A DNA stretch of 64,000 nucleotides from Nitrospinia bacterium (GTDB lineage: Bacteria > Nitrospinota > Nitrospinia > Nitrospinales > JAJDAT01), in assembly GCA_029261715.1 (NCBI GenBank), contig JAJDAT010000049.1:124001-188000 (forward strand). The letters run 5' to 3'. Each line of letters opens with the position of its first letter. Position 1 is the stretch's first letter. Of the stretch, positions 1 to 64,000 are shown piece by piece. The notes beneath the pieces are model-generated. The model saw nothing but the letters and a program-made list of their open reading frames with translations. It did not search any database and had not been told where the DNA came from. A program made the translations under genes and the position numbers.

Positions 1-86
1 GCTTCAATTTTATATTCTCCTCCTTTTTCTTGTAGCACTACCATTAAAGCGACGATTAGTTTTTCTACTTGATCTTGAGTATCCAT
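1..86 (-). CDS. partial small hypothetical protein (N-terminus only)
   Basis: An open frame begins at an ATG at 86 on the minus strand and runs off the window edge after 28 complete codons. The peptide starts MDTQDQVEKLIVALMVVLQE, so a predicted amphipathic helix. No clear Shine-Dalgarno precedes the ATG and I recognise no family. It lies downstream of the methyltransferase on the same strand, 73 bases after it. It could be a real gene cut by the window edge or a chance frame. Confidence 0.35.
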   Translation of the reverse strand, partial: MDTQDQVEKLIVALMVVLQEKGGEYKIE

Positions 87-159
87 TATTGACCGAAAGT
101 TGAGGTTAATGTTTTTAGTCGATTACGTTTCTATTTTCTGATAAACGTCGATAGTCACG

Positions 160-1017
160 TTATATTTTATTAAGGCGATAAGCTTCGCGAATTCCGCAAG
201 CGTATGGATCAGCCCAATGGGCGAGTTTTTTAGCTTCTGGTTTTATTAAGTCCTGCCATCGACAGTTTCCTTGAATGAAACTGTCCCAAGAAATTTTCTC
301 AGACTTCATCTCTAAGGATAAAAACCATCTTTCTAAAAGTGCCGGAGTTGGAAAGCATGTCAAACTCAATTTTTTCTTGCCAGTATCGTGAGATTGTGGG
401 AGTTGGTACGTTTTTTTCTTAGGTTGCGTTAGTGCCACTAAAAGTATTGGCATGTCAATGGCGCCATCAGATTCTAGCATTTTTTGAAACTGGACTGCTT
501 CTTTACCTTGAACCGCCGCGTATGTAGCTGTGAAAGTATCCAGTAAAACAGTCTCTTTAGCCGCTCTACAAGCCAATTTCAGTAAATTATAAGGTTCTGA
601 AACGTAGTATAAAAGACCAAAACAAAAAACGGTGTCAAACTCATTTGGAGATAGAGATTCTAAATATTCAAAAACATCCCTCGTGTTTAAACGGCAAGCG
701 GAATTTGGAACTTCGAAATCATGAAATGTTTCTTTTCCGCGCTCTATAGTGTTTTCTTCCGAATCTATTCCATATGTAAATTGAGCGCCCATCTTCCAGG
801 CGGCATAAGAAAAAGTTCCCATATGACAACCCAAATCTAAAACTCGTTTTCCTATTATGGTATCCGAGTTTCTGATCAATAAATTTTGCGTTCGCCCATT
901 AAGACACTCGTGATTATATGGAATCGCCCACCGGTTTTTCCGTTCATCCAAAGTAATGAATTGACTGTCTTCTGGGAAAAAAGGTTCCTGTATGTGATGC
1001 TGCTTATTGGTTTCCAA
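160..1017 (-). CDS. class I SAM-dependent methyltransferase
   Basis: A 285-residue soluble protein with the Rossmann methyltransferase signatures. Motif I reads VLDLGCHMGT (residues 59-68) and would bind S-adenosylmethionine. The acidic end of strand 2 is Asp85 in GIDSE. The post-strand-4 segment NEFDTVFCFGLLYYV sits near 125-139. The organisation resembles the CmoB / DUF1698 group of small-molecule or tRNA methyltransferases, but substrate residues cannot be read with confidence. The frame begins with TTG (1015-1017): there is no upstream in-frame ATG before a stop and the next internal Met is residue 66, inside motif I. The methyltransferase call is firm; the substrate is unknown. Confidence 0.8.
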   Translation of the reverse strand: METNKQHHIQEPFFPEDSQFITLDERKNRWAIPYNHECLNGRTQNLLIRNSDTIIGKRVLDLGCHMGTFSYAAWKMGAQFTYGIDSEENTIERGKETFHDFEVPNSACRLNTRDVFEYLESLSPNEFDTVFCFGLLYYVSEPYNLLKLACRAAKETVLLDTFTATYAAVQGKEAVQFQKMLESDGAIDMPILLVALTQPKKKTYQLPQSHDTGKKKLSLTCFPTPALLERWFLSLEMKSEKISWDSFIQGNCRWQDLIKPEAKKLAHWADPYACGIREAYRLNKI

Positions 1018-1415
1018 TGGAGTTTTTTGAGGTGAAATGATTTTTTTCTAAAAAAACTAGTATTTGTGTGTTTAAATATAATAAAATTAGTTTAAATTAA
1101 GTTATAATTTTACTTGACTAGTTGGTGCGCATTTTGTTAATAAGTAGTTAATTTAATGGGCTTTATAAGTTTTTCAGGAAAAGTTTTTATGTTTAGATAA
1201 AACTGAGGGAAAAATTGGCTGTTGCAGAGTCAAGTTTTACCTAAAGCTTCCGAATAGATCCTTCCTGAAAAAGATAAACCTTGTTCCAATCTTCATTAAA
1301 AAGCATAATATATTGATACACTTAATCCCCAAAAACGTCAAATAGCGATTGTTGAATAGCAAGGTTTCCAACGAATTTTTTTCGGGATGCCGAGCTATCT
1401 TTTTTCGAGGCTTTT
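1018..1415. other. AT-rich intergenic region, nothing specific except a weak promoter-like pair
   Basis: About 400 bases between divergent genes. A weak plus-strand sigma70-like pair is visible, TTGACT at 1114-1119 and TAATAA at 1138-1143 with an 18-base spacer, but it lies about 270 bases upstream of the next gene. I see no coding, repeat or strong secondary structure. Confidence 0.3.
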
Positions 1416-2198
1416 ATGTTACCTACCTGCGTTCTTACCCCTGAGGAAGAAGAACTCCGCCAAAAGAATAGAGAATTAACCTACCTCCAACAGGAATTAG
1501 CTGAAAAAGAGTTATTGCTTTCCACCTGTCGAAGCGATTTGGGTTTTTTTGAAAAAAAATATAATCGCGTAGTAGGCTCCAAATATGCCGAGTTAGATAG
1601 ATTACGCGCTCAAGTATTAGGGTTTGCAAGTTCTATGAATCCTGCCAAAAGTCAGTTGCGGGAAGAGGCTGAAACAGCTCGGAAGCATGCAGAGCAAACT
1701 GAGCAAGAGGCTGGAGACTGGGAAGATACTTTACCTTTAAATAATAAATTCGATCCTAGCGAAGATTTAAAAAAGTTATTTCGTGAAGCGGCGAAAAAGA
1801 TACACCCTGATTTGGCAAACACTGGAGAAGAGAGAGAGAAACGTCATCAGCTGATGGCAGAACTAAATCGGGCTTATGACAATATGGATGTTATGCGTAT
1901 CCAAGAGATTGTTAAAGATTGGGAAGATTGGGGACGTTTGTCCGAAGAGATCCCAATAGGGGTTCAGTTAGTAAAAAGTATTCGCAAAATTGCCCAGGTT
2001 AAAGAGAGACTGGCCGGGATTGATGGCGAATTGAACGCTTTAGAAAATTCCGAGATGTATCGATTGAAAGAACGAATTGAACAAGCTCAACGAAATGGAC
2101 GAGATGTCTTAAAGGAAATGTCATTGGATTTGGAGGATAAGATCTCGTCTATAAAAACCAGAGTTTTTAAATTAGCCGACGATTTAATTTATTTATAA
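1416..2198 (+). CDS. J-domain protein with flanking coiled coils
   Basis: A 260-residue protein, very likely an Hsp70 co-chaperone. The J-domain core lies at about 112-160, with LFREAAKKIHPDLANTG carrying the invariant His-Pro-Asp at 130-132 that stimulates DnaK ATPase. The N-terminal 60 residues and the C-terminal third (about 185-255) are charged heptad-like sequence predicted to be coiled coil. The Gly/Phe region, zinc fingers and substrate-binding domain of DnaJ are absent, so this is a type III J-protein. GAGG at 1407-1410 supports the ATG. It ends 6 bases before the Sel1-repeat gene, which suggests co-transcription and perhaps a shared client or complex (inference). Confidence 0.85.
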   Translation: MLPTCVLTPEEEELRQKNRELTYLQQELAEKELLLSTCRSDLGFFEKKYNRVVGSKYAELDRLRAQVLGFASSMNPAKSQLREEAETARKHAEQTEQEAGDWEDTLPLNNKFDPSEDLKKLFREAAKKIHPDLANTGEEREKRHQLMAELNRAYDNMDVMRIQEIVKDWEDWGRLSEEIPIGVQLVKSIRKIAQVKERLAGIDGELNALENSEMYRLKERIEQAQRNGRDVLKEMSLDLEDKISSIKTRVFKLADDLIYL

Positions 2199-2204
2199 AG
2201 CCAA

Positions 2205-4685
2205 ATGTTAGATAAAGAAAACCAATCAAGCCAGGTTCCTGCGGCGTTTTTTGAGAAGGGACTTCTCAAAACTTCTGCGCGTAAAGCTTCTAGTCTATCT
2301 CGAAGAGGGATGAACTTTATCGCTGAGAAGAATATTTCCGGGTTAGGAGAGGTTCGTTATCGCGCTGAAGATGGAGAGACGGTTCCCGTTAGTTACCGTA
2401 AAATTTCTTTATGGTATCGAGAGGCCAAAGAAGGCGAAGCTTTATCTCAATACAATTTGGGCGTTATGTATTTTAAAGGCGTTGGAGTGGAACGTGATTT
2501 TGCAACGGCTGCAAGCTGGTTTCGTAAAGCGGCAGATCAAGGTTTGGCAAACGCTCAGGGTTTTCTTGGCATTATGTTTGAAAAAGGAATGGGTGTTGCC
2601 GAAAATTTTGAAGAAAGCGTAAATTGGTATAAAAAAGCGTCAGAACAAGGAGATAAAGTCGCCCAGTTTAATTTTGCGCGTATGTTATATGAGGGAAAAG
2701 GGACACAAAGAGCTCCCGAACAAGCGTTGGAATTATTCAGAGAGTCTGCTAAGAGCGGAAATTTGGCGGCTCAGAACTTGTTGGGGATGATGTATGAAAA
2801 TGGAGATGGCGTAGAAAGAAATTTTAAAGACGCTATTAAATGGTATCGCAAAGCCGCTAAAGAAGGTTATGTAGAAGCCCAGTTCAATATGGGCGATATG
2901 TTTGAACAAGGCAAAGGAATAAAAAGAAATTTAAAGAAAGCCGCTGAATGGTATGGATTGGCGGCCGAAAAAGGATATGAAGACGCTCAATATAAGATGG
3001 GCGTTATTCGCTATGCGGGACATGGGGTAAGGAAAGATCCAAGAGAAGCTCTCCGTTGGTTTTGCAAAGCCGCTGAAAACGGACATGACAGAGCGCAAGA
3101 GTTTTTAGGTAATTTTGACGGAAGTGAAAAATCTGGCCCGGAAGACTTTTTCCAAAAGGCTAACTATTTTTTTAATTCCGAGGACTATGAAGAAGCTGCC
3201 CAGTGGTATCGCTTAGCTGCCGAGAAGGGACATGCATTATCTCAAACGCGATTGGGACTTATGAGCGATTTTTGCATAGGAATCGAAGAACCTGATCCAG
3301 TTGAAGCCGCTGATTGGTACCGTCAAGCTACTGAAAGCGGGAGTTCTGACGGACAATATTTTTTAGGCCTTTTACTATTTTTAGGAGATGGGGTTGAGCA
3401 AGATTTTCAAGCTGCATATGATCAATTTTACCAGGCGGCGGAAAAAGGAGTTTCAGACGCTCGTGTTTTCTTAGGATTATTGTTAGAAAGAGGAAAAGGG
3501 GTTGGAAGAAACCTATCTCAGGCCGCTGAAAACTTTAAGATGGCAGCGGAGCAGGGAAACGAATTTGCTCAATATCATTTAGCGAGAGCTTTTTATCACG
3601 GAAAAGGAACAAAAAGGGATTTTGAAGCCGCTTTCCGATGGTATCGAAAATCTGCTGAAAGCGGGAATGATGTTGCCCAATACAACTTAGGAAGAATGTA
3701 TTTTAGCGGTAGAGGAGTAGAGCGGAATTATTTGAAGGCGTCTGAATGGTTTAAAAAAGCCGCCGAAAATGGTCATGATTACGCTCAATACACGCTTGGA
3801 AAAATGTATTGCTCTGGAGAAGGAATGGAGCAGAATTATAGAGAAGGAATTTATTGGATCGGAAAAGCGGCAGAACTAGATAATTCCCAAGCCATGAATC
3901 ATTTAGGCGTTATTTATGAAAAAGGGCAGGGAACTCCAATCGATTATGCTATGGCAGTTGAATGGTATACGAAAGCCGCTGAAAAAGGTTATCCAGCAGC
4001 TCAAAATAACTTAGGCATGATGTATTTTGTCGGTAAGGGGGTGGAGAAGGACTATGAAGAAGCCGCAAAATGGTATCGGCAAGCAGACCGCTCCCAAAAA
4101 GGCGAAGAAGATAATCCTGTCGAGCAATTATTTGGAAAAAATCGAAAAATTTCTGGCGATCCTAGTGAGTGGTTTCGAAAAGCCGCAAAAACTCCTCTTG
4201 CGCAGAACTTTGTTGGCAAGTTGTATGAAAGTGGATCAAGGGTTCCTCAGAACTATTTAGAAAGTGTTTACTGGTATCGTAAGGCTGCCCAAAGAGGGCA
4301 CGATGAGGCTCAATTTAATTTAGGCTGCATGTATTTCCATGGTAAAGGGACCTCAAAAGATGTTGATCAAGCTTTAGAATGGTTTTATAAATCCGCTGAC
4401 CAGGGGAATGTCAAATCGCAAAAAATGCTGGGCGAAATTTTTGAAACGGGAGAATCTATTCCTCAAGATTTTTCTAAGTCTTTTGACTGGTATCAAAAAG
4501 CTGCGGTTCGCGGTGATAAACACGCTCAGTTTCAGTTAGGCCATATGTACTTTTATGGAAAGGGAGTAGATAGAAATCCATCTTTAGCTAGTATGTGGCT
4601 TCGAAGATCCTCCGAGCAATCTGAATTACTGGCTATTGGCGCTTTAAGAAAAATGAGTCAGGCCCCCAAACCCAAAAGAAAGTAG
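2205..4685 (+). CDS. Sel1-like repeat protein, about 20 repeats
   Basis: An 826-residue protein made almost wholly of 36-residue Sel1 (SEL1-like TPR) repeats from about residue 65 to the end. Each carries the pattern WYRKAAEQG..AQ..LG.MY..GKGV. I count about 20 units, with degenerate ones near 295-350 and 625-680. Such alpha/alpha solenoids are protein-interaction scaffolds. There is no signal peptide or membrane segment, so it looks cytoplasmic, and the N-terminal 60 residues are unrelated basic sequence. It follows the J-domain gene by 6 bases and probably shares its transcript. I cannot assign a specific partner or pathway. The repeats are diverged rather than identical, so recent slippage is unlikely. 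Confidence 0.9.
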   Translation: MLDKENQSSQVPAAFFEKGLLKTSARKASSLSRRGMNFIAEKNISGLGEVRYRAEDGETVPVSYRKISLWYREAKEGEALSQYNLGVMYFKGVGVERDFATAASWFRKAADQGLANAQGFLGIMFEKGMGVAENFEESVNWYKKASEQGDKVAQFNFARMLYEGKGTQRAPEQALELFRESAKSGNLAAQNLLGMMYENGDGVERNFKDAIKWYRKAAKEGYVEAQFNMGDMFEQGKGIKRNLKKAAEWYGLAAEKGYEDAQYKMGVIRYAGHGVRKDPREALRWFCKAAENGHDRAQEFLGNFDGSEKSGPEDFFQKANYFFNSEDYEEAAQWYRLAAEKGHALSQTRLGLMSDFCIGIEEPDPVEAADWYRQATESGSSDGQYFLGLLLFLGDGVEQDFQAAYDQFYQAAEKGVSDARVFLGLLLERGKGVGRNLSQAAENFKMAAEQGNEFAQYHLARAFYHGKGTKRDFEAAFRWYRKSAESGNDVAQYNLGRMYFSGRGVERNYLKASEWFKKAAENGHDYAQYTLGKMYCSGEGMEQNYREGIYWIGKAAELDNSQAMNHLGVIYEKGQGTPIDYAMAVEWYTKAAEKGYPAAQNNLGMMYFVGKGVEKDYEEAAKWYRQADRSQKGEEDNPVEQLFGKNRKISGDPSEWFRKAAKTPLAQNFVGKLYESGSRVPQNYLESVYWYRKAAQRGHDEAQFNLGCMYFHGKGTSKDVDQALEWFYKSADQGNVKSQKMLGEIFETGESIPQDFSKSFDWYQKAAVRGDKHAQFQLGHMYFYGKGVDRNPSLASMWLRRSSEQSELLAIGALRKMSQAPKPKRK

Positions 4686-4845
4686 TTTTTTCTCTTTCCC
4701 TGAATTTTCCTTTCGATTCAATTATATACACAAAAAAGCTCACTCAAATTCTTAGTTCCTAGCAAAAACTTTTTGAAAAAGTGAAAATTTTGCTTGAAGT
4801 TTTCGGATTAGGATATTAGATTAACAGTTGTCTTTGGTTAACTCT

Positions 4846-4860
4846 GTCTCAAATTGAGAC
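4846..4860. promoter_or_regulatory. perfect palindrome GTCTCAA-A-TTGAGAC, candidate operator (copy 1)
   Basis: The 15-base sequence is a perfect inverted repeat with a one-base centre. It lies about 167 bases upstream of the cNMP-binding/PAS gene in a 341-base gap that is otherwise featureless AT-rich sequence. A near copy follows at 4913-4927. Binding by a dimeric regulator is inferred. Confidence 0.45.
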
Positions 4861-4912
4861 TTTCGTAAGTCGCTAGATTTAATTGGTTTATTGATAAGGT
4901 GATATTTTTTTT

Positions 4913-4927
4913 GTCTCAATTAGAGTC
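4913..4927. promoter_or_regulatory. imperfect palindrome GTCTCAATTAGAGTC, candidate operator (copy 2)
   Basis: This shares the left arm GTCTCAA with the 4846-4860 palindrome and has one mismatch between its arms. The copies are 67 bases centre to centre, about six helical turns, which would allow paired binding or looping. It lies about 100 bases upstream of the next start codon. Confidence 0.4.
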
Positions 4928-5026
4928 AAAAAAGCTTGTTTTTTGCTAGCTTAAAGGTTTTGCATGAGGATATTTTTAGCGCTTTTCTAGGCTCCCAAAT
5001 AATCATTAGAATACTGGAATAATTGT

Positions 5027-5905
5027 ATGAGTGGAATCAATCCAGATCCTTTTAATCCTTCGGATACTATGTTTGACGAATTTAAAGAAGCTTTTAAAAA
5101 AATAGATATTATTAAAATGTTGCCCAGTGAGATTTCAGAACAAGTTTGGGCAAAAGGAGAGTCTATTGCTTTAAAAGCTGGGGAAATGCTATTTGAAGAA
5201 GGTTCTTATGGACAAAAAATGTACGTGATACTTTCTGGGAGAGTCGAGATATTTAAGAAGGATAAAACAGTCGCTTTTAGAGGTCCTATGGAGTTTTTAG
5301 GGGAAATCTCTTTAGTTGAACCAAAACCCCGTTCTGCTGGGATTCGAGCGATTACGGAAACGATTCTTTTTGAAATAGATAAAGACATGTTTGATCTTTA
5401 TTTTGCGCCTTACCCGGAAATCCTGATGGAGTTTTTGAAAATTTTATCAGATAGGGCTAGATCCGATTTGGAAACTCTTAATTGGGGATATAAAGAGCTT
5501 AAAAAAAGCGAAAGATTATACCGAACTATTGTAGAAACTATTTCCGAAGTCGTTTTTATTCTAAATGAACAAAAGCATATTGTATTTGCTAACTCCGCGT
5601 TTAAATATTTGGGCTATGAGCCAGAAGAAGTTGTTGGCAGACCGATTGTTGAAATAATAAAAACTGAGGGTTCCGATTTTGATTTGGATGAACTTGCAAC
5701 TAAGGGGGTTGGACCGTTTGCCAGCCTTGATCTGAATATAGTTTTAAAGACAAATCCAAACTCTGTCCTATGGGAGGAGTTTCAAACAACCGAACTTATT
5801 TTTGATGCGTTTGGTATGTGGGATGTCCCCGACGAATTTGTTTACCAAGATGAAATTGAAAAAAACTTCCTTGGCACTATCTGTGTTGGTCATCGGGGAA
5901 GCTAA
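5027..5905 (+). CDS. cyclic-nucleotide-binding domain plus PAS domain protein
   Basis: A 292-residue soluble sensor. Residues about 25-145 form a Crp-type cNMP-binding beta-roll: EGSYGQKMYVILSGRVEIF, then FLGEISLVEPKPRSAGIRA, the phosphate-cassette region. Residues about 165-220 match the start of a PAS domain (VFILNEQKHIVFANSAFKYL, LGYEPEEVVGRP). The C-terminus completes a PAS-like fold but carries no kinase, cyclase, EAL or DNA-binding output. The protein may therefore act by partner binding or may be a shortened version of a larger sensor. Arg in PKPRSAG is compatible with cNMP binding, but many such domains bind no nucleotide. Two palindromes precede the gene. No strong Shine-Dalgarno is seen. 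Confidence 0.8.
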   Translation: MSGINPDPFNPSDTMFDEFKEAFKKIDIIKMLPSEISEQVWAKGESIALKAGEMLFEEGSYGQKMYVILSGRVEIFKKDKTVAFRGPMEFLGEISLVEPKPRSAGIRAITETILFEIDKDMFDLYFAPYPEILMEFLKILSDRARSDLETLNWGYKELKKSERLYRTIVETISEVVFILNEQKHIVFANSAFKYLGYEPEEVVGRPIVEIIKTEGSDFDLDELATKGVGPFASLDLNIVLKTNPNSVLWEEFQTTELIFDAFGMWDVPDEFVYQDEIEKNFLGTICVGHRGS

Positions 5906-5918
5906 GTTTTTTCCCGAC

Positions 5919-7640
5919 CTAGGGTTCTAAATGAATCCCAAATCCGGCAAAAAATAAACGCCAATAATCCCACACTGTTCCGCGCGCGCAGGTATAAAAA
6001 AAGACATGCGTTAATGAGTAGTATTGTAAAGTGACGTACATCGCTATGAGATCAAGAGGAAACTTTCGATCCCACGTCCATGGTTTTCTGGTTTTATCTT
6101 TTTTTATGAGCTGCCAAACTGCGCTTACCCAAATTCCGATTCCTAGAGTGACAAAATGAGGCCAGGTTTTTAGTAAGCCTATGGCAAATCTCCATTCTAA
6201 GCCCCTCCCTATCCACCGACGAATGATATTACCCCAAAAAAGATTACCGAAACCGGCGGAAGCCATGATCGCGGCAAAAAGCCTTAGATATAGGTTTTTC
6301 TTAAAAAATCTGAAGAAAACAGGGTAGTAGAAACAGCGTATTAAAAAGTCTCTGTAATGTAGAGTAATACGACCCCATAAGTTGGCGAGGTTGGTTGTTA
6401 ACCAAGGCCTATTCATATTAGGTTCGATGTCGTACCCGCAAATTTTCCAAATGCCTACTTTGAAATGAAGAACTCCTGCCATAAGCATGAACCACTTTAT
6501 CTGGTCGAACAGGCAACTAAACCAAATAGTGAGTACCGAGGCTTGGCCTCCATCAACAAAGTGGCAACCAAGCTCGCGTAATCTCCAAAAAACAGGAACT
6601 CCCATTTCGTGGCGGACAAAATAAACCAAATTGTATTTAATCCAATCCCCTATGGCTAAATAAAAAATAGACCATCCAAGCAGTTTAATTCCGTCTAAGA
6701 CAAGTTGATTTTTGTCTTTATTATAGAATCGATCGGTTGTATACGAATACCCTTGGCCAATTGAGGAGCCCCATGACCAATTGGCAATTTGACCAGGATT
6801 GAAGAATATAGAAAGGTATCCAAGCAATGAAAGATCTTTTGGAATTCTTCCATTTTTGAAATCCATGTGATAGATAAACAAACGCCGCCAGTGGAAAAAA
6901 AATAATAAAATCCCTAAAGGCAGTTTCCATTGGTTTCCTCCTAGACCTTCAATACTAGAGCCTAAAAGAGTTATTATTCCTGCGGATTGGATCGCTATGG
7001 TTCCGGCAATTTGGCTAAATTTTTCTTTATCTAATAAATAGCGAAGGATGAACCAATAGCAAAAGAAGGACACATACCCAAAAACAACAGAATTAAAAAA
7101 TACCGCAGATGTTGGGGAGCTTGGGTCCGAGCAAGTAAGATAAATAAGGCTACCGGGTAACCAGGCCAAAAACTTTCTGTTTACATTGATAGGGTGAAGA
7201 ATTAGATAAACTACTATGTGAGAACCGAGAAGACCTGCAATGGGTCGAAATCCATAGAGGATAACGACGATAGCCAAAAAAGAAAAAGTTAAGGCCGTGC
7301 GTTTAAATTTGAAAGGTAAATAATAAGCTAAAAGAAAGGCTACCGCAGACCCAAGGAACAAAATCAATCTTTCTTGATCGTTACTGAATTCGCTTGTGTC
7401 GGTAATATAGATTTCGCAGTCGACGTTGTCGTCATTGTCGAAAACGTGTTGTAGATTAAAACCTAAACTATTTGCGAAACTCTTAGGACTTGCAATACCA
7501 AGTGGTTGGTAAACTTCAGTGAATAAATAAATGAAAATCCCAAGAACTGCCAAAGTCGCCAAAACAAAACCATGGCGGTGTTGATTATTTTTTTGTCGTT
7601 CTTCGTCGGAAATGGGTTTTTGAAGTCCGAGACCTAACAT
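5919..7640 (-). CDS. MBOAT-like (DltB/AlgI-type) polytopic membrane protein, probable acyltransferase
   Basis: A 573-residue polytopic protein with about ten hydrophobic segments. The region 410-445, NRPWLTTNLANLWGRITLHY followed by RDFLIR, matches the MBOAT block usually written N-x-RP-xL...FWxRWH...W.RDY that precedes the active site. In DltB and AlgI a GLWHG motif with the catalytic His follows; the equivalent here appears to be GFGNLF (463-468), with Asn466 where His is expected. His545 in SLTHVF is the only other candidate in the C-terminal part. It is the last gene of the NRPS/carrier cluster, 73 bases after the carrier gene, which suggests transfer of a carrier-bound acyl or aminoacyl group to an exported acceptor. 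The family call is fairly secure; activity is uncertain given the His change. Confidence 0.65.
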   Translation of the reverse strand: MLGLGLQKPISDEERQKNNQHRHGFVLATLAVLGIFIYLFTEVYQPLGIASPKSFANSLGFNLQHVFDNDDNVDCEIYITDTSEFSNDQERLILFLGSAVAFLLAYYLPFKFKRTALTFSFLAIVVILYGFRPIAGLLGSHIVVYLILHPINVNRKFLAWLPGSLIYLTCSDPSSPTSAVFFNSVVFGYVSFFCYWFILRYLLDKEKFSQIAGTIAIQSAGIITLLGSSIEGLGGNQWKLPLGILLFFFHWRRLFIYHMDFKNGRIPKDLSLLGYLSIFFNPGQIANWSWGSSIGQGYSYTTDRFYNKDKNQLVLDGIKLLGWSIFYLAIGDWIKYNLVYFVRHEMGVPVFWRLRELGCHFVDGGQASVLTIWFSCLFDQIKWFMLMAGVLHFKVGIWKICGYDIEPNMNRPWLTTNLANLWGRITLHYRDFLIRCFYYPVFFRFFKKNLYLRLFAAIMASAGFGNLFWGNIIRRWIGRGLEWRFAIGLLKTWPHFVTLGIGIWVSAVWQLIKKDKTRKPWTWDRKFPLDLIAMYVTLQYYSLTHVFFYTCARGTVWDYWRLFFAGFGIHLEP

Positions 7641-7713
7641 GGGATTAGTTTACAATATTACTTAAGTGGGGGGAACGTGGTTAGCTAGAAATGTTTTGGG
7701 TGGTTTGGAAAGT

Positions 7714-7959
7714 TTATAACTTTGAAAATATAAAATCGGATAAGCTATTTAGATCTCGAAACGTTTCTACTCCTATATCAGCTTCAGTAATATCTATCCC
7801 AAAATGACTTTCCATAAATGCTACCGTTGAGACAACGCGTAAAGAATCCGTTATAAAATTTGAAAGTAAATCGGTAGATGGTTCTAAGTTTAGTCCAGGA
7901 TTGGGAAATTCAGTTTCAAAATAGTTTTTAAGTTCTGCCTTTATTTGTTGTTTTTCCAT
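7714..7959 (-). CDS. free-standing acyl/peptidyl carrier protein
   Basis: An 81-residue acidic four-helix carrier protein. The phosphopantetheine attachment Ser39 is in FITDSLRVV, with the usual Asp-Ser-Leu, and hydrophobic helix 3 is near VETFRDLNSLSDFIF. It begins two bases after the PLP-enzyme stop (TAG-CT-ATG), so it is translationally coupled to it. It lies in the same cluster as an adenylation protein that lacks its own thiolation domain. The simplest reading is that it is the in-trans carrier loaded by that protein and unloaded by the MBOAT-like protein, analogous to DltC between DltA and DltB (inference). It could instead be a dedicated fatty-acyl carrier. Confidence 0.85.
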   Translation of the reverse strand: MEKQQIKAELKNYFETEFPNPGLNLEPSTDLLSNFITDSLRVVSTVAFMESHFGIDITEADIGVETFRDLNSLSDFIFSKL

Positions 7960-7961
7960 AG

Positions 7962-9086
7962 CTAGGATTCTAATAACTTAAACGCATTCGTTAAATCGTT
8001 TTTGAGATCGTCTGGATTTTCTAACCCAAAGCATAATCGAACCAAATTTTCCCCCAAACCAATTTGCTCTTTTTCTTCGCATGTCATTGAGGCGTGGCTG
8101 CCTGAATAAGGTTGGGCGACCATAGAGGTGACACATGCCATACCAGTTCCTGTATTGAATAATTTAAGGGATTGAATAAATTTCTGATAATGTTTTTCCA
8201 GATTATCTGAAAATTCAAAAAATATTATTCCTCCGTACCCAGTCAATTGTTTTCCGTCCACGTTTGGATAATAAACTTTCGCCACTTGCGATTGTTTTCT
8301 TAAAAAGTCACGCATCTCAATCGTTACCTGTTGTTGTTTTTCTAAACGAAGGTTCAGCGTTTGTAGACTGCGACGTGTTAACCAAGCGCTATGAGGAGCA
8401 AGAATTGCGCCGCCATAAAATCGGATGTCGCGAAATTCTTGGGCTAAATCTTCTCGATTGGTCAAAGTCATTCCGCTCATTACATCGCTATGACCGGAAA
8501 AGTATTTGGTTCCGCTGTGTAAAGAAACGTCAGCTCCATGTTTTAGCGGATGTTGAAATAAAGGCGTTGCCCATGTGTTATCAACGACCACAAGACCTTT
8601 GGGATTTAGTGATTTTAGACGTTCAGATACTTTTTCAATATCGACAGTTTTTAAAAAAGGGTTTGTCGGCGTTTCAAAAAATACCATGCAAGTTTTAGCG
8701 GAAATTTGTTCAAGGTCCTTTTCACAGGAAAAGTCGGCAGTTTTTAATTGGATACCTAGACGTTCGCTTATTCTTTGAAAAAGTCTGTATGAACAACCGT
8801 AAATATAGGGATCGACTACAAGAGTATCGCCTGGTTTGAGAAGTTCTAGGGTCATGCTAATAGCCGACATACCGCAAGCGGAAGCGATGGCGAAGTTTGC
8901 TTCTTCGAGAATGCGGACGGTCTCTTCGAGTTCCGATACGTTAGGGTTGTTTTTTCTAGTGTAAAAAAAAGGAGAGTCTGCTTCAAAAGCGCTGCATTGA
9001 TAGATAGGAGTAACGGCAGGATTTGCGTTTTCAGTTTCTATCCTAGCGTGAAGAGCCTTTGTAACGGGGTTTAAAGGTTTTTCCAT
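7962..9086 (-). CDS. PLP-dependent Cys/Met metabolism family enzyme (cystathionine gamma-synthase / gamma-lyase fold)
   Basis: A 374-residue fold-type I PLP enzyme. Lys194 in HSGTKYFSGHSD should form the internal aldimine. Tyr42 and Arg44 in FYTRKNNPN correspond to the phosphate-binding YxR contributed by the neighbouring subunit, and Asp169 in VVVDNTWATP would pair with the pyridine nitrogen. Family members catalyse beta/gamma elimination or gamma replacement on Cys, Met, cystathionine or O-acyl-homoserine. The length fits the family. It overlaps no neighbour but lies 3 bases after the radical SAM gene and 2 before the carrier gene, so it probably supplies or edits the amino acid used by the cluster. 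A stand-alone methionine-pathway role is the alternative. Confidence 0.85.
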   Translation of the reverse strand: MEKPLNPVTKALHARIETENANPAVTPIYQCSAFEADSPFFYTRKNNPNVSELEETVRILEEANFAIASACGMSAISMTLELLKPGDTLVVDPYIYGCSYRLFQRISERLGIQLKTADFSCEKDLEQISAKTCMVFFETPTNPFLKTVDIEKVSERLKSLNPKGLVVVDNTWATPLFQHPLKHGADVSLHSGTKYFSGHSDVMSGMTLTNREDLAQEFRDIRFYGGAILAPHSAWLTRRSLQTLNLRLEKQQQVTIEMRDFLRKQSQVAKVYYPNVDGKQLTGYGGIIFFEFSDNLEKHYQKFIQSLKLFNTGTGMACVTSMVAQPYSGSHASMTCEEKEQIGLGENLVRLCFGLENPDDLKNDLTNAFKLLES

Positions 9087-9089
9087 TTT

Positions 9090-10547
9090 TTAAGAAAGGG
9101 CTTTGGCTAGTTTACTTTTCATCCGATCTGGAAACTGTTTACCTTCAAATTTTGGAAGCGCTACTCGGTCGTCTTCAGCGATTCCTTCCGCAATTGGAAC
9201 GGTAGGAAAATGAGCGCGGTCAAATACTTCATATAAGTTTGATTCAATTGAAGGAGCCCAGGCAATCTCTAACCCAATTTCAGATGGTTGAGATTTTGTT
9301 AAAATAAATCGATAACTTTCTTGTGCCTCTAAAGTAACCGTTTTCCAGTTAGGTTGACCATTGCTTTGCGGTCGATAAAAAATTGTTGCAGGTGTATCGC
9401 CTGTATTTTTTGCTTGAACATGGACTGAAATAATATCGCCGCGCCAATTGTAAGAAGAGGTTTTCAACCCGTCTGGCGTTAATGTATTAATAGTATCTGG
9501 TTTTGATGGTAGTTTATTGCCTAGATTAAAATGAGAGTTTTCTCCACAAGCGTTACATCGCCCTTCGGAATCTAAGGCTTTAATTTTGGCGTCAAGGCCA
9601 AATCGTTTCACTAAGGGCTCCTGGCAGTTCCCACAAAATGAACTAGCGTCATTTTCGTCTGGAACGTTCCCGAGATAAACGTATTTTAGACCCTCTTTTT
9701 GTGCCACTGCTCGCGCTTTTTGTAATCGGTCAATTGGAGTGCGAATGGTGTTTTGCATTCTATATTCGGGATGGAACCTAACAAGGTGCAATGGAACCTC
9801 TGGACCCAAATCCTTTAAAATCCATTTTGCTATGCGAAGTGCAGATTCTTCATTATCGCTAATGTCGGTAATCATGAGGTTACTAATTTCAAGATGCTTT
9901 CCTGCATCATAAATCTGTTTTGCCGCTTCTAGAACAGGTTGAAGCCAACCTGTTGTTAATTTGCGATAGTAGGTTTCATCCATCGACTTTAAAGACAATG
10001 AGAATATGTCTATATGCGGGAGCAATTCGTGTAAAGCTTCTTTTGTGATGAAACAAGCAGATTTATAAAGGTTGGTTAATCCTGCCTTGCGAGCCAATTT
10101 AGCTGTTTCAATAACAAATTCATGCCAGACAACTGGATCGTTATAGGTCCATGAGAGCGTTCCAATATTATGTCGTAAAGCCATGTCTACAATCCCTTGC
10201 GGAGTCATTTCGTGCACGTCTTTATTTTCGACAAACTTATACTGTGATGTTTTCCAGTTCTGACAATAATGACAATTTAAATTACAACCGATATTGCCCA
10301 AAGAAAGGATGCGAGAGCCAGGAGCGTAGTGAAATATGGCTTCTGTTTCAATAACTTCTTCTGTTATATGTACGCCTTTTCCAAAGGTATAAGTTACTAA
10401 CCGACCGTCTCGATTGCCTCGAACGCCGCAAAAACCAACTTCTCCCTCTTTTATTCTACATTTGCGGGGTGATAAGTGGCATCTTACAGAGCCGTCTTCG
10501 AGTTTTTCTTCTAAATTGGCAAGACGATAATCGTTTTTCCAGTCCAT
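9090..10547 (-). CDS. amrS: AmmeMemoRadiSam-type radical SAM protein with C-terminal extension
   Basis: A 485-residue radical SAM enzyme. The cluster-binding motif is CNLNCHYC with Cys88, Cys92 and Cys95. The N-terminal Cys23, Cys30 and Cys40 and the text around GFCGVRGNRDG are typical of the AmrS group. Cys305, Cys308, Cys331 and Cys334 form two CxxC knuckles, probably a zinc or rubredoxin-like site. After about residue 345 there is an extra region of about 135 residues, beta-rich by eye, that I do not recognise. The usual partners AmrA and AmrB are not in the window. The gene sits between the adenylation gene (93 bases) and the PLP gene (3 bases), so a role in this cluster is plausible but inferred. 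Confidence 0.85.
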   Translation of the reverse strand: MDWKNDYRLANLEEKLEDGSVRCHLSPRKCRIKEGEVGFCGVRGNRDGRLVTYTFGKGVHITEEVIETEAIFHYAPGSRILSLGNIGCNLNCHYCQNWKTSQYKFVENKDVHEMTPQGIVDMALRHNIGTLSWTYNDPVVWHEFVIETAKLARKAGLTNLYKSACFITKEALHELLPHIDIFSLSLKSMDETYYRKLTTGWLQPVLEAAKQIYDAGKHLEISNLMITDISDNEESALRIAKWILKDLGPEVPLHLVRFHPEYRMQNTIRTPIDRLQKARAVAQKEGLKYVYLGNVPDENDASSFCGNCQEPLVKRFGLDAKIKALDSEGRCNACGENSHFNLGNKLPSKPDTINTLTPDGLKTSSYNWRGDIISVHVQAKNTGDTPATIFYRPQSNGQPNWKTVTLEAQESYRFILTKSQPSEIGLEIAWAPSIESNLYEVFDRAHFPTVPIAEGIAEDDRVALPKFEGKQFPDRMKSKLAKALS

Positions 10548-10640
10548 CGAGTTCTTATTTTTTCTAAAAATTTATTGGTTTAAAAAGACGCTTTTATTAG
10601 GCTTTTATTAAAGGATTTAGTGTAACAGTTTTTTTTTGTT

Positions 10641-12902
10641 TTACCGATTCAAAAAGTCTTTTAACCATGTAGGATCCCGTTTTTCAATATTTTTCGAGAG
10701 TTGGATTTTAGTCGGCTCTGGAAGGGCATCGCGATCAATTTTACCATTCGGCGATAATGGAAAATCATCCAATTTCACAAACGTTTGTGGAATCATGAAT
10801 TCTGGAAGTTTTTTTTCGAGAGCTTTTTGCAATTGAACTTCCGAAAGATGAGTTTCATTGGTGGTCGGGATAAAATACGCGGTCAAAATTTTATTTTGTT
10901 TAGAGTCGTTTCTTAAAATCGCTACAGCTCTGGCAATAGTTGGTAGAGCGTTCATTGTGGATTCGATTTCTCCCAGTTCGACGCGAAATCCACGTATTTT
11001 GATTTGATTATCTGCGCGACCCAAAAACTCAATTTCTCCGTTGGGAAGATATCTAGCTAAATCTCCAGTTTTATAAAGTTGAGCTTCAGGGCTATCGCTG
11101 AAGGGGTCATTTATAAACTTTTCTTGAGTTAATTTATGTCGATTGAGGTAGCCGTTGGCGATGCAAACTCCTCCTAAATGCATTTCTCCAGGAATCCCAA
11201 TTGGAACTGGTAGGAGTTCTTTATCAAGAATGAAAACTCGGACGTTATCCAAAGGACGGCCAATGGTGGGACCTAGCTGGCGGAAATTTTTTGACTCATT
11301 TGTTAAGCAGGCGGTTACAGTGACATGGCCTTCGGCGGGGCCATAACCATTGAAAAAATTTTGCCCTTTCGACCAGCGTTCAACATTCTCATTTGTGCAT
11401 CTCTCGCCAACAGCCACGATAGTTTCCAAAGAAGAAAAACCGGGATTGGGGAGTATTGATAACAAAGAAGGAGGTAACATTGCTAAAGTTATTTTTTTTT
11501 CATTAATTATTTTAGGCAATTCTAAAATAGAGAATAAACTTTTTTTGCCGCTGAAAACTAAAGCTCCTCCTGATAGCAAAGCCGTGAAAATCTCCCAAAC
11601 GGCAACGTCAAAACCAAAAGATGAAAATTGTAAGATTTTGCTTTCAGGATGGACTTTGAAAAGTTTATTAGATGAGTTGATTAAATTACAAAGGCCATCG
11701 TGGCGTAATAATATCCCTTTGGGTTGGCCAGTAGAACCTGAAGTGAAAATAACATAAGCTAGATCTTGGGGAACTCCAACGGTGTTAAGGTTCGTTTCAG
11801 GATGTTGGGAGAGTTTTTTGTTGAGTTGGTCCAAGCAAATTGTTGTTTCCGCTTGAAAGGGGAGTTTTTCTAAAAGTTCTTTTTGAGTTAAAAGGATTGG
11901 AGAATTGGTTTCTTTGAAAATATATTCAAGGCGGTCGCTTGGATAACTTGGGTCCATTGGAACAAATGCTCCGCCAGCTTTTAAGATAGCTAAAATACCA
12001 ATGACCATGTCGAAAGATTTTTCAACACAAATGCCCACTAATTTATTAGGACCGATTCCTTTTGCTTTTAAATACCCAGCCAATTGATTTGCCTGGATGT
12101 TTAAATTTTTATAAGTTAGCTCTTTATTTTCCCAACTTGCCGCTATAGCATCTGGTCTTTTTTCTACTATGGACTCGAATATTTGATGAACGCAAAGATT
12201 ATTTGAAAATTCGGATTGAGTTTGATTCCATCGGATTGTCAGTTGGTCAAATTCTCCAGGAGTCAATAGTGGTAATTGCGATATGCTTTTTTCCGGAGTT
12301 TTAATCCCAGCTTTTAAAAGCTCTACAAAATGTAGCGCCATGCGTTCAAGAGCTTTGGAGTCCCATAAATCGACGTTACATTGACCGAACCCTTCAATAT
12401 TTCCGTTTGTTTCAGAAAAATTAAAATTCAAATAGAGATTAGATATGGATTCTAATGATCTAGTTAAATTTGGCGAATTGGCAGTTTGGTTTTCAGTTTT
12501 TTTATTTTCAGAAAAGTTGAAAAAGACTTTGTAATAAGCTGAACTCGTAGTTTCTATTTTTGGTTGTAAACTTTCTAATAAAGTTTCTAATGGATCGCTT
12601 AATTCTGTTTTTGAATCTAAAATATTTGAAGAATTCTGCTGGATAGAATTTTCAAAGGAGATTGAAGAAAACGTGTCGCCTTTTATCCATTTAATAGAGT
12701 CCAAACTTCGGTTTTTTTTATTTTGTGAAATCTGGTTACTTAAAGATCCTATAAAAATTATTTTTTGGTCTGAGTAGCGGTGAAGCAGGATTTGTAACGT
12801 TCCGAGTAATAAATCCGAAATATCTATCCCTCGTGTAGTGCAAAAGCCGAGGCAATCGTTTTGTAACGATTTTGGTAATTTGATAAGTTGGTTTGATATC
12901 AT
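10641..12902 (-). CDS. NRPS protein: partial condensation domain plus complete adenylation domain, no carrier domain
   Basis: A 753-residue protein. Residues 236-730 are a complete adenylation domain: A3 FTSGSTGQPKG (386-396), A4 around FDVAVWEIF (431-439), an A5 variant NGYGPAEGH (518-526), TGDLAR (612-617), A8 GRADNQIKIRGFR (628-640) and A10 Lys721 in NGKIDR. Residues 1-215 resemble only the C-terminal lobe of a condensation domain and its linker to the A domain; no HHxxxDG motif exists, so it should not condense. There is no thiolation domain, so the separate carrier at 7714-7959 is the likely partner. Pocket residues by eye are Asp432, Val433, Trp436, Met475, Val496, Val498, Gly519, Val527, Thr528 and Lys721; I cannot assign a substrate. 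First gene of a five-gene minus-strand cluster. Confidence 0.9.
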   Translation of the reverse strand: MISNQLIKLPKSLQNDCLGFCTTRGIDISDLLLGTLQILLHRYSDQKIIFIGSLSNQISQNKKNRSLDSIKWIKGDTFSSISFENSIQQNSSNILDSKTELSDPLETLLESLQPKIETTSSAYYKVFFNFSENKKTENQTANSPNLTRSLESISNLYLNFNFSETNGNIEGFGQCNVDLWDSKALERMALHFVELLKAGIKTPEKSISQLPLLTPGEFDQLTIRWNQTQSEFSNNLCVHQIFESIVEKRPDAIAASWENKELTYKNLNIQANQLAGYLKAKGIGPNKLVGICVEKSFDMVIGILAILKAGGAFVPMDPSYPSDRLEYIFKETNSPILLTQKELLEKLPFQAETTICLDQLNKKLSQHPETNLNTVGVPQDLAYVIFTSGSTGQPKGILLRHDGLCNLINSSNKLFKVHPESKILQFSSFGFDVAVWEIFTALLSGGALVFSGKKSLFSILELPKIINEKKITLAMLPPSLLSILPNPGFSSLETIVAVGERCTNENVERWSKGQNFFNGYGPAEGHVTVTACLTNESKNFRQLGPTIGRPLDNVRVFILDKELLPVPIGIPGEMHLGGVCIANGYLNRHKLTQEKFINDPFSDSPEAQLYKTGDLARYLPNGEIEFLGRADNQIKIRGFRVELGEIESTMNALPTIARAVAILRNDSKQNKILTAYFIPTTNETHLSEVQLQKALEKKLPEFMIPQTFVKLDDFPLSPNGKIDRDALPEPTKIQLSKNIEKRDPTWLKDFLNR

Positions 12903-13026
12903 TTATTTATATTTGTTTCTCGAAGTGAAAATATTTTATAACCAGAATTGTAACATTCAGTTACTATAAGCCGACGGTCAATTTAATAAAGATCTGCCAT
13001 ATTTTTTCCTTCTTTTTATTCTTTCC

Positions 13027-14997
13027 ATGAAAAAAAACTATAACTTTCTTTTGGGATTCTGGCTTTTATTTCTGGCCGGAGTTGGTTTAAGAATTTATAA
13101 CCTTGATCAAACGTTAGGACCCGGTGATGAAAACCAATATCTTTTGGATTATGGAAATACACCGTTCAAATATATAGCGACTACTTTTTTTTACGGCGGT
13201 CATCATATTTTTCATACGTTGGTTATGCGTTTGATGATTGTGTTGTTTGGAGATGAAAATGCTATTGCTATAAGGTTTCCAGCGTTTATTTGTGGTCTGG
13301 GAACTCTTTTTATAATTTATAAAATAAGCCAAATAATATTTAAATCAAAAATCACTCCTTTTTTATCTCTGGCCATAATAGTCCTTAGTCCTATTCATAT
13401 TTATTATTCAAATATAGCTAGAGGGTATAGTTTTATTATATTTTTTTCCGCGTTAATGATTTTTGCGGTTCTTCGTATTTTTGAATCGGGAAAATTTGGT
13501 GTGTGGGGGTGGGTGCTATCGATTTCGGCTTTTTTGTCGACTTACACTATTGCCACCAATGTTTATTTTGTTTTTGGGTTAGGTTGTTGGGTTGCTCTGG
13601 TTGTATTTGTTCCGAGTTTACTTAAAGAAACAAGTTTTGTTGAAGATGAGCGAAAAAAAATTGTCATAGGATTTTTGACAATTTTTATTGCGGCAGGCTT
13701 AATGACTCTTTCCGCTTATTGGCCAGTTTTGGATCAAATGACAGGCGAAGCGAAAGATTATCACTTACCGAAAACGGCTTACTCAAGTAACTTTCAAACT
13801 GTCTATGGAATAATTGAGAACTTATTCAACATGGTTTTTGTGGGGAAATTAATGTTTTTTTCCCCTTTTGTTATTTGGGGACTTTTTTCTACGGATATAA
13901 AGAAGAATTCTTATCGAATATTAGCGATTTGTATATTAGTTATTCCCTTCTTAGTACCTTTGGCGACGAGTGTTGGAGGCTATGGAAGAAATTTTCTTTT
14001 CGATATCATTATAGTGATTCCTTTTTTGGCGGGAGGTTTGGTCGTATTTGGGATTTGGTTAGGAAAGAATTTAAAGCAATCTCATTGGATTTTTGAAAAA
14101 GGGTTTGTCGCAATATTTCTTTTCGTCGCTATTTGGCAAACCATTTTTGTTTACTTTCCTTCCTCGGGCGGAGGATTCGATTTAAAAAAATTTAGAGAAG
14201 ATATGGGGAGTTTTGTAAACCCATTGGACTTATTTATTATTACCGATCCTCAAAACTATTGGTATTCCCACAATATTTACAAGAAGAATTTGAAACGTTC
14301 AATTTATTTGAACAAGTTATCGGGTATTAAAGTTGCGGCAGGAAATAAAGAGAAGTTAATTAATTTTCAGTTAATAGATGGCTTTAGAAAATTCCCCATT
14401 TTTAAGTTTTTGAGGGACAGAAAAGAAATTGTTTCTAACAAAACGGATAGAGGTTTTTCAATATTTTCATTAAACGAAAGAAAAAAAATTTCATTATTAG
14501 AAAAGGACTTTGAATCTCAAGCAGTTTGGTTAAAGGTAGGAGGAGAAGGAAAGGTTGAAATTGAAAGAAGGACAACGCTTGTTGGTAATTCCTCTCTAAA
14601 AGTTATAAACAATAAACCAAATGAGCCGTTTTTTGTCCAAGCTAATATAAACCGAATAATCCAAGTTGGAAATCCAATGTTTGTCGTTATGTTGTGGGGG
14701 GGGTTGGAATTAGAGAAGTACAATGGAGGGTATAATTTAGCCGCCCCAACTCTTATTTTAGAAAATATCCAGACTAAAGAACATTTAGCTCTTCGAATGG
14801 GTAAAGTAAACGATGGTATAGTAAATTACACAGGTAAAAATTCTGAAAATGATATTCCAATATGGATGCTTTCTTCTTTTATTGGAATTATTTTACAAGG
14901 AGAATTTAACCTGAAGTTGCAAGTTGCGGCTCTAGAAGGTCAGTCGGCAATTTTTGATGGAATAAGTCTTTTTTTATTTGATGTTCCTAGTAGGTAA
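13027..14997 (+). CDS. GT39/ArnT-like polytopic membrane glycosyltransferase
   Basis: A 656-residue protein. Residues about 8-25 form a first membrane helix, followed by LGPGDENQY, the Asp-Glu in the first external loop that is catalytic in polyprenyl-phosphate-dependent GT-C enzymes. About eight more membrane segments extend to about residue 385, including YYSNIARGYSF, a motif shared with the 48393-50426 protein. The last 260 residues are soluble, presumably periplasmic. It probably moves a sugar from a polyprenyl-phosphate donor to an envelope acceptor; the acceptor is unknown. It diverges from the NRPS gene with a 124-base intergenic space. A sensor kinase gene starts 16 bases after its stop. 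Confidence 0.8.
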   Translation: MKKNYNFLLGFWLLFLAGVGLRIYNLDQTLGPGDENQYLLDYGNTPFKYIATTFFYGGHHIFHTLVMRLMIVLFGDENAIAIRFPAFICGLGTLFIIYKISQIIFKSKITPFLSLAIIVLSPIHIYYSNIARGYSFIIFFSALMIFAVLRIFESGKFGVWGWVLSISAFLSTYTIATNVYFVFGLGCWVALVVFVPSLLKETSFVEDERKKIVIGFLTIFIAAGLMTLSAYWPVLDQMTGEAKDYHLPKTAYSSNFQTVYGIIENLFNMVFVGKLMFFSPFVIWGLFSTDIKKNSYRILAICILVIPFLVPLATSVGGYGRNFLFDIIIVIPFLAGGLVVFGIWLGKNLKQSHWIFEKGFVAIFLFVAIWQTIFVYFPSSGGGFDLKKFREDMGSFVNPLDLFIITDPQNYWYSHNIYKKNLKRSIYLNKLSGIKVAAGNKEKLINFQLIDGFRKFPIFKFLRDRKEIVSNKTDRGFSIFSLNERKKISLLEKDFESQAVWLKVGGEGKVEIERRTTLVGNSSLKVINNKPNEPFFVQANINRIIQVGNPMFVVMLWGGLELEKYNGGYNLAAPTLILENIQTKEHLALRMGKVNDGIVNYTGKNSENDIPIWMLSSFIGIILQGEFNLKLQVAALEGQSAIFDGISLFLFDVPSR

Positions 14998-15013
14998 TAG
15001 TGAAAGTATATTG

Positions 15014-16324
15014 ATGAGAAGTGAAAACGAAAACAAAACGTTATTAGCGCAAGAATATAAAGTTCTTCATGAGGTTTCGCGGGCGCTTCAATCTTCCTTG
15101 GATATAAAGGAGATGTTGGAAAATGTTTTATGGAGCATTACGCAATTCGAAGAACTCAAGGTAGAGCAAAAAGCGGGTATATTTCTCGCGGATACAGATA
15201 AAAAAGTTCTTAAGCTTTATACGACTGTTGGCTATTTTTCCGAAGAATTTCTTGAAAAGGAAAAAGAAGTCCCTTTTGGCGATTGTTTGTGCGGTAGAGT
15301 CGCTGTTTCTGGACAATTGCTAATGAGTGAAAGTTGTTTCGCAGACTCGCGTCATGAACGAACTTTTTCGGATATGACAGCGCATGGTCATTATATCGTT
15401 CCACTCAAGAGCCAGCAGGATTTGATAGGTGTAATGTTTCTTTACACAAATACAAACCCATCTTGGTACCGGCATAGTCAGGAAGTATTGATTTCGATTG
15501 GAGGACTAATTGCCAATGCCATAAAGAGAAAGCAGATTGACGAAGAGTTAAATCGCCACAGAAATCATTTAGAAGAGTTAGTCGATTCAAGGACGTCTGA
15601 ATTAACGCAGGCTAATACAAGGTTAAAAATTGAAATTGACCACCATAAAGAAACCCAAGTCGATTTAATAAGCTCCAGAGAACAACTTAGAAAATTGAGT
15701 AACCAAATTCAGGCTGTCCGCGAGGAAGAAAAAACTAGAATTTCTAGGGAAGTTCATGATCGTCTTGGTCAGGCGTTGACGGCTTTAAAGATGGATACTT
15801 CTCACATTGAAAAGAAACTTCCGTCGGAGCAAGCCGATTTAAAAGAACGCCTTCAGTCAATGACTGTGACAATAGACGACACAATCAAGTCGGTGCAACA
15901 AATCGCAATGGAACTCAGACCTCCAGTTTTAGACGCATTTGGTCTGTGTGAAGCGATTGAGTGGGAGGCTGGCGAATGTAAAAAAAGATATGGAATTAAT
16001 TTTGATCTCAATTGTTTGCAGGATCATGTTAATTTAGAAACAAATTTAAAAACTGCTTTTTTTCGCATTTTTCAGGAAATTCTTACAAATATTGTTCGTC
16101 ATTCTAAAGCCACGAATGTTCGAGTTAGTTTCAATTTAATTGAAGATACGCTGATTTTTGAAGTCGAGGATAATGGTATTGGTATTAAAGAAGAAAATAT
16201 AAACAGCTCTAACTCCATTGGACTTATCGGTATTCAGGAGAGAGCTCATTCCTTTAAAGGAAAAGTAGAATTTGATGGGTTTCCGGGAAAAGGAACTAAG
16301 ATAACGGTTAAAATTCCTATTTAA
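15014..16324 (+). CDS. GAF-domain histidine kinase of the NarX/HisKA_3 class
   Basis: A soluble sensor kinase of 436 residues from the chosen ATG. A GAF domain covers about 10-170; it carries paired cysteines in GDCLCGRVA and another in SESCFADSRHERT, with HGHYIVPL following. Such cysteines could bind a cofactor or sense redox (inference). A coiled coil links to HisKA_3, with the phospho-acceptor His248 in SREVHDRLGQAL, and to an HATPase domain with VEDNGIGI and GLIGIQERA. A longer frame from a TTG at 14978 would overlap the glycosyltransferase gene and lacks a ribosome site, so ATG 15014 is preferred. The response regulator starts 3 bases after the stop, making a clear cognate pair. Confidence 0.9.
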   Translation: MRSENENKTLLAQEYKVLHEVSRALQSSLDIKEMLENVLWSITQFEELKVEQKAGIFLADTDKKVLKLYTTVGYFSEEFLEKEKEVPFGDCLCGRVAVSGQLLMSESCFADSRHERTFSDMTAHGHYIVPLKSQQDLIGVMFLYTNTNPSWYRHSQEVLISIGGLIANAIKRKQIDEELNRHRNHLEELVDSRTSELTQANTRLKIEIDHHKETQVDLISSREQLRKLSNQIQAVREEEKTRISREVHDRLGQALTALKMDTSHIEKKLPSEQADLKERLQSMTVTIDDTIKSVQQIAMELRPPVLDAFGLCEAIEWEAGECKKRYGINFDLNCLQDHVNLETNLKTAFFRIFQEILTNIVRHSKATNVRVSFNLIEDTLIFEVEDNGIGIKEENINSSNSIGLIGIQERAHSFKGKVEFDGFPGKGTKITVKIPI

Positions 16325-16327
16325 ATA

Positions 16328-16981
16328 ATGAAATCTTCAAAGACAAGCTCTGTAAAAGTTTTGATTGCGGATGACCATGAGATTATTCGTCAAGGTCTCA
16401 AGACAATTATTGCCGAGACACCTGATTTGTGCGTTGTTGGCGAGGCTGAAAATGGTAACGAAGTTTTGGAGAAAGTTAAAAATATCGATGTTGACGTAGT
16501 GGTACTCGACTATGATATGCCTGGTAAAAATGGGTTGGATACTTTAATTGAGCTAAAATCGATATTTCCTAAAATACCGGTCTTGATCTTAAGTATTTTT
16601 CCTGAAGACCATTACGGAACCCGTTTCTTAAAAGCCGGAGCTGCAGGATATCTAGGTAAAGCAAGCGCATCAGATCAATTAGTTGAAGCTGTCAGAAAAG
16701 TTTCGAGAGGCGGGAAATTTGTATCGCCTGAACTAACCGATAAATTAGTCGCAAATCTCAATAAAGATTCTGAAAAACTGCCTCACGAAACGCTGACGGA
16801 CAGAGAGTTTCAGGTTTTTTGTATGCTTGCGGCTGGGAAAAAATTAAAAGAAATTGCGGAAACTCTTTGTTTGAGCGTCAATACCGTTAGCACTTATAGA
16901 TCGCGTATTTTAGTGAAAATGGACGCTGAAAATAATGCCGATATCATCCATTATGCAATTAAAAATGGATTGGTAAATTAA
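16328..16981 (+). CDS. NarL/FixJ-family response regulator
   Basis: 217 residues. The receiver domain (about 9-125) has the acidic pair Asp15-Asp16 in IADDHE and phospho-acceptor Asp61 in VVVLDYDMPG. The C-terminal LuxR-type helix-turn-helix (about 150-212) reads LTDREFQVFCMLAAGKKLKE and LSVNTVSTYRSRIL. It is the cognate regulator of the adjacent HisKA_3 kinase, 3 bases upstream. It converges with the sigma54-type gene, with only 6 bases between stops. Its targets are unknown; the upstream membrane glycosyltransferase shares the operon and may be one. Confidence 0.93.
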   Translation: MKSSKTSSVKVLIADDHEIIRQGLKTIIAETPDLCVVGEAENGNEVLEKVKNIDVDVVVLDYDMPGKNGLDTLIELKSIFPKIPVLILSIFPEDHYGTRFLKAGAAGYLGKASASDQLVEAVRKVSRGGKFVSPELTDKLVANLNKDSEKLPHETLTDREFQVFCMLAAGKKLKEIAETLCLSVNTVSTYRSRILVKMDAENNADIIHYAIKNGLVN

Positions 16982-16987
16982 TGGTTT

Positions 16988-18469
16988 TTATTCGCTAGGA
17001 AGATTTAAATACTTTTTAACGGTTCTTCTATCCAGCCCTGTTCGTCTCGCCACTTCTTCGTAAGTTCCAAACTTCTTATGCAGTAACTCGCAGTATTGGC
17101 TTAGTAATTCAACCGCTTTTAAATTTCCATCTTCCATTTGATTGAGCAGATTACCTTCAAGGTTTGTGCTTTTTGTAAAGTCTCCTTTGTAAGTACGGGT
17201 TAGTAATATTCGCCGGACGGCTTGTTCAAGTTCGCGGACGTTTCCAGGCCATGAATATTGAGGTGGAAGGTCTTTTTTAAAAGAGTGTAAAACCATTTCT
17301 GTTAGGGTTGTGCTTTTTTCTCCTGTCATTCTAGTAATGAGTAGTTGTGCTAGCCGATCTAATTCAGAAGGATTTTCTTGAATGCGTTGGCGCAATGTTG
17401 GAACCGTAATGAAATCTGAACAAAGTCGGTAAAAAAAATCGTCCCTAAAATATCCATCATCTCTTAATTTTGCGAGCGGTCTATTGGTAGCGGCGATTAC
17501 TCGGCCTGAAAATTTATTTTCAGAATGGCTTCCAACAGGCGAGAAAGTTCGTTCTTGTAAGACTTTTAATAGCTTAATTTGTATTGGGATGCTTATGTCT
17601 CCAATTTCATCTAAAAATAACGATCCATGAGAACTACATCTTTCAAATAACCCTTTATGGTTTTCTACCGCCCCGGTAAATGAGCCTTTGCGATGTCCAA
17701 AGAGTTCTGACTCTATTAAAGTTTCTGGAAATTGAGAGAGATTTATTGAAATAAATGTTTCGTTAAAGTTATGAGTAAAGTTTTTCTTTATTGGATCGAA
17801 AGGGATAAATCCCGATTTTCCGATTGCCGAAGCTGCCGCTCCTTTACCTGTCCCTGTTTCTCCCAGGATCATTGTGGAGAAATCTTCCATTTGATTCCAT
17901 AAATAACGGTCGTAAACTCTGACGTCAAAAGTGAAAACATTGTTCCATAAAGCGAACCTGAGTGACTTCATGGATGGGCTTTCGCCGATTAACGCTTCGG
18001 AAATAAAATAAAAGGCTCGTCGCAATTGGTAAAAAATACCTAAATATCTTACGGCTTCCTGGTGCGATAACCCTGGATTAGTGAGCTCAAAAAGTAATTT
18101 GTCTGCAAAGAGAAGGGTTGCTGGTCCAGCTTTGGCTTGTAGTTGCGCTTGAATTAATTCGTCCAATTGAGGAACAAAGAGGTGGTAAGCGCGAAATAAT
18201 AAAGCATTTTTTAATAATAAGCGGTCATCTTCAGAATACATGTCTAATGCAATTCCGCCTTTTTCTGTAAGCTTGGTCAGACGTTCGTTAAGTGGTTCGA
18301 AAACCGCGCTGATGTAATGCTCTTGCTCGATTTCTTTTCCAGGTTTTTCAAATTTGAAATACTTCTTTATCTCCTCCCATTCTTCGCTAAATGGATTCGT
18401 GAAAATCGCTTTAGAAGCCAAGGAGAAAAATTCTTTATCTTTTGAGTCGAGACGGCGTTTTACTTTCAT
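16988..18469 (-). CDS. sigma54-type AAA+ transcriptional regulator with a non-receiver N-terminus and variant GSFTGA loop
   Basis: 493 residues. The AAA+ domain (about 195-425) has Walker A GETGTGKG (203-210), Walker B SLFLDEIGD (283-291) and the sensor region AATNRPL. The loop that contacts sigma54 is GSFTGA at 262-267 instead of GAFTGA. The C-terminal Fis-type helix-turn-helix is GTYEEVARRTGLDRRTVKKY. The N-terminal 190 residues are mostly helical and contain no receiver, GAF or PAS domain that I recognise, so the signal is unknown. The conserved Phe-Thr of the loop is kept, so sigma54 activation is still possible, though some variants act otherwise. Its divergent neighbour is the CREST-type gene across a gap with a Crp/Fnr-like site. 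Confidence 0.88.
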   Translation of the reverse strand: MKVKRRLDSKDKEFFSLASKAIFTNPFSEEWEEIKKYFKFEKPGKEIEQEHYISAVFEPLNERLTKLTEKGGIALDMYSEDDRLLLKNALLFRAYHLFVPQLDELIQAQLQAKAGPATLLFADKLLFELTNPGLSHQEAVRYLGIFYQLRRAFYFISEALIGESPSMKSLRFALWNNVFTFDVRVYDRYLWNQMEDFSTMILGETGTGKGAAASAIGKSGFIPFDPIKKNFTHNFNETFISINLSQFPETLIESELFGHRKGSFTGAVENHKGLFERCSSHGSLFLDEIGDISIPIQIKLLKVLQERTFSPVGSHSENKFSGRVIAATNRPLAKLRDDGYFRDDFFYRLCSDFITVPTLRQRIQENPSELDRLAQLLITRMTGEKSTTLTEMVLHSFKKDLPPQYSWPGNVRELEQAVRRILLTRTYKGDFTKSTNLEGNLLNQMEDGNLKAVELLSQYCELLHKKFGTYEEVARRTGLDRRTVKKYLNLPSE

Positions 18470-18639
18470 TTAGTTCACTTTCAGGGTTTTTAGTACAAAA
18501 ATTGTAAGTTATGTAGTCTTTAATTGCACACTATTTTGGGATATTTTTTGGATGGAGTGCTTTGTGAAAAAATAAAACTCCGTAACTTAATATTTTTCAA
18601 TGCTTTTAATGTTTGGCGCCTTAGTTGCTATTGAGAGGG

Positions 18640-18655
18640 TGTGATATAGGTCACA
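18640..18655. promoter_or_regulatory. Crp/Fnr-family-type palindrome TGTGA-N6-TCACA
   Basis: The sequence TGTGATATAGGTCACA matches the classical Crp-type half-sites TGTGA and TCACA with the standard six-base spacer. It lies in the 441-base gap between the divergent sigma54-type regulator (start 18469) and the CREST-type gene (preferred start 18911). Nothing else is visible in this gap. Binding by a Crp/Fnr/HcpR-family protein is inferred. Confidence 0.55.
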
Positions 18656-18910
18656 AAAAGAAAAATAGGCGAAAAATCTGATTTTCTTTATGAAAGATTG
18701 TTTTTTACTGAAAAACGTAATTAAAAATTATCAGCTACTTCATAAAAAGTTTCCGACCTACAGAGGCTTAGGGACGAATCTTAATAGTGAATAGAATTTT
18801 GAGAGCCCGAAGTTGTAATGAGTATCTTAGATGGATTGAAACTACGATTCTTTTTTGTAAACTTTATAAAACGTCTATTTTCTAAGCCCTTTGTATTGTT
18901 AGGAGTGAAA

Positions 18911-19837
18911 ATGCCAACGTATAAATCAATGCGCTTTCAGAACGCTAGTCTAAACATAGTTTTTTGCAAGTTAATCCAAGGTCTATTTTTTACATTTACA
19001 AAAGTTGGAGATTTTACGTTTAGCAAAACAAGTTGGTTAGAGAATATTAATTCTCCTCGAAATTTACGAAAGCTTGGATCTTTTATATTTTTAGTTATAG
19101 CTTTAGTTGGAATTTTTTTAATAGATAAAATCCCTCAAAACTCAGGATGGTTGCAATTTGCAGATCGGCGAAGTTTTGCCGGTATCCCTAACTTTGTAAA
19201 TGTTATTTCAAATATATTTTTTATATTTATTGGAGTTTATGGATTGAGGTTTGTGATTGTTTCTCAATTAAAAAGTTATGCATTTGAATTTGAATGGGAA
19301 AGAGTTGCTCCGGCAGTGTTCTTTTTGGGGATTCTTTTGCAAGGAATTGGATCTATCTGGTTTCACCTAGAGCCAAGTGTGGAAAGGCTTGCTTGGGATC
19401 AGTTTCCAATGACATTCATATTTATGGGAGTTTTCGGAACTTTGGTTGGAGATCGGATTCAGTCCGATACGCCGAATAGCATTTATGGTTCTTTACTATT
19501 CTTAACCTCGCTGACTGCTGGATGGTGGACTTGGATGATCATTAATGGAGCTGGGTTTGATATAAGGCCGTATCTTTTTGTGCAATTTTTCCCTTTATTG
19601 GTGATGCTAATAGTCTTAGTTTTCTTTCCAAGTCGATACACTCATGAAACAGATTATTGGATAGTTTTACTCTTTTATGCTTGCTCAGGTTTTTTTGAAG
19701 CGTATGACCGCCAAATTTTCGAAATTTTAGTAGTTATAAGTGGAGAAAGCCTCAAGCATATTTTGTTGGCTGGAGCGGCGTGGCAGTTTTTATGGATGTT
19801 TCAAAATAGAAAGCGCGATTTTTTTAAAGCGGACTAA
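18911..19837 (+). CDS. CREST-superfamily (ceramidase-like) membrane hydrolase
   Basis: A protein of 308 residues with about seven membrane helices. Motifs of the alkaline-ceramidase/PAQR/Per1 (CREST) superfamily are visible in order: DRRSFAGIPNFVNVISNIFF, then GIGSIWFHLEPS with Ser and His, then WDQFPMTFIFMG with the conserved Asp, and a final SLKHILLAGAAW with the metal-type His. Family members are zinc-dependent amide or lipid hydrolases. The frame is open from 18818, but ATG 18911 is preceded by AGGAG at 18901-18905 with ideal spacing, and the extra 31 residues are unlike the family. The substrate is unknown. It stands alone on its strand between minus-strand genes. Confidence 0.75.
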   Translation: MPTYKSMRFQNASLNIVFCKLIQGLFFTFTKVGDFTFSKTSWLENINSPRNLRKLGSFIFLVIALVGIFLIDKIPQNSGWLQFADRRSFAGIPNFVNVISNIFFIFIGVYGLRFVIVSQLKSYAFEFEWERVAPAVFFLGILLQGIGSIWFHLEPSVERLAWDQFPMTFIFMGVFGTLVGDRIQSDTPNSIYGSLLFLTSLTAGWWTWMIINGAGFDIRPYLFVQFFPLLVMLIVLVFFPSRYTHETDYWIVLLFYACSGFFEAYDRQIFEILVVISGESLKHILLAGAAWQFLWMFQNRKRDFFKAD

Positions 19838-19932
19838 ATAAATTCAGAGACAATGGCTTTCAAAATAAAAACTTAATTTTCTGACGGACTCATTTAAGAA
19901 TTAGAAATAAAACAGGTGAGTGTTGAAAGTTG

Positions 19933-20790
19933 TTAGCTAAGAGCCAATTCACCAGCGACAATGGCTTCGCGGGTATCTTCCAATAGTTTATTTAATTTTT
20001 CATTAGATACATCTAATACCTTGAGCCAATTGTCTTCTATAGGTTCTGAATAGTTATGTATGAGATTATGTGATATTTCTGCTGAATTACAAATTTTGTT
20101 AGCTAGATAGACAACTTGAGAGAGAGAAATTTTTTCTAAATTTTCTGGAATGTTGTCATGATGTTGGTTAACGGCTTTTACGACGTGAGGAGAAAGGTTC
20201 CACCATTTTTGAATGAACTTTGAACCTAATTCTTGATGAGTAATTCCAAATTGTTTCATTTCAAGTTGATCTAGCGAGTGTTCGGATGAATCTTTATTTT
20301 CTTTTAAAAATTCTCCGTACTCATCAGGTATAAGGTAGTCAAAAACTAATATTCCAACATCGTGCAATAAACCCGATAAATAGCTTGCTTCCAGTTCTTC
20401 CCAAGTTTTGATTGTTTCTCTCGCAAAGATCTGAGTTAAGTATGCAACTCCGAAAGAGTGTTTCCAAAATGTTAGAGGATTAAGGTTTTGCGATTTCTTA
20501 AAAGATTTAGGTAACTCCAAGCTGTAAACTAAATCAAGAGAGTTTTTTATTCCCAAACGGCTAATGGCTTCGGATATATCGTGCGCGGGATCTCTTCCCC
20601 CGCTGAATAAAACGCTATTTGCTAAATGGATTAATCTTCCAGAAATGACAGATTCGGTTTCTACTAAATCAACAACGCTATTTACGTCGGAGTCGGGATC
20701 GTTAGCTAATTCAACTAATTTCTTTAGGATTTGAGATAAAGGAGGTAGATCACCGTTATGTAAAACTAAATCTAAAAGTTTTTCGCGCAT
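19933..20790 (-). CDS. HDOD-domain signalling protein
   Basis: 285 residues. Residues about 10-215 form an HDOD domain, the catalytically degenerate relative of HD phosphohydrolases: LPPLSQILKKLVELANDP near the start, ISGRLIHLANS, then SGLLHDVGILVF and ITHQELGSKFIQKWW with ISLSQVVYLANKIC. Such proteins act as adaptors in nucleotide-second-messenger and stress signalling. There is no attached output domain. It follows the NirK paralogs on the same strand after 162 bases, so it could share a transcript, but a separate unit is equally likely. Confidence 0.85.
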   Translation of the reverse strand: MREKLLDLVLHNGDLPPLSQILKKLVELANDPDSDVNSVVDLVETESVISGRLIHLANSVLFSGGRDPAHDISEAISRLGIKNSLDLVYSLELPKSFKKSQNLNPLTFWKHSFGVAYLTQIFARETIKTWEELEASYLSGLLHDVGILVFDYLIPDEYGEFLKENKDSSEHSLDQLEMKQFGITHQELGSKFIQKWWNLSPHVVKAVNQHHDNIPENLEKISLSQVVYLANKICNSAEISHNLIHNYSEPIEDNWLKVLDVSNEKLNKLLEDTREAIVAGELALS

Positions 20791-20952
20791 TTTTTAATTT
20801 CTGAGGAGAGAAATAATTGTTTACATTATACCAAAGTTTTTTTTACTAACCAATATGCAGGTTTTATTTTAACCAGGGTTGTTGATTGAATTATAAGTGT
20901 TTATGAGAATAGATATATGAGTTACAGGTGGAGCGAAGATAAATTTAAAGAA

Positions 20953-22050
20953 TTATTTATTTTTTTGAATTTGTTTTAATAGATCTGGATTTTGATTTCC
21001 AGAAACTTCCAAGAGACCATATGCCCCTCTATCAATCCGAGAAATAGCATGGTCCAATATTATAAAATTTCCGGCGTTTTCTAGTTTTAGTTCTACTGCG
21101 GCGGCGCCTCCTGCGGGTATCAGCGTAGTTTGAATAGAAGTTGTCGAGGACTTTAAAGAACCTTCGGGATATACTTTGTCGAATATTTCTCCAATAATAT
21201 GAAGACTTGAAATTTTAGAAACTCCTGCGTTACCAAAAAATATTCTAACCGTTTCCCCTTTTTCGGCTTTTAAAGCTTTATTACCAGTCAAAGCTTTTAC
21301 TCGGCCATTGAACAATATGTACTCTGGCGTTTCTCTCATCATTTTATTGGGAGAAAACTTTTGAAATCCTTTTGCGCCAACCAATCCTTGAGTAAAAAAC
21401 TCTCCTTGAGCTATGTAGAATTCGCGATCAACGTGAGCTAAACCTCCTTCTGGCTCAATTAAAATTATGCCGTAAAGTCCATTAGCAATATGAGTGGGAA
21501 CGTTACCGGAAGCGCAATGGTAAAGAAAGACTCCAGGGTGAAGAGCTTTGAATGAGATTGTTTTGCTTTCTCCCGGTTTAACTTGCGTAAGGTTAGCCCC
21601 GCCACCTGGGCCGGTTACGGCATGTAAATCGATAGAATGTGTGTGGGTGCTTGATTTATGATTGCTGAGAGTGAGTTGGATATTATCTCTAACGCGAGCT
21701 CTCAAAAAAGGGCCTGGAACAGTTTCATTATAAGTCCAGAATAAATATTCCGTTCCGTCCGCCAAATATGAAATTACTTCTCTTGCTTCTAATTTGACAG
21801 AAACTGTGGAGCTTGAGTTTCTTGAAATCGGGTGCGGTATATCGCTAGGATTTTTTGAAATTTCAGAGATTTTGGATATTAAGCTTTTATCGAATGTGTG
21901 AAGATGAGGGGCTTCAGAGGGCCCCACTCCCTTTAGATGAGAGTGGTGATGCCCATGTTTATTAGAGGAATCCGCAGCCATTGAAAAATTAAACAAAAAG
22001 AAGACGCTTAGTAACGGCGTTATTATTAGGATTAATTTTTTTATTTTCAT
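20953..22050 (-). CDS. nirK: AniA-type copper nitrite reductase paralog with Leu at the type-1 copper axial position
   Basis: 365 residues with a signal peptide ending near residue 25 and a His-rich segment KHGHHHSH. Two cupredoxin domains follow. By alignment to known NirK motifs, type-1 copper ligands are His138 (HSIDLHA), Cys179 and His187 (YHCASGNVPTHIANGLYG). The axial ligand, normally Met, is Leu192. Type-2 copper ligands His143, His178 and His334 and catalytic Asp141 and His284 (LHIIGEIFDKVY) are present. Nitrite-to-NO reduction in the periplasm is therefore chemically plausible, but the type-1 site should have an unusually high potential, as in Leu-type multicopper oxidases. It lies 120 bases downstream of a canonical paralog. 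Confidence 0.9.
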   Translation of the reverse strand: MKIKKLILIITPLLSVFFLFNFSMAADSSNKHGHHHSHLKGVGPSEAPHLHTFDKSLISKISEISKNPSDIPHPISRNSSSTVSVKLEAREVISYLADGTEYLFWTYNETVPGPFLRARVRDNIQLTLSNHKSSTHTHSIDLHAVTGPGGGANLTQVKPGESKTISFKALHPGVFLYHCASGNVPTHIANGLYGIILIEPEGGLAHVDREFYIAQGEFFTQGLVGAKGFQKFSPNKMMRETPEYILFNGRVKALTGNKALKAEKGETVRIFFGNAGVSKISSLHIIGEIFDKVYPEGSLKSSTTSIQTTLIPAGGAAAVELKLENAGNFIILDHAISRIDRGAYGLLEVSGNQNPDLLKQIQKNK

Positions 22051-22135
22051 TTCAATAGGATAACAGTTAAAAGATTGCGCGGAAAATTTAAGTTATAAAA
22101 ATATTGAGATTTTTTAAAGATTTAAATTCTGGTAC

Positions 22136-22160
22136 CGGCAGAGAGTCAATCTCTCTGCCG
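22136..22160 (-). terminator. stable hairpin between the two nirK genes
   Basis: The arms CGGCAGAGAG and CTCTCTGCCG form a perfect 10-base-pair stem with a 5-base loop, 11 bases after the upstream nirK stop. On the minus strand the following bases are only modestly T-rich, so it may be a weak terminator or a 3-prime stabilising hairpin that gives the two nirK messages different levels. Confidence 0.55.
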
Positions 22161-22170
22161 ATGAAACTCA

Positions 22171-23175
22171 TTATTTGCTTAGTTTGCCTTGGGTGATGAC
22201 CTTAGAGTTTTTATCTCCTTCAACAACCAAGTGACCAATAGCTCCTTTAGCTACTCGAAATATACTGTGATCGACTAAAACATACGATCCAGGCCAATCG
22301 ACTTTAAATTCCACAATAACCGCTCCAGCAGAAGGTACGAGGGTGGTTTGAATATTTTTGTTTACTAATCCCCCGATACCGCCTTCCACATAAACCTTGT
22401 CGAAGATTTCGCCAATAACATGAAAGGAAGAAGCTTTATTTGGACCAATGTTGCCGAAGAAGATTCGAACGGTTTCGCCAACTTTAGCTTTTAAAGCATT
22501 TTTTCCTAATAGTCCGCCTTCTTTGCCGTTAAAGACAACGTAAGTAGGGTTTTCTGCCAAACCTCTGTCCATGTCGAAGCTCGCTTCGCCTTTTTCGGGA
22601 TCAGATGCGTAAAACTCGCTTTGCATAACATAATACTCTCGGTCTACCTTAGGTAAACCACCCTTTGGTTCGACTAAAAATAAACCATACATTCCGTTTG
22701 AAATATGATCAACGATAGAACCAGCGGCACAATGATAAATATAAAGGCCAGGAGCCATCGCGTTAAATGTAAAAGTTTTCGTTTCACCAGGAGCTACAAG
22801 ACTTAAAGCCGCTCCTCCATGCGCTCCATTAACGGCATGAATATCGATGTTGTGCGGTTGTGTGTTTGTTTTCGCATTCGATAGATGAAACTCAACGCTG
22901 TCGCCAACTTGGACTCTAGCCATTGGGCCTGGTACAGTCCCGCCAAAACTCCAGAATCCATACTTAACGCCTTCTGAGATTTCTGAAATATATTCCTTAG
23001 CTTCCAAATTGACTATAACGGTTGTTGGATTACTTCTCTTTATTGGCGCTGGAACGTTAGGAGCTGTTGCTAATTTTGCAGTTTCTTTAGCAAAGATTCC
23101 TGTTGCCCCATAAAGACCGATTAATAAAAAGACACTTAAGAAATTAAAAAATTTAAACTTTTTGGTTGGCTTCAT
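22171..23175 (-). CDS. nirK: AniA-type copper-containing nitrite reductase
   Basis: 334 residues; signal peptide to about residue 29 (ATGIFA cleavage region). Reduces nitrite to NO in the periplasm using electrons from a small redox protein. Type-1 copper ligands His108, Cys149, His157 and Met162 are all present (YHCAAGSIVDHISNGMYG), as are type-2 ligands His113, His148 and His303 (LVDHSIFR) and catalytic Asp111 and His252 (FHVIGEIFDKVYVEGG). These blocks match Neisseria AniA closely as I remember it. A strong AAGGAG ribosome site precedes the ATG. It lies 91 bases after ric and 120 bases before the Leu-type paralog, all on one strand. Confidence 0.95.
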   Translation of the reverse strand: MKPTKKFKFFNFLSVFLLIGLYGATGIFAKETAKLATAPNVPAPIKRSNPTTVIVNLEAKEYISEISEGVKYGFWSFGGTVPGPMARVQVGDSVEFHLSNAKTNTQPHNIDIHAVNGAHGGAALSLVAPGETKTFTFNAMAPGLYIYHCAAGSIVDHISNGMYGLFLVEPKGGLPKVDREYYVMQSEFYASDPEKGEASFDMDRGLAENPTYVVFNGKEGGLLGKNALKAKVGETVRIFFGNIGPNKASSFHVIGEIFDKVYVEGGIGGLVNKNIQTTLVPSAGAVIVEFKVDWPGSYVLVDHSIFRVAKGAIGHLVVEGDKNSKVITQGKLSK

Positions 23176-23266
23176 TGTGCTTCTCCTTATGGTTCTTTTT
23201 TTTGAAATAATCCCTAAAAGCTTCGCCAGGCTAAAAGGGGGTTGTTAAAAAATGAAATAATGCTCA

Positions 23267-24004
23267 TTAATAAACCACTTGCGCGGCAATTTTTTGAGCG
23301 CTTAAAACTTTTGGAAAAAGGATGTTGTTTTCTTTGTACGTATGAATAAAAAGATCGTTTTCTAATGCTTCTAATTCTTTGTATAAATATTTAAAAGTGT
23401 TGCAAGTGTTATCAGGAACAGCGTAATTGCTTGTTAATTCCCTCATGGTTTTTAAAAGATTGCCCAAGCCTTCGTGTTGTTCAGTCATAACCCGAATAGG
23501 ATGTTGGATTTGTTTTAATATTTTTTCTGAGGAAGAACTACCGTTCCCTAATTTATGAATCATTGGAAATAAAACGGCTTCCTCCTTCAACATATGTGGT
23601 TCTAAATCGTCCCGAAGATCTTGCAATGTTTTGCTTACATCGTGGAGTTCTGGATGTCTTAGGCCGTGCGCTTTTAAAACTTTCTTCATCGTTTGGGTTA
23701 ATTCTGGTAATACATCCCTCATATAAAGATGATGATTCACCAAGATGTGTTCGACTAATTCTTGCAAGTTCAAAGAATCCCAGCCTTTTTGTAAAGGTAA
23801 GGGGTTATGAGTTGAGGGTTGGTTCAATTGATCGAAGATCTTGTTCGGGTCGAGTCCCTTTTGGGAGCAAACAAGACTTAAGCGTTTTTCTCCTCCGCAA
23901 CAAAAATCAATTCCAAACTTCTTAAAAGTTTTAATAGCGTGTTGAGGGTTTTGAGTCGCAAAATTTCTGACTTCGCTTTGAATTGTTAAATTTGGAAAAT
24001 TCAT
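23267..24004 (-). CDS. ric: RIC / YtfE-ScdA-type iron-sulfur cluster repair di-iron protein
   Basis: 245 residues from the chosen ATG. The N-terminal ScdA_N domain has TFKKFGIDFCCGG with the tandem cysteines at 35-36. The C-terminal hemerythrin-like domain (about 75-235) carries spaced His and Glu ligands: HILVNHHLYMR, EPHMLKEEAVLFPMIH, HPIRVMTEQHEG and FIHTYKENNILFP. Family members repair nitrosatively damaged Fe-S centres with a non-heme di-iron site. An upstream TTG extends the frame by four codons, but GAGG at 24011-24014 places the start at ATG 24004. It heads a probable ric-nirK-nirK transcript and has a palindrome 31-50 bases before its start. This fits protection against NO made by NirK. 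Confidence 0.92.
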   Translation of the reverse strand: MNFPNLTIQSEVRNFATQNPQHAIKTFKKFGIDFCCGGEKRLSLVCSQKGLDPNKIFDQLNQPSTHNPLPLQKGWDSLNLQELVEHILVNHHLYMRDVLPELTQTMKKVLKAHGLRHPELHDVSKTLQDLRDDLEPHMLKEEAVLFPMIHKLGNGSSSSEKILKQIQHPIRVMTEQHEGLGNLLKTMRELTSNYAVPDNTCNTFKYLYKELEALENDLFIHTYKENNILFPKVLSAQKIAAQVVY

Positions 24005-24034
24005 GGCAAACCTCAAATAAAAAAGTATTATAAC

Positions 24035-24054
24035 GATAAAAAGACATTTTTGTC
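24035..24054. promoter_or_regulatory. GATAAAAAGAC-type palindrome upstream of ric, candidate operator
   Basis: GATAAAAAGACATTTTTGTC has an inverted-repeat core GATAAAAAG/AC with two mismatches in the right arm. It lies 31-50 bases upstream of the ric start, a position typical for an operator overlapping a promoter. A perfect version occurs at 24450-24469. Confidence 0.55.
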
Positions 24055-24103
24055 TATAATTAGATTTGAAAATAGTTGCTAATTTTAATTGAGAAGCTTA
24101 TTT

Positions 24104-24385
24104 CTAAATTTCATCAAATGCTTTGTAAAGAATGTTTTCTTCTTTTTGAGCTCTGGATCTAAGGGGAGCTATAAGTTTGCCCAAATCGGCGGCAAACTCA
24201 AGGCTTTTTGAATCTGTTTTGTATTTATTGAAAAAATTAATAGCTACTTTGGAGATACTTTCCATTTCGGATGAAAACTCTCCAGTCATTCTTTTTATGC
24301 TTTCATTTCTTTGCCCAGCTTTTTTTAGGACAGGATATAGATGGTCATCTTCTTTTTTTAATGTGCCAATAACATTTGTTTGCAG
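24104..24385 (-). pseudogene. C-terminal remnant of a hemerythrin-like protein
   Basis: The frame reads LQTNVIGTLKKEDDHLYPVL near its start and EENILYKAFDEI at its end, with RMTGEFSSEME between. These match the second half of stand-alone hemerythrin-domain proteins, including the helix-2 and helix-4 metal-ligand regions. An in-frame TAG (24386-24388) immediately precedes, and upstream sequence in no frame continues the domain. The first about 50 residues, with the first His ligands, are therefore missing. A 61-codon ORF from an internal ATG at 24289 exists but could not fold as a hemerythrin. It lies between ric and the Rrf2 gene, consistent with decay of an NO/O2-binding protein. Confidence 0.6.
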
Positions 24386-24449
24386 CTAAATAATATTTTT
24401 TTGTTTCCGAAGATACTCTTCCTAATTTTTCCTAACATAAAGCTTAGAG

Positions 24450-24469
24450 GATAAAAAGACCTTTTTATC
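24450..24469. promoter_or_regulatory. perfect palindrome GATAAAAAG-AC-CTTTTTATC, candidate operator
   Basis: Two perfect 9-base arms separated by AC. It sits 177 bases upstream of the Rrf2 start and upstream of the hemerythrin remnant on the other strand. The same motif precedes ric. A further half-site GGTCTTTTTATC is at 24512-24523, so the pattern is clustered in this gap. Confidence 0.6.
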
Positions 24470-24611
24470 TTTAATTAAGTGTAGTGTAGTGTCTCCAATT
24501 AAAGAGGTCAAGGTCTTTTTATCTTTTTATTGGTTTTGTTATTAAAATCGGATTTGAAACCAAACAATAATTTTAACATGTGCAATAATATACTTTATTA
24601 ATAGAACCAAA

Positions 24612-24631
24612 ATTGCCTAACACTAGGCAAT
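24612..24631. promoter_or_regulatory. perfect palindrome ATTGCCTA-ACAC-TAGGCAAT, likely Rrf2 autoregulatory operator
   Basis: Two perfect 8-base arms with a 4-base centre end 15 bases before the Rrf2 start codon. The ribosome site AGAGGTG follows directly. This position, between promoter and start codon, is typical for autorepression by Rrf2-family dimers. It is unrelated in sequence to the GATAAAAAG palindromes, implying two regulators or two site classes. Confidence 0.6.
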
Positions 24632-24646
24632 ATCAGAGGTGCTCTA

Positions 24647-25072
24647 ATGATTTCCCAAACTTCCGAATATGCCCTCCGAGCTGTAGTTTGTCTGGCTCTT
24701 TCTCCTGAAGCTCCTAAAACAACAGCGGATATAGCCAAAGTAACAAAAGTGCCTGAATATTATCTTTCCAAAGTTATGTTGGCATTGGCGAAAAATGAAA
24801 TAGTAATATCGCAGAGAGGGCTTCATGGAGGTTATTTGTTAGCTCATGAGCCTGAAAACTTATCGCTTTTAGATGTAGTCAATGCTGTCGACCCAATTAA
24901 AAAGTTAGAAAGCTGTCCTTTAAAGCTAGAAACTCATGGAACTAATTTATGCGCTCTACACAAACGGATTAATGAATCAATTAGTAGCGTAGAGGGGGTT
25001 TTTCGCGAAACCACGGTAAAAACAATATTAACTGAGCCTGCAAAAAGCAAAGCCTTAATAGAGTCTAATTAA
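24647..25072 (+). CDS. Rrf2-family transcriptional regulator (NsrR/IscR-like)
   Basis: 141 residues. An N-terminal winged helix begins MISQTSEYALRAVVCLAL and continues KVPEYYLSKVMLALAKN and QRGLHGGYLLA, the usual Rrf2 DNA-binding and wing pattern. The dimerisation/ligand loop has Cys90 and Cys102 (ESCPLK and TNLCALH). NsrR and IscR usually carry three loop cysteines; here there are two, with Glu7 and Cys15 near the N-terminus as possible other ligands, a little like the two-Cys RsrR type. An Fe-S or redox sensing role for NO is the natural reading beside ric and nirK, but it is inferred. The next gene overlaps its stop by one base. Confidence 0.88.
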   Translation: MISQTSEYALRAVVCLALSPEAPKTTADIAKVTKVPEYYLSKVMLALAKNEIVISQRGLHGGYLLAHEPENLSLLDVVNAVDPIKKLESCPLKLETHGTNLCALHKRINESISSVEGVFRETTVKTILTEPAKSKALIESN

Positions 25073-25647
25073 TGTCCTGGGTTTTAGTTATATTATCGTT
25101 ATTATTCCAGGCATGCGCTTCGACTCCCTCTCCTCCCTTGGACAGAGCAACATCCATTAATGTGCTCAATCAGTCTAAAGAGCGTTACCAAAAATGTTTA
25201 TCGAATAATCAAAAAGAGTCGTCTCTCTGTTCTATCGAAAAAGAAATTTACGAAACCAATTTAAATACCCATCAAGCTTCCTTTGGAATTGAAAAGCCTC
25301 AAATTCAATCTCCGAGGAACTTTAATCATGTTTTAAATTGGAAGACTACATGGGGTAAAATTTCGACGGGATTTACTGGAAGAACAGTTTTTGGACGTTA
25401 TCCTGATTACGCTGGGATTCTAAAAGGTTCTATTGAAGATGATGGCGCTCTGGTTGGGTATTGGTTCCAAATAACTTCGCGACACAGATGTGGATATTCT
25501 TTAGATGACACTTACTACTGGGGAACTTTTCGCTTCGATAATTTTACCCGTGGAGAGTTTTACGGGAAGTGGGCTTATTGCGATGAAACTCCTGGTTTAG
25601 GAGGTATCTGGGATGGAAAGCGTATTCCTCCAGAAAAAGAGAAATGA
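25072..25647 (+). CDS. putative secreted lipoprotein, unknown function
   Basis: 191 residues. A short hydrophobic start MSWVLVILSLLFQACAS gives a possible lipobox with Cys15, although Phe at -3 is atypical. The mature part is polar and has a repeated beta-like Gly/aromatic pattern in its second half: GRTVFGRYPDYAGILKGSIE, YYWGTFRF, GEFYGKWAYCDETPGLGG. It contains three further cysteines. I recognise no family. Its ATG overlaps the Rrf2 stop codon (TAATG), so it is translationally coupled to that regulator and may belong to the same stress response. A single GC-poor ORF on this strand with plausible export makes the gene call good. Confidence 0.7.
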   Translation: MSWVLVILSLLFQACASTPSPPLDRATSINVLNQSKERYQKCLSNNQKESSLCSIEKEIYETNLNTHQASFGIEKPQIQSPRNFNHVLNWKTTWGKISTGFTGRTVFGRYPDYAGILKGSIEDDGALVGYWFQITSRHRCGYSLDDTYYWGTFRFDNFTRGEFYGKWAYCDETPGLGGIWDGKRIPPEKEK

Positions 25648-25673
25648 TCCTTTTTGATGGTGTTATTGATATT

Positions 25674-26795
25674 TTAAATGTCTGATCCAGGTTGAGATTG
25701 TTTTTCAGGTAAGAATATTTTGAAGATGCTACCTTGATTAGGAGCGCTTTCGACACTAACTTCTCCATTGTGACGATCAATTATTTTTTTACAATGAGCG
25801 AGCCCAATACCACACCCTTCAAATTCGTTTCTATTAACTAGCCGTTCAAAAGGGCGGAATATTTTTTCCGTGTATTTTGGATCAAAACCAATTCCATTAT
25901 CTTTAAATATTATTTCCCAATTTCCTTTTTCTTTGGCTTCGCTACTAATTTCTACTAGTGGAGGTTTTTCATTCATATGAAACTTCAGCGCATTGGCAAT
26001 CAGATTTTGAAATAACTGATAGAGCAAAGAAGGTTCTCCTGCAATTGTGGGCAAATTGCCAATTAAAATTTTTCCATTAGTTTCTTGCACTTGTGCGTCT
26101 AAATTATCAACAGCTTTTTTTGCAACAGAATTAAGGTCGACAGTTTCGAAAGTTTTAGATTCCATTGAAACTTGGGAATATTGCAAAAGGCTATCAATCA
26201 ATTTAGATAAATGGCTAGTAATGGTAGCCATATTATTTATGAAACCTTTTCCTTGCTCGCCCAAAAGGTCAGCATAATCCTCTTTTAGAAAATTTCCCAG
26301 CGTTTCAATTTTGCGCAAAGGGGCTCTAAGGTCATGGGATACAACTGAAGCGAAAGATTCCAAATCTTGGTTACTTCGTTCTAATTCGTTTATATATCGA
26401 CGTAGCATTAATTGATTACGAACTCTTACCAAAACTTCTTCTTGCTTAAAAGGCTTTGTGATGTAATCCACCGCGCCCAATTCGAATCCCTTTACAATAT
26501 CCTCTTCTTCAGTTTTAGCCGTTAAAAAGATTATTGGTATATTTTGTGTTACTTTATTTGTTTTTAATCTCCGGCAGGTTTCAAAGCCGTCGATACCCGG
26601 CATCATAATGTCTAATAGAATTAGATCTGGTAAAAAAATAGGAGTGAAGTCTAAAGTTTTTTCTCCGTTTAACGCGATGGATATTTCATAACCTTGAGCA
26701 GTTAAGGTTTTGTATAAAACGTCGATATTTACGGGGATATCGTCCGTAATCAAAATCCTCATTCCTTTTAAATCACTTGGATTAAAATATCTCAT
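25674..26795 (-). CDS. receiver-histidine kinase (REC-HisKA-HATPase) signalling protein
   Basis: 373 residues. The N-terminal receiver (about 12-130) has the acidic pair near LITDD and phospho-acceptor Asp62 in LLDIMMPG. It is followed by a short coiled coil, HisKA with His154 in VVSHDLRAPLRKI, and an HATPase domain with FQNLIANALKFH, FKDNGIGF and GCGIGLAHCKKI. There are no membrane segments. This order lets an upstream phosphorelay control a cytoplasmic kinase. No partner regulator is adjacent. It converges with the lipoprotein gene. Confidence 0.92.
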   Translation of the reverse strand: MRYFNPSDLKGMRILITDDIPVNIDVLYKTLTAQGYEISIALNGEKTLDFTPIFLPDLILLDIMMPGIDGFETCRRLKTNKVTQNIPIIFLTAKTEEEDIVKGFELGAVDYITKPFKQEEVLVRVRNQLMLRRYINELERSNQDLESFASVVSHDLRAPLRKIETLGNFLKEDYADLLGEQGKGFINNMATITSHLSKLIDSLLQYSQVSMESKTFETVDLNSVAKKAVDNLDAQVQETNGKILIGNLPTIAGEPSLLYQLFQNLIANALKFHMNEKPPLVEISSEAKEKGNWEIIFKDNGIGFDPKYTEKIFRPFERLVNRNEFEGCGIGLAHCKKIIDRHNGEVSVESAPNQGSIFKIFLPEKQSQPGSDI

Positions 26796-26961
26796 TTATT
26801 GTGTTATTTTCGGTATTTTTTCGAGGCTTTGTGAGCTTTTGGGATGTGTTGATAAAGTTAAATTAAAGTAAGGATTTTAAAGTATTTTTAAGTTTAGTGA
26901 TATGTCAAACTTTTTTGGGGAGATATTATAAAATCCTCAATTTATTCAGGAAAAAATACGC

Positions 26962-26989
26962 TTGACTTTATTTACATTAGTAGTAAATT
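26962..26989 (+). promoter_or_regulatory. candidate promoter with overlapping palindrome for the TVP38 gene
   Basis: TTGACT (26962-26967) and TAAATT (26984-26989) are separated by 16 bases. An inverted repeat ATTTAC-N7-GTAAAT (26970-26988) lies across the spacer and -10, where a repressor would block initiation. The gene starts at 27065, with AGGTG just before it. Confidence 0.4.
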
Positions 26990-27064
26990 ATATGTAGGTG
27001 ATAAATATTTCGCTTTTAGACAATTATAAAATAAGCGTTTTTTTTAAATTTATTTAGGTGTTCA

Positions 27065-27805
27065 ATGTCGTATACCCAACCAACTTCTAGTTCTAAGAAA
27101 CGTTTTACTCAATTTATAATTATGATTATTTTGGGGGTAGCCGCGAGTTCCTTTTTTATGAAACAGGGAATGAGGTTAACGCCAGATTTTTTTCGAAATT
27201 ATGTCCAGTCGCTTGGAATTGCCGGTCCGATTATTTATACATCTATATTTGTTATTCGGCCTTTTTTTTTAATACCTTCTATTGCTTTGTTCATAGCGGG
27301 TGGTTTGGCATTTGGCCCAATATGGGGGCCGATTTATGCTTCAGTGGGAGCGGCTGTTGGCGGAACTTTAGCTTTTCTAGTGGCCCGGAAAATGGGGCAT
27401 GATTATGTAATGGCAAAATTGAAGTTGGGGGCAGATATTATTGAAAACGCTAGATTTGGTTTCTGGATGGTTTTCATTTTAAGTTTAATACCCGTAATGC
27501 CTGTTACAGTAATTAATTATGGTTCGGGGATTTCTTCTATGTCTTTGAGGAGTTATATTACCGCTCATGTTTTAGGCATAACACCTCGAATATTTGCCTT
27601 TGGTTTTTTGGGTGACGCTTTATTGGAGATCGGATCTTCAAAATTCAAAATTGCATTAATAGGAATTATTCTAATGGCAATTATTACTCTAGTAATAAAG
27701 AAGCGTTACAAACCAATATTAAAACAACCGCCAAACACTCCTCTCTATCAAGAATCGAAACACAATAATAGAAATAAGTGGCAACCTCTCATACCGAAAG
27801 CATAA
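27065..27805 (+). CDS. TVP38/TMEM64 (DedA-superfamily) membrane protein
   Basis: 246 residues with about six membrane segments. The SNARE-associated/VTT signature region reads FVIRPFFLIPSIALFIAGG, then FGPIWGPIYASVGAAVGGTL and AFLVARKMG, with re-entrant Gly-rich loops. A second block FILSLIPVMPVTVINYGSGI follows. Members are thought to act in lipid scrambling or small-solute transport in the inner membrane; the bacterial substrate is generally unknown. The N-terminus is cytoplasmic and basic. It stands alone with its own promoter candidate. A paralog lies at 63094-63780. Confidence 0.85.
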   Translation: MSYTQPTSSSKKRFTQFIIMIILGVAASSFFMKQGMRLTPDFFRNYVQSLGIAGPIIYTSIFVIRPFFLIPSIALFIAGGLAFGPIWGPIYASVGAAVGGTLAFLVARKMGHDYVMAKLKLGADIIENARFGFWMVFILSLIPVMPVTVINYGSGISSMSLRSYITAHVLGITPRIFAFGFLGDALLEIGSSKFKIALIGIILMAIITLVIKKRYKPILKQPPNTPLYQESKHNNRNKWQPLIPKA

Positions 27806-28081
27806 ACCAGGGCACACTTAGAACAGGTTAAAGTTTTCTTAATTTTAAAAATAATCATTTTTTTGCCCCATAATAATTTTATCATTCCTTGATTTAAAAA
27901 ACCTGCCTGGTATTTTGATTTTAAAAGAAACTAGTTTATAATCCTGAGTCCCACTTCCCTATAGTAAAAAAGCGCTTAGTGTTTATAGGATGATTCCTAT
28001 TTTTGTCTTAACTATTCCCCATAGATATTGTTTCTTACAACGATGTAGATGTAAAATTGGGAGTTTAAGGTTATAAAATAA

Positions 28082-29479
28082 ATGATCAAAACTACTTTAA
28101 TAGGACATGCATGTCTTTTAATTCAAACCAAAGAAACAACCATTCTCAGCGATCCTGTTTGGTTTGATTATCTTTGGGAAGAAATTAACGTTCTTTGCCC
28201 AAGCATTGTTTTAGAAAAAGATAAAATTCCGCCAGTTGATGTACTCAACTTATCGCACAGACATCAAGATCATTTTGATGTTCGCACTTTGTCGTATTTA
28301 ATCAACAACGATAGAATTCTTAAACCTGACGTTACTATACTAGCTCCAAACGATCCTCTCCTTCTAGAGGTCCTCCATGAGCTAGAGTTTAAGAATATTC
28401 AAATAGTTTCTGATTTTTGTTCCATACAGATTAAAGACGCAGTGCTTACCCCAACGCCTTCCCTTCTTAAGGATGAAGATGGTTTTGTGGAGCACGGGTT
28501 AATTGTTGGCGATGGTGAAGTCAATGTATGGAACCAAGTGGATACGGTAGTTAATCCAGAAATTATCGATCATATTTGCAATCGTTTTGGCCAATTAGAT
28601 TTTGTTCATTCCCGTTTTCTACCGTTGATGGAAGGAAGGTTTTCTTTTCATAAATCTTTAAATCTTCCTTTTGAATTATATGGAGCTTGTTTGAATGTAA
28701 TAAAGAATTTAAATCCCAAATTTGTAGTCCCTGGTTCGGCCGCTTTCCGGCATAGGGATGAGTTTGGTTTTTTAAATCGTTACACATTCCCTACAACTCA
28801 AGACCAGTTTGTTTCTGATCTTTCTTCGTTTTGCCCAAATGTTGAGAACAGCCTATATTTTCCGGGTGACGTTGCTCATATTGAACCCAATAGTGTCCGC
28901 ATTGAAAAACAATCTTCAGAGTTTGTTAAAGTTCTGGAGGAGGATAGCCATCGTGTCATATTTAAGCCTGTTATGGAGGTTCCTCCAATACGAACTCGAA
29001 CGACCAATTTAGAACAGCATAAAGATGAGATGGAAATCGTCAAAGATTTTATACAAAACCGATTTATGGATATGATGCTAAAAAGCGATATGATGCCTGG
29101 TTGGCAGCATTGGAAGATAGTTTACCAATTGGAGGTTTTTGGTCAAAACGGGTCGGAAATATGGAGTGTTGATTTTGGAGTGGAAGAGCCAGTGATTCAA
29201 AAAGGCGATATTGGAAAAATCAATTTATATGAAGGAATTAGCTCCTCCGAGTTTGTAGCTTTAATAGAAAAAAGAACTTCTTGGGACTTTGTTTCTCTTT
29301 GTGGGAATTATCGAACATTTAATAACGTTTATAGGGTTTCAGATGGTCGATTTGAATATTATCCAGGGGAAGAGATTGAGCATGTTTTAGAGCCTTTAAT
29401 GGATATTTTTCCTTCTAACGCTGAGATGGATCGAGAAAAATATATGAAAGACGTTCGTCGATGGAAAGGTAAAGTTTAA
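28082..29479 (+). CDS. metallo-beta-lactamase-fold hydrolase (UlaG-like)
   Basis: 465 residues. It starts directly with the MBL fold, MIKTTLIGHACLLIQTKETT and ILSDPVW, then the metal motif SHRHQDHFD with His59, His61, Asp63 and His64. The C-terminal about 170 residues (from about 290) are an unassigned domain. The N-terminal pattern is closest to the UlaG / CMP-NeuAc-hydroxylase-related group that acts on phosphodiester, lactone or similar substrates; the substrate is unknown. The protein is cytoplasmic. No operon partner is visible. Confidence 0.8.
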   Translation: MIKTTLIGHACLLIQTKETTILSDPVWFDYLWEEINVLCPSIVLEKDKIPPVDVLNLSHRHQDHFDVRTLSYLINNDRILKPDVTILAPNDPLLLEVLHELEFKNIQIVSDFCSIQIKDAVLTPTPSLLKDEDGFVEHGLIVGDGEVNVWNQVDTVVNPEIIDHICNRFGQLDFVHSRFLPLMEGRFSFHKSLNLPFELYGACLNVIKNLNPKFVVPGSAAFRHRDEFGFLNRYTFPTTQDQFVSDLSSFCPNVENSLYFPGDVAHIEPNSVRIEKQSSEFVKVLEEDSHRVIFKPVMEVPPIRTRTTNLEQHKDEMEIVKDFIQNRFMDMMLKSDMMPGWQHWKIVYQLEVFGQNGSEIWSVDFGVEEPVIQKGDIGKINLYEGISSSEFVALIEKRTSWDFVSLCGNYRTFNNVYRVSDGRFEYYPGEEIEHVLEPLMDIFPSNAEMDREKYMKDVRRWKGKV

Positions 29480-29495
29480 CCCTTGTAAAAAACTT

Positions 29496-30149
29496 TCATG
29501 GCTTTCTTTTATATAATTTGAAGGAATGAGTTTTATTTGTTTTATAACGACGATTAAAAGGATTTTCGGCGTTTATAAAAAAACCTGATGCGTTATTGAA
29601 AGATCCCACTAATTGATAGTTGGCAGAGATTCTTTCTGTCGAACACCCTTCTGAACAAAACACCCACTTTGTCCCTAATTCGTATTTAATTATGTTTTGT
29701 ACAAATTCGGGTGGAGTTTCTTGATTTTGATAAAACATTGCGTTACCCAAAAAATAAACATTTTGTAGAGAAGAATATATTTTAGGTTCGTTTAAATATC
29801 CGGCATATACGATTTTTTCGCTAGTTTTATAATTAGATTTTTTCAGTAAGGTTGATATTTCTCTACTTGGCGGCTGATAGTCTAAAGGAATTTCTGCTAA
29901 ATAATTGGCTAATAAAAACCGGGGTTTTGCAGTATTTTCAATAAAACGAGTGATGGTAGCAGAGTTTATTTTATCAATGGCGTAATCATTATTCGGATAC
30001 CAATGCTCGAAAATTTTGTAAATGTAATTAAAGTCTTCTAATTCATCAGTTCAATAAGGACGTTGCCCTAAGTTTGGAAATAGTAAACATGCGGCTAGAA
30101 ACAAAAATATATAGGAGGCAGTATTTGAATTAGTAATTTGTTTTGTCAT
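29496..30149 (-). pseudogene. exported/membrane-anchored protein interrupted by an in-frame TGA
   Basis: Reading the minus strand from ATG 30149 gives an uninterrupted frame to 29496 except for one TGA (30051-30053) at codon 33. Before it lies a membrane or signal segment (SYIFLFLAACLLFPNLGQRPY). After it comes TDELEDFNYIYKIFEHWYP and a soluble C-terminus ending FKLYKRKP. Codon 33 reads naturally as Trp (TGG), since the context PY-W-TDE resembles the first-loop Asp-Glu motif of GT39-like proteins in this window. The other membrane helices of that family are missing, so it looks like an internally deleted relative. A sequencing error is possible. The 84-codon tail alone is open from an internal TTG. 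Confidence 0.55.
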
Positions 30150-30651
30150 ATGGTGTTATCGACTGATTTCAAGATGTAGACTTTTAAAGCTTTTTACAAA
30201 AATCAAAATTTATCGAGAGCTTAAGCTTTAAACCAAGGACCATGTAATCGCAAACCGTTAAAAATTAGAAGTTGAAGATGTTCACAAATGGTGAATAAAA
30301 TTAAAGTATAATCCATCTAATTTTTAGGCCCGTTTTTAAAGGGTTTTTACGATTCAACGAAGTTATTACATGATCTATTTTAGTTGAAAAATCTTAGCGT
30401 ATTTTGGAATGAATTTTAGGGTAAAAAGATCTTTTAAATAGTATTTAAAGAATTTGGATGTTTTTAATTGGAAGCCTGTGTTTTTAAAAAGGTTACGCTT
30501 GAAAACCAGCTAAGGGATGGTTAATATATCTAATTAAACTTAAATTTTTGGGAGTTTTGGAAAAATCCTGATTTTCGGGAAGTATTTCCTTTTTTTGTTG
30601 AGAGTAAATTCATTTCGAAATTATTTATTAGCCTACTCGTTCTAGGAAATT
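30150..30651. other. 500-base non-coding region containing a dispersed repeat copy and weak palindromes
   Basis: Besides the repeat copy at 30190-30267, it holds a small inverted repeat TTCAC-N5-GTGAA at 30281-30295 and an AAAAGATCTTTT palindrome at 30424-30435. I see no ORF or tRNA. Confidence 0.4.
30190..30267 (+). repeat. copy C of a diverged dispersed intergenic repeat
   Basis: The sequence ACAAAAATCAAAATTTATCG, then AGAGCTTAAGCTTTAAACCA and later CGCAAACCGTTAAAA, aligns by eye with the copy at 58251-58343 over nearly its whole length, with small indels. Copies are also seen at 36401-36492 and, more weakly, 60584-60650. Confidence 0.4.
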
Positions 30652-31020
30652 GTGAGAATTCTATTAGTTGAAGATAATGAAATGAATCGGGATATGTTGA
30701 GTCGTAGATTGGCTCGCAAAGGCTATGAGGTGTCCATTGCTGTAAATGGGTTAGAAGGGGTTGAAAAAGCTCAAGCAGAATTACCTGATATCATCTTGAT
30801 GGATATGAGTCTCCCAGAATTGGACGGTTGGGAGGCCACGCGTCGACTCAAGTCTGCAGAAGAAACTAAAAAAATTCCTATCCTTGGTCTTTCAGCTCAT
30901 GCTATGGCAGGAGATAGAGAAAAAGCAATGCAAGCTGGGTGTAACGACTACGATACAAAGCCGGTTGAATTTAAGCGGTTGTTGGGAAAAATTGAGGAAC
31001 TTCTTGGCAATCGGGCATAA
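30652..31020 (+). CDS. single-domain receiver (CheY/DivK-like) response regulator
   Basis: 122 residues, a receiver domain only: acidic residues in LLVEDNEMN, phospho-acceptor Asp51 in ILMDMSLPELDG, Ser/Ala switch region in ILGLSAHAM and Lys in YDTKPVEF. The start is GTG at 30652, backed by AGGA at 30644-30647. It probably shuttles phosphoryl groups in a relay. The next gene encodes an Hpt domain and starts one base after its stop, so the two form a relay pair. Confidence 0.9.
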   Translation: MRILLVEDNEMNRDMLSRRLARKGYEVSIAVNGLEGVEKAQAELPDIILMDMSLPELDGWEATRRLKSAEETKKIPILGLSAHAMAGDREKAMQAGCNDYDTKPVEFKRLLGKIEELLGNRA

Positions 31021-31021
31021 A

Positions 31022-31741
31022 ATGAAGATTTTACTTGCCGAAATTAACTCCGCGTCAAATCAAGCCTTATTAGAAAAAAGAGACCATAAGGTAGCTCCTG
31101 CTTCTAATGTGACACTTGCGTTGGCTTTATGGCTTAAGCTTAATTTCGATGCAATTGTGGTCAATCTATCGGACTCTGATGTGGCAGGATTTAAATTAAT
31201 TGGAGCTCTTAGAAAAAGGGAGAAAGAGCGCGGCGGACGTATTAGGTCGGTAGCTATAGGAGAGTTAGACGAAAAGGAACGGGCTTTGAATTCAGGTTTT
31301 GATGTTTTCCTGGAGTTCCCGCCGAGTGGAATAGAGCTTTGGGAGTCTGTCGAAAAAAGTCTTCCAGGAACTTCTGAAGATGGTTCTGGGTCGGCGATAA
31401 AACCAAGTTTTAACCAGCAAGCGGCAATGAGGTTGGTTGATAATGACGAAGAGCTTTTTTTAGAAATTGTCGAAATGTTTAGGACGGACGTTGTTGAATA
31501 TAGGGATAAGTTGCAAGAGTCCTTAAAAGGATCTGATGTGGAATTGGTGGAAAAATTTGCTCATACTTTAAAAGGAGCTTCCGCAAATATTTGTGCTGGA
31601 CCGTTAAAAGACGCTTCGTCAGATATCGAATTAGCGGCTAGAGATGGGGATTTAGCTACAGCAAGAAAACATTTTTTAAGCTTTGATCAGGAATTTCGAA
31701 GATTGACTTCAGATTTAGAGGTCTTTGATTCATTGAATTGA
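31022..31741 (+). CDS. degenerate receiver plus Hpt phosphotransfer protein
   Basis: 239 residues from the ATG at 31022. Residues 1-105 have a receiver-like fold, but the acidic pocket is lost (LLAEINSA) and the phospho-acceptor position is Asn48 in IVVNLSDSD. Residues about 128-235 form an Hpt domain with the phospho-acceptor His181 in FAHTLKGASANI. It should pass phosphoryl groups between a hybrid kinase and a terminal regulator, probably the receiver encoded just upstream, while its own receiver cannot be phosphorylated and may serve docking. The frame extends upstream into the previous gene, but that part is a shadow of the receiver. Confidence 0.85.
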   Translation: MKILLAEINSASNQALLEKRDHKVAPASNVTLALALWLKLNFDAIVVNLSDSDVAGFKLIGALRKREKERGGRIRSVAIGELDEKERALNSGFDVFLEFPPSGIELWESVEKSLPGTSEDGSGSAIKPSFNQQAAMRLVDNDEELFLEIVEMFRTDVVEYRDKLQESLKGSDVELVEKFAHTLKGASANICAGPLKDASSDIELAARDGDLATARKHFLSFDQEFRRLTSDLEVFDSLN

Positions 31742-31789
31742 TAACTTTTTGTTTTTTATGGTTTTGTTAGTCTAGGCTCTCCAAAATCC

Positions 31790-31818
31790 TTGACATAAAC
31801 GTTATTTTTCAGTATATC
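31790..31818 (+). promoter_or_regulatory. strong sigma70-type promoter of rpsT
   Basis: TTGACA (31790-31795), a 17-base spacer, then TATATC (31813-31818). The rpsT start lies about 37 bases beyond the -10 box. This is the best housekeeping promoter visible in the window. Confidence 0.75.
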
Positions 31819-31854
31819 TGTACTTTCACATTTTAATTTTTGAGGAGATTTTTC

Positions 31855-32127
31855 TTGGCAAATCATAAGTCGGCGTGGAAAAGAAATCGCCAAAACGTAA
31901 CCAGAAACGCTAGAAACACAGCTTACCGCACCCAGTTAAAAACGAATACGAAGAAGGTTTTGGCCGCAGTTGAAGAAAATGACGGGGAAGGTGCAAAAGT
32001 AGCCTTAAAGGCAACTACTAAAATGATATCTAAAATTGCCAGTAAAGGTGTTATTCACAAACGAGCTGCTTCTAGAAAAATTTCCCAACTAGCTAAAAGA
32101 ACAGCCAAGTTAGCTTCAGCTAGCTGA
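31855..32127 (+). CDS. rpsT: 30S ribosomal protein S20
   Basis: 90 residues, starting (M)ANHKSAWKRNRQNVTRNAR, the conserved S20 N-terminus; basic throughout, binds 16S rRNA in early 30S assembly. The start is TTG at 31855, preceded by GAGGAG at 31842-31847; a longer frame from another TTG would add residues absent from the family. A TTG start is also used by E. coli rpsT, where it takes part in autoregulation. Its 3-prime end overlaps the convergent holA by 12 bases. Confidence 0.97.
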   Translation: MANHKSAWKRNRQNVTRNARNTAYRTQLKTNTKKVLAAVEENDGEGAKVALKATTKMISKIASKGVIHKRAASRKISQLAKRTAKLASAS

Positions 32128-33117
32128 ACAAAGACTTAGAATTAAAGCTTCCATTATAAGTTCCGGGGAACCGTTACTGGTTTTCAACTCTCGATCGGCC
32201 CGGAACAAACTTTTAAAAGCTTTTCTTAAGTCTCCTACCGAAAATTTACCGCAGTAGCTAGCGGCTTTTTCAATCATAAAAGGTTTAGCCTCCATAAGCC
32301 GAGCGGTTGTTTGAATGGGAGTTTTGTTGTCTTTATAATGTTTGACTTCCCAGATCAATCGATACTGCCATGATATAGTTCCCAGGATTTTTAAAGGCTC
32401 TTCGCCGTGCCGTAGTTGATTTCTTAAAATTTGTATCGCTGACGATGCGTTTTTTGTTTTTAATGCATCCGTTAATTCGAATACATTTTCCTGTTTAAGA
32501 GCTCCTACTAATTCGGAAACTAGAGATTCGTCGATTGATTTAGATTCTCCCGCAGAAACGGCCAGTTTTTCTAGCTCTGAAATTAGAAGGCCCGGTTTGG
32601 CGCCAATGCGGTCAATCAGTAATCGGCTGGCGTCGGTTTTTAGAGTATATCCTCTCTTTTGAGCTTGTTTTGCTATCCATTGAATGAGGGCTCCCTCGTT
32701 TGGAGATGAGCAAGAAACGGCAAAATTTATTAAAGAAAGAGATTTAAAAATCTTCTTTTTTCTGTCTATCTTATCTGCCGTAAGAACCAATGTACCGTCT
32801 AGAGATGGGTCCTTAACGTAGGCAAGTAATCTTTCTACAGTTGGTTTATCTAAAGAGGCTTCATGGAAATTGCGCACAGCGACAAGCTTTTTACCCCCAA
32901 AAAACGATAACGTTTGGACTGCTTGTAGCCAATCCGAAGTAGAGCTAGAGGCTCCATCGAAAGTTTCGCGGTTGAACTCTTCGTTTTCAGGGGAGATCAA
33001 AGCTTTTTGTAGAGCGTTTAAAACCTCAATTTGAAAAAATCGTTCTTCACCATATAAAAAATATACTGGCGCAATTTTTCCTTGCTCAATTTGGGTTATC
33101 GCTTCTTCTGGAGTCAC
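32116..33117 (-). CDS. holA: DNA polymerase III subunit delta
   Basis: 333 residues, the clamp-loader delta subunit that opens the beta clamp. Characteristic features: KIAPVYFLYGEERFFQIEVL near the start, NRETFDGASS and SFFGGKKLVAVRNF in the AAA+-like region, and the C-terminal collar domain with LKILGTISWQYRLIWEVKHY. The delta subunit normally lacks a working Walker A, as here. The start is GTG at 33117. It lies 13 bases after lptE and converges with rpsT, the common leuS-lptE-holA-rpsT arrangement. Confidence 0.95.
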   Translation of the reverse strand: MTPEEAITQIEQGKIAPVYFLYGEERFFQIEVLNALQKALISPENEEFNRETFDGASSSTSDWLQAVQTLSFFGGKKLVAVRNFHEASLDKPTVERLLAYVKDPSLDGTLVLTADKIDRKKKIFKSLSLINFAVSCSSPNEGALIQWIAKQAQKRGYTLKTDASRLLIDRIGAKPGLLISELEKLAVSAGESKSIDESLVSELVGALKQENVFELTDALKTKNASSAIQILRNQLRHGEEPLKILGTISWQYRLIWEVKHYKDNKTPIQTTARLMEAKPFMIEKAASYCGKFSVGDLRKAFKSLFRADRELKTSNGSPELIMEALILSLCSAS

Positions 33118-33130
33118 AAAAAATTCTTTT

Positions 33131-33691
33131 TTAAAAAGGATCTAGAAATAAACTTACCAATCTAAGAGAGATATCACGGTATGCGTCATCAAGCGCCCGT
33201 AAGCGCGCGTCTTCGGAGCTTGCCACGTTTGCGTCGACCGTATAGTCCCATCGCGTTCTTAAGTTATCCTTTAAGTAAGGTCGGTCTTTTACGCGATCGT
33301 ATGCTTTAATCTTTACTCCAATTTTAACCCAATATTGAGTTGCGACATCATTGCTATCAAAAGCGACGGCGCGAACGTCATAATAGTCTAACGTCCCCTG
33401 GATCAATAGATCGGAAGATTTTTTTTGGACGATCTTAACTCTGCCGTCGTTTAGAAAAGCTTGTCGAACAGCGTCGGTAAGATTACGGTGTAATTCCGGT
33501 TGATTGGTTTCGTTTTCAAAGACGGGAATCGCCAATGTTTTAATATGAGGCGGTAATTGGTTTCCTGTTCCCGTTAAGCGATATCCGCATGAAGGAATCA
33601 AAATAAACCCTATAACAAGCCAGGATAAAAGAGCCAACTTCTTAGTTTTAGAAGTTACAGTTTGGGAGGAGAAAGATAGGTTTTTTTTCAT
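33131..33691 (-). CDS. lptE: LPS-assembly lipoprotein LptE
   Basis: 186 residues. A signal segment WLVIGFILIPSC gives lipidated Cys35. The mature start SCGYRLTGTGNQLPPHIKTL and AIPVFENETNQPELHRNLTD match LptE, the outer-membrane plug of LptD needed for LPS insertion. It sits 20 bases after leuS and 13 before holA, in the usual operon. Its presence supports an LPS-bearing outer membrane. Confidence 0.93.
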   Translation of the reverse strand: MKKNLSFSSQTVTSKTKKLALLSWLVIGFILIPSCGYRLTGTGNQLPPHIKTLAIPVFENETNQPELHRNLTDAVRQAFLNDGRVKIVQKKSSDLLIQGTLDYYDVRAVAFDSNDVATQYWVKIGVKIKAYDRVKDRPYLKDNLRTRWDYTVDANVASSEDARLRALDDAYRDISLRLVSLFLDPF

Positions 33692-33711
33692 AGCCTTAAG
33701 TTAGGTTAAAG

Positions 33712-36204
33712 TTAGACAACTATGTTTACCAACTTCTTAGGGACGACGATTATTTTTCTAGGAGGTTTGTCGTTTGTCCATTCCTTGATTTTTTCGTCTT
33801 CCAATACGCGACCCTTTAACGTTTCGTCGTCGATACCTTCTGGAACAGATAATTTAAGTCTCACTTTACCATTCACTTGCACAACGATTAAAATTTCTTC
33901 AGATCGTATCAGCTCAGGATTAAATTGAGGCCAGGTGACTTTTTCAATATCGATTTCAGGGCTTAAAATGGAACCAAGTTCTGATGCTATATGTGGCGCA
34001 AAAGGAGCAAGAACCAAAACCAAAGATTCTAGGGCTTCGCGCAAACATTGCTTATGTTCGTTTTTCAAGTTTTCTTGTTTTTCGTGCCATTCTTTAAACT
34101 GATAAAGATGGTTGACGAACTCCATAATTGCGGCAATAGCTGTATTAAATTGTATACGGTTTTGGATGTCTTCCGTTACGCGTTTGATAGTAATATGCGT
34201 TTTTCGCCTCAGTTCTTTAAGCGTTGGAATTTCTGTTATGGTTGGAGAAGGTTCTACTTCTTGAGTCACAGGGCCTAGCTCTTGAAATATTCGCCAAGCT
34301 CTTTTTAAAAAACGAGACCCTCCTTCAACACCTTGGTCGCTCCAGTCTAGATCTTTTACGGGTGGAGCCGCAAACAAAGTGAAAAGCCTAGCCGTATCGG
34401 CGCCGTATTTTCTAATGATATCGTCGGGATCGACAACATTGCCTTTTGATTTAGACATCTTGGCTCCGTCTTTAATAACCATCCCTTGAGTTAGCAATTT
34501 TTTAAACGGTTCACCAGTTGGAGCTAATCCTATATCGTGCAAAGCGCGATTAAAAAAACGAGAATAGAGTAAATGCAGAACAGCATGCTCTATGCCGCCA
34601 ACATATTGGTCGACTGGCATCCAATAAGCGCTTTGTTTTTTGTCGAAAGGACTTTCAGTAGTTCGGGGAGAGCTGTATCTTAAGAAATACCACGATGAAC
34701 ACACAAACGTATCCAGAGTGTCCGTTTCTCTGTGACCTGTTTCTCCGCATTTTGGGCAAGGAGTTTCGTAAAACTCTTTCATCTCTTTAAGCGGAGATTT
34801 ACCTTGAGTATTTAGTTTAGCTTCCATAGGTAGTTTGACAGGCAATTGATCATAAGGAATGGGAACAGTTCCGCAGCTTTTGCAAAAAATAATGGGTATT
34901 GGCGTTCCCCAATAACGTTGCCGAGATACTCCCCAGTCCCTTAATCTGTAATTTATCGCAGAGTTACCTAAGTTATTTTTTTCTAAAAAATCGCAAACTT
35001 TTTTTCTGGCTTCGTTTCCTTTGAGGCCGTCGAAATCGTTAGAATTAACCATCGGACCGTCTTCTGTCCAGGCTTTTTCTATAGTATTTGAATCTAAATT
35101 TCCGTCGCTTGATTGAATGACAACCTTAATTGGTAGATTATATTTTTTGGCGAACTCAAAATCTCTGTGATCGTGAGCGGGCACTGACATGATGGCGCCA
35201 GTTCCGTAATCCATTAAAACGAAGTTAGCGGACCAAATAGGGATTTCTGCACCGCTCATCGGATTGATAGCGTAAGCCCCTGTAAAGACGCCCACTTTAT
35301 CTCCAGTTTCGCTGGTTCTGGAAATTTTATCTTCGCCGCGAACTTTTTCGATAAAATCACGTACCGCTTTTTCTTGAGAGGTTCCTTGCGAAAGGCTCAA
35401 TGTCAAAGGATGTTCGGGAGCTAAAGCCATATAAGTAGCTCCATAAAGCGTATCTGGGCGAGTAGTAAAAACCTTAATAGCTTGATCGTCGTTTTTAACC
35501 GAGAAGACCACTTCGGCTCCATAGCTTTTGCCAATCCAGTTTCTTTGCATAGTTAAAACTTGATCAGGCCAATTATTTTCGAGTTCTTTGCAGGCTTCTA
35601 AGAGCTGATCAGCATAAGCTGTTATTTTAAAAAACCAACCTTCCTGTTGTTTATCGATGACAGGTTGATCGCACCGCCAGCAAAGGCCGTCGATCACTTG
35701 TTCGTTAGCTAAAACGGTTTGGCAGTCTTCGCACCAATTTACCGAAGTTTTTTTGCGATAAACGAGGCCTCGCTCCATCAGTTGTAAAAAAATCCATTGG
35801 TTCCAGCGGTAATATTCAGGATGGCATGTAGCTATTTCTCGGTCCCAATCATAGCTATACCCTAGTTTTTTTATCTGAGCGCGCATCGACTTAATATTTT
35901 CGAAAGTCCATTCTGCTGGATGCGTATTATTTTTGATAGCCGCATTTTCTGCTGGAAGACCAAAAGCGTCCCAACCTATGGGGTGCAATACGTTATATCC
36001 TTGCATGCGCTTAAATCGCGCCATTGCGTCGCCAATTGTGTAATTGCGAACATGCCCCATGTGGATGTTGCCAGATGGATAGGGGAACATTTCGAGTAAG
36101 TAAAACTTTTCTTTTTCAGAGTTTTCCTCTACGCGAAAAGTTTTTTCTTTGTCCCAGTGAGTTTGCCACTTAGATTCAATTTTTTTAAAGTCGTACGTTT
36201 CCAT
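33712..36204 (-). CDS. leuS: leucyl-tRNA synthetase
   Basis: 830 residues, normal length for bacterial LeuS. The class I HIGH-type motif is in PYPSGNIHMGHVRNY, KMSKS in GAKMSKSKGN. The CP1 editing domain is present (FTTRPDTLYGATYMALAPEH and MSVPAHDHRDFEFAKKY with the conserved Thr-rich and Asp residues), as is the C-terminal anticodon-binding and extension region (VQVNGKVRLKLSVPEG). First gene of leuS-lptE-holA. No T-box or leader structure was identified upstream. Confidence 0.98.
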   Translation of the reverse strand: METYDFKKIESKWQTHWDKEKTFRVEENSEKEKFYLLEMFPYPSGNIHMGHVRNYTIGDAMARFKRMQGYNVLHPIGWDAFGLPAENAAIKNNTHPAEWTFENIKSMRAQIKKLGYSYDWDREIATCHPEYYRWNQWIFLQLMERGLVYRKKTSVNWCEDCQTVLANEQVIDGLCWRCDQPVIDKQQEGWFFKITAYADQLLEACKELENNWPDQVLTMQRNWIGKSYGAEVVFSVKNDDQAIKVFTTRPDTLYGATYMALAPEHPLTLSLSQGTSQEKAVRDFIEKVRGEDKISRTSETGDKVGVFTGAYAINPMSGAEIPIWSANFVLMDYGTGAIMSVPAHDHRDFEFAKKYNLPIKVVIQSSDGNLDSNTIEKAWTEDGPMVNSNDFDGLKGNEARKKVCDFLEKNNLGNSAINYRLRDWGVSRQRYWGTPIPIIFCKSCGTVPIPYDQLPVKLPMEAKLNTQGKSPLKEMKEFYETPCPKCGETGHRETDTLDTFVCSSWYFLRYSSPRTTESPFDKKQSAYWMPVDQYVGGIEHAVLHLLYSRFFNRALHDIGLAPTGEPFKKLLTQGMVIKDGAKMSKSKGNVVDPDDIIRKYGADTARLFTLFAAPPVKDLDWSDQGVEGGSRFLKRAWRIFQELGPVTQEVEPSPTITEIPTLKELRRKTHITIKRVTEDIQNRIQFNTAIAAIMEFVNHLYQFKEWHEKQENLKNEHKQCLREALESLVLVLAPFAPHIASELGSILSPEIDIEKVTWPQFNPELIRSEEILIVVQVNGKVRLKLSVPEGIDDETLKGRVLEDEKIKEWTNDKPPRKIIVVPKKLVNIVV

Positions 36205-36400
36205 AGATATCTATTTTGTTAAAAGCAAAGAGCTTTTTATTTTTGAGTTTGTCGATAATTAAGCCGTCGACCTAATAGGCTTTAGGGGAACGGAATTTAA
36301 TAAAAGAGCGTTCTTTAATGGGAACGGGGTAAAAATATATACTAACCGAAAAAAAGAACTATGAGCAACGATTTTTGAAAGATAAAGAAAGGGCGGTTAA

Positions 36401-36492
36401 GGAAATTTCTAAAAAATCATGTTACCAGGGGCCTTGCTTTTAAAATCAATATTTAGGAAATGCCGACCGGTAAGAATAATAATTAATAGAGG
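36401..36492 (+). repeat. copy A of a diverged dispersed intergenic repeat
   Basis: The segment from GGAAATTTCTAAAAAATCAT through TTACCAGGGGCC and TTTTAAAATCAA to AATTAATAGAGG aligns with 58251-58343 with one single-base indel. By eye about two thirds of positions agree. It fills much of the leuS upstream gap. Confidence 0.5.
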
Positions 36493-36504
36493 TTATATAT
36501 TCTC

Positions 36505-37371
36505 TTAAATCATGCCGAGTTCTTTGAGCTTTTGAGCAATTTCGGTTTCTGCGTCGGAGACAGAATATTCAAATTCAATGCAGGTTAAATCTGCAAGGCC
36601 AGGCGGTAGTTTTGCTCCTTTTTTTGCAAGAATGCAGACTCTCTCAAATCCAAACTTTCCGCAAAACCAACCCAGGCTAAATATGAATTCCGGTTTCGCC
36701 AAAGGAGCTTTGCTACCCGTTTTTTTTGTAAAATCTTCAGGTGTGAAAAGAAATAGAGCGCAAGAATCCCAACGGGCTTCTCGTTCGAGTTTTTCAACAA
36801 GGTGTTCGTCTTTAGAAATGTTTGAATTTAGAAGTTCCAGGTTTATATTACCCAGTCCTCGTAGCGTTTTTTCTAAACGTAAAGAATTTAATTCGTCTTT
36901 TCCAAAAACTATAAATACTTTTTGTTGATGGATTTGTTGGGAATTATCCGAAACCGTTTCTGCTATCTGGGTTTTCTCGTTGGACTGGTCAGGAACCGAG
37001 TCGATTTGTGGAGCAGTTTTTGTTTGAGCTTCGATGATTTCAGGAGCTAGGATATCTTTAGGGTGATCTTGCAATTCTCCTCTTAACGAGAGTAAAAAAC
37101 CCCGATACAACTTTGCTCCGTCTTCCAAATTTTCCTGAGCGCGCCTAGTAGTAGCGGAGTTAAGATACTTTTTTAATAGTTTTTCACCTTCACGAGGATG
37201 AACGTTCTCTGATATTAATTTAACGGTTCGAGATTTCCATCGTTTCAAACGTTCTTCTCCCGCTTCGTAATCGAAATCAAAAGAGGCGCGTTTAACTATG
37301 CTAGAAAGTTCTTGAAGTCGTTCGTCTAACAGTTCTAAAGCTTTTTCGCCGGAAATATTTACGGTAGTCAT
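36505..37371 (-). CDS. predicted nucleotide-binding TIR-like protein (PF10137 type)
   Basis: 288 residues. The C-terminal domain (about 150-285) matches TIR-like nucleotide-binding proteins related to CBASS Cap12 effectors: KVFIVFGKDELNSLRLEKTL, the helix with Glu193 (HLVEKLEREA), ALFLFTPEDF, and FIFSLGWFCGKFGFERVCIL, where ELG is usual and SLG is found. The N-terminal about 110 residues are helical and charged, then a polar linker. Relatives cleave NAD or bind nucleotides in antiviral defence, but no cyclase, sensor or other defence gene is adjacent, so a stand-alone role is only inferred. Promoter-like TCGACT-N16-TATAAT lies about 130 bases upstream. Confidence 0.75.
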   Translation of the reverse strand: MTTVNISGEKALELLDERLQELSSIVKRASFDFDYEAGEERLKRWKSRTVKLISENVHPREGEKLLKKYLNSATTRRAQENLEDGAKLYRGFLLSLRGELQDHPKDILAPEIIEAQTKTAPQIDSVPDQSNEKTQIAETVSDNSQQIHQQKVFIVFGKDELNSLRLEKTLRGLGNINLELLNSNISKDEHLVEKLEREARWDSCALFLFTPEDFTKKTGSKAPLAKPEFIFSLGWFCGKFGFERVCILAKKGAKLPPGLADLTCIEFEYSVSDAETEIAQKLKELGMI

Positions 37372-37501
37372 AAAGAGGAGTTTTTTACGAGGAAGGTGAA
37401 TGGTTTCGGAATGAAAGCGAATAATTTATTCCGGTTTGATTGGTAGAGAAGCTAGGTGAAAGAATGCTGCTCGAAAGCGCTTTGCGCTACGCTGTTGGTT
37501 T

Positions 37502-37529
37502 ATTATAGCGTTGTCTTGACCATAGTCGA
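37502..37529 (-). promoter_or_regulatory. candidate sigma70 promoter for the TIR-like gene
   Basis: On the minus strand TCGACT (37524-37529) and a perfect TATAAT (37502-37507) are 16 bases apart, about 130 bases upstream of the TIR-like start. The rest of the 37372-37682 gap shows nothing I can identify. Confidence 0.4.
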
Positions 37530-37682
37530 GGAATCCGTTTCTTTTAAAATCCTAGGACTTTAAAAAACAATACTCTCAGAGTATAAAAAATTAGAAGAAT
37601 TCCTACAATAAAAATCTAACGTTTTGAATAAATGGGCGGAAAAGGGGTGATATAAACCAAAGAAAAATTAATGCATCAAAGT

Positions 37683-37976
37683 TTATTCTTCAGGTTTAGG
37701 GGTAGGGGCTGGAATTGTAGCTGGAGTTTGCTCTGGAGGTTTGTTCTTATCGGGCCAGGGGGTTTCGCAGCTAGGAGACGCTTGTACATCGCGTTTAAAC
37801 GTCTCCCACATCTTTAAAAAGATAGGTAGGCTCGCTTTTTTAATTTGCGCCGTAGTGCGTCGGATCATATCTTTTTCTTGTATCCCAAGTTTGCCCATTA
37901 ATTCTTTGGCAGTTTTTGGATTCAAAGACATTACGAAAAAAGCGGCTTTTTGTGGGCCGGTTAGTTTAAGGGCCAT
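37683..37976 (-). CDS. small FliG-N-domain-like protein with proline-rich tail
   Basis: 97 residues. Residues 1-50 resemble the FliG N-terminal domain start (ALKLTGPQKAAFFVMSLNPK, AKELMGKLGI), the part that anchors FliG to the flagellar MS ring. The middle and C-terminal FliG domains are absent; instead residues 65-97 are Pro-rich and polar (KPPEQTPATIPAPTPKPEE). No flagellar genes are nearby. It lies downstream of the structured RNA at 38091-38270 on the same strand. It may be a repurposed FliG_N module or a chance resemblance; the gene itself is plausible. Confidence 0.5.
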   Translation of the reverse strand: MALKLTGPQKAAFFVMSLNPKTAKELMGKLGIQEKDMIRRTTAQIKKASLPIFLKMWETFKRDVQASPSCETPWPDKNKPPEQTPATIPAPTPKPEE

Positions 37977-38090
37977 AATGTGGTGTTTTTTTTAATCTAG
38001 TTATCTTTAATGAGTAATTCAAGAACAGCTTTGATGGACTCTGTTTTAGGATAAAAAAAAAGGCTTAAGATTCCAAGAAAAAACCGCCAT

Positions 38091-38119
38091 AAAAAAACCC
38101 CGCCTCAATAGAGACGGGG
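38091..38119 (-). terminator. strong intrinsic terminator
   Basis: On the minus strand CCCCGTCTC-TATT-GAGGCGGGG forms a 9-pair stem followed by seven T residues (38091-38097). One pair is G-U on this strand and would be an A-C mismatch on the other, and only this strand has the T tract, so the orientation is clear. Confidence 0.9.
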
Positions 38120-38270
38120 CTTCTAATTTCCAGGAGCTTCCGCCGATTTGGCGTCAACAAATTGCTCCGGAAGCTCCCTTTATACTATTACTAGACAAAA
38201 GATCACCTCCTTTCTTCCCGGGGTACCCTAAACGCACAAAAGACTCCCCGGCATCATCTGCGCGACGCTT
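38091..38270 (-). ncRNA. structured small RNA or leader with three hairpins and a perfect Shine-Dalgarno
   Basis: From 5-prime to 3-prime on the minus strand: hairpin 1 (38218-38251, arms CCGGGG/CCCCGG), then AAAGGAGGTGATC (38201-38213), a perfect complement of the 16S rRNA 3-prime end, then hairpin 2 (38133-38177, perfect 10-pair arms GGAGCTTCCG/CGGAAGCTCC with an inner stem), then the terminator. A TTG with ideal spacing opens a 14-codon ORF (38154-38198, MSSNSIKGASGAIC) that ends in the hairpin 2 loop. Upstream is a TTGACA box (38301-38306). It is either a free sRNA of about 180 bases or an attenuated leader for the FliG-like gene. I do not recognise an Rfam family. Confidence 0.6.
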
Positions 38271-38274
38271 CTAA

Positions 38275-38306
38275 AATATGGTGACTGAAAATGATTAAAA
38301 TGTCAA
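38275..38306 (-). promoter_or_regulatory. candidate promoter of the structured RNA
   Basis: A perfect TTGACA (38301-38306, minus strand) is followed after 20 bases by CATATT (38275-38280). The spacing is long, but placement predicts a start near 38270, just ahead of hairpin 1. Confidence 0.4.
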
Positions 38307-38495
38307 AACCATATCTACAATAATTTTAAAAAAATATTTTTATGAAAACTGATCGTTTTTACTAATTTAAATCGATTGTGGATGATTGTTTTACTCGAAT
38401 TACAAAAAATTAGTTTTAAGCTTTGGACTATTGTGTTGCCGGCTCAAGTTTTTTTAATGAACTGTTCGCAGGACCTACAAAATAACTATATTGGT

Positions 38496-40364
38496 TTAAT
38501 CTATTTTCCTTTTAAAGAGGAAAAAGTTTATACCTACAGCGGTAAAGATAAAATTTAAAGGAACAATTGGAGCCCTAAACCTGTATACACCATAGATAAT
38601 TGCGCTGACGCTTAAAGTTTGCAATAAAATCGGCACAGTAATCAAAAGTTTGTTTTTGTTTGACACGTTTACTTTGAAAATAAAAATGAAAAAGCCGCAC
38701 AAAGTAAAAAAATAAGAATAGAACTCAATATTTGCCCCAAAAAAAGATTCTTCTAATAAATGTAAGGGGGCTAAAAAGTGTGGGCTGGGATCGAAACAAA
38801 AACCTTTAAATTCAATCCAGAATTTTAATAAAAGAACTTTAGTTGTTTGCATAAGACTTTGAGACAGAATAGTCGTATTTTTTATTAAACCATCTCCAGG
38901 TATAAACCCTAAACTCTTCAATTGTTGAGAAGAGGTTTCATTTATATATAAATCCCATATTTCAGCTGAATCATTGTCTGAAAAATCTCGACCTAAAGGA
39001 ATCCAGTCTGAAGAATTGGAGTGAAAAGCAATATTAATGGGGGACGTTGCTATCAGACAACCAATTGTTAAACTTCCAAATAGCTTTGCAAATAAGCTTA
39101 ATGTTATTTTTTCTTTGATAAAGGTATAAACAAGATATCCAATTATAAAAAACTCTATAGGAAATGTTTCAAGCCCTAAGTAAAAATTCAATCCTAATAA
39201 AAACCCAACGCCAATACTTTTTAAGTAAACTTTTTTTTGAAAAGTCATTACAAAGTAGATCATCAATGGAATGGTTATCATTTGCAATGATGCGCGATTA
39301 ATGGCCACTGAATTGTGAATGCAAAAATGTGAAACGGCGATAAGAAATGCCGCGATTAGCCCAGTTTTTTTGAGATTTAATTCTTTAAGAATTAAAAAAA
39401 TAATTAAGGGAACAAATGCTCCTAAAAAAGCTTGAGCGATAAATAGAGTGCGGGGAGCTAGTGTGGAGAATTTAAAAAAAAATGATAAGTACATCCAATA
39501 AACGGGAGTTCGCCAAAAATCTACTTTGTCGAGATGTCCAATAGAAAATGCAAATGCAGAATTATAGGTAGACAATCCATCAGCGCTTAGTAGTTTGAGC
39601 TCATCCCAGTGCGCAGCAAAAAAAATTGCATATTCTAAACGAAAATATAGGCCAATTAGATAAATAGCGGCAAGAGTAGTTGTCGGGGAAATAAATCTAT
39701 TCCAACTTTCACTTTTACTTTTTGTCCAGGAATTTATGAAAAAAATAAATATTCCTACGAGAATTAAAGCTAAATGTAAGTATGGCTTTTGGGAATAAAA
39801 AAGAGGGATTAGGATAGATAGAGCAGGGACCAATTCCAACCAATATTTTTGGTTTTTCAGGTATTTAGAAAGTGAGAAACAGACCATTCCATAGTAAAAA
39901 ATTAGGAGAAAGGTTGTTCCGATTTTATTGTAGCCAGGAATAACCGCTTCTGGAGTGAAGTTGCCTGGAAGGTCAAGAGCCCAAAAATAAGGCAGATTTT
40001 GATGTTTGAGTAAAAGGAGGAAAATATTTAAAATAAAAATTATTTTAAATGAATAAATAAGGTTTTTTATGTCAAAAGATATTTTTAAAGCGCGGTTAGC
40101 GGCTATCAAAAAAATAATTGAAATGAACCAAAAAGTTATAGGAAATATAATTCTATTAAAGTTGGAAAACCAAAGTTCTGCATATTCTGGATTAAATAAC
40201 TTCAGAAAAATATTGTGAAGATAGGTTTGAAAAACAAAATAAAATAAGCGATTTTTACTTAATTCAAAAACTAAAACAATATAGCTGGTAAGAATTATGA
40301 AAGTTCCAGCTAGGACAATATCTAGTCTGGTCCGATTATTTGAAAATATAGAAGCTAATTTCAT
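38496..40364 (-). CDS. GT39-like polytopic membrane protein (glycosyltransferase)
   Basis: 622 residues with about 12-14 membrane segments. A first-loop-like motif with acidic residues, FFAAHWDELKLLSADGLSTY, is followed by VDFWRTPVYWMYLSFFFKF and by repeated membrane pairs such as LGLNFYLGLETFPIEFFIIG, as in GT-C (PMT/ArnT-like) enzymes. An unusual N-terminal block of about seven helices precedes the DE motif, so the catalytic loop is internal rather than first. The substrate is unknown. It is the upstream neighbour of the structured RNA on the same strand; 290 AT-rich bases separate it from hflX with nothing recognisable. Confidence 0.65.
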   Translation of the reverse strand: MKLASIFSNNRTRLDIVLAGTFIILTSYIVLVFELSKNRLFYFVFQTYLHNIFLKLFNPEYAELWFSNFNRIIFPITFWFISIIFLIAANRALKISFDIKNLIYSFKIIFILNIFLLLLKHQNLPYFWALDLPGNFTPEAVIPGYNKIGTTFLLIFYYGMVCFSLSKYLKNQKYWLELVPALSILIPLFYSQKPYLHLALILVGIFIFFINSWTKSKSESWNRFISPTTTLAAIYLIGLYFRLEYAIFFAAHWDELKLLSADGLSTYNSAFAFSIGHLDKVDFWRTPVYWMYLSFFFKFSTLAPRTLFIAQAFLGAFVPLIIFLILKELNLKKTGLIAAFLIAVSHFCIHNSVAINRASLQMITIPLMIYFVMTFQKKVYLKSIGVGFLLGLNFYLGLETFPIEFFIIGYLVYTFIKEKITLSLFAKLFGSLTIGCLIATSPINIAFHSNSSDWIPLGRDFSDNDSAEIWDLYINETSSQQLKSLGFIPGDGLIKNTTILSQSLMQTTKVLLLKFWIEFKGFCFDPSPHFLAPLHLLEESFFGANIEFYSYFFTLCGFFIFIFKVNVSNKNKLLITVPILLQTLSVSAIIYGVYRFRAPIVPLNFIFTAVGINFFLFKRKID

Positions 40365-40653
40365 CTTAATGATTGTTTTGTCGTAAAATTGAATTTCGTT
40401 GTTTTTTTAATTTTTCTTGTCTGACTTAAGCTTAAATACTTATAACTCTCACAACTTTGACTTAGATAACCGATTAAGAGTTTACCTTAGCTTCATTTAT
40501 TTATTGAATCTTTTAATGGTGCTTAATAATTGAGTCTGAGTGGTAGTAAAGCCAAAGATATGAAAAAATGGTTTTCTATTTTTTTGCTTCAAAGCCTTAG
40601 TTTTACTAAGGTTGTGTAATTTTTAAATACACGATTTTTCAAACTTAAGACTT

Positions 40654-41973
40654 TTAGATTGAGGTTTTTGCGGAAGAGTTGTTGTTTGTGGAAGAGGAAC
40701 CTATAAGTTTTAAAATGCGGGATTTGGTTTCAATAGGGGCTTTAACTGTTATGGAAAGACCTTCTTCTGTGTACTTTTCATCAACTATCAAAGCTAGCTT
40801 ACGAATTTTGTTCATTGTGTCGCTATCGTTGTAACTCAAGTTTGCGCGTAGAGTAGTGAGTCGTTTTTCAAAGCTGTTGGTAATAGATTGTCGAAGCTCT
40901 TCAAGTCCTACTCCTTTTTTTCCCGATAGAAAAACAGCTTCTGGGTAACGCCCTCGTATATCGAGTAAAAATTCGGCATCTTCGATTTGGTCGATTTTGT
41001 TGAAAACTTGAATAGCGGGCGATTCACTTAAGCCCATTTCTTGTAATAAATTATCCGTGGTTTTTATGTGATTACGAAAGTTTGGATGTCCTATATCGAC
41101 AACTTTCAGCAATAAATCAGAATCTCTAGCCTCGTCTAAAGTACTTTTAAAAGAAGCGATTAAATCATGAGGTAATTTGTCTATTAATCCGACTGTATCT
41201 GAAACTAAGGTTGGATAAGGAAAGTTCTTCTTAATTTTTCGAATCGTTGCGTCCAAGGTAGCAAAAAGTTTATCTTCCGTTAACGCTCCAGCTTCGGTTA
41301 GCTGGTTCATAAGAGTTGATTTCCCCGCGTTTGTATATCCGACTAATGCGACTTTAAAAGAAGCGATTCGACTTTTCCTCTGTGTTTGTTTTTCTCGGTC
41401 AATTTGGCTCAATTTTTTTTCGAGTTTTGAAATGCGATCGCGTATCAACCTACGGTCCAATTGAATTTGTGTTTCACCAACATCTTTCATGCCAATACCA
41501 CCGCGTTGACGCGAAAGATGACCCCACATCTTTGTCAATCTGGGTAATGCGTATTTGAGTCTCGCCAATTCGACTTGGGTTTTAGCTTCTCGTGTTTTAG
41601 CGTGATCGCTGAAGATCTCAAGTATCAACCAGGGACGATCAATCACTCGGCACTTTAGAGCCGTTTCTAAATTACGATTTTGCGCTGGGGAAAGCCGATC
41701 GTCAAAAATGACGGTTTTTGCGTTGTGAAACTTGACGGCTTTTTCTAATTCGTCGACTTTACCGCTTCCCAAAAATGTTTTTGAGTTAGGGGTCGTCATG
41801 TTTTGGGTGATTGAAAGTAAGGGAATATAAGATGCTGTTTCAGCTAATCCCTTAAGCTCGTCAAGGTACATTCCAATTGGCGCCTGTTCTGTTCCAGGAA
41901 GTTGAACGCCAACAAGAACTGCGTTTCTTTCTATTTGGTTTTCAGTGGAGTCATGATGGGTTTCATTATTCAT
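40654..41973 (-). CDS. hflX: GTPase HflX
   Basis: 439 residues. An N-terminal HflX domain (NAVLVGVQLPG, FLGSGKVDELEKAV, VIFDDRLSPAQNRNLE) and the Gly-rich GGIGMKDVGETQIQLDRR precede the GTPase domain with G1 GYTNAGKST, G3 DTVGLIDKLPH and G4 NKID. HflX binds 50S subunits and splits stalled or hibernating ribosomes. Length fits the family. It appears to be transcribed alone. Confidence 0.96.
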   Translation of the reverse strand: MNNETHHDSTENQIERNAVLVGVQLPGTEQAPIGMYLDELKGLAETASYIPLLSITQNMTTPNSKTFLGSGKVDELEKAVKFHNAKTVIFDDRLSPAQNRNLETALKCRVIDRPWLILEIFSDHAKTREAKTQVELARLKYALPRLTKMWGHLSRQRGGIGMKDVGETQIQLDRRLIRDRISKLEKKLSQIDREKQTQRKSRIASFKVALVGYTNAGKSTLMNQLTEAGALTEDKLFATLDATIRKIKKNFPYPTLVSDTVGLIDKLPHDLIASFKSTLDEARDSDLLLKVVDIGHPNFRNHIKTTDNLLQEMGLSESPAIQVFNKIDQIEDAEFLLDIRGRYPEAVFLSGKKGVGLEELRQSITNSFEKRLTTLRANLSYNDSDTMNKIRKLALIVDEKYTEEGLSITVKAPIETKSRILKLIGSSSTNNNSSAKTSI

Positions 41974-42172
41974 TCTAATTTTATTATATGAGAACCTTTT
42001 TTAGGGTGCAAATGAGGGTTTTATCTAGAAGAGTAACATAAATCATAAATTGAAAAAAAAGCTTGAAAGGATTTGTTGGGGACCAAAATAAAGAAAGAGT
42101 CTAATACTTAAATATAAAGGATTAGGAAATCAATAAAGATATTCTAGAAATGGTGTTCTCAATTTTTTGATT

Positions 42173-43741
42173 TTATGAATTATTTTTCATCAATTTATAA
42201 TGAATGCTATCTAACAAGGCTTGCCAGCTTGCTTCAATGATGTTTTCGGAAACTCCAACAGTGCCCCATTTTTCATGGTTGTCGCCAGACTCAATCAAAA
42301 CGCGAATTTTAGCGGTCGTGCCTTTCTTTTCTTCTAAAATCCGAACTTTATAGTCGAAAAGATTGATTTCCTCTAATTCAGGATAAAATTTTATAAGAGC
42401 TTTTCTAATCGCTTTATCCAAGGCATTTACGGGGCCATGTCCTTCGGCGGCGGATACTTCATGCTCGCCGTTAACTCGAATTTTTACGGTAGCCTCTGAT
42501 ATTGGAGTTTCATCTTCTCTTCTTTTTTCGACAATAACGCGAAAACCCACAAATTCAAAAAACTTAGCTTCTTCACCTAGAGCATTACGCATTAGTAGTT
42601 CAAAGGAACCTTCGGCGCCTTCGTATTGATATCCTAAATTTTCGGCTTCTTTAAGTTCTGTTAAGATTTTTTTTATTTTAGGACTATCGTCGTCGAGATT
42701 AATCCCATATTCTTTTGCTTTAAATAAAATATTACTTTTGCCTGATAAATCAGAAACTAATATTCGCGTTTGATTGCCAACAAGTCGGGGGTCGATGTGT
42801 TCGTAGGTGGCCCGATTTTTCTTTATAGCGTTAACGTGAACTCCGCCTTTATGGGCAAAAGCGCTTTTTCCTACAAAAGGTTGGTGATTCCAATGGGCTC
42901 GATTGATGATTTCGTCGACAAAAGCTGAAACCTCTTTTAAGTTTGCCATTTGATCATCGCTGATGCATTCTTTTCCCATTTTCAGTTTCAAATTTGGAAT
43001 TATGGAAACAAGATTAGCGTTTCCGCATCGTTCGCCGATTCCATTGATAGTTCCCTGAACTTGCACAGCGCCTGAGCTTACTGCGGCAATAGCGTTGGCA
43101 ACGGCTAATTCAGAGTCGTTATGTGTATGAATTCCGATGGGGATTTGAGAATTTTTCTTTACGATTTCGACAATGGTTTGGATTTCCGTAGGCAAAGAAC
43201 CGCCGTTGGTATCGCACAAGACTAAACAGTCGGCTCCTGCAGATTCAGCTTCTTTTAAAGTTTTTAATGCATAGTTGGGATTAGCTTTATAACCGTCAAA
43301 AAAATGTTCGGCATCGTAAAAGACTTCGTTAAAACGTTTTCTTAGGAAGTCCACGGTTTCAAATATCATCGCTAGGTTTTCTTCAAGAGTCGTTGATATG
43401 GCTTCGTGAACGTGCAGATCCCAAGTTTTTCCAAAAATGGTTACCGCTTCGGTTTCTGCTTTTATCAAGGCTTGAATAGAGGGGTCGTCTTCCACGCGTT
43501 TTTGAACCAAACGAGTGCTTCCAAAAGCGACTACTTTAGCTTGTCGAAATTTTATCTCGCGAACTTTTTGAAAAAAGTCGATATCTCTAGGATTGGAACC
43601 AGGCCATCCTCCTTCAATATAATGGATTCCTAGCTCATCTAGCTTATGAGCTATTCGGATTTTATCTTCGACAGTAAAGGATACGTCCTCGGACTGCGAG
43701 CCGTCCCTTAAAGTAGTGTCGTATATTTGTATCGCGGTCAT
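42173..43741 (-). CDS. cimA: (R)-citramalate synthase
   Basis: 522 residues. The HMGL-like TIM barrel starts [20 protein letters not shown], with the metal-binding Asp and later [20 protein letters not shown] (HxH). The C-terminal LeuA regulatory domain includes [31 protein letters not shown] and the overall architecture fit CimA rather than 2-isopropylmalate synthase. It condenses pyruvate and acetyl-CoA to citramalate for a threonine-independent route to 2-oxobutyrate and isoleucine. It follows lysC by 33 bases, a common arrangement in bacteria using this route. Confidence 0.94.
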
Positions 43742-43774
43742 TTCGCGTCCAATTGGATTATTTAGAATGCTTTA

Positions 43775-45016
43775 CTAGGGGGTATCCCCGCTGCTATCTG
43801 AGCTCAAGCCAAAGCCATCATGAAGAGCGTTAACTGCTAACTCAGCGTACTTTTTTTCAATGACGCAAGAAATTCTGATTTCCGACGTACTAATCATTAA
43901 AAGATTTATGTGTTCTTTTGCAAGAATCTCAAACATTTTTGCGGCAACGCCAGAATGACTTCGCATACCCGCACCAACTACTGAAACTTTACTAATATCA
44001 GAATCGCAGGAAACGTTATTTGCATGGATTTCTTTTCCGACTTTTTCCATCAATTTTGTGGCTTCAAGACTATCTGCAGTCGGCAAAGTAAAGGAAATAT
44101 CGGTTAATCCATCGTCACTCATGTTTTGAATGATCATATCGATAGAAATATTTGTTTCATTAAGCGCGCTAAAAACTTTTGCGGCAATCCCAGGATTATC
44201 AGGGGCTCCTTTAACCGTAATTTTGGATTGTTTTTTGTCGCACATAACTCCTGAAACGACAGGTTGCTCCATGTTCAAATTCTCCCTACAAACGATAGTG
44301 CCCTCGTCGTTTTCCCGAAAGGAGGATCGAACAACGATGGGCATGTTAAAGTTTTTTGCAAATTCCACACAACGTATTTGGAGAACACTTGCGCCCAGGC
44401 TAGCCATCTCCAACATCTCGTCGAATGAAACCGAGTTTAATTTTTTTGCTTTGGGCACAATGCGCGGATCAGCCGTATAGACTCCGGCAACGTCGGTGTA
44501 AATTTCGCATTGATCGGCGCCCAAGGCGACTGCCAAGGCCACGGCAGAGGTATCTGATCCTCCTCGCCCTAAAGTGGTAACGTCTCCTTGTTCATTAATG
44601 CCCTGAAAGCCCGCAGCAACAATAACGTGATTTTCACTTAATAACTTTTTTGTTCTCGCTCCGTCGATTTCTTTAATTCTTGCACGGGTATGTGAACCAT
44701 CGGTTTTCATGCCTAGTTGTCTTCCCGTAAGCGAAATGGCGGGACAGCCAATAGCGTGTAAAGCAATTGTTAATAATGCTGCAGAAATACGCTCGCCTGA
44801 TGATAACAACATATCAACTTCACGTCGATCCATATGCTCCGTAATTTCTTTAGCCATATCCAGCAATCGGTCGGTTTCTCCGCCCATAGCTGAAACGACA
44901 ACAACTAGATCGGCTCCTTTGTTTCTTGCGCGTAATGTTTTTTCTGCGACGGCCTTAATTCGTTCAATACTACCAACCGAAGTGCCGCCGAATTTTTGTA
45001 CGATTAATTTAGACAT
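43775..45016 (-). CDS. lysC: aspartate kinase
   Basis: 413 residues. Kinase motif KFGGTSVGSIERIKAVAEK at the N-terminus; the aspartate-binding and catalytic blocks (VVVSAMGGETDRLL, GRGGSDTSAVALAVALGA, YTDVAGVYTADPRIV) are intact. Two C-terminal ACT domains (about 265-400, for example AAKVFSALNETNISIDMIIQ and LLMISTSEIRISCVI) confer feedback control. It catalyses the first step to Lys, Thr and Met. It sits between the phosphoglycerate-mutase-like gene (90 bases upstream) and cimA. Confidence 0.96.
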   Translation of the reverse strand: MSKLIVQKFGGTSVGSIERIKAVAEKTLRARNKGADLVVVVSAMGGETDRLLDMAKEITEHMDRREVDMLLSSGERISAALLTIALHAIGCPAISLTGRQLGMKTDGSHTRARIKEIDGARTKKLLSENHVIVAAGFQGINEQGDVTTLGRGGSDTSAVALAVALGADQCEIYTDVAGVYTADPRIVPKAKKLNSVSFDEMLEMASLGASVLQIRCVEFAKNFNMPIVVRSSFRENDEGTIVCRENLNMEQPVVSGVMCDKKQSKITVKGAPDNPGIAAKVFSALNETNISIDMIIQNMSDDGLTDISFTLPTADSLEATKLMEKVGKEIHANNVSCDSDISKVSVVGAGMRSHSGVAAKMFEILAKEHINLLMISTSEIRISCVIEKKYAELAVNALHDGFGLSSDSSGDTP

Positions 45017-45106
45017 TTGTGGAAATTGAATTTTCAGGTTTTCTTAAAATTCTTTATTAGGTTGTGGGTTATTAATAAGTTGAAAGTTTTTTAGCCGATT
45101 ATCAAT

Positions 45107-46303
45107 TTATAGTTCGCCCTTGAATAGAGCGGCTATTAAATTGGGTCCGCTTTCAAACTGCAAAGTCTTTGACGAAAGAATTTGTTCGTCGAAAGCTTCT
45201 ATGGCATCTGGGCCAGAACGACTAGGATAGACGGCAAATGGAACTGAGTCCCTGCCAAATTTCATTTGATTAGCTGAACAGAAATGATTAACTGTTAATA
45301 AAGCGGTTAGTTCTTTATTTCCGTCAAGTGTTTCCATAATGGGCCCCAAAGTCCTTTTATCAAAATCTTCAATCGCTAAGATTTTATCGTCTACAGAACC
45401 TTGCAAGGACGCTCTTTCGGGTGCGGAAATTTGTAAATAGACAACATCTTTGGTTTTTAATTCTTCCAAAGCTGCCTCAGCCTTACCTTCATAATCAGTG
45501 TCCATAAAGCCCGTGCCTTTAGAAACAAAACTCATTCCTGCGGCTTTTGCCATGCCTTGAAATAATGACGAAGCTGAAACTACAGAAGCGTCAAAAGTAT
45601 ATTTTTCCTCAAAAGGAGGTAGTTTAGGAAGAGGTCCATTTCCCCAAAACCAAACGCTATTGACAGGGTCTTTTTCTGTATCTTTGAGTTTTTTGCTCAA
45701 AGGATGGTTATGTAAGATTATTTGAGCTTGATTTAAAATAAAAACTAAACCCTTAGCTTCTTTTCCAGAAGGCATGTAATCCCGAATACCTTCTCCGATC
45801 AATTCATCGGGAGGATTCAGCCGCTCTGAAATAGATAATTCTTGGATAGTCGCTACATTATGATAACCGCCTAAAGAATGGAAACGTACTTTGGCGTCAA
45901 AAACCTGGTCTTGCAAAGCTCTTAGCAAATCTTCGGAATCACTTTTAGAAAGCTGACCTCCAGTATAATCCTTCATTACCATGTCGTTATGGCCGGATTG
46001 CAAGGAGACAAAATCGCAGCACAATGGGATTTCCCCAGGTTCAAGGGAAATTCCGGCGCTTAAAATGTCAAATGACGCCGCTCCAGCCTTATATTTGATA
46101 GGATCGTACCCTAAAAGGGAAAGAAATGAGACATCGTTTCCTGGAATTAATCCCTCGGGAATAGTAAACGTCGAACCGCAACGGCCTTCTGTGGCAAGGC
46201 GATCTAAATTAGGAGTTTCCGCAATTTGTAAAGGAGTTTGATTATTTTTTTCAGCGATTGGGTCGTCAGTCAACCCATTCGCAATAATGATTAGATATTT
46301 CAT
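45107..46303 (-). CDS. ApgM-family phosphoglycerate-mutase homolog lacking catalytic residues (probable pseudoenzyme)
   Basis: 398 residues, full family length, alkaline-phosphatase superfamily: MKYLIIIANGLTDDP, TPLQIAETPNLDRLATEGR, LSLLGYDPIKYKAGAASF. Compared with the ApgM pattern as I know it, the metal Asp of the initial DG is Asn9, the catalytic Ser of PGSD is Asn56, the D/H pair of APDEAGH is Glu296 and Leu300, the D of TxDH is Asn339 (His340 is kept), and the later His is Phe349. Nearly all metal and nucleophile positions are changed while the fold motifs remain. ApgM homologs often lie beside aspartate kinase genes and have been proposed as homoserine kinases. A regulatory or binding role is more likely here than catalysis. 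Confidence 0.8.
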   Translation of the reverse strand: MKYLIIIANGLTDDPIAEKNNQTPLQIAETPNLDRLATEGRCGSTFTIPEGLIPGNDVSFLSLLGYDPIKYKAGAASFDILSAGISLEPGEIPLCCDFVSLQSGHNDMVMKDYTGGQLSKSDSEDLLRALQDQVFDAKVRFHSLGGYHNVATIQELSISERLNPPDELIGEGIRDYMPSGKEAKGLVFILNQAQIILHNHPLSKKLKDTEKDPVNSVWFWGNGPLPKLPPFEEKYTFDASVVSASSLFQGMAKAAGMSFVSKGTGFMDTDYEGKAEAALEELKTKDVVYLQISAPERASLQGSVDDKILAIEDFDKRTLGPIMETLDGNKELTALLTVNHFCSANQMKFGRDSVPFAVYPSRSGPDAIEAFDEQILSSKTLQFESGPNLIAALFKGEL

Positions 46304-46714
46304 TCCACTCGATAATATTTAAGAAAATTTTACATTATAGCGGGTTTGATCTATTTTACCTAACCATAGCGGGATTCAGAGGTTAATTTTTTACGATTTG
46401 AATCGTAAAAAGATTAAAAAATCGAGTATTAGGATGGAAAAACATTCAATTTTTCATTAAGGATATATTTAAATTTCCGATCCTGCTAAACACGACTTTA
46501 CTATCCGTATTTCATAATTATATTTTTTTTAATGGTTTGTAACTTATTGAAATTAAATATTATAGATTTTTTATGGCTTTTATGGAATAATCTCAGAGAC
46601 ATGTGGAAGTTTTCAGTTGTTTAAGTTTTTGGCATTTTTCCGAGGGGAAAATGGGGGGGCTAAAGGCTAAATTGTTCCTTTATGTTTAGGAGTTAGGAAA
46701 GGAAATTTAATCTC
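46304..46714. other. divergent intergenic region with one long palindrome
   Basis: 411 AT-rich bases between two divergent genes. Apart from the palindrome at 46388-46411 I see no ORF, repeat or strong promoter. Confidence 0.3.
46388..46411. promoter_or_regulatory. perfect 11-2-11 palindrome, candidate operator
   Basis: The half-site TTTTTACGATT is followed by TG and its exact reverse complement AATCGTAAAAA. It lies 85 bases upstream of the mutase-like gene and about 300 bases upstream of the divergent metallo-hydrolase. AT-rich arms and lack of a flanking GC stem favour a protein-binding site over a terminator. Confidence 0.5.
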
Positions 46715-47602
46715 ATGATGGAGATAAACGAGATTTGCCAAAATGGCGAACCTTTATCCTTAAAAACAGATGGTCATTTAAGAATTGTATTTATAGGCGT
46801 AGGATCTGCTTTTGCTAAGCGAAGACGCCAGTCAAATATATTAATTATCCAAGGCGATCATCATGTTTTAGTAGATTGTGGAACACAAGGACCGCTCGCG
46901 TTGAACGATTTAGGTTTGGATGTATTAGCCGTAAGGTGCTATTTGCCCACCCATAGCCATGCGGATCATGTAGGCGGTTTTGAAGAAATTGCCTTAAGTA
47001 ATAGATATACTCCTCACGCAGAAGGTAAACCGCAAATGATTATTTTGCGTGATTATCAAGACTTATTGTGGAGTAAAACTTTGGCGGGAGGGGCTGAGTT
47101 TTGTGAAGCTAATCAAGGTAGAAGTTTACAGATTACCGACTTTTTCGAAATTTTACGTCCTAATACGGATCAGGTAGAAGGTAGAAAAGTTTGGGTTTAT
47201 AACCACGGTCCTATTGAAATTATTATTATGCGCACTAGGCATTTTCCGGATAGCGCGGTTAATGTGGATGAATCGCAATGGTGTTGTGGAGTATTTATAA
47301 ATCGAAAAGTGTGGATTTCTGGAGATACTATGTTTGATTATGAATATCCCACTAGGTTTGCTAAGCAAGCTGAAGCTATGTTTCACGATTGCCAAATGTT
47401 TGTGGGTGGGGTTCATGCCTCATATCATGAGCTTATGACATTGAGTCCTGAAATCCGAAAAAAGATGTTTCTTTATCATTACAACGATAATTGGGACAAG
47501 CCTACAACTTGGGTTAAAGAATCCGACCCATTTACGGGAATTCCAGAAAAAGATGGTTTTCAAGGCTGGGCTCGACAGCAAGTTGCCTATGATTTTAAAT
47601 AG
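46715..47602 (+). CDS. metallo-beta-lactamase-fold hydrolase (RNase Z-like branch)
   Basis: 295 residues. The metal motif THSHADHVGG gives His80, His82, Asp84 and His85; further ligands are likely in MRTRHFPDSA, SGDTMFDYEY and FHDCQMF. The N-terminal IVFIGVGSAF resembles tRNase Z-like proteins, but the signature C-terminal exosite is absent and the C-terminus ends in HYNDNWDKPTTW and GWARQQVAYDF. Substrate unknown. ATG 46715 and ATG 46718 are both possible; AAGGA lies about 11 bases upstream. Confidence 0.8.
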   Translation: MMEINEICQNGEPLSLKTDGHLRIVFIGVGSAFAKRRRQSNILIIQGDHHVLVDCGTQGPLALNDLGLDVLAVRCYLPTHSHADHVGGFEEIALSNRYTPHAEGKPQMIILRDYQDLLWSKTLAGGAEFCEANQGRSLQITDFFEILRPNTDQVEGRKVWVYNHGPIEIIIMRTRHFPDSAVNVDESQWCCGVFINRKVWISGDTMFDYEYPTRFAKQAEAMFHDCQMFVGGVHASYHELMTLSPEIRKKMFLYHYNDNWDKPTTWVKESDPFTGIPEKDGFQGWARQQVAYDFK

Positions 47603-47848
47603 TTTTAAGTTAGTTTAGACGCCCTAATGTTTTTAAATTGTATTTTCCCACCTATACCTCTGCTGAGAAAAATTGAATAGTTTTGCTTTGCTGTGGTTGT
47701 GCCTTTTTAAAGGAACCTTTCTTTTTCAAAAAAAACTATTTCTTGTTACAATTGACCTTAAAACTATAAGTTTATAATACCGTGAACGTGAAGTAGACTA
47801 TTTGCCTAAAAATAAGTTTTTAAGAAACTCTTGTATTTTATAAAATAA

Positions 47849-48346
47849 ATGGAACGATCCACACAGCGATTTTTTATTTTATTACTGGCCTCTCTAATCA
47901 GCTTTGTAGGTTGTGAAGGGGCTGTTCCGGCTGACTTGGACAGAGCCGCGAAAGTAATACGCTTCATGTCCGAAGAAAACAAGCTGGAAAGAACTTCTTT
48001 TCCTGTTCTTTATCCAAAATGTCTTCCGTCTGAATTTGTGAAATGGTTGTTTTCTGATAAAGGGAAAGCGGAATGGCCTGATTCTTTAGATAACGACGAT
48101 TCCAATCCAGACGTGAGAAACAAAGCCTTTAAAGAAGGCGCCCCGATTGTTCCAAAAAGCGTTCAATTTTTCGCTGGAAGGACAGATCTTGACTCGGGAA
48201 GACAATTAATTGTCAAAGCTAACGATGCTTTGCGAACAATTATTGTAGAAGGGTACGGCGACCCCCAAAAAAAACCCGATCTGAAACGGGAATGGAGTTT
48301 GCCAGTTGTAAAACAAGTTCCAAAATTTGAATTAAATACGTACTAA
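47849..48346 (+). CDS. putative lipoprotein, unknown function
   Basis: 165 residues. Signal MERSTQRFFILLLASLISFV with lipobox ending in GC, lipidated Cys22. The mature part contains DLDRAAKVIRFMSEENKLER and a later segment GRTDLDSGRQLIVKANDALR, with no recognised family. It lies 46 bases before the GT39-like gene and may share its transcript and act in the same envelope pathway. Confidence 0.65.
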   Translation: MERSTQRFFILLLASLISFVGCEGAVPADLDRAAKVIRFMSEENKLERTSFPVLYPKCLPSEFVKWLFSDKGKAEWPDSLDNDDSNPDVRNKAFKEGAPIVPKSVQFFAGRTDLDSGRQLIVKANDALRTIIVEGYGDPQKKPDLKREWSLPVVKQVPKFELNTY

Positions 48347-48392
48347 AAATTCCTTCCTGTTTATTTTTTTCGTCCCCTTTAATTTCTAGCGT

Positions 48393-50426
48393 ATGAACGC
48401 TTTTTCTTTTAAAAACCCAAGCGATGATTTTAATTTTTTGAAAATTTTTTACATTGTTTTTAGTTTAGCGTTGGTTTTGAGACTGATTGGAATCACCGAC
48501 CCGCTTGTGAGCGATGAATTGGTTTCGGCTTCTATCTGGGGCCAGATGCCTTTGGATCAAATCCCAAAAAATTATCAATTCCCAAATAATCATATCTTTC
48601 ACAGTATTTTAGTTGGATTGATATTAAAGGTATTTGGCGTAAACGATTTTGCTATTCGAATTCCGGCGTTAGTTGGAGGACTGTTGAGTGTCTTTTTGGT
48701 TTTTGTTTGTGCAAAAAAAATAACAGAAAACTTTTGGGTTGCGCTTGGGGCCGCTTTCTTGATGGCAATCAGTGTCGAGCATATCTATTATTCCACCAAC
48801 GCGAGGGGATATACCCTAACGCAAACCTTTGCATTAGCGGTTTTTCTTTTAATTCTTCCTTTGATTAGAAAATCGGAAAACGGTGGAATAGAAAAAAAAT
48901 ATGAGTTCAGTTGGTTAAGCTATTTTTGGGTTTTTATTTTTTGCGCTTTGGGTTCCTGGACAATTCCAACTTTTGGATTGTATGAAGGAGCCTTGCTTGC
49001 GGGAATTATTTATTCGTTTTTGTTTTACCGCCGGCACTTCCATGAGCGAATTCGAGTATTTAGCGGTCTTTCGTTAACCTTATTGTTAGCCGTAACCGCA
49101 CTATATGTTCAATATTTTGTTGTGATTCCAAAGGCGATGCTGAAGCGTGCCATCGCCAATGGAGCCGAAGTAAAATTGACCCAATTTTTTGAAGATTTAT
49201 TGGCTGTTTTTTCAGGTCCGCAAACTTATATTGGTTTTGGAATATTGGTTTTTGCAATTATAGGTTTTGTAGGATTGTTTAAAACTCAAAGAAGGATTGC
49301 CGTTTGGTTGGGAATATTATTTTGTGCGCCTCTAGTAGTTATCTTTTTGTCTTATTGGATTGGTATTTCGAAGAAAATTCCTCACCCTAGAATATTGTTT
49401 TATTTACAACCGTTTTATCTTATATGCGCTAGCAGCGGTGTTTGGATATTTATATCTCAATTAAGATCAAATTTTGGGGAAAACAAGAATCTTAAAGTAG
49501 CGGCTGCCAGTGTGTTTAGTGTTTTCCTTGTTGCGATGTTGTTGTTTGCGGCAAAAGATTTTCAAATTAGACAAATAACTGAAAGGAATGATAGGGGTTT
49601 TTATAATGAGGGGTTAAAGTTTTTTGAACAATTAGGACCAAATGATTTAATTTTAGCTTCAAAACAGACCCATGTATGGTTTTACCTATATGGCGCCAAA
49701 GAAATGCGTAAAAGGGTTTTACGAATCATAGAAACCGGTAAACTAGGAGATGTTTACTTTGTAGAAAATTATGATTATGGGCATGATCAATCTGACCTAA
49801 ATATTAATACTACTCAAAGCCATGTCGAAGTAGATATGTCCCATTTTTCACTCCACCCATTGGCGCATGACAAGAAAGGGCATGTTCTAATTTCAAAATC
49901 AGTTTGGAAATTAGAGAAAGATTTTGGAGCTTTCAAAATTTATAAAATACCATCAAAATATTTTATTAAAACTCTATCCTTGAAAAAATTAAGCGATAAA
50001 GAACAATGGACAATTTTTTCTCAATTTAAAGACAAGATAAGATTGACCACTAATGAGGGTGATTCTTCAATAGTTTTGGAATATAAGCATTCTTTTTTTA
50101 TTTCTGAGAACTATCCAAGAAAGTTTAAATATATTGATTCTAGTTTGAATATTAATTTTTTAGTGACTAATTATCTGCCGGGAGTTTATCCTATTTTTGG
50201 TGGAGCAGAGGAACGATCTGAACAAGTTAAGTTTGCTCCAACATGGTTTGCTAACGATTGGGTAATGGAGCATCCTTACGCAAATAATTATTTTTCTAGG
50301 AGTTGGTTTCCGAATATCTTCTTGTCACAGGGAGGAAAAGTTTTGGTCTTAGCGGGAAGCTTAGAGAATGACTATGGAGTTGGAAAAATAAAAAATGTTT
50401 TGGGCTTTCAGCTTGGAAATAAGTAA
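48393..50426 (+). CDS. GT39/ArnT-like polytopic membrane glycosyltransferase
   Basis: 677 residues. First helix LKIFYIVFSLALVLRLIGIT is followed by the loop DPLVSDELVSASIWGQMP with the Asp-Glu pair, then about nine more membrane segments to about residue 385. YYSTNARGYTLTQTFALAVF matches the motif in the 13027-14997 protein, so the two are paralogs. The C-terminal about 290 residues are soluble and presumably periplasmic. Probably transfers a sugar from polyprenyl phosphate to an envelope glycan or protein. A lipoprotein gene precedes it and hldD follows after about 80 bases, consistent with an LPS or surface-glycan context. Confidence 0.8.
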   Translation: MNAFSFKNPSDDFNFLKIFYIVFSLALVLRLIGITDPLVSDELVSASIWGQMPLDQIPKNYQFPNNHIFHSILVGLILKVFGVNDFAIRIPALVGGLLSVFLVFVCAKKITENFWVALGAAFLMAISVEHIYYSTNARGYTLTQTFALAVFLLILPLIRKSENGGIEKKYEFSWLSYFWVFIFCALGSWTIPTFGLYEGALLAGIIYSFLFYRRHFHERIRVFSGLSLTLLLAVTALYVQYFVVIPKAMLKRAIANGAEVKLTQFFEDLLAVFSGPQTYIGFGILVFAIIGFVGLFKTQRRIAVWLGILFCAPLVVIFLSYWIGISKKIPHPRILFYLQPFYLICASSGVWIFISQLRSNFGENKNLKVAAASVFSVFLVAMLLFAAKDFQIRQITERNDRGFYNEGLKFFEQLGPNDLILASKQTHVWFYLYGAKEMRKRVLRIIETGKLGDVYFVENYDYGHDQSDLNINTTQSHVEVDMSHFSLHPLAHDKKGHVLISKSVWKLEKDFGAFKIYKIPSKYFIKTLSLKKLSDKEQWTIFSQFKDKIRLTTNEGDSSIVLEYKHSFFISENYPRKFKYIDSSLNINFLVTNYLPGVYPIFGGAEERSEQVKFAPTWFANDWVMEHPYANNYFSRSWFPNIFLSQGGKVLVLAGSLENDYGVGKIKNVLGFQLGNK

Positions 50427-50507
50427 ACTTTTAAGTTATCAAGGGCGGCGAGAACAAGTTATAAAATATGATAACGCTTTAAAGTATAAGTCAATTGGAG
50501 GAGTATT

Positions 50508-51479
50508 ATGATCGTCGTAACCGGAGCGGCTGGGTTTATCGGTAGCGCCATTGTTCACGAGTTAAATAGTCGAGGACGTGATGACATCTTAATCGTGGAC
50601 GAAGCAAGCGACCCTGAAAAAAAGAAAAACATAGAAGGGATCAAGTTCTCTGGAATGCAATCTAAGGAAGAGTTTTTGAGCGACGTCTTGGATCGAAAAA
50701 TTTCAGGCATAGAATCTATCATACATATGGGAGCTTGTTCATCTACAACCGAAACCGATTTAAATTATTTAAGAATAAATAATTTTGAATACACCCAGCA
50801 TCTAGCCAAATTTGCTTTAGAAACCGGTTCTCGTTTTATATACGCTTCTAGCGCCGCGACTTATGGAGATGGGGAAAAAGGATATGACGATGACGAAGAG
50901 CTATTAGAAACTTTGGTTCCGCTTAATCCTTACGGCCACAGTAAACAGCAGTTTGATCTTTGGGCAAAAAAAGAAAATGTCCTTAACCGAATAGTGGGTC
51001 TAAAATATTTTAACGTTTATGGTCCAAATGAGTACCATAAAGAAAATATGCAAAGCATGGTGCGTAAGGGGTTTTTGCAAATAAGCGATACAAAAAAATT
51101 GAAATTATTTAAATCGTATCGACAAGAATATTCTGATGGGGGACAAGTAAGGGATTTTGTTTATATCAAAGACGCTGTGGATATGACTTTGTATTTTCTA
51201 GATCGTCCCGAGATTGGAGGAATATTTAATGTCGGAACTGGAAAAGCGCGTTCTTGGAATGATTTAGCTAAAGCAATTTTTGAAGCTTTAGAAATTGAAG
51301 AAAGTATTGAATATATTGAAATGCCAGAAAGTATCCGCGATCAATATCAGTATTACACCTGCGCTAAAACGGAAAAAATCAATAAGGCTGGCTATGATAA
51401 GCCTGTTTTATCTTTAGAAGAGGGAATTACCGACTATGTAAAGAAATATTTAATTCCTGGAACAAGACTTGGGAATTGA
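50508..51479 (+). CDS. hldD: ADP-L-glycero-D-manno-heptose 6-epimerase
   Basis: 323 residues, extended SDR family. NAD(P)-binding GAAGFIGS at 6-13, the Ser/Tyr/Lys catalytic set in ASSAATYGDG and NPYGHSKQQFD, and FNVYGPNEYHKENMQSM plus YSDGGQVRDFVYIKD typical of HldD. It makes the heptose donor for the LPS inner core. GGAGGAG lies just before the ATG. Agrees with lptE in the window. Confidence 0.93.
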   Translation: MIVVTGAAGFIGSAIVHELNSRGRDDILIVDEASDPEKKKNIEGIKFSGMQSKEEFLSDVLDRKISGIESIIHMGACSSTTETDLNYLRINNFEYTQHLAKFALETGSRFIYASSAATYGDGEKGYDDDEELLETLVPLNPYGHSKQQFDLWAKKENVLNRIVGLKYFNVYGPNEYHKENMQSMVRKGFLQISDTKKLKLFKSYRQEYSDGGQVRDFVYIKDAVDMTLYFLDRPEIGGIFNVGTGKARSWNDLAKAIFEALEIEESIEYIEMPESIRDQYQYYTCAKTEKINKAGYDKPVLSLEEGITDYVKKYLIPGTRLGN

Positions 51480-51505
51480 CCCTAGTTTTATTAAAACAGA
51501 CTGAA

Positions 51506-51673
51506 TTAATTTAAATAGTCGTGCTTATTTTCTAAATCTTTCTCACCAAATATTTTTTTAAAAACTTCTACATTTTCCTGGTGAAGTTCTTTTTCCCAAT
51601 TTGCTTTGAGTTTTGATTCACTGCGAACATTGGTCGTTTCTACTATTACCTTATTGGTTTCTTGCGTATTCAT
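51506..51673 (-). CDS. small hypothetical protein, 55 residues
   Basis: Reading the minus strand from ATG 51673 gives MNTQETNKVIVETTNVRSES and continues as a charged helical peptide ending KHDYLN. GGAG at 51681-51684, seven bases before the ATG, is a good ribosome site. No family is recognised. The rest of the 51480-51904 gap shows nothing else. Confidence 0.55.
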   Translation of the reverse strand: MNTQETNKVIVETTNVRSESKLKANWEKELHQENVEVFKKIFGEKDLENKHDYLN

Positions 51674-51904
51674 CTTAAAACTCCGTAAAAATTTTGACGT
51701 TTCATATCTTTATCGGAATGTAATCGCAAGAACTGTACCAAAAAATGAGTTTTTGGCGATATTTTTTAAATATTTGAAAAGTAATGATTTATTTTATTGA
51801 TTTGGTGAGGTGTAAACTCGGTTTTCTTATTCAGGAAAGTTTTTCAGGGAATATTTGAAAGAAATGGAACTTTTTTCCCGGTTGGATAGAGACTTAAAGT
51901 AATG

Positions 51905-52234
51905 CTAGTGGGCGACGGATTTAGAAAAGATATTTACTATAAACACTCCTGCTAATATAAATCCGATTCCAAGCATGGCGGGTAGGTCGAGACTCTCCTT
52001 ATAATAAAACGCTCCAACAATCGCGACTAAAACGATTCCTAAGCCTGACCACAATGCATATGCAATTCCTATAGGAATTGTCCTTAATACGAGGGTTAAT
52101 AGATAAAAAGCGATTCCATATCCTAAGACCACGATGATTGTTGGGATAGGTTTTGAAAACTCTTCGGAGGCCTTGAGAGCGCTCGTCGCAATTACTTCTG
52201 CCACAACGGCAATCACTAAATAAATATGTCCCAT
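51905..52234 (-). CDS. small multidrug resistance (SMR) family transporter
   Basis: 109 residues with four membrane helices. Glu13 in VVAEVIATSALKASEEFSKP is the essential proton/substrate carboxylate of EmrE-type antiporters. WSGLGIVLVAIVGAFYYKES and IGFILAGVFIVNIFSK match the later helices. Length is typical. It functions as an antiparallel dimer exporting cationic compounds or guanidinium; which branch cannot be told. AGGA six bases before the ATG. Confidence 0.93.
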   Translation of the reverse strand: MGHIYLVIAVVAEVIATSALKASEEFSKPIPTIIVVLGYGIAFYLLTLVLRTIPIGIAYALWSGLGIVLVAIVGAFYYKESLDLPAMLGIGFILAGVFIVNIFSKSVAH

Positions 52235-52282
52235 TTTTTTCCTGGTTTTGCAGTTAATTGGTAAGAAAAAATAAATTCAAAT

Positions 52283-53338
52283 TTAGTCTTCGGAGCTTTC
52301 TGGTTCGCAAAAGCGTTCTTTGATTTCCAGGACTTGGGGTAGGATTTCTTTGAAAAGAGGAACGAGGCTTGGATCAAAGTGTTTTCCACTTTCTTCTTCC
52401 AGTACTTTGATAGCGTCTTCAACACTCCACGCTTTCTTGTAAGGTCTTTCTGAAGTTAGAGCGTCAAAAACATCCGCTATGGTAACAATTCTACCGACGA
52501 GTGGAATTTCTTCTCCTTTTAAACCTTTAGGGTATCCGGAACCGTCCCATCTTTCATGATGAGTGATAGCGACAGTTTGAGACATTTTTAAAACTTCAGA
52601 AGTTCCTTCGGATAAAATTTCTGCTCCCATTTCAGCGTGGGTTTTCATAATTTCCCACTCTTCATCGTTTAGTTTCCCTGGTTTTAAAAGAACCCGGTCT
52701 GGGATGCCAATTTTTCCAACGTCGTGCATTGGACTAGCATTCAATAACATTTCGCATTCTTCGTCGCTCATACCATAGGCTTTGCCTAATAGTGCGCTAT
52801 ATTGGCTCATACGGATGACATGCAATCCCGTTTCGTTGTCTTTAAATTCAGCGGCTTTTCCTAAGCGTCTAACAATTTCTAATCGACTGTCGTTCAGTTG
52901 TTGAGTGCGTTCTTGAACCTTTTGTTCTAGATTTTTTCTGAGTTCAGACAATTCTAAATGGGTGCGGACTCTAACACAGACTTCTCTTTGTTGAAAAGGT
53001 TTAAGAATATAATCGACTCCGCCTTTTTCAAAACCTTCGATGATGTCTTCCATTTCCGTTTTGGCGGTTACAAAAATAATGGGAATATTTTTTGTTTCAG
53101 TTTGGTTTTTTAAACGATTGCACGTTTCAAACCCGTCAATACCTGGCATCATGACGTCCAATAAAATCAGATCGGGCAAATTTTTTGTGGCAATTTCGAT
53201 TGCTTTTTCACCGCTGTTAGCGAAGAAGAGTTTGTAGCCCTCAGGCTCTAATGTTTGCCGTAAAATAGCCAGATTGGTTGGAGTATCATCGACAACCAAT
53301 ACTTTTAGTCCAGCTAAATTCAAATTAGACTGACTCAT
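52283..53338 (-). CDS. response regulator with HD-GYP c-di-GMP phosphodiesterase domain
   Basis: 351 residues. Receiver with phospho-acceptor Asp61 in [10 protein letters not shown], a linker helix, and an HD-GYP domain: [30 protein letters not shown] and [20 protein letters not shown] with the intact GYP triad. It should hydrolyse c-di-GMP when phosphorylated. It overlaps the hybrid kinase gene by 14 bases, so the kinase upstream is its probable partner. Confidence 0.95.
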
Positions 53339-55541
53339 TAGTGATTCCTTTCAATATCGTCAAAACACCATCTGTATCAAAATTTTCTGCATGACTTTTT
53401 AGTTGGGTAGCCAGTTTTATTTCTTCTGAACCTAATCCGTTTAGTTCTGCGATTAAATTTTCGATTTCCCCAATGTCCCCGTTTGTCGCGGCTTCATTCA
53501 GCGATGATAATAAATCGTCAGGTAATTCCAGGGCGGCATAATCCAAACTTTTATTTACTTCGCTTGAGCGGTTGTCATTTTCATCAAGATCGTCAAATTC
53601 AAATTCTGCGTTTAAAAAAGTATGGATAGCTTCGTATATTTGACTTGTTTTAAAAGGTTTGGCGATAAAATGATGCGCTCCTCCCTTTAGATATTTTTCA
53701 GTCTCGTGGTGATATGCAGAAGCGGAAATCATTATTATTTTGATTTTATCTTTTCCATGTTCTTTTTGGATTTTGTAAACGACTTCCAAACCATTCATTT
53801 CCGGCATTTGAAAATCCATAAATATTATATCTGGGTGACTTATTTCAATTTCACTTAGAGCTTCAGGGCCGCTACTTGCCTGCCGAACAGTCGCGCCAAC
53901 GGAAGTCAATAACTCGGTTAAAACATCGCGATTGTATGGATTGTCGTCTACAACAAGGGCGTTGACAACTTGTCCGTCTTTAAGTTTAGAAACCTTCGTC
54001 CATCGATTGTCTTCTTTGGAGATTTGCGCTGTAGAAGATGGTAGGTTTAAAGAAAAATAGAAACAAGAACCTTTATTTAATTCGGATTCTAATTCTAACT
54101 TACCGCCCATTAGTTCCACTTGTTTATTCGAAATGGCTAATCCTAAGCCTGTGCCGCCTTTTTTAAAGCCTGCTTGTTCTTGGTTGAAAGCCTGAAAAAT
54201 CGAGGTTTGGGCGTCCTTTGGAATACCCATTCCAGAATCAATAGCCTGGAATAAAAACTGATCTCCGTCTAATTGCGTAACCTTCAACACAACTTTACCC
54301 GACTCAGTAAATTTTACCGCGTTTCCCAATAAATTTATAAGCACTTGTCGAAGTTTTCCCTCGTCTCCTTTAACTAAAACTGGATTTTCCAGATTTATTC
54401 CTTCAATGCTCCATTTTAAACTAGCTTGTTGGCAACGGATTTTAAACATTGAAGCCAGGTCGTTCAATAAACTTGTTAATTCAAAATCAGAAATGTTTAG
54501 CACCATTTTACCAGCTTCTATTTTTGAAATATCAAGAATATCGTTAATGAGGCTTAAGAGATGATTGCCCCCTCTGTAAATCGCTTCAACGCCTTTCCGT
54601 TGTTTTTCGGTTAAGGATTTTTCGCGATCTAAAATTTGTGCGTAGCCTAAGATGGCGTTCATTGGGGTTCTTATTTCGTGACTCATGCTAGCTAGAAAAT
54701 TACTTTTTGCTCTATTTGCTTTATCGGCTTCTTCTTTAGCTGTTTCCAACTCGTTTCGAGTTTCTTCAAGTCGATGGGTTTTCTCTCTTAGGTTTTTAAC
54801 CATGTAATTAAACGATTCGCCTAAGTCTTGAAATTCATCGTTAGTCTTAATTGAGACTTGTAAATCAAGATTCCCATCGCTTAGAGAGCGCGTTGCTTCA
54901 TCTAAACTAGCGATGGGTTTAGTAATATTTCTAATCAATAATGGTATTAGAGAAAAACTTAATAAACAAATGAGCAATGTTTCGAAAACAAATAGTTGAA
55001 TGTTTTTTTGGAGGTCTTTATTTGCGTCTTGAAATGCGGATATTAATCTATCTTGTTCGAGGGAAATTCGATTGTTGATTAGATTTACTAAAGAGCTATA
55101 ATTTTTGCCTATTCTCTCGTTTAGCTCAGGGTCTAGAGATTGCGAGTTTAGAACAACCTCGGCAAATTTAATTCCGTTTTCTACATAATCGTCTAGTAAA
55201 ACGTTCAATTTTTTGTAAGGAGCATCTTCTTCAGGCAAATCGGTAAGGATTTTCGTAATTAGTCGTTCGCTTTCTTTTTTTAAATTTCTTATTTCCTCAA
55301 GAGTCTTGGATTCTCCGGTAATTGTATAATCTTCTAAGTAATTTCTAAGCTTTTGAGTTTTTGATTTGAGTTCATTACTTAAAGAAACCTGTTGGACTCT
55401 AGTAGGATTAAGATATTTTTGGGCTTCCAAGGAAATAAAAATAGAGGTTCCCGATTGGATCAGGAAAACAAAAATAATTACGGAAGCGCCAATCCATATT
55501 TTTTTTTGAAACGAGTTACGTTTGGGAGGAGACTTGCTCAT
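53325..55541 (-). CDS. membrane hybrid histidine kinase with helical periplasmic sensor
   Basis: 738 residues. Membrane helix about 16-36, a periplasmic helical-bundle sensor to about 180, second helix about 183-203, HAMP (about 204-258), HisKA with His288 in [14 protein letters not shown], HATPase ([23 protein letters not shown]), and a receiver near 535-650 with [13 protein letters not shown]. The last about 90 residues (after the receiver) look helical and lack an Hpt His. It overlaps the binding-protein gene by 4 bases (ATGA) and the HD-GYP gene by 14, indicating one operon and a phosphorelay to the HD-GYP protein. Confidence 0.94.
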
Positions 55542-56002
55542 GGAACTATTTTTAGGACTTTTAAATTTTTTAGGTCTGAGCCTTCCGGAACATAGGCCAA
55601 ACCTCCCGGCATTTCATTTAAATACTTCAATAAGGTATCAACGTCTCTAAATTCTTTTGGCGGAGTGCCTTTACCTGAGAAAATTGCTCTAGTCCAATAG
55701 CGTTTAACTAATGGAAATGGCTTATTCAAGACACTTTCGTAAAAGTCCATCTTGTTTGAACGTAAATCCATTGGAACGAGAACCAATCCATCGTTTGAAA
55801 AATTCTTTTTTCTAAGGTATATCTGCGTCAATTCTTTTTTGCTAATAATTGAGATAGGATTTTCAGGGTTTACCACAATTTGTAAATCATGGGCCAAACC
55901 TATTTTAACAAATAAAGAAAATAAGCTAACTATCGTTAGGCAAATGATAGCGCTTAGACGCTTAATTTTAGAAAGCAATGGAAATGGAGGATTGAACTTC
56001 AT
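55538..56002 (-). CDS. short PstS-like periplasmic binding-domain protein
   Basis: 154 residues, exported (hydrophobic segment [20 protein letters not shown]). The mature region resembles one lobe of phosphate-type substrate-binding proteins: [59 protein letters not shown], and a C-terminal [18 protein letters not shown]. Only about 120 mature residues remain, so it lacks the second lobe of PstS. Encoded between a porin and a hybrid kinase, it could deliver a ligand signal to the kinase (inference). Confidence 0.75.
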
Positions 56003-57080
56003 TGAAGGAAGTTTGTCCCAAAGTTACTAATTTGTTATTAATGCCCCTATTATGGAAGTTCCACTCTAACTTCATGAAAACCCCTGCAAAGCGGTTCCAA
56101 TTTATTCCTATAATATGAGTTTCCCAATTATCATTTACAATCGATGCGTCAGGATTCAAAAATTCGAATCGATAGTAAGGAAAAAAACTATCGAATATTG
56201 TAAAAGAGCCTTGAGCGAAACCTCCCCATTCTTCTGTTTGGTCAAATTTCGAATAAGCCCCTTCCACTGACAAATTAAATATTCCATTGTCGATTACAAA
56301 ATGAGTGCCTAAAGAGTGGTGAACGCTATCTAGGTCGGCTGTTATTGCTCGATCGCCAGAATAAAAAGAAACCCCAAATTGAACGGTCTCTTTGTACATA
56401 AATTGAAACCGACCACCAATGGCTTTATTGATGTTATCGTCAAATTGCGCAGCATTTACACTATCTCTATTTTCACCGTTTCCGATATAAAAAGTGTAGT
56501 CCCAGTCTAGATTTGGGTGACCGTACTTCGAGCCTAGAAAATTACCTAAAATGGTAAATCCTTTATTATGTTCGGGATAAAATGAAAACCCTCCACGAGT
56601 TGTTGGCAATATCAAGTTCTGAGGAGCTTCTACTGTCAAAAATGCCGGAGCTGTGTCTCTCACTTCATTAAAAATTCCAAATGGAGTGACTGTTTGGCCG
56701 CCTCTAGTTTTAAACTCATCGCTAAGACTATGTTGAAAATAGTTCCATTCAATTTTTACGGTTCCAAAATCCCTTTCTGTATCCACTCCATGTTGAAATT
56801 CAATATGACTTTTAACAATCCATCTTTCATTGAGAGGGAAGTCAAAAAGTAAATTGAAATGAGCTAAATCAAACGAGCCATTTTTATTTCCTTGAGCGTT
56901 ATTGGCTTTACTATAAACCTCGTCTAAATAACCATAGACCTGTAAATCTTCAATAGAAATGGCTTCTGACTTTTCTAGTGGAAAGAAAGTAAGAACTGAG
57001 AGGAAAAAACAAATACATAGGATCTGTTTTACAAATAAAAGGCGAAAAAACTTAATAAACGAATGCTTAGAAATTGGCAT
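55968..57080 (-). CDS. outer-membrane porin-like beta-barrel
   Basis: 370 residues with a signal segment (CICFFLSVLTFFPLEKSEAI). The mature sequence alternates aromatic and polar residues in strands separated by loops, and ends SSISIAF with a C-terminal Phe, the BAM recognition signature. QTVTPFGIFNEVRDTAPAF and RGGFSFYPEHNKGF resemble phosphate-selective or related porins. Its end overlaps the binding-protein gene by 35 bases. It is first in the porin-binding protein-kinase-HD-GYP operon. The 441-base upstream gap to 57522 shows no other gene. Confidence 0.75.
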   Translation of the reverse strand: MPISKHSFIKFFRLLFVKQILCICFFLSVLTFFPLEKSEAISIEDLQVYGYLDEVYSKANNAQGNKNGSFDLAHFNLLFDFPLNERWIVKSHIEFQHGVDTERDFGTVKIEWNYFQHSLSDEFKTRGGQTVTPFGIFNEVRDTAPAFLTVEAPQNLILPTTRGGFSFYPEHNKGFTILGNFLGSKYGHPNLDWDYTFYIGNGENRDSVNAAQFDDNINKAIGGRFQFMYKETVQFGVSFYSGDRAITADLDSVHHSLGTHFVIDNGIFNLSVEGAYSKFDQTEEWGGFAQGSFTIFDSFFPYYRFEFLNPDASIVNDNWETHIIGINWNRFAGVFMKLEWNFHNRGINNKLVTLGQTSFNEVQSSISIAF

Positions 57081-57521
57081 AGTATTTGGGCAGAATTCGA
57101 GTTAGTGCAAAGGATCGTTTTCTGTAAATAGTTTACGAGACTTAAATGCTTTTAGAGGTTTTACTCGACGAAGCTCGAAACAAAATTGTTACAGGTTTAA
57201 CGCAAATTTTCTAGTTTTTTCTCGAAATAAGATGGCTGAATGATGCCAACGAAGATTTGAATCTAGGAGGATATAAAAGGTATCTACTTTTCTTTTATAT
57301 AATCTTAATTAATCGTCAGTTTATCATTCAAAAGCTTTGAATATTTGGAAAATAACAAAGTTACTATCATCTTTTTGTATTATGAACTGGGGAATCTCAA
57401 AATAATCAGGATTAGATATATTCTGAAACAATATTTGGTGTGGTGGGAGAGGTTATCTAAAAAAACAGTTTATAAACTATTGATTTTATGATTTCTATAA
57501 ATAAGTTCTAATTCAGTATTT
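57081..57521. other. AT-rich intergenic region, nothing recognised
   Basis: 441 bases between two genes on the minus strand. I see no ORF with a ribosome site, tRNA, palindrome or terminator hairpin. Confidence 0.3.
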
Positions 57522-58094
57522 TTAAGCAGGTTCATTCAGCAAAGCAACGATTGCTGATTCTGTTTGTTTGTAGCGTCCTTCTCCGAAATGGGAATAACGC
57601 ACTTTTCCTTTTTTATCTATTAGATAAAAAGCTGGCCAGTATCGGTTACCATATCGACGCCACAGTTTAAAACCGTTATCTTGAACGATGGGAAAAGTGA
57701 GTCCGCGTTTTTTTACAGCTTTTTTTAAATTTTCAAGTTTTTTTTCGAATCCAAATTCTGGCGCGTGAACCCCAATAACTGTTAATCCTTTGTCAGCGTA
57801 TTTTTTATGCCAACCTTGGACATATGGAAATGTATTGATGCAGTTATAGCAAGAGTAAGTCCAGAAATCGATTAACACCACATCACCTTCCAGGTCTTTC
57901 ATCGATTTATAACCCGGAGTATTTAGCCAATTTGTTAATCCGTCAAAATCTGGAGCCTGAAACTTGACAGGTAGCCATTTGGCGTCAAGCTTTTCGGAAT
58001 GAGCAAAAACAAACTCTTGCAAACAAAAAAAACCAGCAATAGTTAGTAAACAAAAAATTTTGACCCATTTCCGTACTGGTTTTGATGACTTCAT
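57522..58094 (-). CDS. exported thioredoxin-fold protein (DipZ/TlpA-like)
   Basis: 190 residues; signal segment ending near AHS. The thioredoxin domain has VVLIDFWTYSCYNCINTFPY with Cys82 and Cys85 and cis-Pro in YWPAFYLIDKKGKVRYSHFG. The FWTYSCYNC pattern resembles the DipZ C-terminal domain, a periplasmic reductant or isomerase. It lies on the same strand as the DUF255 gene, 254 bases downstream of it with a repeat copy between. Confidence 0.85.
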   Translation of the reverse strand: MKSSKPVRKWVKIFCLLTIAGFFCLQEFVFAHSEKLDAKWLPVKFQAPDFDGLTNWLNTPGYKSMKDLEGDVVLIDFWTYSCYNCINTFPYVQGWHKKYADKGLTVIGVHAPEFGFEKKLENLKKAVKKRGLTFPIVQDNGFKLWRRYGNRYWPAFYLIDKKGKVRYSHFGEGRYKQTESAIVALLNEPA

Positions 58095-58250
58095 AAATGC
58101 CTCACCGTTATTTGGTTTGGATAAAAATTTTGAATTCTTTTAGTTTTTGCTTAGTCTCCACTTGCAGAGAATCCTTACAATATCTTTTGGGTGAGGTTTT
58201 GTAGATTATAGTTTTAAATAGATGGAAAGTTTTGTGTGTAGATATATTAA

Positions 58251-58343
58251 GGGGATTTTTAAAAAATCAAAATTACCAAGAGCCTAGACCTTAAAATCAA
58301 GGCTAGACGATAGCAAATCAGTATAAATGTTAATTGTTAGAGG
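58251..58343 (+). repeat. copy B of a diverged dispersed intergenic repeat
   Basis: Runs from GGGGATTTTTAAAAAATCAA via AATTACCAAGAGCC and CTTAAAATCAAGG to TTAATTGTTAGAGG. It is the reference used here for alignment with 36401-36492 and 30190-30267. Confidence 0.5.
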
Positions 58344-58348
58344 CTCCC

Positions 58349-60502
58349 TTAAAGTTTAAATTCGTTTTTTTCGTTTACTAGTTTTAAAACTTTTTCAAGG
58401 TCGCCTGTTGGGTACTTGCACTTATTACCCTCACAAACGTAGACAGTGGTTTTTCCTTCTGCCGTAACTTTGTCCTTTAAAATAGGTAACGATGTTGGTT
58501 TGTTCGGCTCGCGATACGCTAAAATTTTATTAGGCAAGAACTCCGATTTCAACGCTTTCAATATTGGATCGGCCATTTTTGGCGATCCAATTATGGCTAT
58601 TTGTTTAGAATTATCGTTTAAAAAATCAAAAGCGATTAATGTTTGACTGTATGCTTGTGGGAATTTAATAAGTCTTTCACCGATAGCTTTAAATATTTTT
58701 TTTGCCTTATATTTATATGTTGAATCAAGAGTTATGTTGTGCAAACGTAACAAATTTAATGCAGATATGCCGTTACTATTAGGGCGAGCATTGTCCATGA
58801 ATTCTTTTTTTCGAACGGGGAGCGAATGGGCATTTTCCTCAGCAAAATAATAGCCTCCATCTTCTTCTTCGTCCCATAGATAATCATCTTGCCTTTTTTG
58901 TAGGTTTAGAGCCCATTGAATCCATTCAGAATTGAAATCGCTTTCGTACAAGTCGATTAAGCCGGCAATTAAATAGGCGTAATCGTCTAAAGTAGCAGTA
59001 TGTTCAGCGGAGCCTTCACGATATCGTCGTAAAAGTTTCCCATTTTTATCCAGTTTTTCTTTTACAAAAAGAGCGGACTTTTGAGCGGCGGTTAAATATT
59101 TTTTGTCGTTTAATGTTTGATAAGCTTTCGCAAAGGATCCAATCATAAGTCCGTTCCAGGCGGTTATCGTTTTGTCGTCTTTAAAAGGTTTGGAGCGTTT
59201 GGATCTATGAAGAGAAAGCTTTTCTAAAATAGCCTTTGTTGGAAGTTGATTTTTCGGTATTTTAACCATGTGAATTACTGTTTGTTTTTTTTCTATGAGT
59301 TCAGGATTATCCCCATGAGAAAGTCCATAAAACTTTTTGAACGCTTTCCATTCGTTTGGTTTTAGAATTTGTTTTACTTCTGCTTCAGTCCAGACATAAA
59401 ACTTACCTTCCTCTCCCTCGGTATCGGCGTCTTCTGCCGAATAAAATCGACCATTTGAATGAGTCATATTTCTTAAAACATAATCTAAAATTCCACGCGC
59501 GACTTGTTCAAAAAAAGCATCTTTTGTTATTTGAAAGCCTTCTAAATACGCGCGAGATAAAGCGGCTTGATCGTAAAGCATTTTTTCAAAGTGTGGAACC
59601 AGCCATTTACGATCTGTGGAATATCGATGAAAACCACCCCCTAAATGATCGTAAATTCCCCCTTTGGCCATTGCTTTTAGAGTGTTCAAAACGATTTCTT
59701 TAGAGGTTGAGTCCTTTGTTCTAAGAGCAATTCGAGATAATAGAGAAAGTTTCATAGTAGGAGGAAACTTGGGAGCTGTTCCAAACCCAAAATAATGATC
59801 ATCATACAAAGCTAAGAATTTTTTATATGCGATTCTAAATACTGATTCGTCGAGATCAATGGAATTTATTGAGAGTTTATTGCGTGATTCCAAAAAATTT
59901 CTGACTTGTTGACCAATCAACGCAATTCTTTCCGGTTGCTCTTTCCAAGCGGTATCTAAAGTTTGGAGTACGTCTAAAAGCTCGTCTTTTGGAAAATAAG
60001 TTCCGCCAAAAAAAGGAATTTTACTAGGAGCAAGTATAGCTGTCATCGGCCAACCGCCACTTCCAGTCATAGCTTGAACGACTTCCATATATATTTGATC
60101 GACGTCGGGTAATTCCTCGCGATCTACTTTTATGCAAATAAAATTCGAATTCAGGAAAGCGGCGACTTCTTCATTTTCAAAAGATTCCTTTTCCATAACG
60201 TGACACCAGTGGCAGGTAGAGTAGCCAATACTCAGGAAAATCGGTTTATTTTGATTTTTTGCCGCTTTAAAAGCTTCATCTCCCCAGGGGTACCAATGAA
60301 CAGGGTTATCTGCATGTTGTAAAAGGTATGGGCTTTTTTCTCCCTTTAAACGATTCAAGTTTGTAGGTTGGGCATCGTTAGCAGCTTGAGCGTTTTGAAT
60401 TAAATAAATTTTAGGAAGGGAAAAGAATGAAAATGCAATTACAGTTATAACCTGGCAAAATAATATATAGTTTAGTTTTTTGATTTTAATTAGATTCACC
60501 AT
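58349..60502 (-). CDS. DUF255 / YyaL-type thioredoxin-fold and six-hairpin protein
   Basis: 717 residues; exported by an N-terminal signal near residues 10-40 (ending AQAAN), unlike most homologs, which are cytoplasmic. The DUF255 domain has [20 protein letters not shown] with Cys97 and Cys100, and the rest is a six-hairpin-glycosidase-like (alpha/alpha) toroid typical of YyaL/SSP411. Function is unresolved in the family; roles in thiol-linked or carbohydrate chemistry are suggested by folds only. It lies on the strand of the thioredoxin-fold gene. Confidence 0.9.
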
Positions 60503-60583
60503 GTGAAGGGGGTTAATCCTAAAATTGATGTTGATTTTATATTAAGTAAAAAAACAAATTAGAGGCATTATTATTTAGGGAAC

Positions 60584-60650
60584 TTCTAAAAACTGTTTTT
60601 GGTAAGGGCTTGCGAGTTGCTGCAAGTAAAAATATTGAATCATTAGAGGT
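60584..60650 (+). repeat. possible short copy D of the dispersed intergenic repeat
   Basis: TTCTAAAAACTGTTTTTGGT, AAGGGCTTGCGAG and CATTAGAGGTACCC share the order of blocks with the other copies (AAAAA, AGRGCYT, TTAGAGG), but the alignment needs gaps and is weak. Confidence 0.25.
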
Positions 60651-60783
60651 ACCCTTTAAATAATAGCCTTGGGAAATCTTTTAATATGATGATTGTCGGC
60701 GATTTTCTTTATATATAATACCGCGAGTATGATTAACTGTCAGTTAGTTAAATTTAAACGCGTTTAATATTTGAACTTTTAAT

Positions 60784-62073
60784 ATGTTAAATAAATTTTT
60801 TAAGACTCAATCTTTTTTGGCTATTTTTCTAAGAGCTTTCGTTTTTTTTCTAGCAGTTTCTTTTTTGGGGCCTGTGACTACCGTAGCTGAAAAATATAGT
60901 TCGCCTGGATCTATCGTGACAGCTGAAGATGCAGCTCGCCAAGCTTTAGCGGCGACTTTGTTTTATCGGTTTCAAGAGTGGGCGAATTTTTTCAAAGATC
61001 GTATTGCAAAATTGGAATCGCAAAAAAGCTCTATTCAAAATCAATTAGAGTTAATGAAGTATTATTTTTTTATGGCTGGAATTAACGTTGAGTGGTCGCA
61101 CGCTTTAGCGTTTACCAGTCAATATAAGATTGATTCGTTGGCTGAGGATTGTTATCGATTTATTAAGCTTTCTAAAGAAACGGCCCAAAAACTACTGGAT
61201 TCTAAAGGTTTGACAGACAGACAAAGGGCTGAAAGTTACTTATATCTTGGAGCGGCAGAAGGCTATTTGGGAATTTTTGAATATGGAGCGGGTAATTTAT
61301 TTCAAGCATTGATTAATGGACTTCAAGCGGATGGACATTTAGAAGAAGCGCTAAATTTGGATCCAGCTAGAAATGAAGCGTATTTAGGTTTGGGGATTTA
61401 TAGATATGGGAATAGCCGAGTGGGAGGCATCGGGAATTTTATTATGCAAGGAGGACGCGATTTGCGACAAGTAGGTATTGAGCACTTAGAACGCTCAGTT
61501 CGTTTAGACGATATTTCTGCTCCCTTAGCAATAAAAACGTTGATTTGGTTTTATATTTCGGAACAAATAAATCCAGTTAATAAAGATTTGGCTAACGACC
61601 ACCCGCTTTCGGCTCAAGTAGCCAAAGTTAGATCTAGAGAACTCATGGGGTTGCTAGAGCTAAAGTTTTTATCTCAGTCTTCGGAGCCAAATTTTCCAGG
61701 AAATAAAGAGTTGGCGATGATGGAAGCTATTCAAGATGTGTTGGATGGAGAATACGAAAAGGGGAAAGAAAACTTTTTAAAAGTTCTTAAAATAATTGAA
61801 ACGCTCAAAAAGGAAATGGATTTTCCTATAAATCCACAACAAGCAGAATCTATTCAAGAGGGCATAAAATTTACCGAAACAATGGAAGCAGGTCTGAAAG
61901 TTAAAAACTTGCAACAAAGCTCTCAGGACGCTTGCCGCAAAATTCAAAATCAAATCGACTATATGGATAATGGAGGTTCTGTTTTACAGTACGATTCAGA
62001 AGCCGTTAGAAACGATATAGATTCCGTCTTTTATGAGCGTTTAGTGGGTCTTTCAGATAACTTAAGCTGTTAA
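60784..62073 (+). CDS. exported helical repeat (TPR-like) protein
   Basis: 429 residues. Signal helix around 8-35. The mature part is strongly helical with TPR-like pairs: ESYLYLGAAEGYLGIFEYGA, HLEEALNLDPARNEAYLGLG, AIKTLIWFYISEQ. Such periplasmic solenoids bind partner proteins. No enzyme motif. It is divergent from the DUF255 gene and 94 bases before the DUF3179 gene. Confidence 0.8.
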   Translation: MLNKFFKTQSFLAIFLRAFVFFLAVSFLGPVTTVAEKYSSPGSIVTAEDAARQALAATLFYRFQEWANFFKDRIAKLESQKSSIQNQLELMKYYFFMAGINVEWSHALAFTSQYKIDSLAEDCYRFIKLSKETAQKLLDSKGLTDRQRAESYLYLGAAEGYLGIFEYGAGNLFQALINGLQADGHLEEALNLDPARNEAYLGLGIYRYGNSRVGGIGNFIMQGGRDLRQVGIEHLERSVRLDDISAPLAIKTLIWFYISEQINPVNKDLANDHPLSAQVAKVRSRELMGLLELKFLSQSSEPNFPGNKELAMMEAIQDVLDGEYEKGKENFLKVLKIIETLKKEMDFPINPQQAESIQEGIKFTETMEAGLKVKNLQQSSQDACRKIQNQIDYMDNGGSVLQYDSEAVRNDIDSVFYERLVGLSDNLSC

Positions 62074-62167
62074 TTTTATGAATTTTTCTATAATACTTCT
62101 CTAATAAGTAAGGTCTCAGGTTTTCGTCCGACTAATCGCAAACAAAGCTTTTTTAAACCTAAATCGG

Positions 62168-63094
62168 ATGGAAACAATGAAAATCACGTTTTATTTTTTT
62201 TTAGTTTTGATTGCGTGTTTTTTTCTAGTTGGATTTGATTTTTCAAAGCATTCAATACCGTTGGATGAGATATATAGCGGCGGTCCCCCAAAAGACGGTA
62301 TCCCTTCGATTGATAATCCCAAATTTGTTACCGGTCCCAAAGCGGAAGAAGATTTTTTAAGCAACAAAGATAGAGTGCTTGGAATTTTTTCAAATGGTAA
62401 AGCTAAAGCGTACCCAATTCGAATTTTGAATTGGCACGAGATAGTCAACGATCAAATAGGCGGTGAGCCCATTGTTGTGACATTCTGTCCATTATGTGGA
62501 ACGGGAATGATTTTTGATTCTAATATCAATGGAAAGCCTACTAGTTTTGGCGTTTCAGGTTTGCTTTATCAGAGTGATATGTTGCTTTATGATCGTGAGA
62601 CTGAAAGTTTGTGGTCGCAAATAAAGTCGTCTTCAGTAGCTGGAGACTTGACTGGAACGCGTTTGAAACTATTATCTTCAACTCAAACAACCTGGAAAGC
62701 ATGGAAGAAAAAATATCCTGACACTCTAGTTTTATCAACAAAAACGGGATACAGACGAGATTATGATAAAGATCCTTATCAAGGGTATTACTCAAGTTCA
62801 AATTTAATGTTTGAAGTTAATCAAAAGAAAAACTGGTATCACCCCAAAGAAAAAATTATAGGAATAGAAATTGGAGAATCGGCTAAAGTTTATCCGTTTT
62901 CTGAGTTGTCTAAGGTGGATACTCCTTTTACGGATACTGTTGGAGAGATTAAGGTAAAAGTTTACTACGATTCTATTTCTAAAACTGCCAGCATATATGA
63001 TTTAAACGGGCGGCAATATCCGACGGTGGTGGGCTTTTGGTTTGCTTGGTATACCTTTCATCCTGATACAGAAGTTTATAAAGGAAAACTTTGA
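62168..63094 (+). CDS. DUF3179 domain-containing exported protein
   Basis: 308 residues with an N-terminal signal/anchor (KITFYFFLVLIACFFLVGF). The DUF3179 signature is present: AYPIRILNWHEIVND, VVTFCPLCGTGMIFD with a CPLCGT motif, LLYDRETESLWSQ, LVLSTKTGYRRDYDKDPYQG. The CxxC may bind metal; function is unknown. ATG 62168 or ATG 62177 may be the start. Its stop overlaps the next start (TGATG), so the two genes are translationally coupled. Confidence 0.9.
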   Translation: METMKITFYFFLVLIACFFLVGFDFSKHSIPLDEIYSGGPPKDGIPSIDNPKFVTGPKAEEDFLSNKDRVLGIFSNGKAKAYPIRILNWHEIVNDQIGGEPIVVTFCPLCGTGMIFDSNINGKPTSFGVSGLLYQSDMLLYDRETESLWSQIKSSSVAGDLTGTRLKLLSSTQTTWKAWKKKYPDTLVLSTKTGYRRDYDKDPYQGYYSSSNLMFEVNQKKNWYHPKEKIIGIEIGESAKVYPFSELSKVDTPFTDTVGEIKVKVYYDSISKTASIYDLNGRQYPTVVGFWFAWYTFHPDTEVYKGKL

Positions 63095-63780
63095 TGAATA
63101 AAAAAATTCTTCTCTTAGTTGTTGCGATTTTGGGAATCGCTTCGTTTTTTTATTTTGACTTAGGGCAATATTTGTCCCTTGAAAGCCTAAAAGAGAACAA
63201 AGAAAAGCTCAACGCTTTTTATGAAGATAACGCTACCATGATGATTTTAGGATTCATTGGAGTTTACGTGGCGGCGACAGCTTTTTCATTGCCTGGGGCA
63301 ACTATTTTGACATTAGCGGGTGGGGCGATTTTTGGGCCTTGGGTCGGAACGTTAGCGGTCAATGTCGGCGCGACTTTGGGAGCTACGCTTGCTTTTTTAG
63401 CCGCTCGTTTTTTGTTGCGAGATTGGGTCGAACAAAAATTTGGAGACCGACTAAAGCCATTTAATGAGGGTTTTTCTAATAATGCGGTTAATTATATTCT
63501 CTTCTTGAGACTGGTTCCCTTGTTTCCTTTTTTCTTAGTAAATTTGGTTTCGGGTTTGACTCAAGTGCCAATCAGAATTTATTTTTTTGGAACTATGTTT
63601 GGGACCTTGCCAGGAACATTTGTTTATACAAACGCAGGGAGTAATTTAGCTTCTATTGAATCGCTAGGCGATATCGCTTCTCCAGGCGTTATTGGAGCTT
63701 TTATTCTATTGGGAGTATTTGCTCTAATACCGACTATTTATAATAAGTTTAAAAGTAAAAAAACTGCGGCAAACGTCTAA
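63094..63780 (+). CDS. TVP38/TMEM64 (DedA-superfamily) membrane protein
   Basis: 228 residues with about six membrane helices. The VTT/SNARE-associated block reads ATAFSLPGATILTLAGGAIF, GPWVGTLAVNVGATLGATLA, and FLRLVPLFPFFLVNLVSGLT. Its ATG overlaps the DUF3179 stop codon, and AAGGA precedes. Proposed family roles are lipid translocation or transport. It is paralogous to the 27065-27805 protein. Confidence 0.88.
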   Translation: MNKKILLLVVAILGIASFFYFDLGQYLSLESLKENKEKLNAFYEDNATMMILGFIGVYVAATAFSLPGATILTLAGGAIFGPWVGTLAVNVGATLGATLAFLAARFLLRDWVEQKFGDRLKPFNEGFSNNAVNYILFLRLVPLFPFFLVNLVSGLTQVPIRIYFFGTMFGTLPGTFVYTNAGSNLASIESLGDIASPGVIGAFILLGVFALIPTIYNKFKSKKTAANV

Positions 63781-63794
63781 ATTTAAGAGACGAG

Positions 63795-64000
63795 CTAAAT
63801 CCAACGGCGAATTATTTTCCAATAACAGTTTAGAATTGGATTTAGCGCTAGATCTAATAAATTACTTTGGATTCCGGAAATCTTTAAGTTTCCTTCATAC
63901 AGTCGAGAAATTTCTTGGTCAGAAGTATTTCTTTGCCGTTGAAGTTTTCGGCGTTTAACTAATATTCTAGGAAGGATATCTACGATTTCTGGATAACTTT
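63795..64000 (-). CDS. C-terminal end of a probable family 2 glycosyltransferase (partial)
   Basis: Reading the minus strand from the window edge gives 67 codons to a TAG at 63795. The tail contains ILPRILVKRRKLQRQR, NTSDQEISRLYEG and ends WKIIRRWI. The RR-x-Q-x-xR-x-xSDxEI arrangement resembles the C-terminal tail of many GT2 glycosyltransferases. The rest of the gene lies outside the window. It converges with the TVP38 gene. Part of it overlaps an inverted repeat, CTAAATCCAA (63794-63803) and its complement near 63835. Confidence 0.55.
   Translation of the reverse strand, partial: SYPEIVDILPRILVKRRKLQRQRNTSDQEISRLYEGNLKISGIQSNLLDLALNPILNCYWKIIRRWI

Follow-up and report, generated by a model that had tools for sequence, protein, structure and literature searches.

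A five-gene operon of a Nitrospinia bacterium as a candidate carrier-dependent aminoacyl-transfer system with a DltB-like membrane protein

The locus lies in a window of 64,000 nucleotides (the whole stretch of DNA that was analysed) from a Nitrospinia bacterium, and consists of five minus-strand open reading frames (5919-12902, -) encoding, in order, an adenylation (A) protein, an AmrS-type radical SAM enzyme, a PLP enzyme, a free carrier protein (ACP) and a membrane protein with an MBOAT fold. All five were found where the original prediction had placed them, and the gaps of 2-3 bases that it reported in the middle of the cluster were measured at 3 and 2 bases, within a series of 93, 3, 2 and 73 bases. 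A promoter and terminator scan, whose results were not above chance, placed no terminator-like site between the five genes, and a search of the window against Rfam gave no match. The operon contains no transporter, thioesterase, regulator or SGNH partner, and no counterpart of DltD occurs among the five genes or their neighbours.

The A protein (10641-12902, -; 753 aa) matches the Pfam families AMP-binding at residues 242-586 (248 bits) and AMP-binding_C at residues 645-721, and scores 430.6 bits against TIGR01733 (cut-off 317.4). It had been described as an adenylation protein without a carrier domain, which holds, with the refinement that it has in addition the C-terminal lobe of a condensation domain (12240-12887, -; residues 6-221), aligned to positions 229-455/456 of PF00668 (E 9.7e-11). 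The condensation domain is incomplete, the half bearing the HHxxxDG motif being absent, and the protein resembles a cut-down NRPS module. Its code, DVWMVVGVTK, derived by alignment to GrsA, matches no specificity known to us. The alpha-amino-acid residue Asp235 and Lys517 are both present in the A domain, and the former is consistent with an alpha-amino-acid substrate. The free carrier (7714-7959, -; 81 aa) has its serine, Ser39 (codon 7843-7845), in the sequence ITDSLR, within a DS motif kept in relatives. Its homology to PF00550 (PP-binding) is weak (22.6 bits, cut-off 20.8), and the solved chains closest to it are peptidyl carriers.

The two enzymes encoded between the A protein and the carrier had been interpreted as inserted modifying enzymes, which fits what we observe. 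The radical SAM enzyme (9090-10547, -; 485 aa) scores 301.6 bits against TIGR04337, above the cut-off of 220 for the AmrS family of the AmmeMemoRadiSam system, and its CxxxCxxC iron-sulphur motif (C88, C92 and C95; 10263-10286, -) is invariant in eight orthologues. It differs from AmrS in its operon context and in a C-terminal extension of ~148 aa (9090-9536, -), which lies past the end of the AmrS model (349 positions), is all-beta, carries the motif EVFDRAHFPT and is conserved in 8/8 orthologues. This domain is predicted, with low confidence (62.8), to fold as a beta-sandwich, and its model has no significant match among PDB folds; matches resembling carbohydrate-binding modules were weak (E >0.01) and were set aside. 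A separate, ordinary AmrS is encoded in the same genome, and the neighbouring proteins that were scanned include neither AMMECR1 nor MEMO partners. We know of no reaction described for the AmrS family. The PLP enzyme (7962-9086, -; 374 aa) belongs to the Cys/Met family (PF01053, Cys_Met_Meta_PP; 339 bits, E 2.3e-101). It shares with methionine gamma-lyases, its closest solved relatives (best PDB matches 1e5e and 7bqw), a Tyr-Gly-Cys motif (residues 96-98), and its PLP lysine is predicted at Lys194. It differs from them in falling far below the NCBIfam equivalog cut-offs (best 269 bits versus 594) and in forming a clade of its own, tied to the radical SAM enzyme.

The membrane protein (5919-7640, -; 573 aa) represents a family without a Pfam or NCBIfam model, and it is predicted to be an MBOAT by fold and by a profile chain only. 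The best Foldseek match of its AlphaFold model (pLDDT 85.3, pTM 0.87) is DltB (6bug; E 9.6e-6, TM 0.64 on the target), and ranks 1-14 are all MBOATs, with probabilities of 0.84-1.00. The protein itself had no match in Pfam, NCBIfam or PDB sequences; PF03062 recovered neither it nor ten of its relatives even at E 10; a search of the genome with the same model returned six ordinary MBOATs and missed the window gene; and the profile of the family had no match among PDB sequences. A single-sequence MBOAT query also gave nothing, and relatives were found by an alignment-based scan of genome contigs. Some distant relatives are fused to SGNH/GDSL domains, and through these a profile chain leads to AlgI-type MBOATs with probabilities of 99.1 and 96.6. 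The direct profile comparison with AlgI-type MBOATs was discarded (probability 44, catalytic region misaligned). The claim of an MBOAT-like protein is thus borne out by fold and profile chain, and not by the MBOAT sequence models.

The catalytic histidine is a conserved hallmark of MBOATs (PMC10213974), and the profile chain equates the histidine of the WHG motif of AlgI with family position 471. Of the other members whose sequence spans this position, 23/23 have His there, and the window has Asn (codon AAT, 6228-6230, -), a loss that the original prediction did not contain; H471N is accompanied nearby by E474R, M476W and F477I. The replacement of a histidine found family-wide makes the activity of the window MBOAT doubtful. 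Moreover, where MBOATs usually have their first catalytic residue, the His or Asn of FWRRWH/WRRxN, this family has Thr, Ala or Ser throughout, so that the whole family may use altered chemistry. The substitutions around position 471 could mean that the window copy is decaying or has been repurposed: its MBOAT would then be no acyltransferase (e.g., it could be a carrier scaffold or a channel), and transfer would fall to the type I paralogue, a three-gene set in the same genome whose MBOAT is intact and bears the histidine. We regard this as somewhat unlikely, because the MBOAT reading frame is not truncated and its fold is predicted with confidence, 57 of the 66 columns conserved at at least 95% are retained, and the other four genes have no comparable loss of active-site residues. 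Such decay would concern the window copy only, and it is compatible with an aminoacyl-transfer role for the family.

The clustering of the five genes is far above chance. An orthologue of the PLP enzyme occurs in 6 of the 77 genomes of the phylum and lies inside the five-gene operon in all six; the order of the genes is identical in the window, G049, G052 and G051, and in G041 and G046 contig ends interrupt it. The same five genes are divided between two contigs in G088 (Magnetococcales), and all five are present in G097 (Magnetococcales-related), where the carrier-MBOAT pair is divergent from the A, radical SAM and PLP genes. Two findings had been named as refuting the prediction, namely genes that are usually far apart in relatives, and a carrier and an MBOAT from separate unrelated units. 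Neither was obtained: the five genes also cluster in other genomes, and the carrier and the MBOAT adjoin in almost all complete loci, in several phyla, the hosts of the carrier-linked MBOAT family being Nitrospinota, Gammaproteobacteria, Magnetococcales, Verrucomicrobiota, Myxococcota, Neomarinimicrobiota and Acidobacteriota. The A-carrier-MBOAT set also exists in a minimal form without the radical SAM and PLP enzymes, as in the paralogue of the window's genome. Conversely, the radical SAM-PLP pair of G237 has no A protein, carrier or MBOAT alongside, and lies beside genes for an aminotransferase and a LysE exporter, a setting that fits the making of a free amino acid. This independence, the different orientation of the two units in G097, and the comparison of G046 with G051, in which the A, radical SAM and PLP proteins are 89-95% identical and the carriers 46%, could suggest that A-radical SAM-PLP and carrier-MBOAT are merely neighbouring units without a shared function. 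However, wherever the units occur in Nitrospinota they occur together, as they also do in the rearranged G097, and an A protein that has no carrier domain of its own requires a carrier, which makes mere adjacency very improbable.

Three kinds of activating enzymes were found beside the MBOAT-carrier pair. Type I is DltA-like, has the invariant code DNLFLALVDK and probably activates another amino acid. Type II, that of the window, has the code DVW[LM][IV]VGVTK, common to the Nitrospinota copies, G088 and G097 (read by eye in the last two). Type III lacks Asp235, and its substrate is probably not an alpha-amino acid. The pairing of MBOAT and carrier with these three kinds of enzymes points to a family of MBOATs that are fed by a carrier and whose activating modules can be exchanged. 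The MBOATs of type II loci do not form one clade (a single origin was rejected, p-AU 0.00041), implying that the activating module was joined to carrier-MBOAT pairs more than once. A sulfatase role was not assigned to type I, for the C/S-x-P-x-R motif is absent bar one chance-like match, and a PSD gene behind the PLP gene of G097, which hints at a phospholipid acceptor, was seen once and was not used.

The lack of a single type II MBOAT clade, together with the occurrence of the radical SAM-PLP pair alone, suggests a division of labour in which this pair is probably the maker or tailor of an amino acid, the A protein its loader, and the MBOAT the protein that transfers it to an acceptor in the membrane or envelope. 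We consider it moderately probable that the operon encodes an aminoacyl-transfer system that depends on a carrier, operates in the manner of Dlt and has an MBOAT of a different family. In such a system, 1) the radical SAM enzyme and the PLP enzyme would jointly make or tailor an alpha-amino acid; 2) the A protein would adenylate it and load it onto the phosphopantetheine group on Ser39 of the carrier, as its code and the carrier suggest, with linkage as the argument for their pairing; and 3) at the membrane, the DltB-fold MBOAT would transfer the carrier-bound aminoacyl group to a lipid or an envelope glycan, onto a hydroxyl or a similar group. The MBOAT-carrier pair would be a reusable output module, fed in other lineages by type I or type III enzymes. 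With Asn in place of the proposed catalytic histidine, the third step may be weak or altered in the window copy, or done by the three-gene paralogue. Alternatively, the genes could form a small natural-product pathway whose product, a modified amino acid or a lipoamino acid, is diffusible, and in which the MBOAT releases or acylates this product and the acceptor is a small molecule or a free lipid instead of the envelope. The company of the radical SAM-PLP pair in G237, the half condensation domain of the NRPS-like A protein, and the patchy distribution in the phylum would all suit such a pathway; the lack of transporter, thioesterase and regulator would not, and the sharing, in several phyla, of one carrier-MBOAT output by three activating enzymes that are unrelated to one another makes a structural modification likelier than one metabolite. 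We find a natural-product pathway unlikely.

The aminoacyl-transfer reading retains much of the original prediction of a dlt-like aminoacyl export system, namely the parallel with DltA-DltC-DltB and the modifying enzymes, whereas export as such is not supported. With the D-alanylation system of teichoic acids, DltA-DltC-DltB-DltD, the operon shares an A protein and a carrier that are both free, and a membrane protein for which DltB is the nearest of the solved folds; the A-carrier-MBOAT set also occurs on its own. DltB is described as accepting acyl groups from a carrier protein, in which it differs from the other structurally known MBOATs (PMC10213974). In contrast to Dlt, the window A protein is of NRPS type and falls below the DltA cut-offs (261.7 bits versus 559.85 for TIGR01734 and 279.7 versus 476 for NF003417), the MBOAT is from another sequence family, DltD is missing, two enzymes are added, and the hosts are, to judge from the named relatives, Gram-negative lineages. 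AlmEFG, which glycylates lipid A in Vibrio, has the same Gram-negative logic of amino-acid activation, carrier and membrane transferase (PMC3783018). It differs in that AlmG is a transferase of the lysophospholipid-acyltransferase type (LPLAT) instead of an MBOAT-fold protein, and in having neither a radical SAM nor a PLP enzyme. MBOATs paired with SGNH proteins are used for envelope O-acylation. The window MBOAT resembles these AlgI/PatA-type systems through its SGNH-fused relatives, and differs in being missed by PF03062, in lacking an SGNH domain and in having a carrier alongside. A literature search for MBOATs with adenylation, carrier or radical SAM proteins returned Dlt work and unrelated papers only.

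More tentatively, these genes may belong to a second MBOAT family that is fed by carriers, widespread and remote from DltB in sequence, in which the carrier-MBOAT pair and at least three activating enzymes decorate Gram-negative envelopes with different groups, that of the window being a non-proteinogenic amino acid made by the AmrS-type radical SAM enzyme and the gamma-lyase-like PLP enzyme. If so, an AmrS-like protein would gain a defined role, and the AmrS family a pathway that is open to testing and has a defined partner. A separate family of carrier-linked MBOATs would also widen aminoacyl and acyl decoration of the envelope to numerous Gram-negative lineages, among them nitrite oxidisers of importance in the ocean. 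The operon itself is kept in other marine bacteria and in bacteria of magnetotactic type.

The five minus-strand genes at 5919-12902 of the window probably form a carrier-linked MBOAT system with a distinct MBOAT family and a putative radical SAM/PLP supply pair. The ORFs lie where originally predicted, with intergenic gaps of 93, 3, 2 and 73 bases. In the A protein (10641-12902, minus strand), an AMP-binding domain spans residues 242-586 and an AMP-binding_C domain 645-721; a condensation-domain C-terminal lobe (Pfam profile positions 229-455) precedes them, and the Pfam scan bore out the original prediction that the protein lacks a carrier domain. It is followed by a radical SAM protein (9090-10547, minus) that passes the AmmeMemoRadiSam rSAM cut-off (301.6 bits vs 220) and has an additional C-terminal part; by a Cys/Met-family PLP enzyme (7962-9086, minus), whose top solved relatives are methionine gamma-lyases and whose alignment to them shows the Tyr-Gly-Cys motif retained; and by a carrier with Ser39 (7714-7959, minus). 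Elsewhere in the window, an 826-aa protein of Sel1-like repeats (2205-4685, by eye) adjoins a possible DnaJ-like gene.

The remaining gene encodes a membrane protein that had no match in Pfam, NCBIfam or PDB sequence searches, even with an 11-sequence alignment, and was missed by a PF03062 search that found six other MBOATs in its genome. Its AlphaFold model, built from a 23-sequence alignment (pLDDT 85.3, pTM 0.87), has only MBOATs as top PDB fold matches, the best being DltB (6bug, E 9.6e-6, TM 0.64 on target), followed by HHAT, PORCN, LPCAT3 and ACAT2. In profile comparisons, the family matches proteins of ~840 aa, from Saprospiraceae among other groups, in which Pfam finds a C-terminal SGNH/GDSL domain (probability of the profile match 99.1), and these in turn match AlgI-type MBOATs (probability 96.6). 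Such fusions occur at loci L058-L063 and L065, in tandem at L060; the one in Paraglaciecola (L065) lies near genes for a carrier and for an A protein.

Three types of activating enzyme accompany the carrier (ACP) and this MBOAT family. The type II order of the window, A-rSAM-PLP-ACP-MBOAT, is identical in G049, G051 and G052; in G041 and G046 it holds up to the contig ends. The PLP orthologue (E<1e-100) was found in 6/77 genomes of the phylum, always inside this operon (6/6). Outside the phylum, the rSAM orthologue, C-terminal part included, occurs in 3/399 sampled genomes of another phylum. The Magnetococcales genome G088 has A-rSAM-PLP on one contig and ACP-MBOAT at the start of another; the two modules are divergent in G097; and in G237, where we found no member of the MBOAT family, rSAM-PLP adjoins an aminotransferase and a LysE exporter. 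At the G097 locus (L111), the PLP gene is followed after ~10 bases by a phosphatidylserine-decarboxylase gene (10740-11507), and the 230-aa membrane protein of type I loci has a relative nearby.

Alignment to GrsA gave the codes of the activating enzymes. Among type II proteins, that of the window has DVWMVVGVTK and those of other Nitrospinota have DVWLIVGVTK; all type I proteins have DNLFLALVDK, and type III has SGQFEGHRAK or nearly, without Asp235. Read by eye, G088 and G097 have the type II code. Because the code is invariant within types and different between them, each type is predicted to load one defined group. In the maximum-likelihood tree, the window MBOAT clusters with those of the type I sets of Nitrospinota (8 rows, 99/98) and the other type II MBOATs are placed elsewhere; topology tests rejected single groups of type II (p-AU 0.00041) and of type I (1e-6) MBOATs. 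These placements and rejections imply that the activating module and ACP-MBOAT have recombined. Between G046 and G051, the A, rSAM and PLP proteins are 89-95% identical, the ACP only ~46%.

The operon probably works by 1) the rSAM and PLP enzymes making or tailoring an amino acid; 2) the A protein loading it onto the carrier; and 3) the MBOAT passing it from the carrier to a membrane-associated acceptor. This logic is Dlt-like, but there is neither DltA or DltB orthology nor a DltD. Literature searches, whose partial coverage makes them weak evidence of absence, found no description of the five-gene set. The final transfer is doubtful in the window itself, because its MBOAT has Asn (AAT, 6230-6228, minus) at position 471, where 23/23 other members covering the site have His. 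In the profile chain, this position lines up with the histidine in the WHG motif of AlgI, and a conserved His is described as the hallmark of MBOATs (PMC10213974). A single read error is possible, yet unlikely, since the nearby E474, M476 and F477 are altered too.

The same genome encodes an intact type I paralogue, A-ACP-MBOAT, which keeps this His (L019, 9869-13376, G000:C5). Type I sets, found in Nitrospinota and one Gammaproteobacterium (L035), combine a 500-aa DltA-like A protein, ACP and MBOAT, and are accompanied, as at L019, by a divergent sulfatase-superfamily protein and a 230-aa membrane protein. True sulfatases carry a C/S-x-P-x-R motif, which is missing from the sulfatase-family protein at L022 (12882-14348) and at other type I loci. 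The type III activating enzyme is acyl-ligase-like. Near type III sets of Opitutales and Neomarinimicrobiota lie genes of the PEP-mutase family, associated with phosphonate chemistry (L043, 12946-13836; L047, 7409-8149). Several loci have membrane spermine-synthase-like proteins upstream, and L042 has a TauD dioxygenase downstream (L041, 4255-5796; L021, 1090-2595; L042, 11758-12711).
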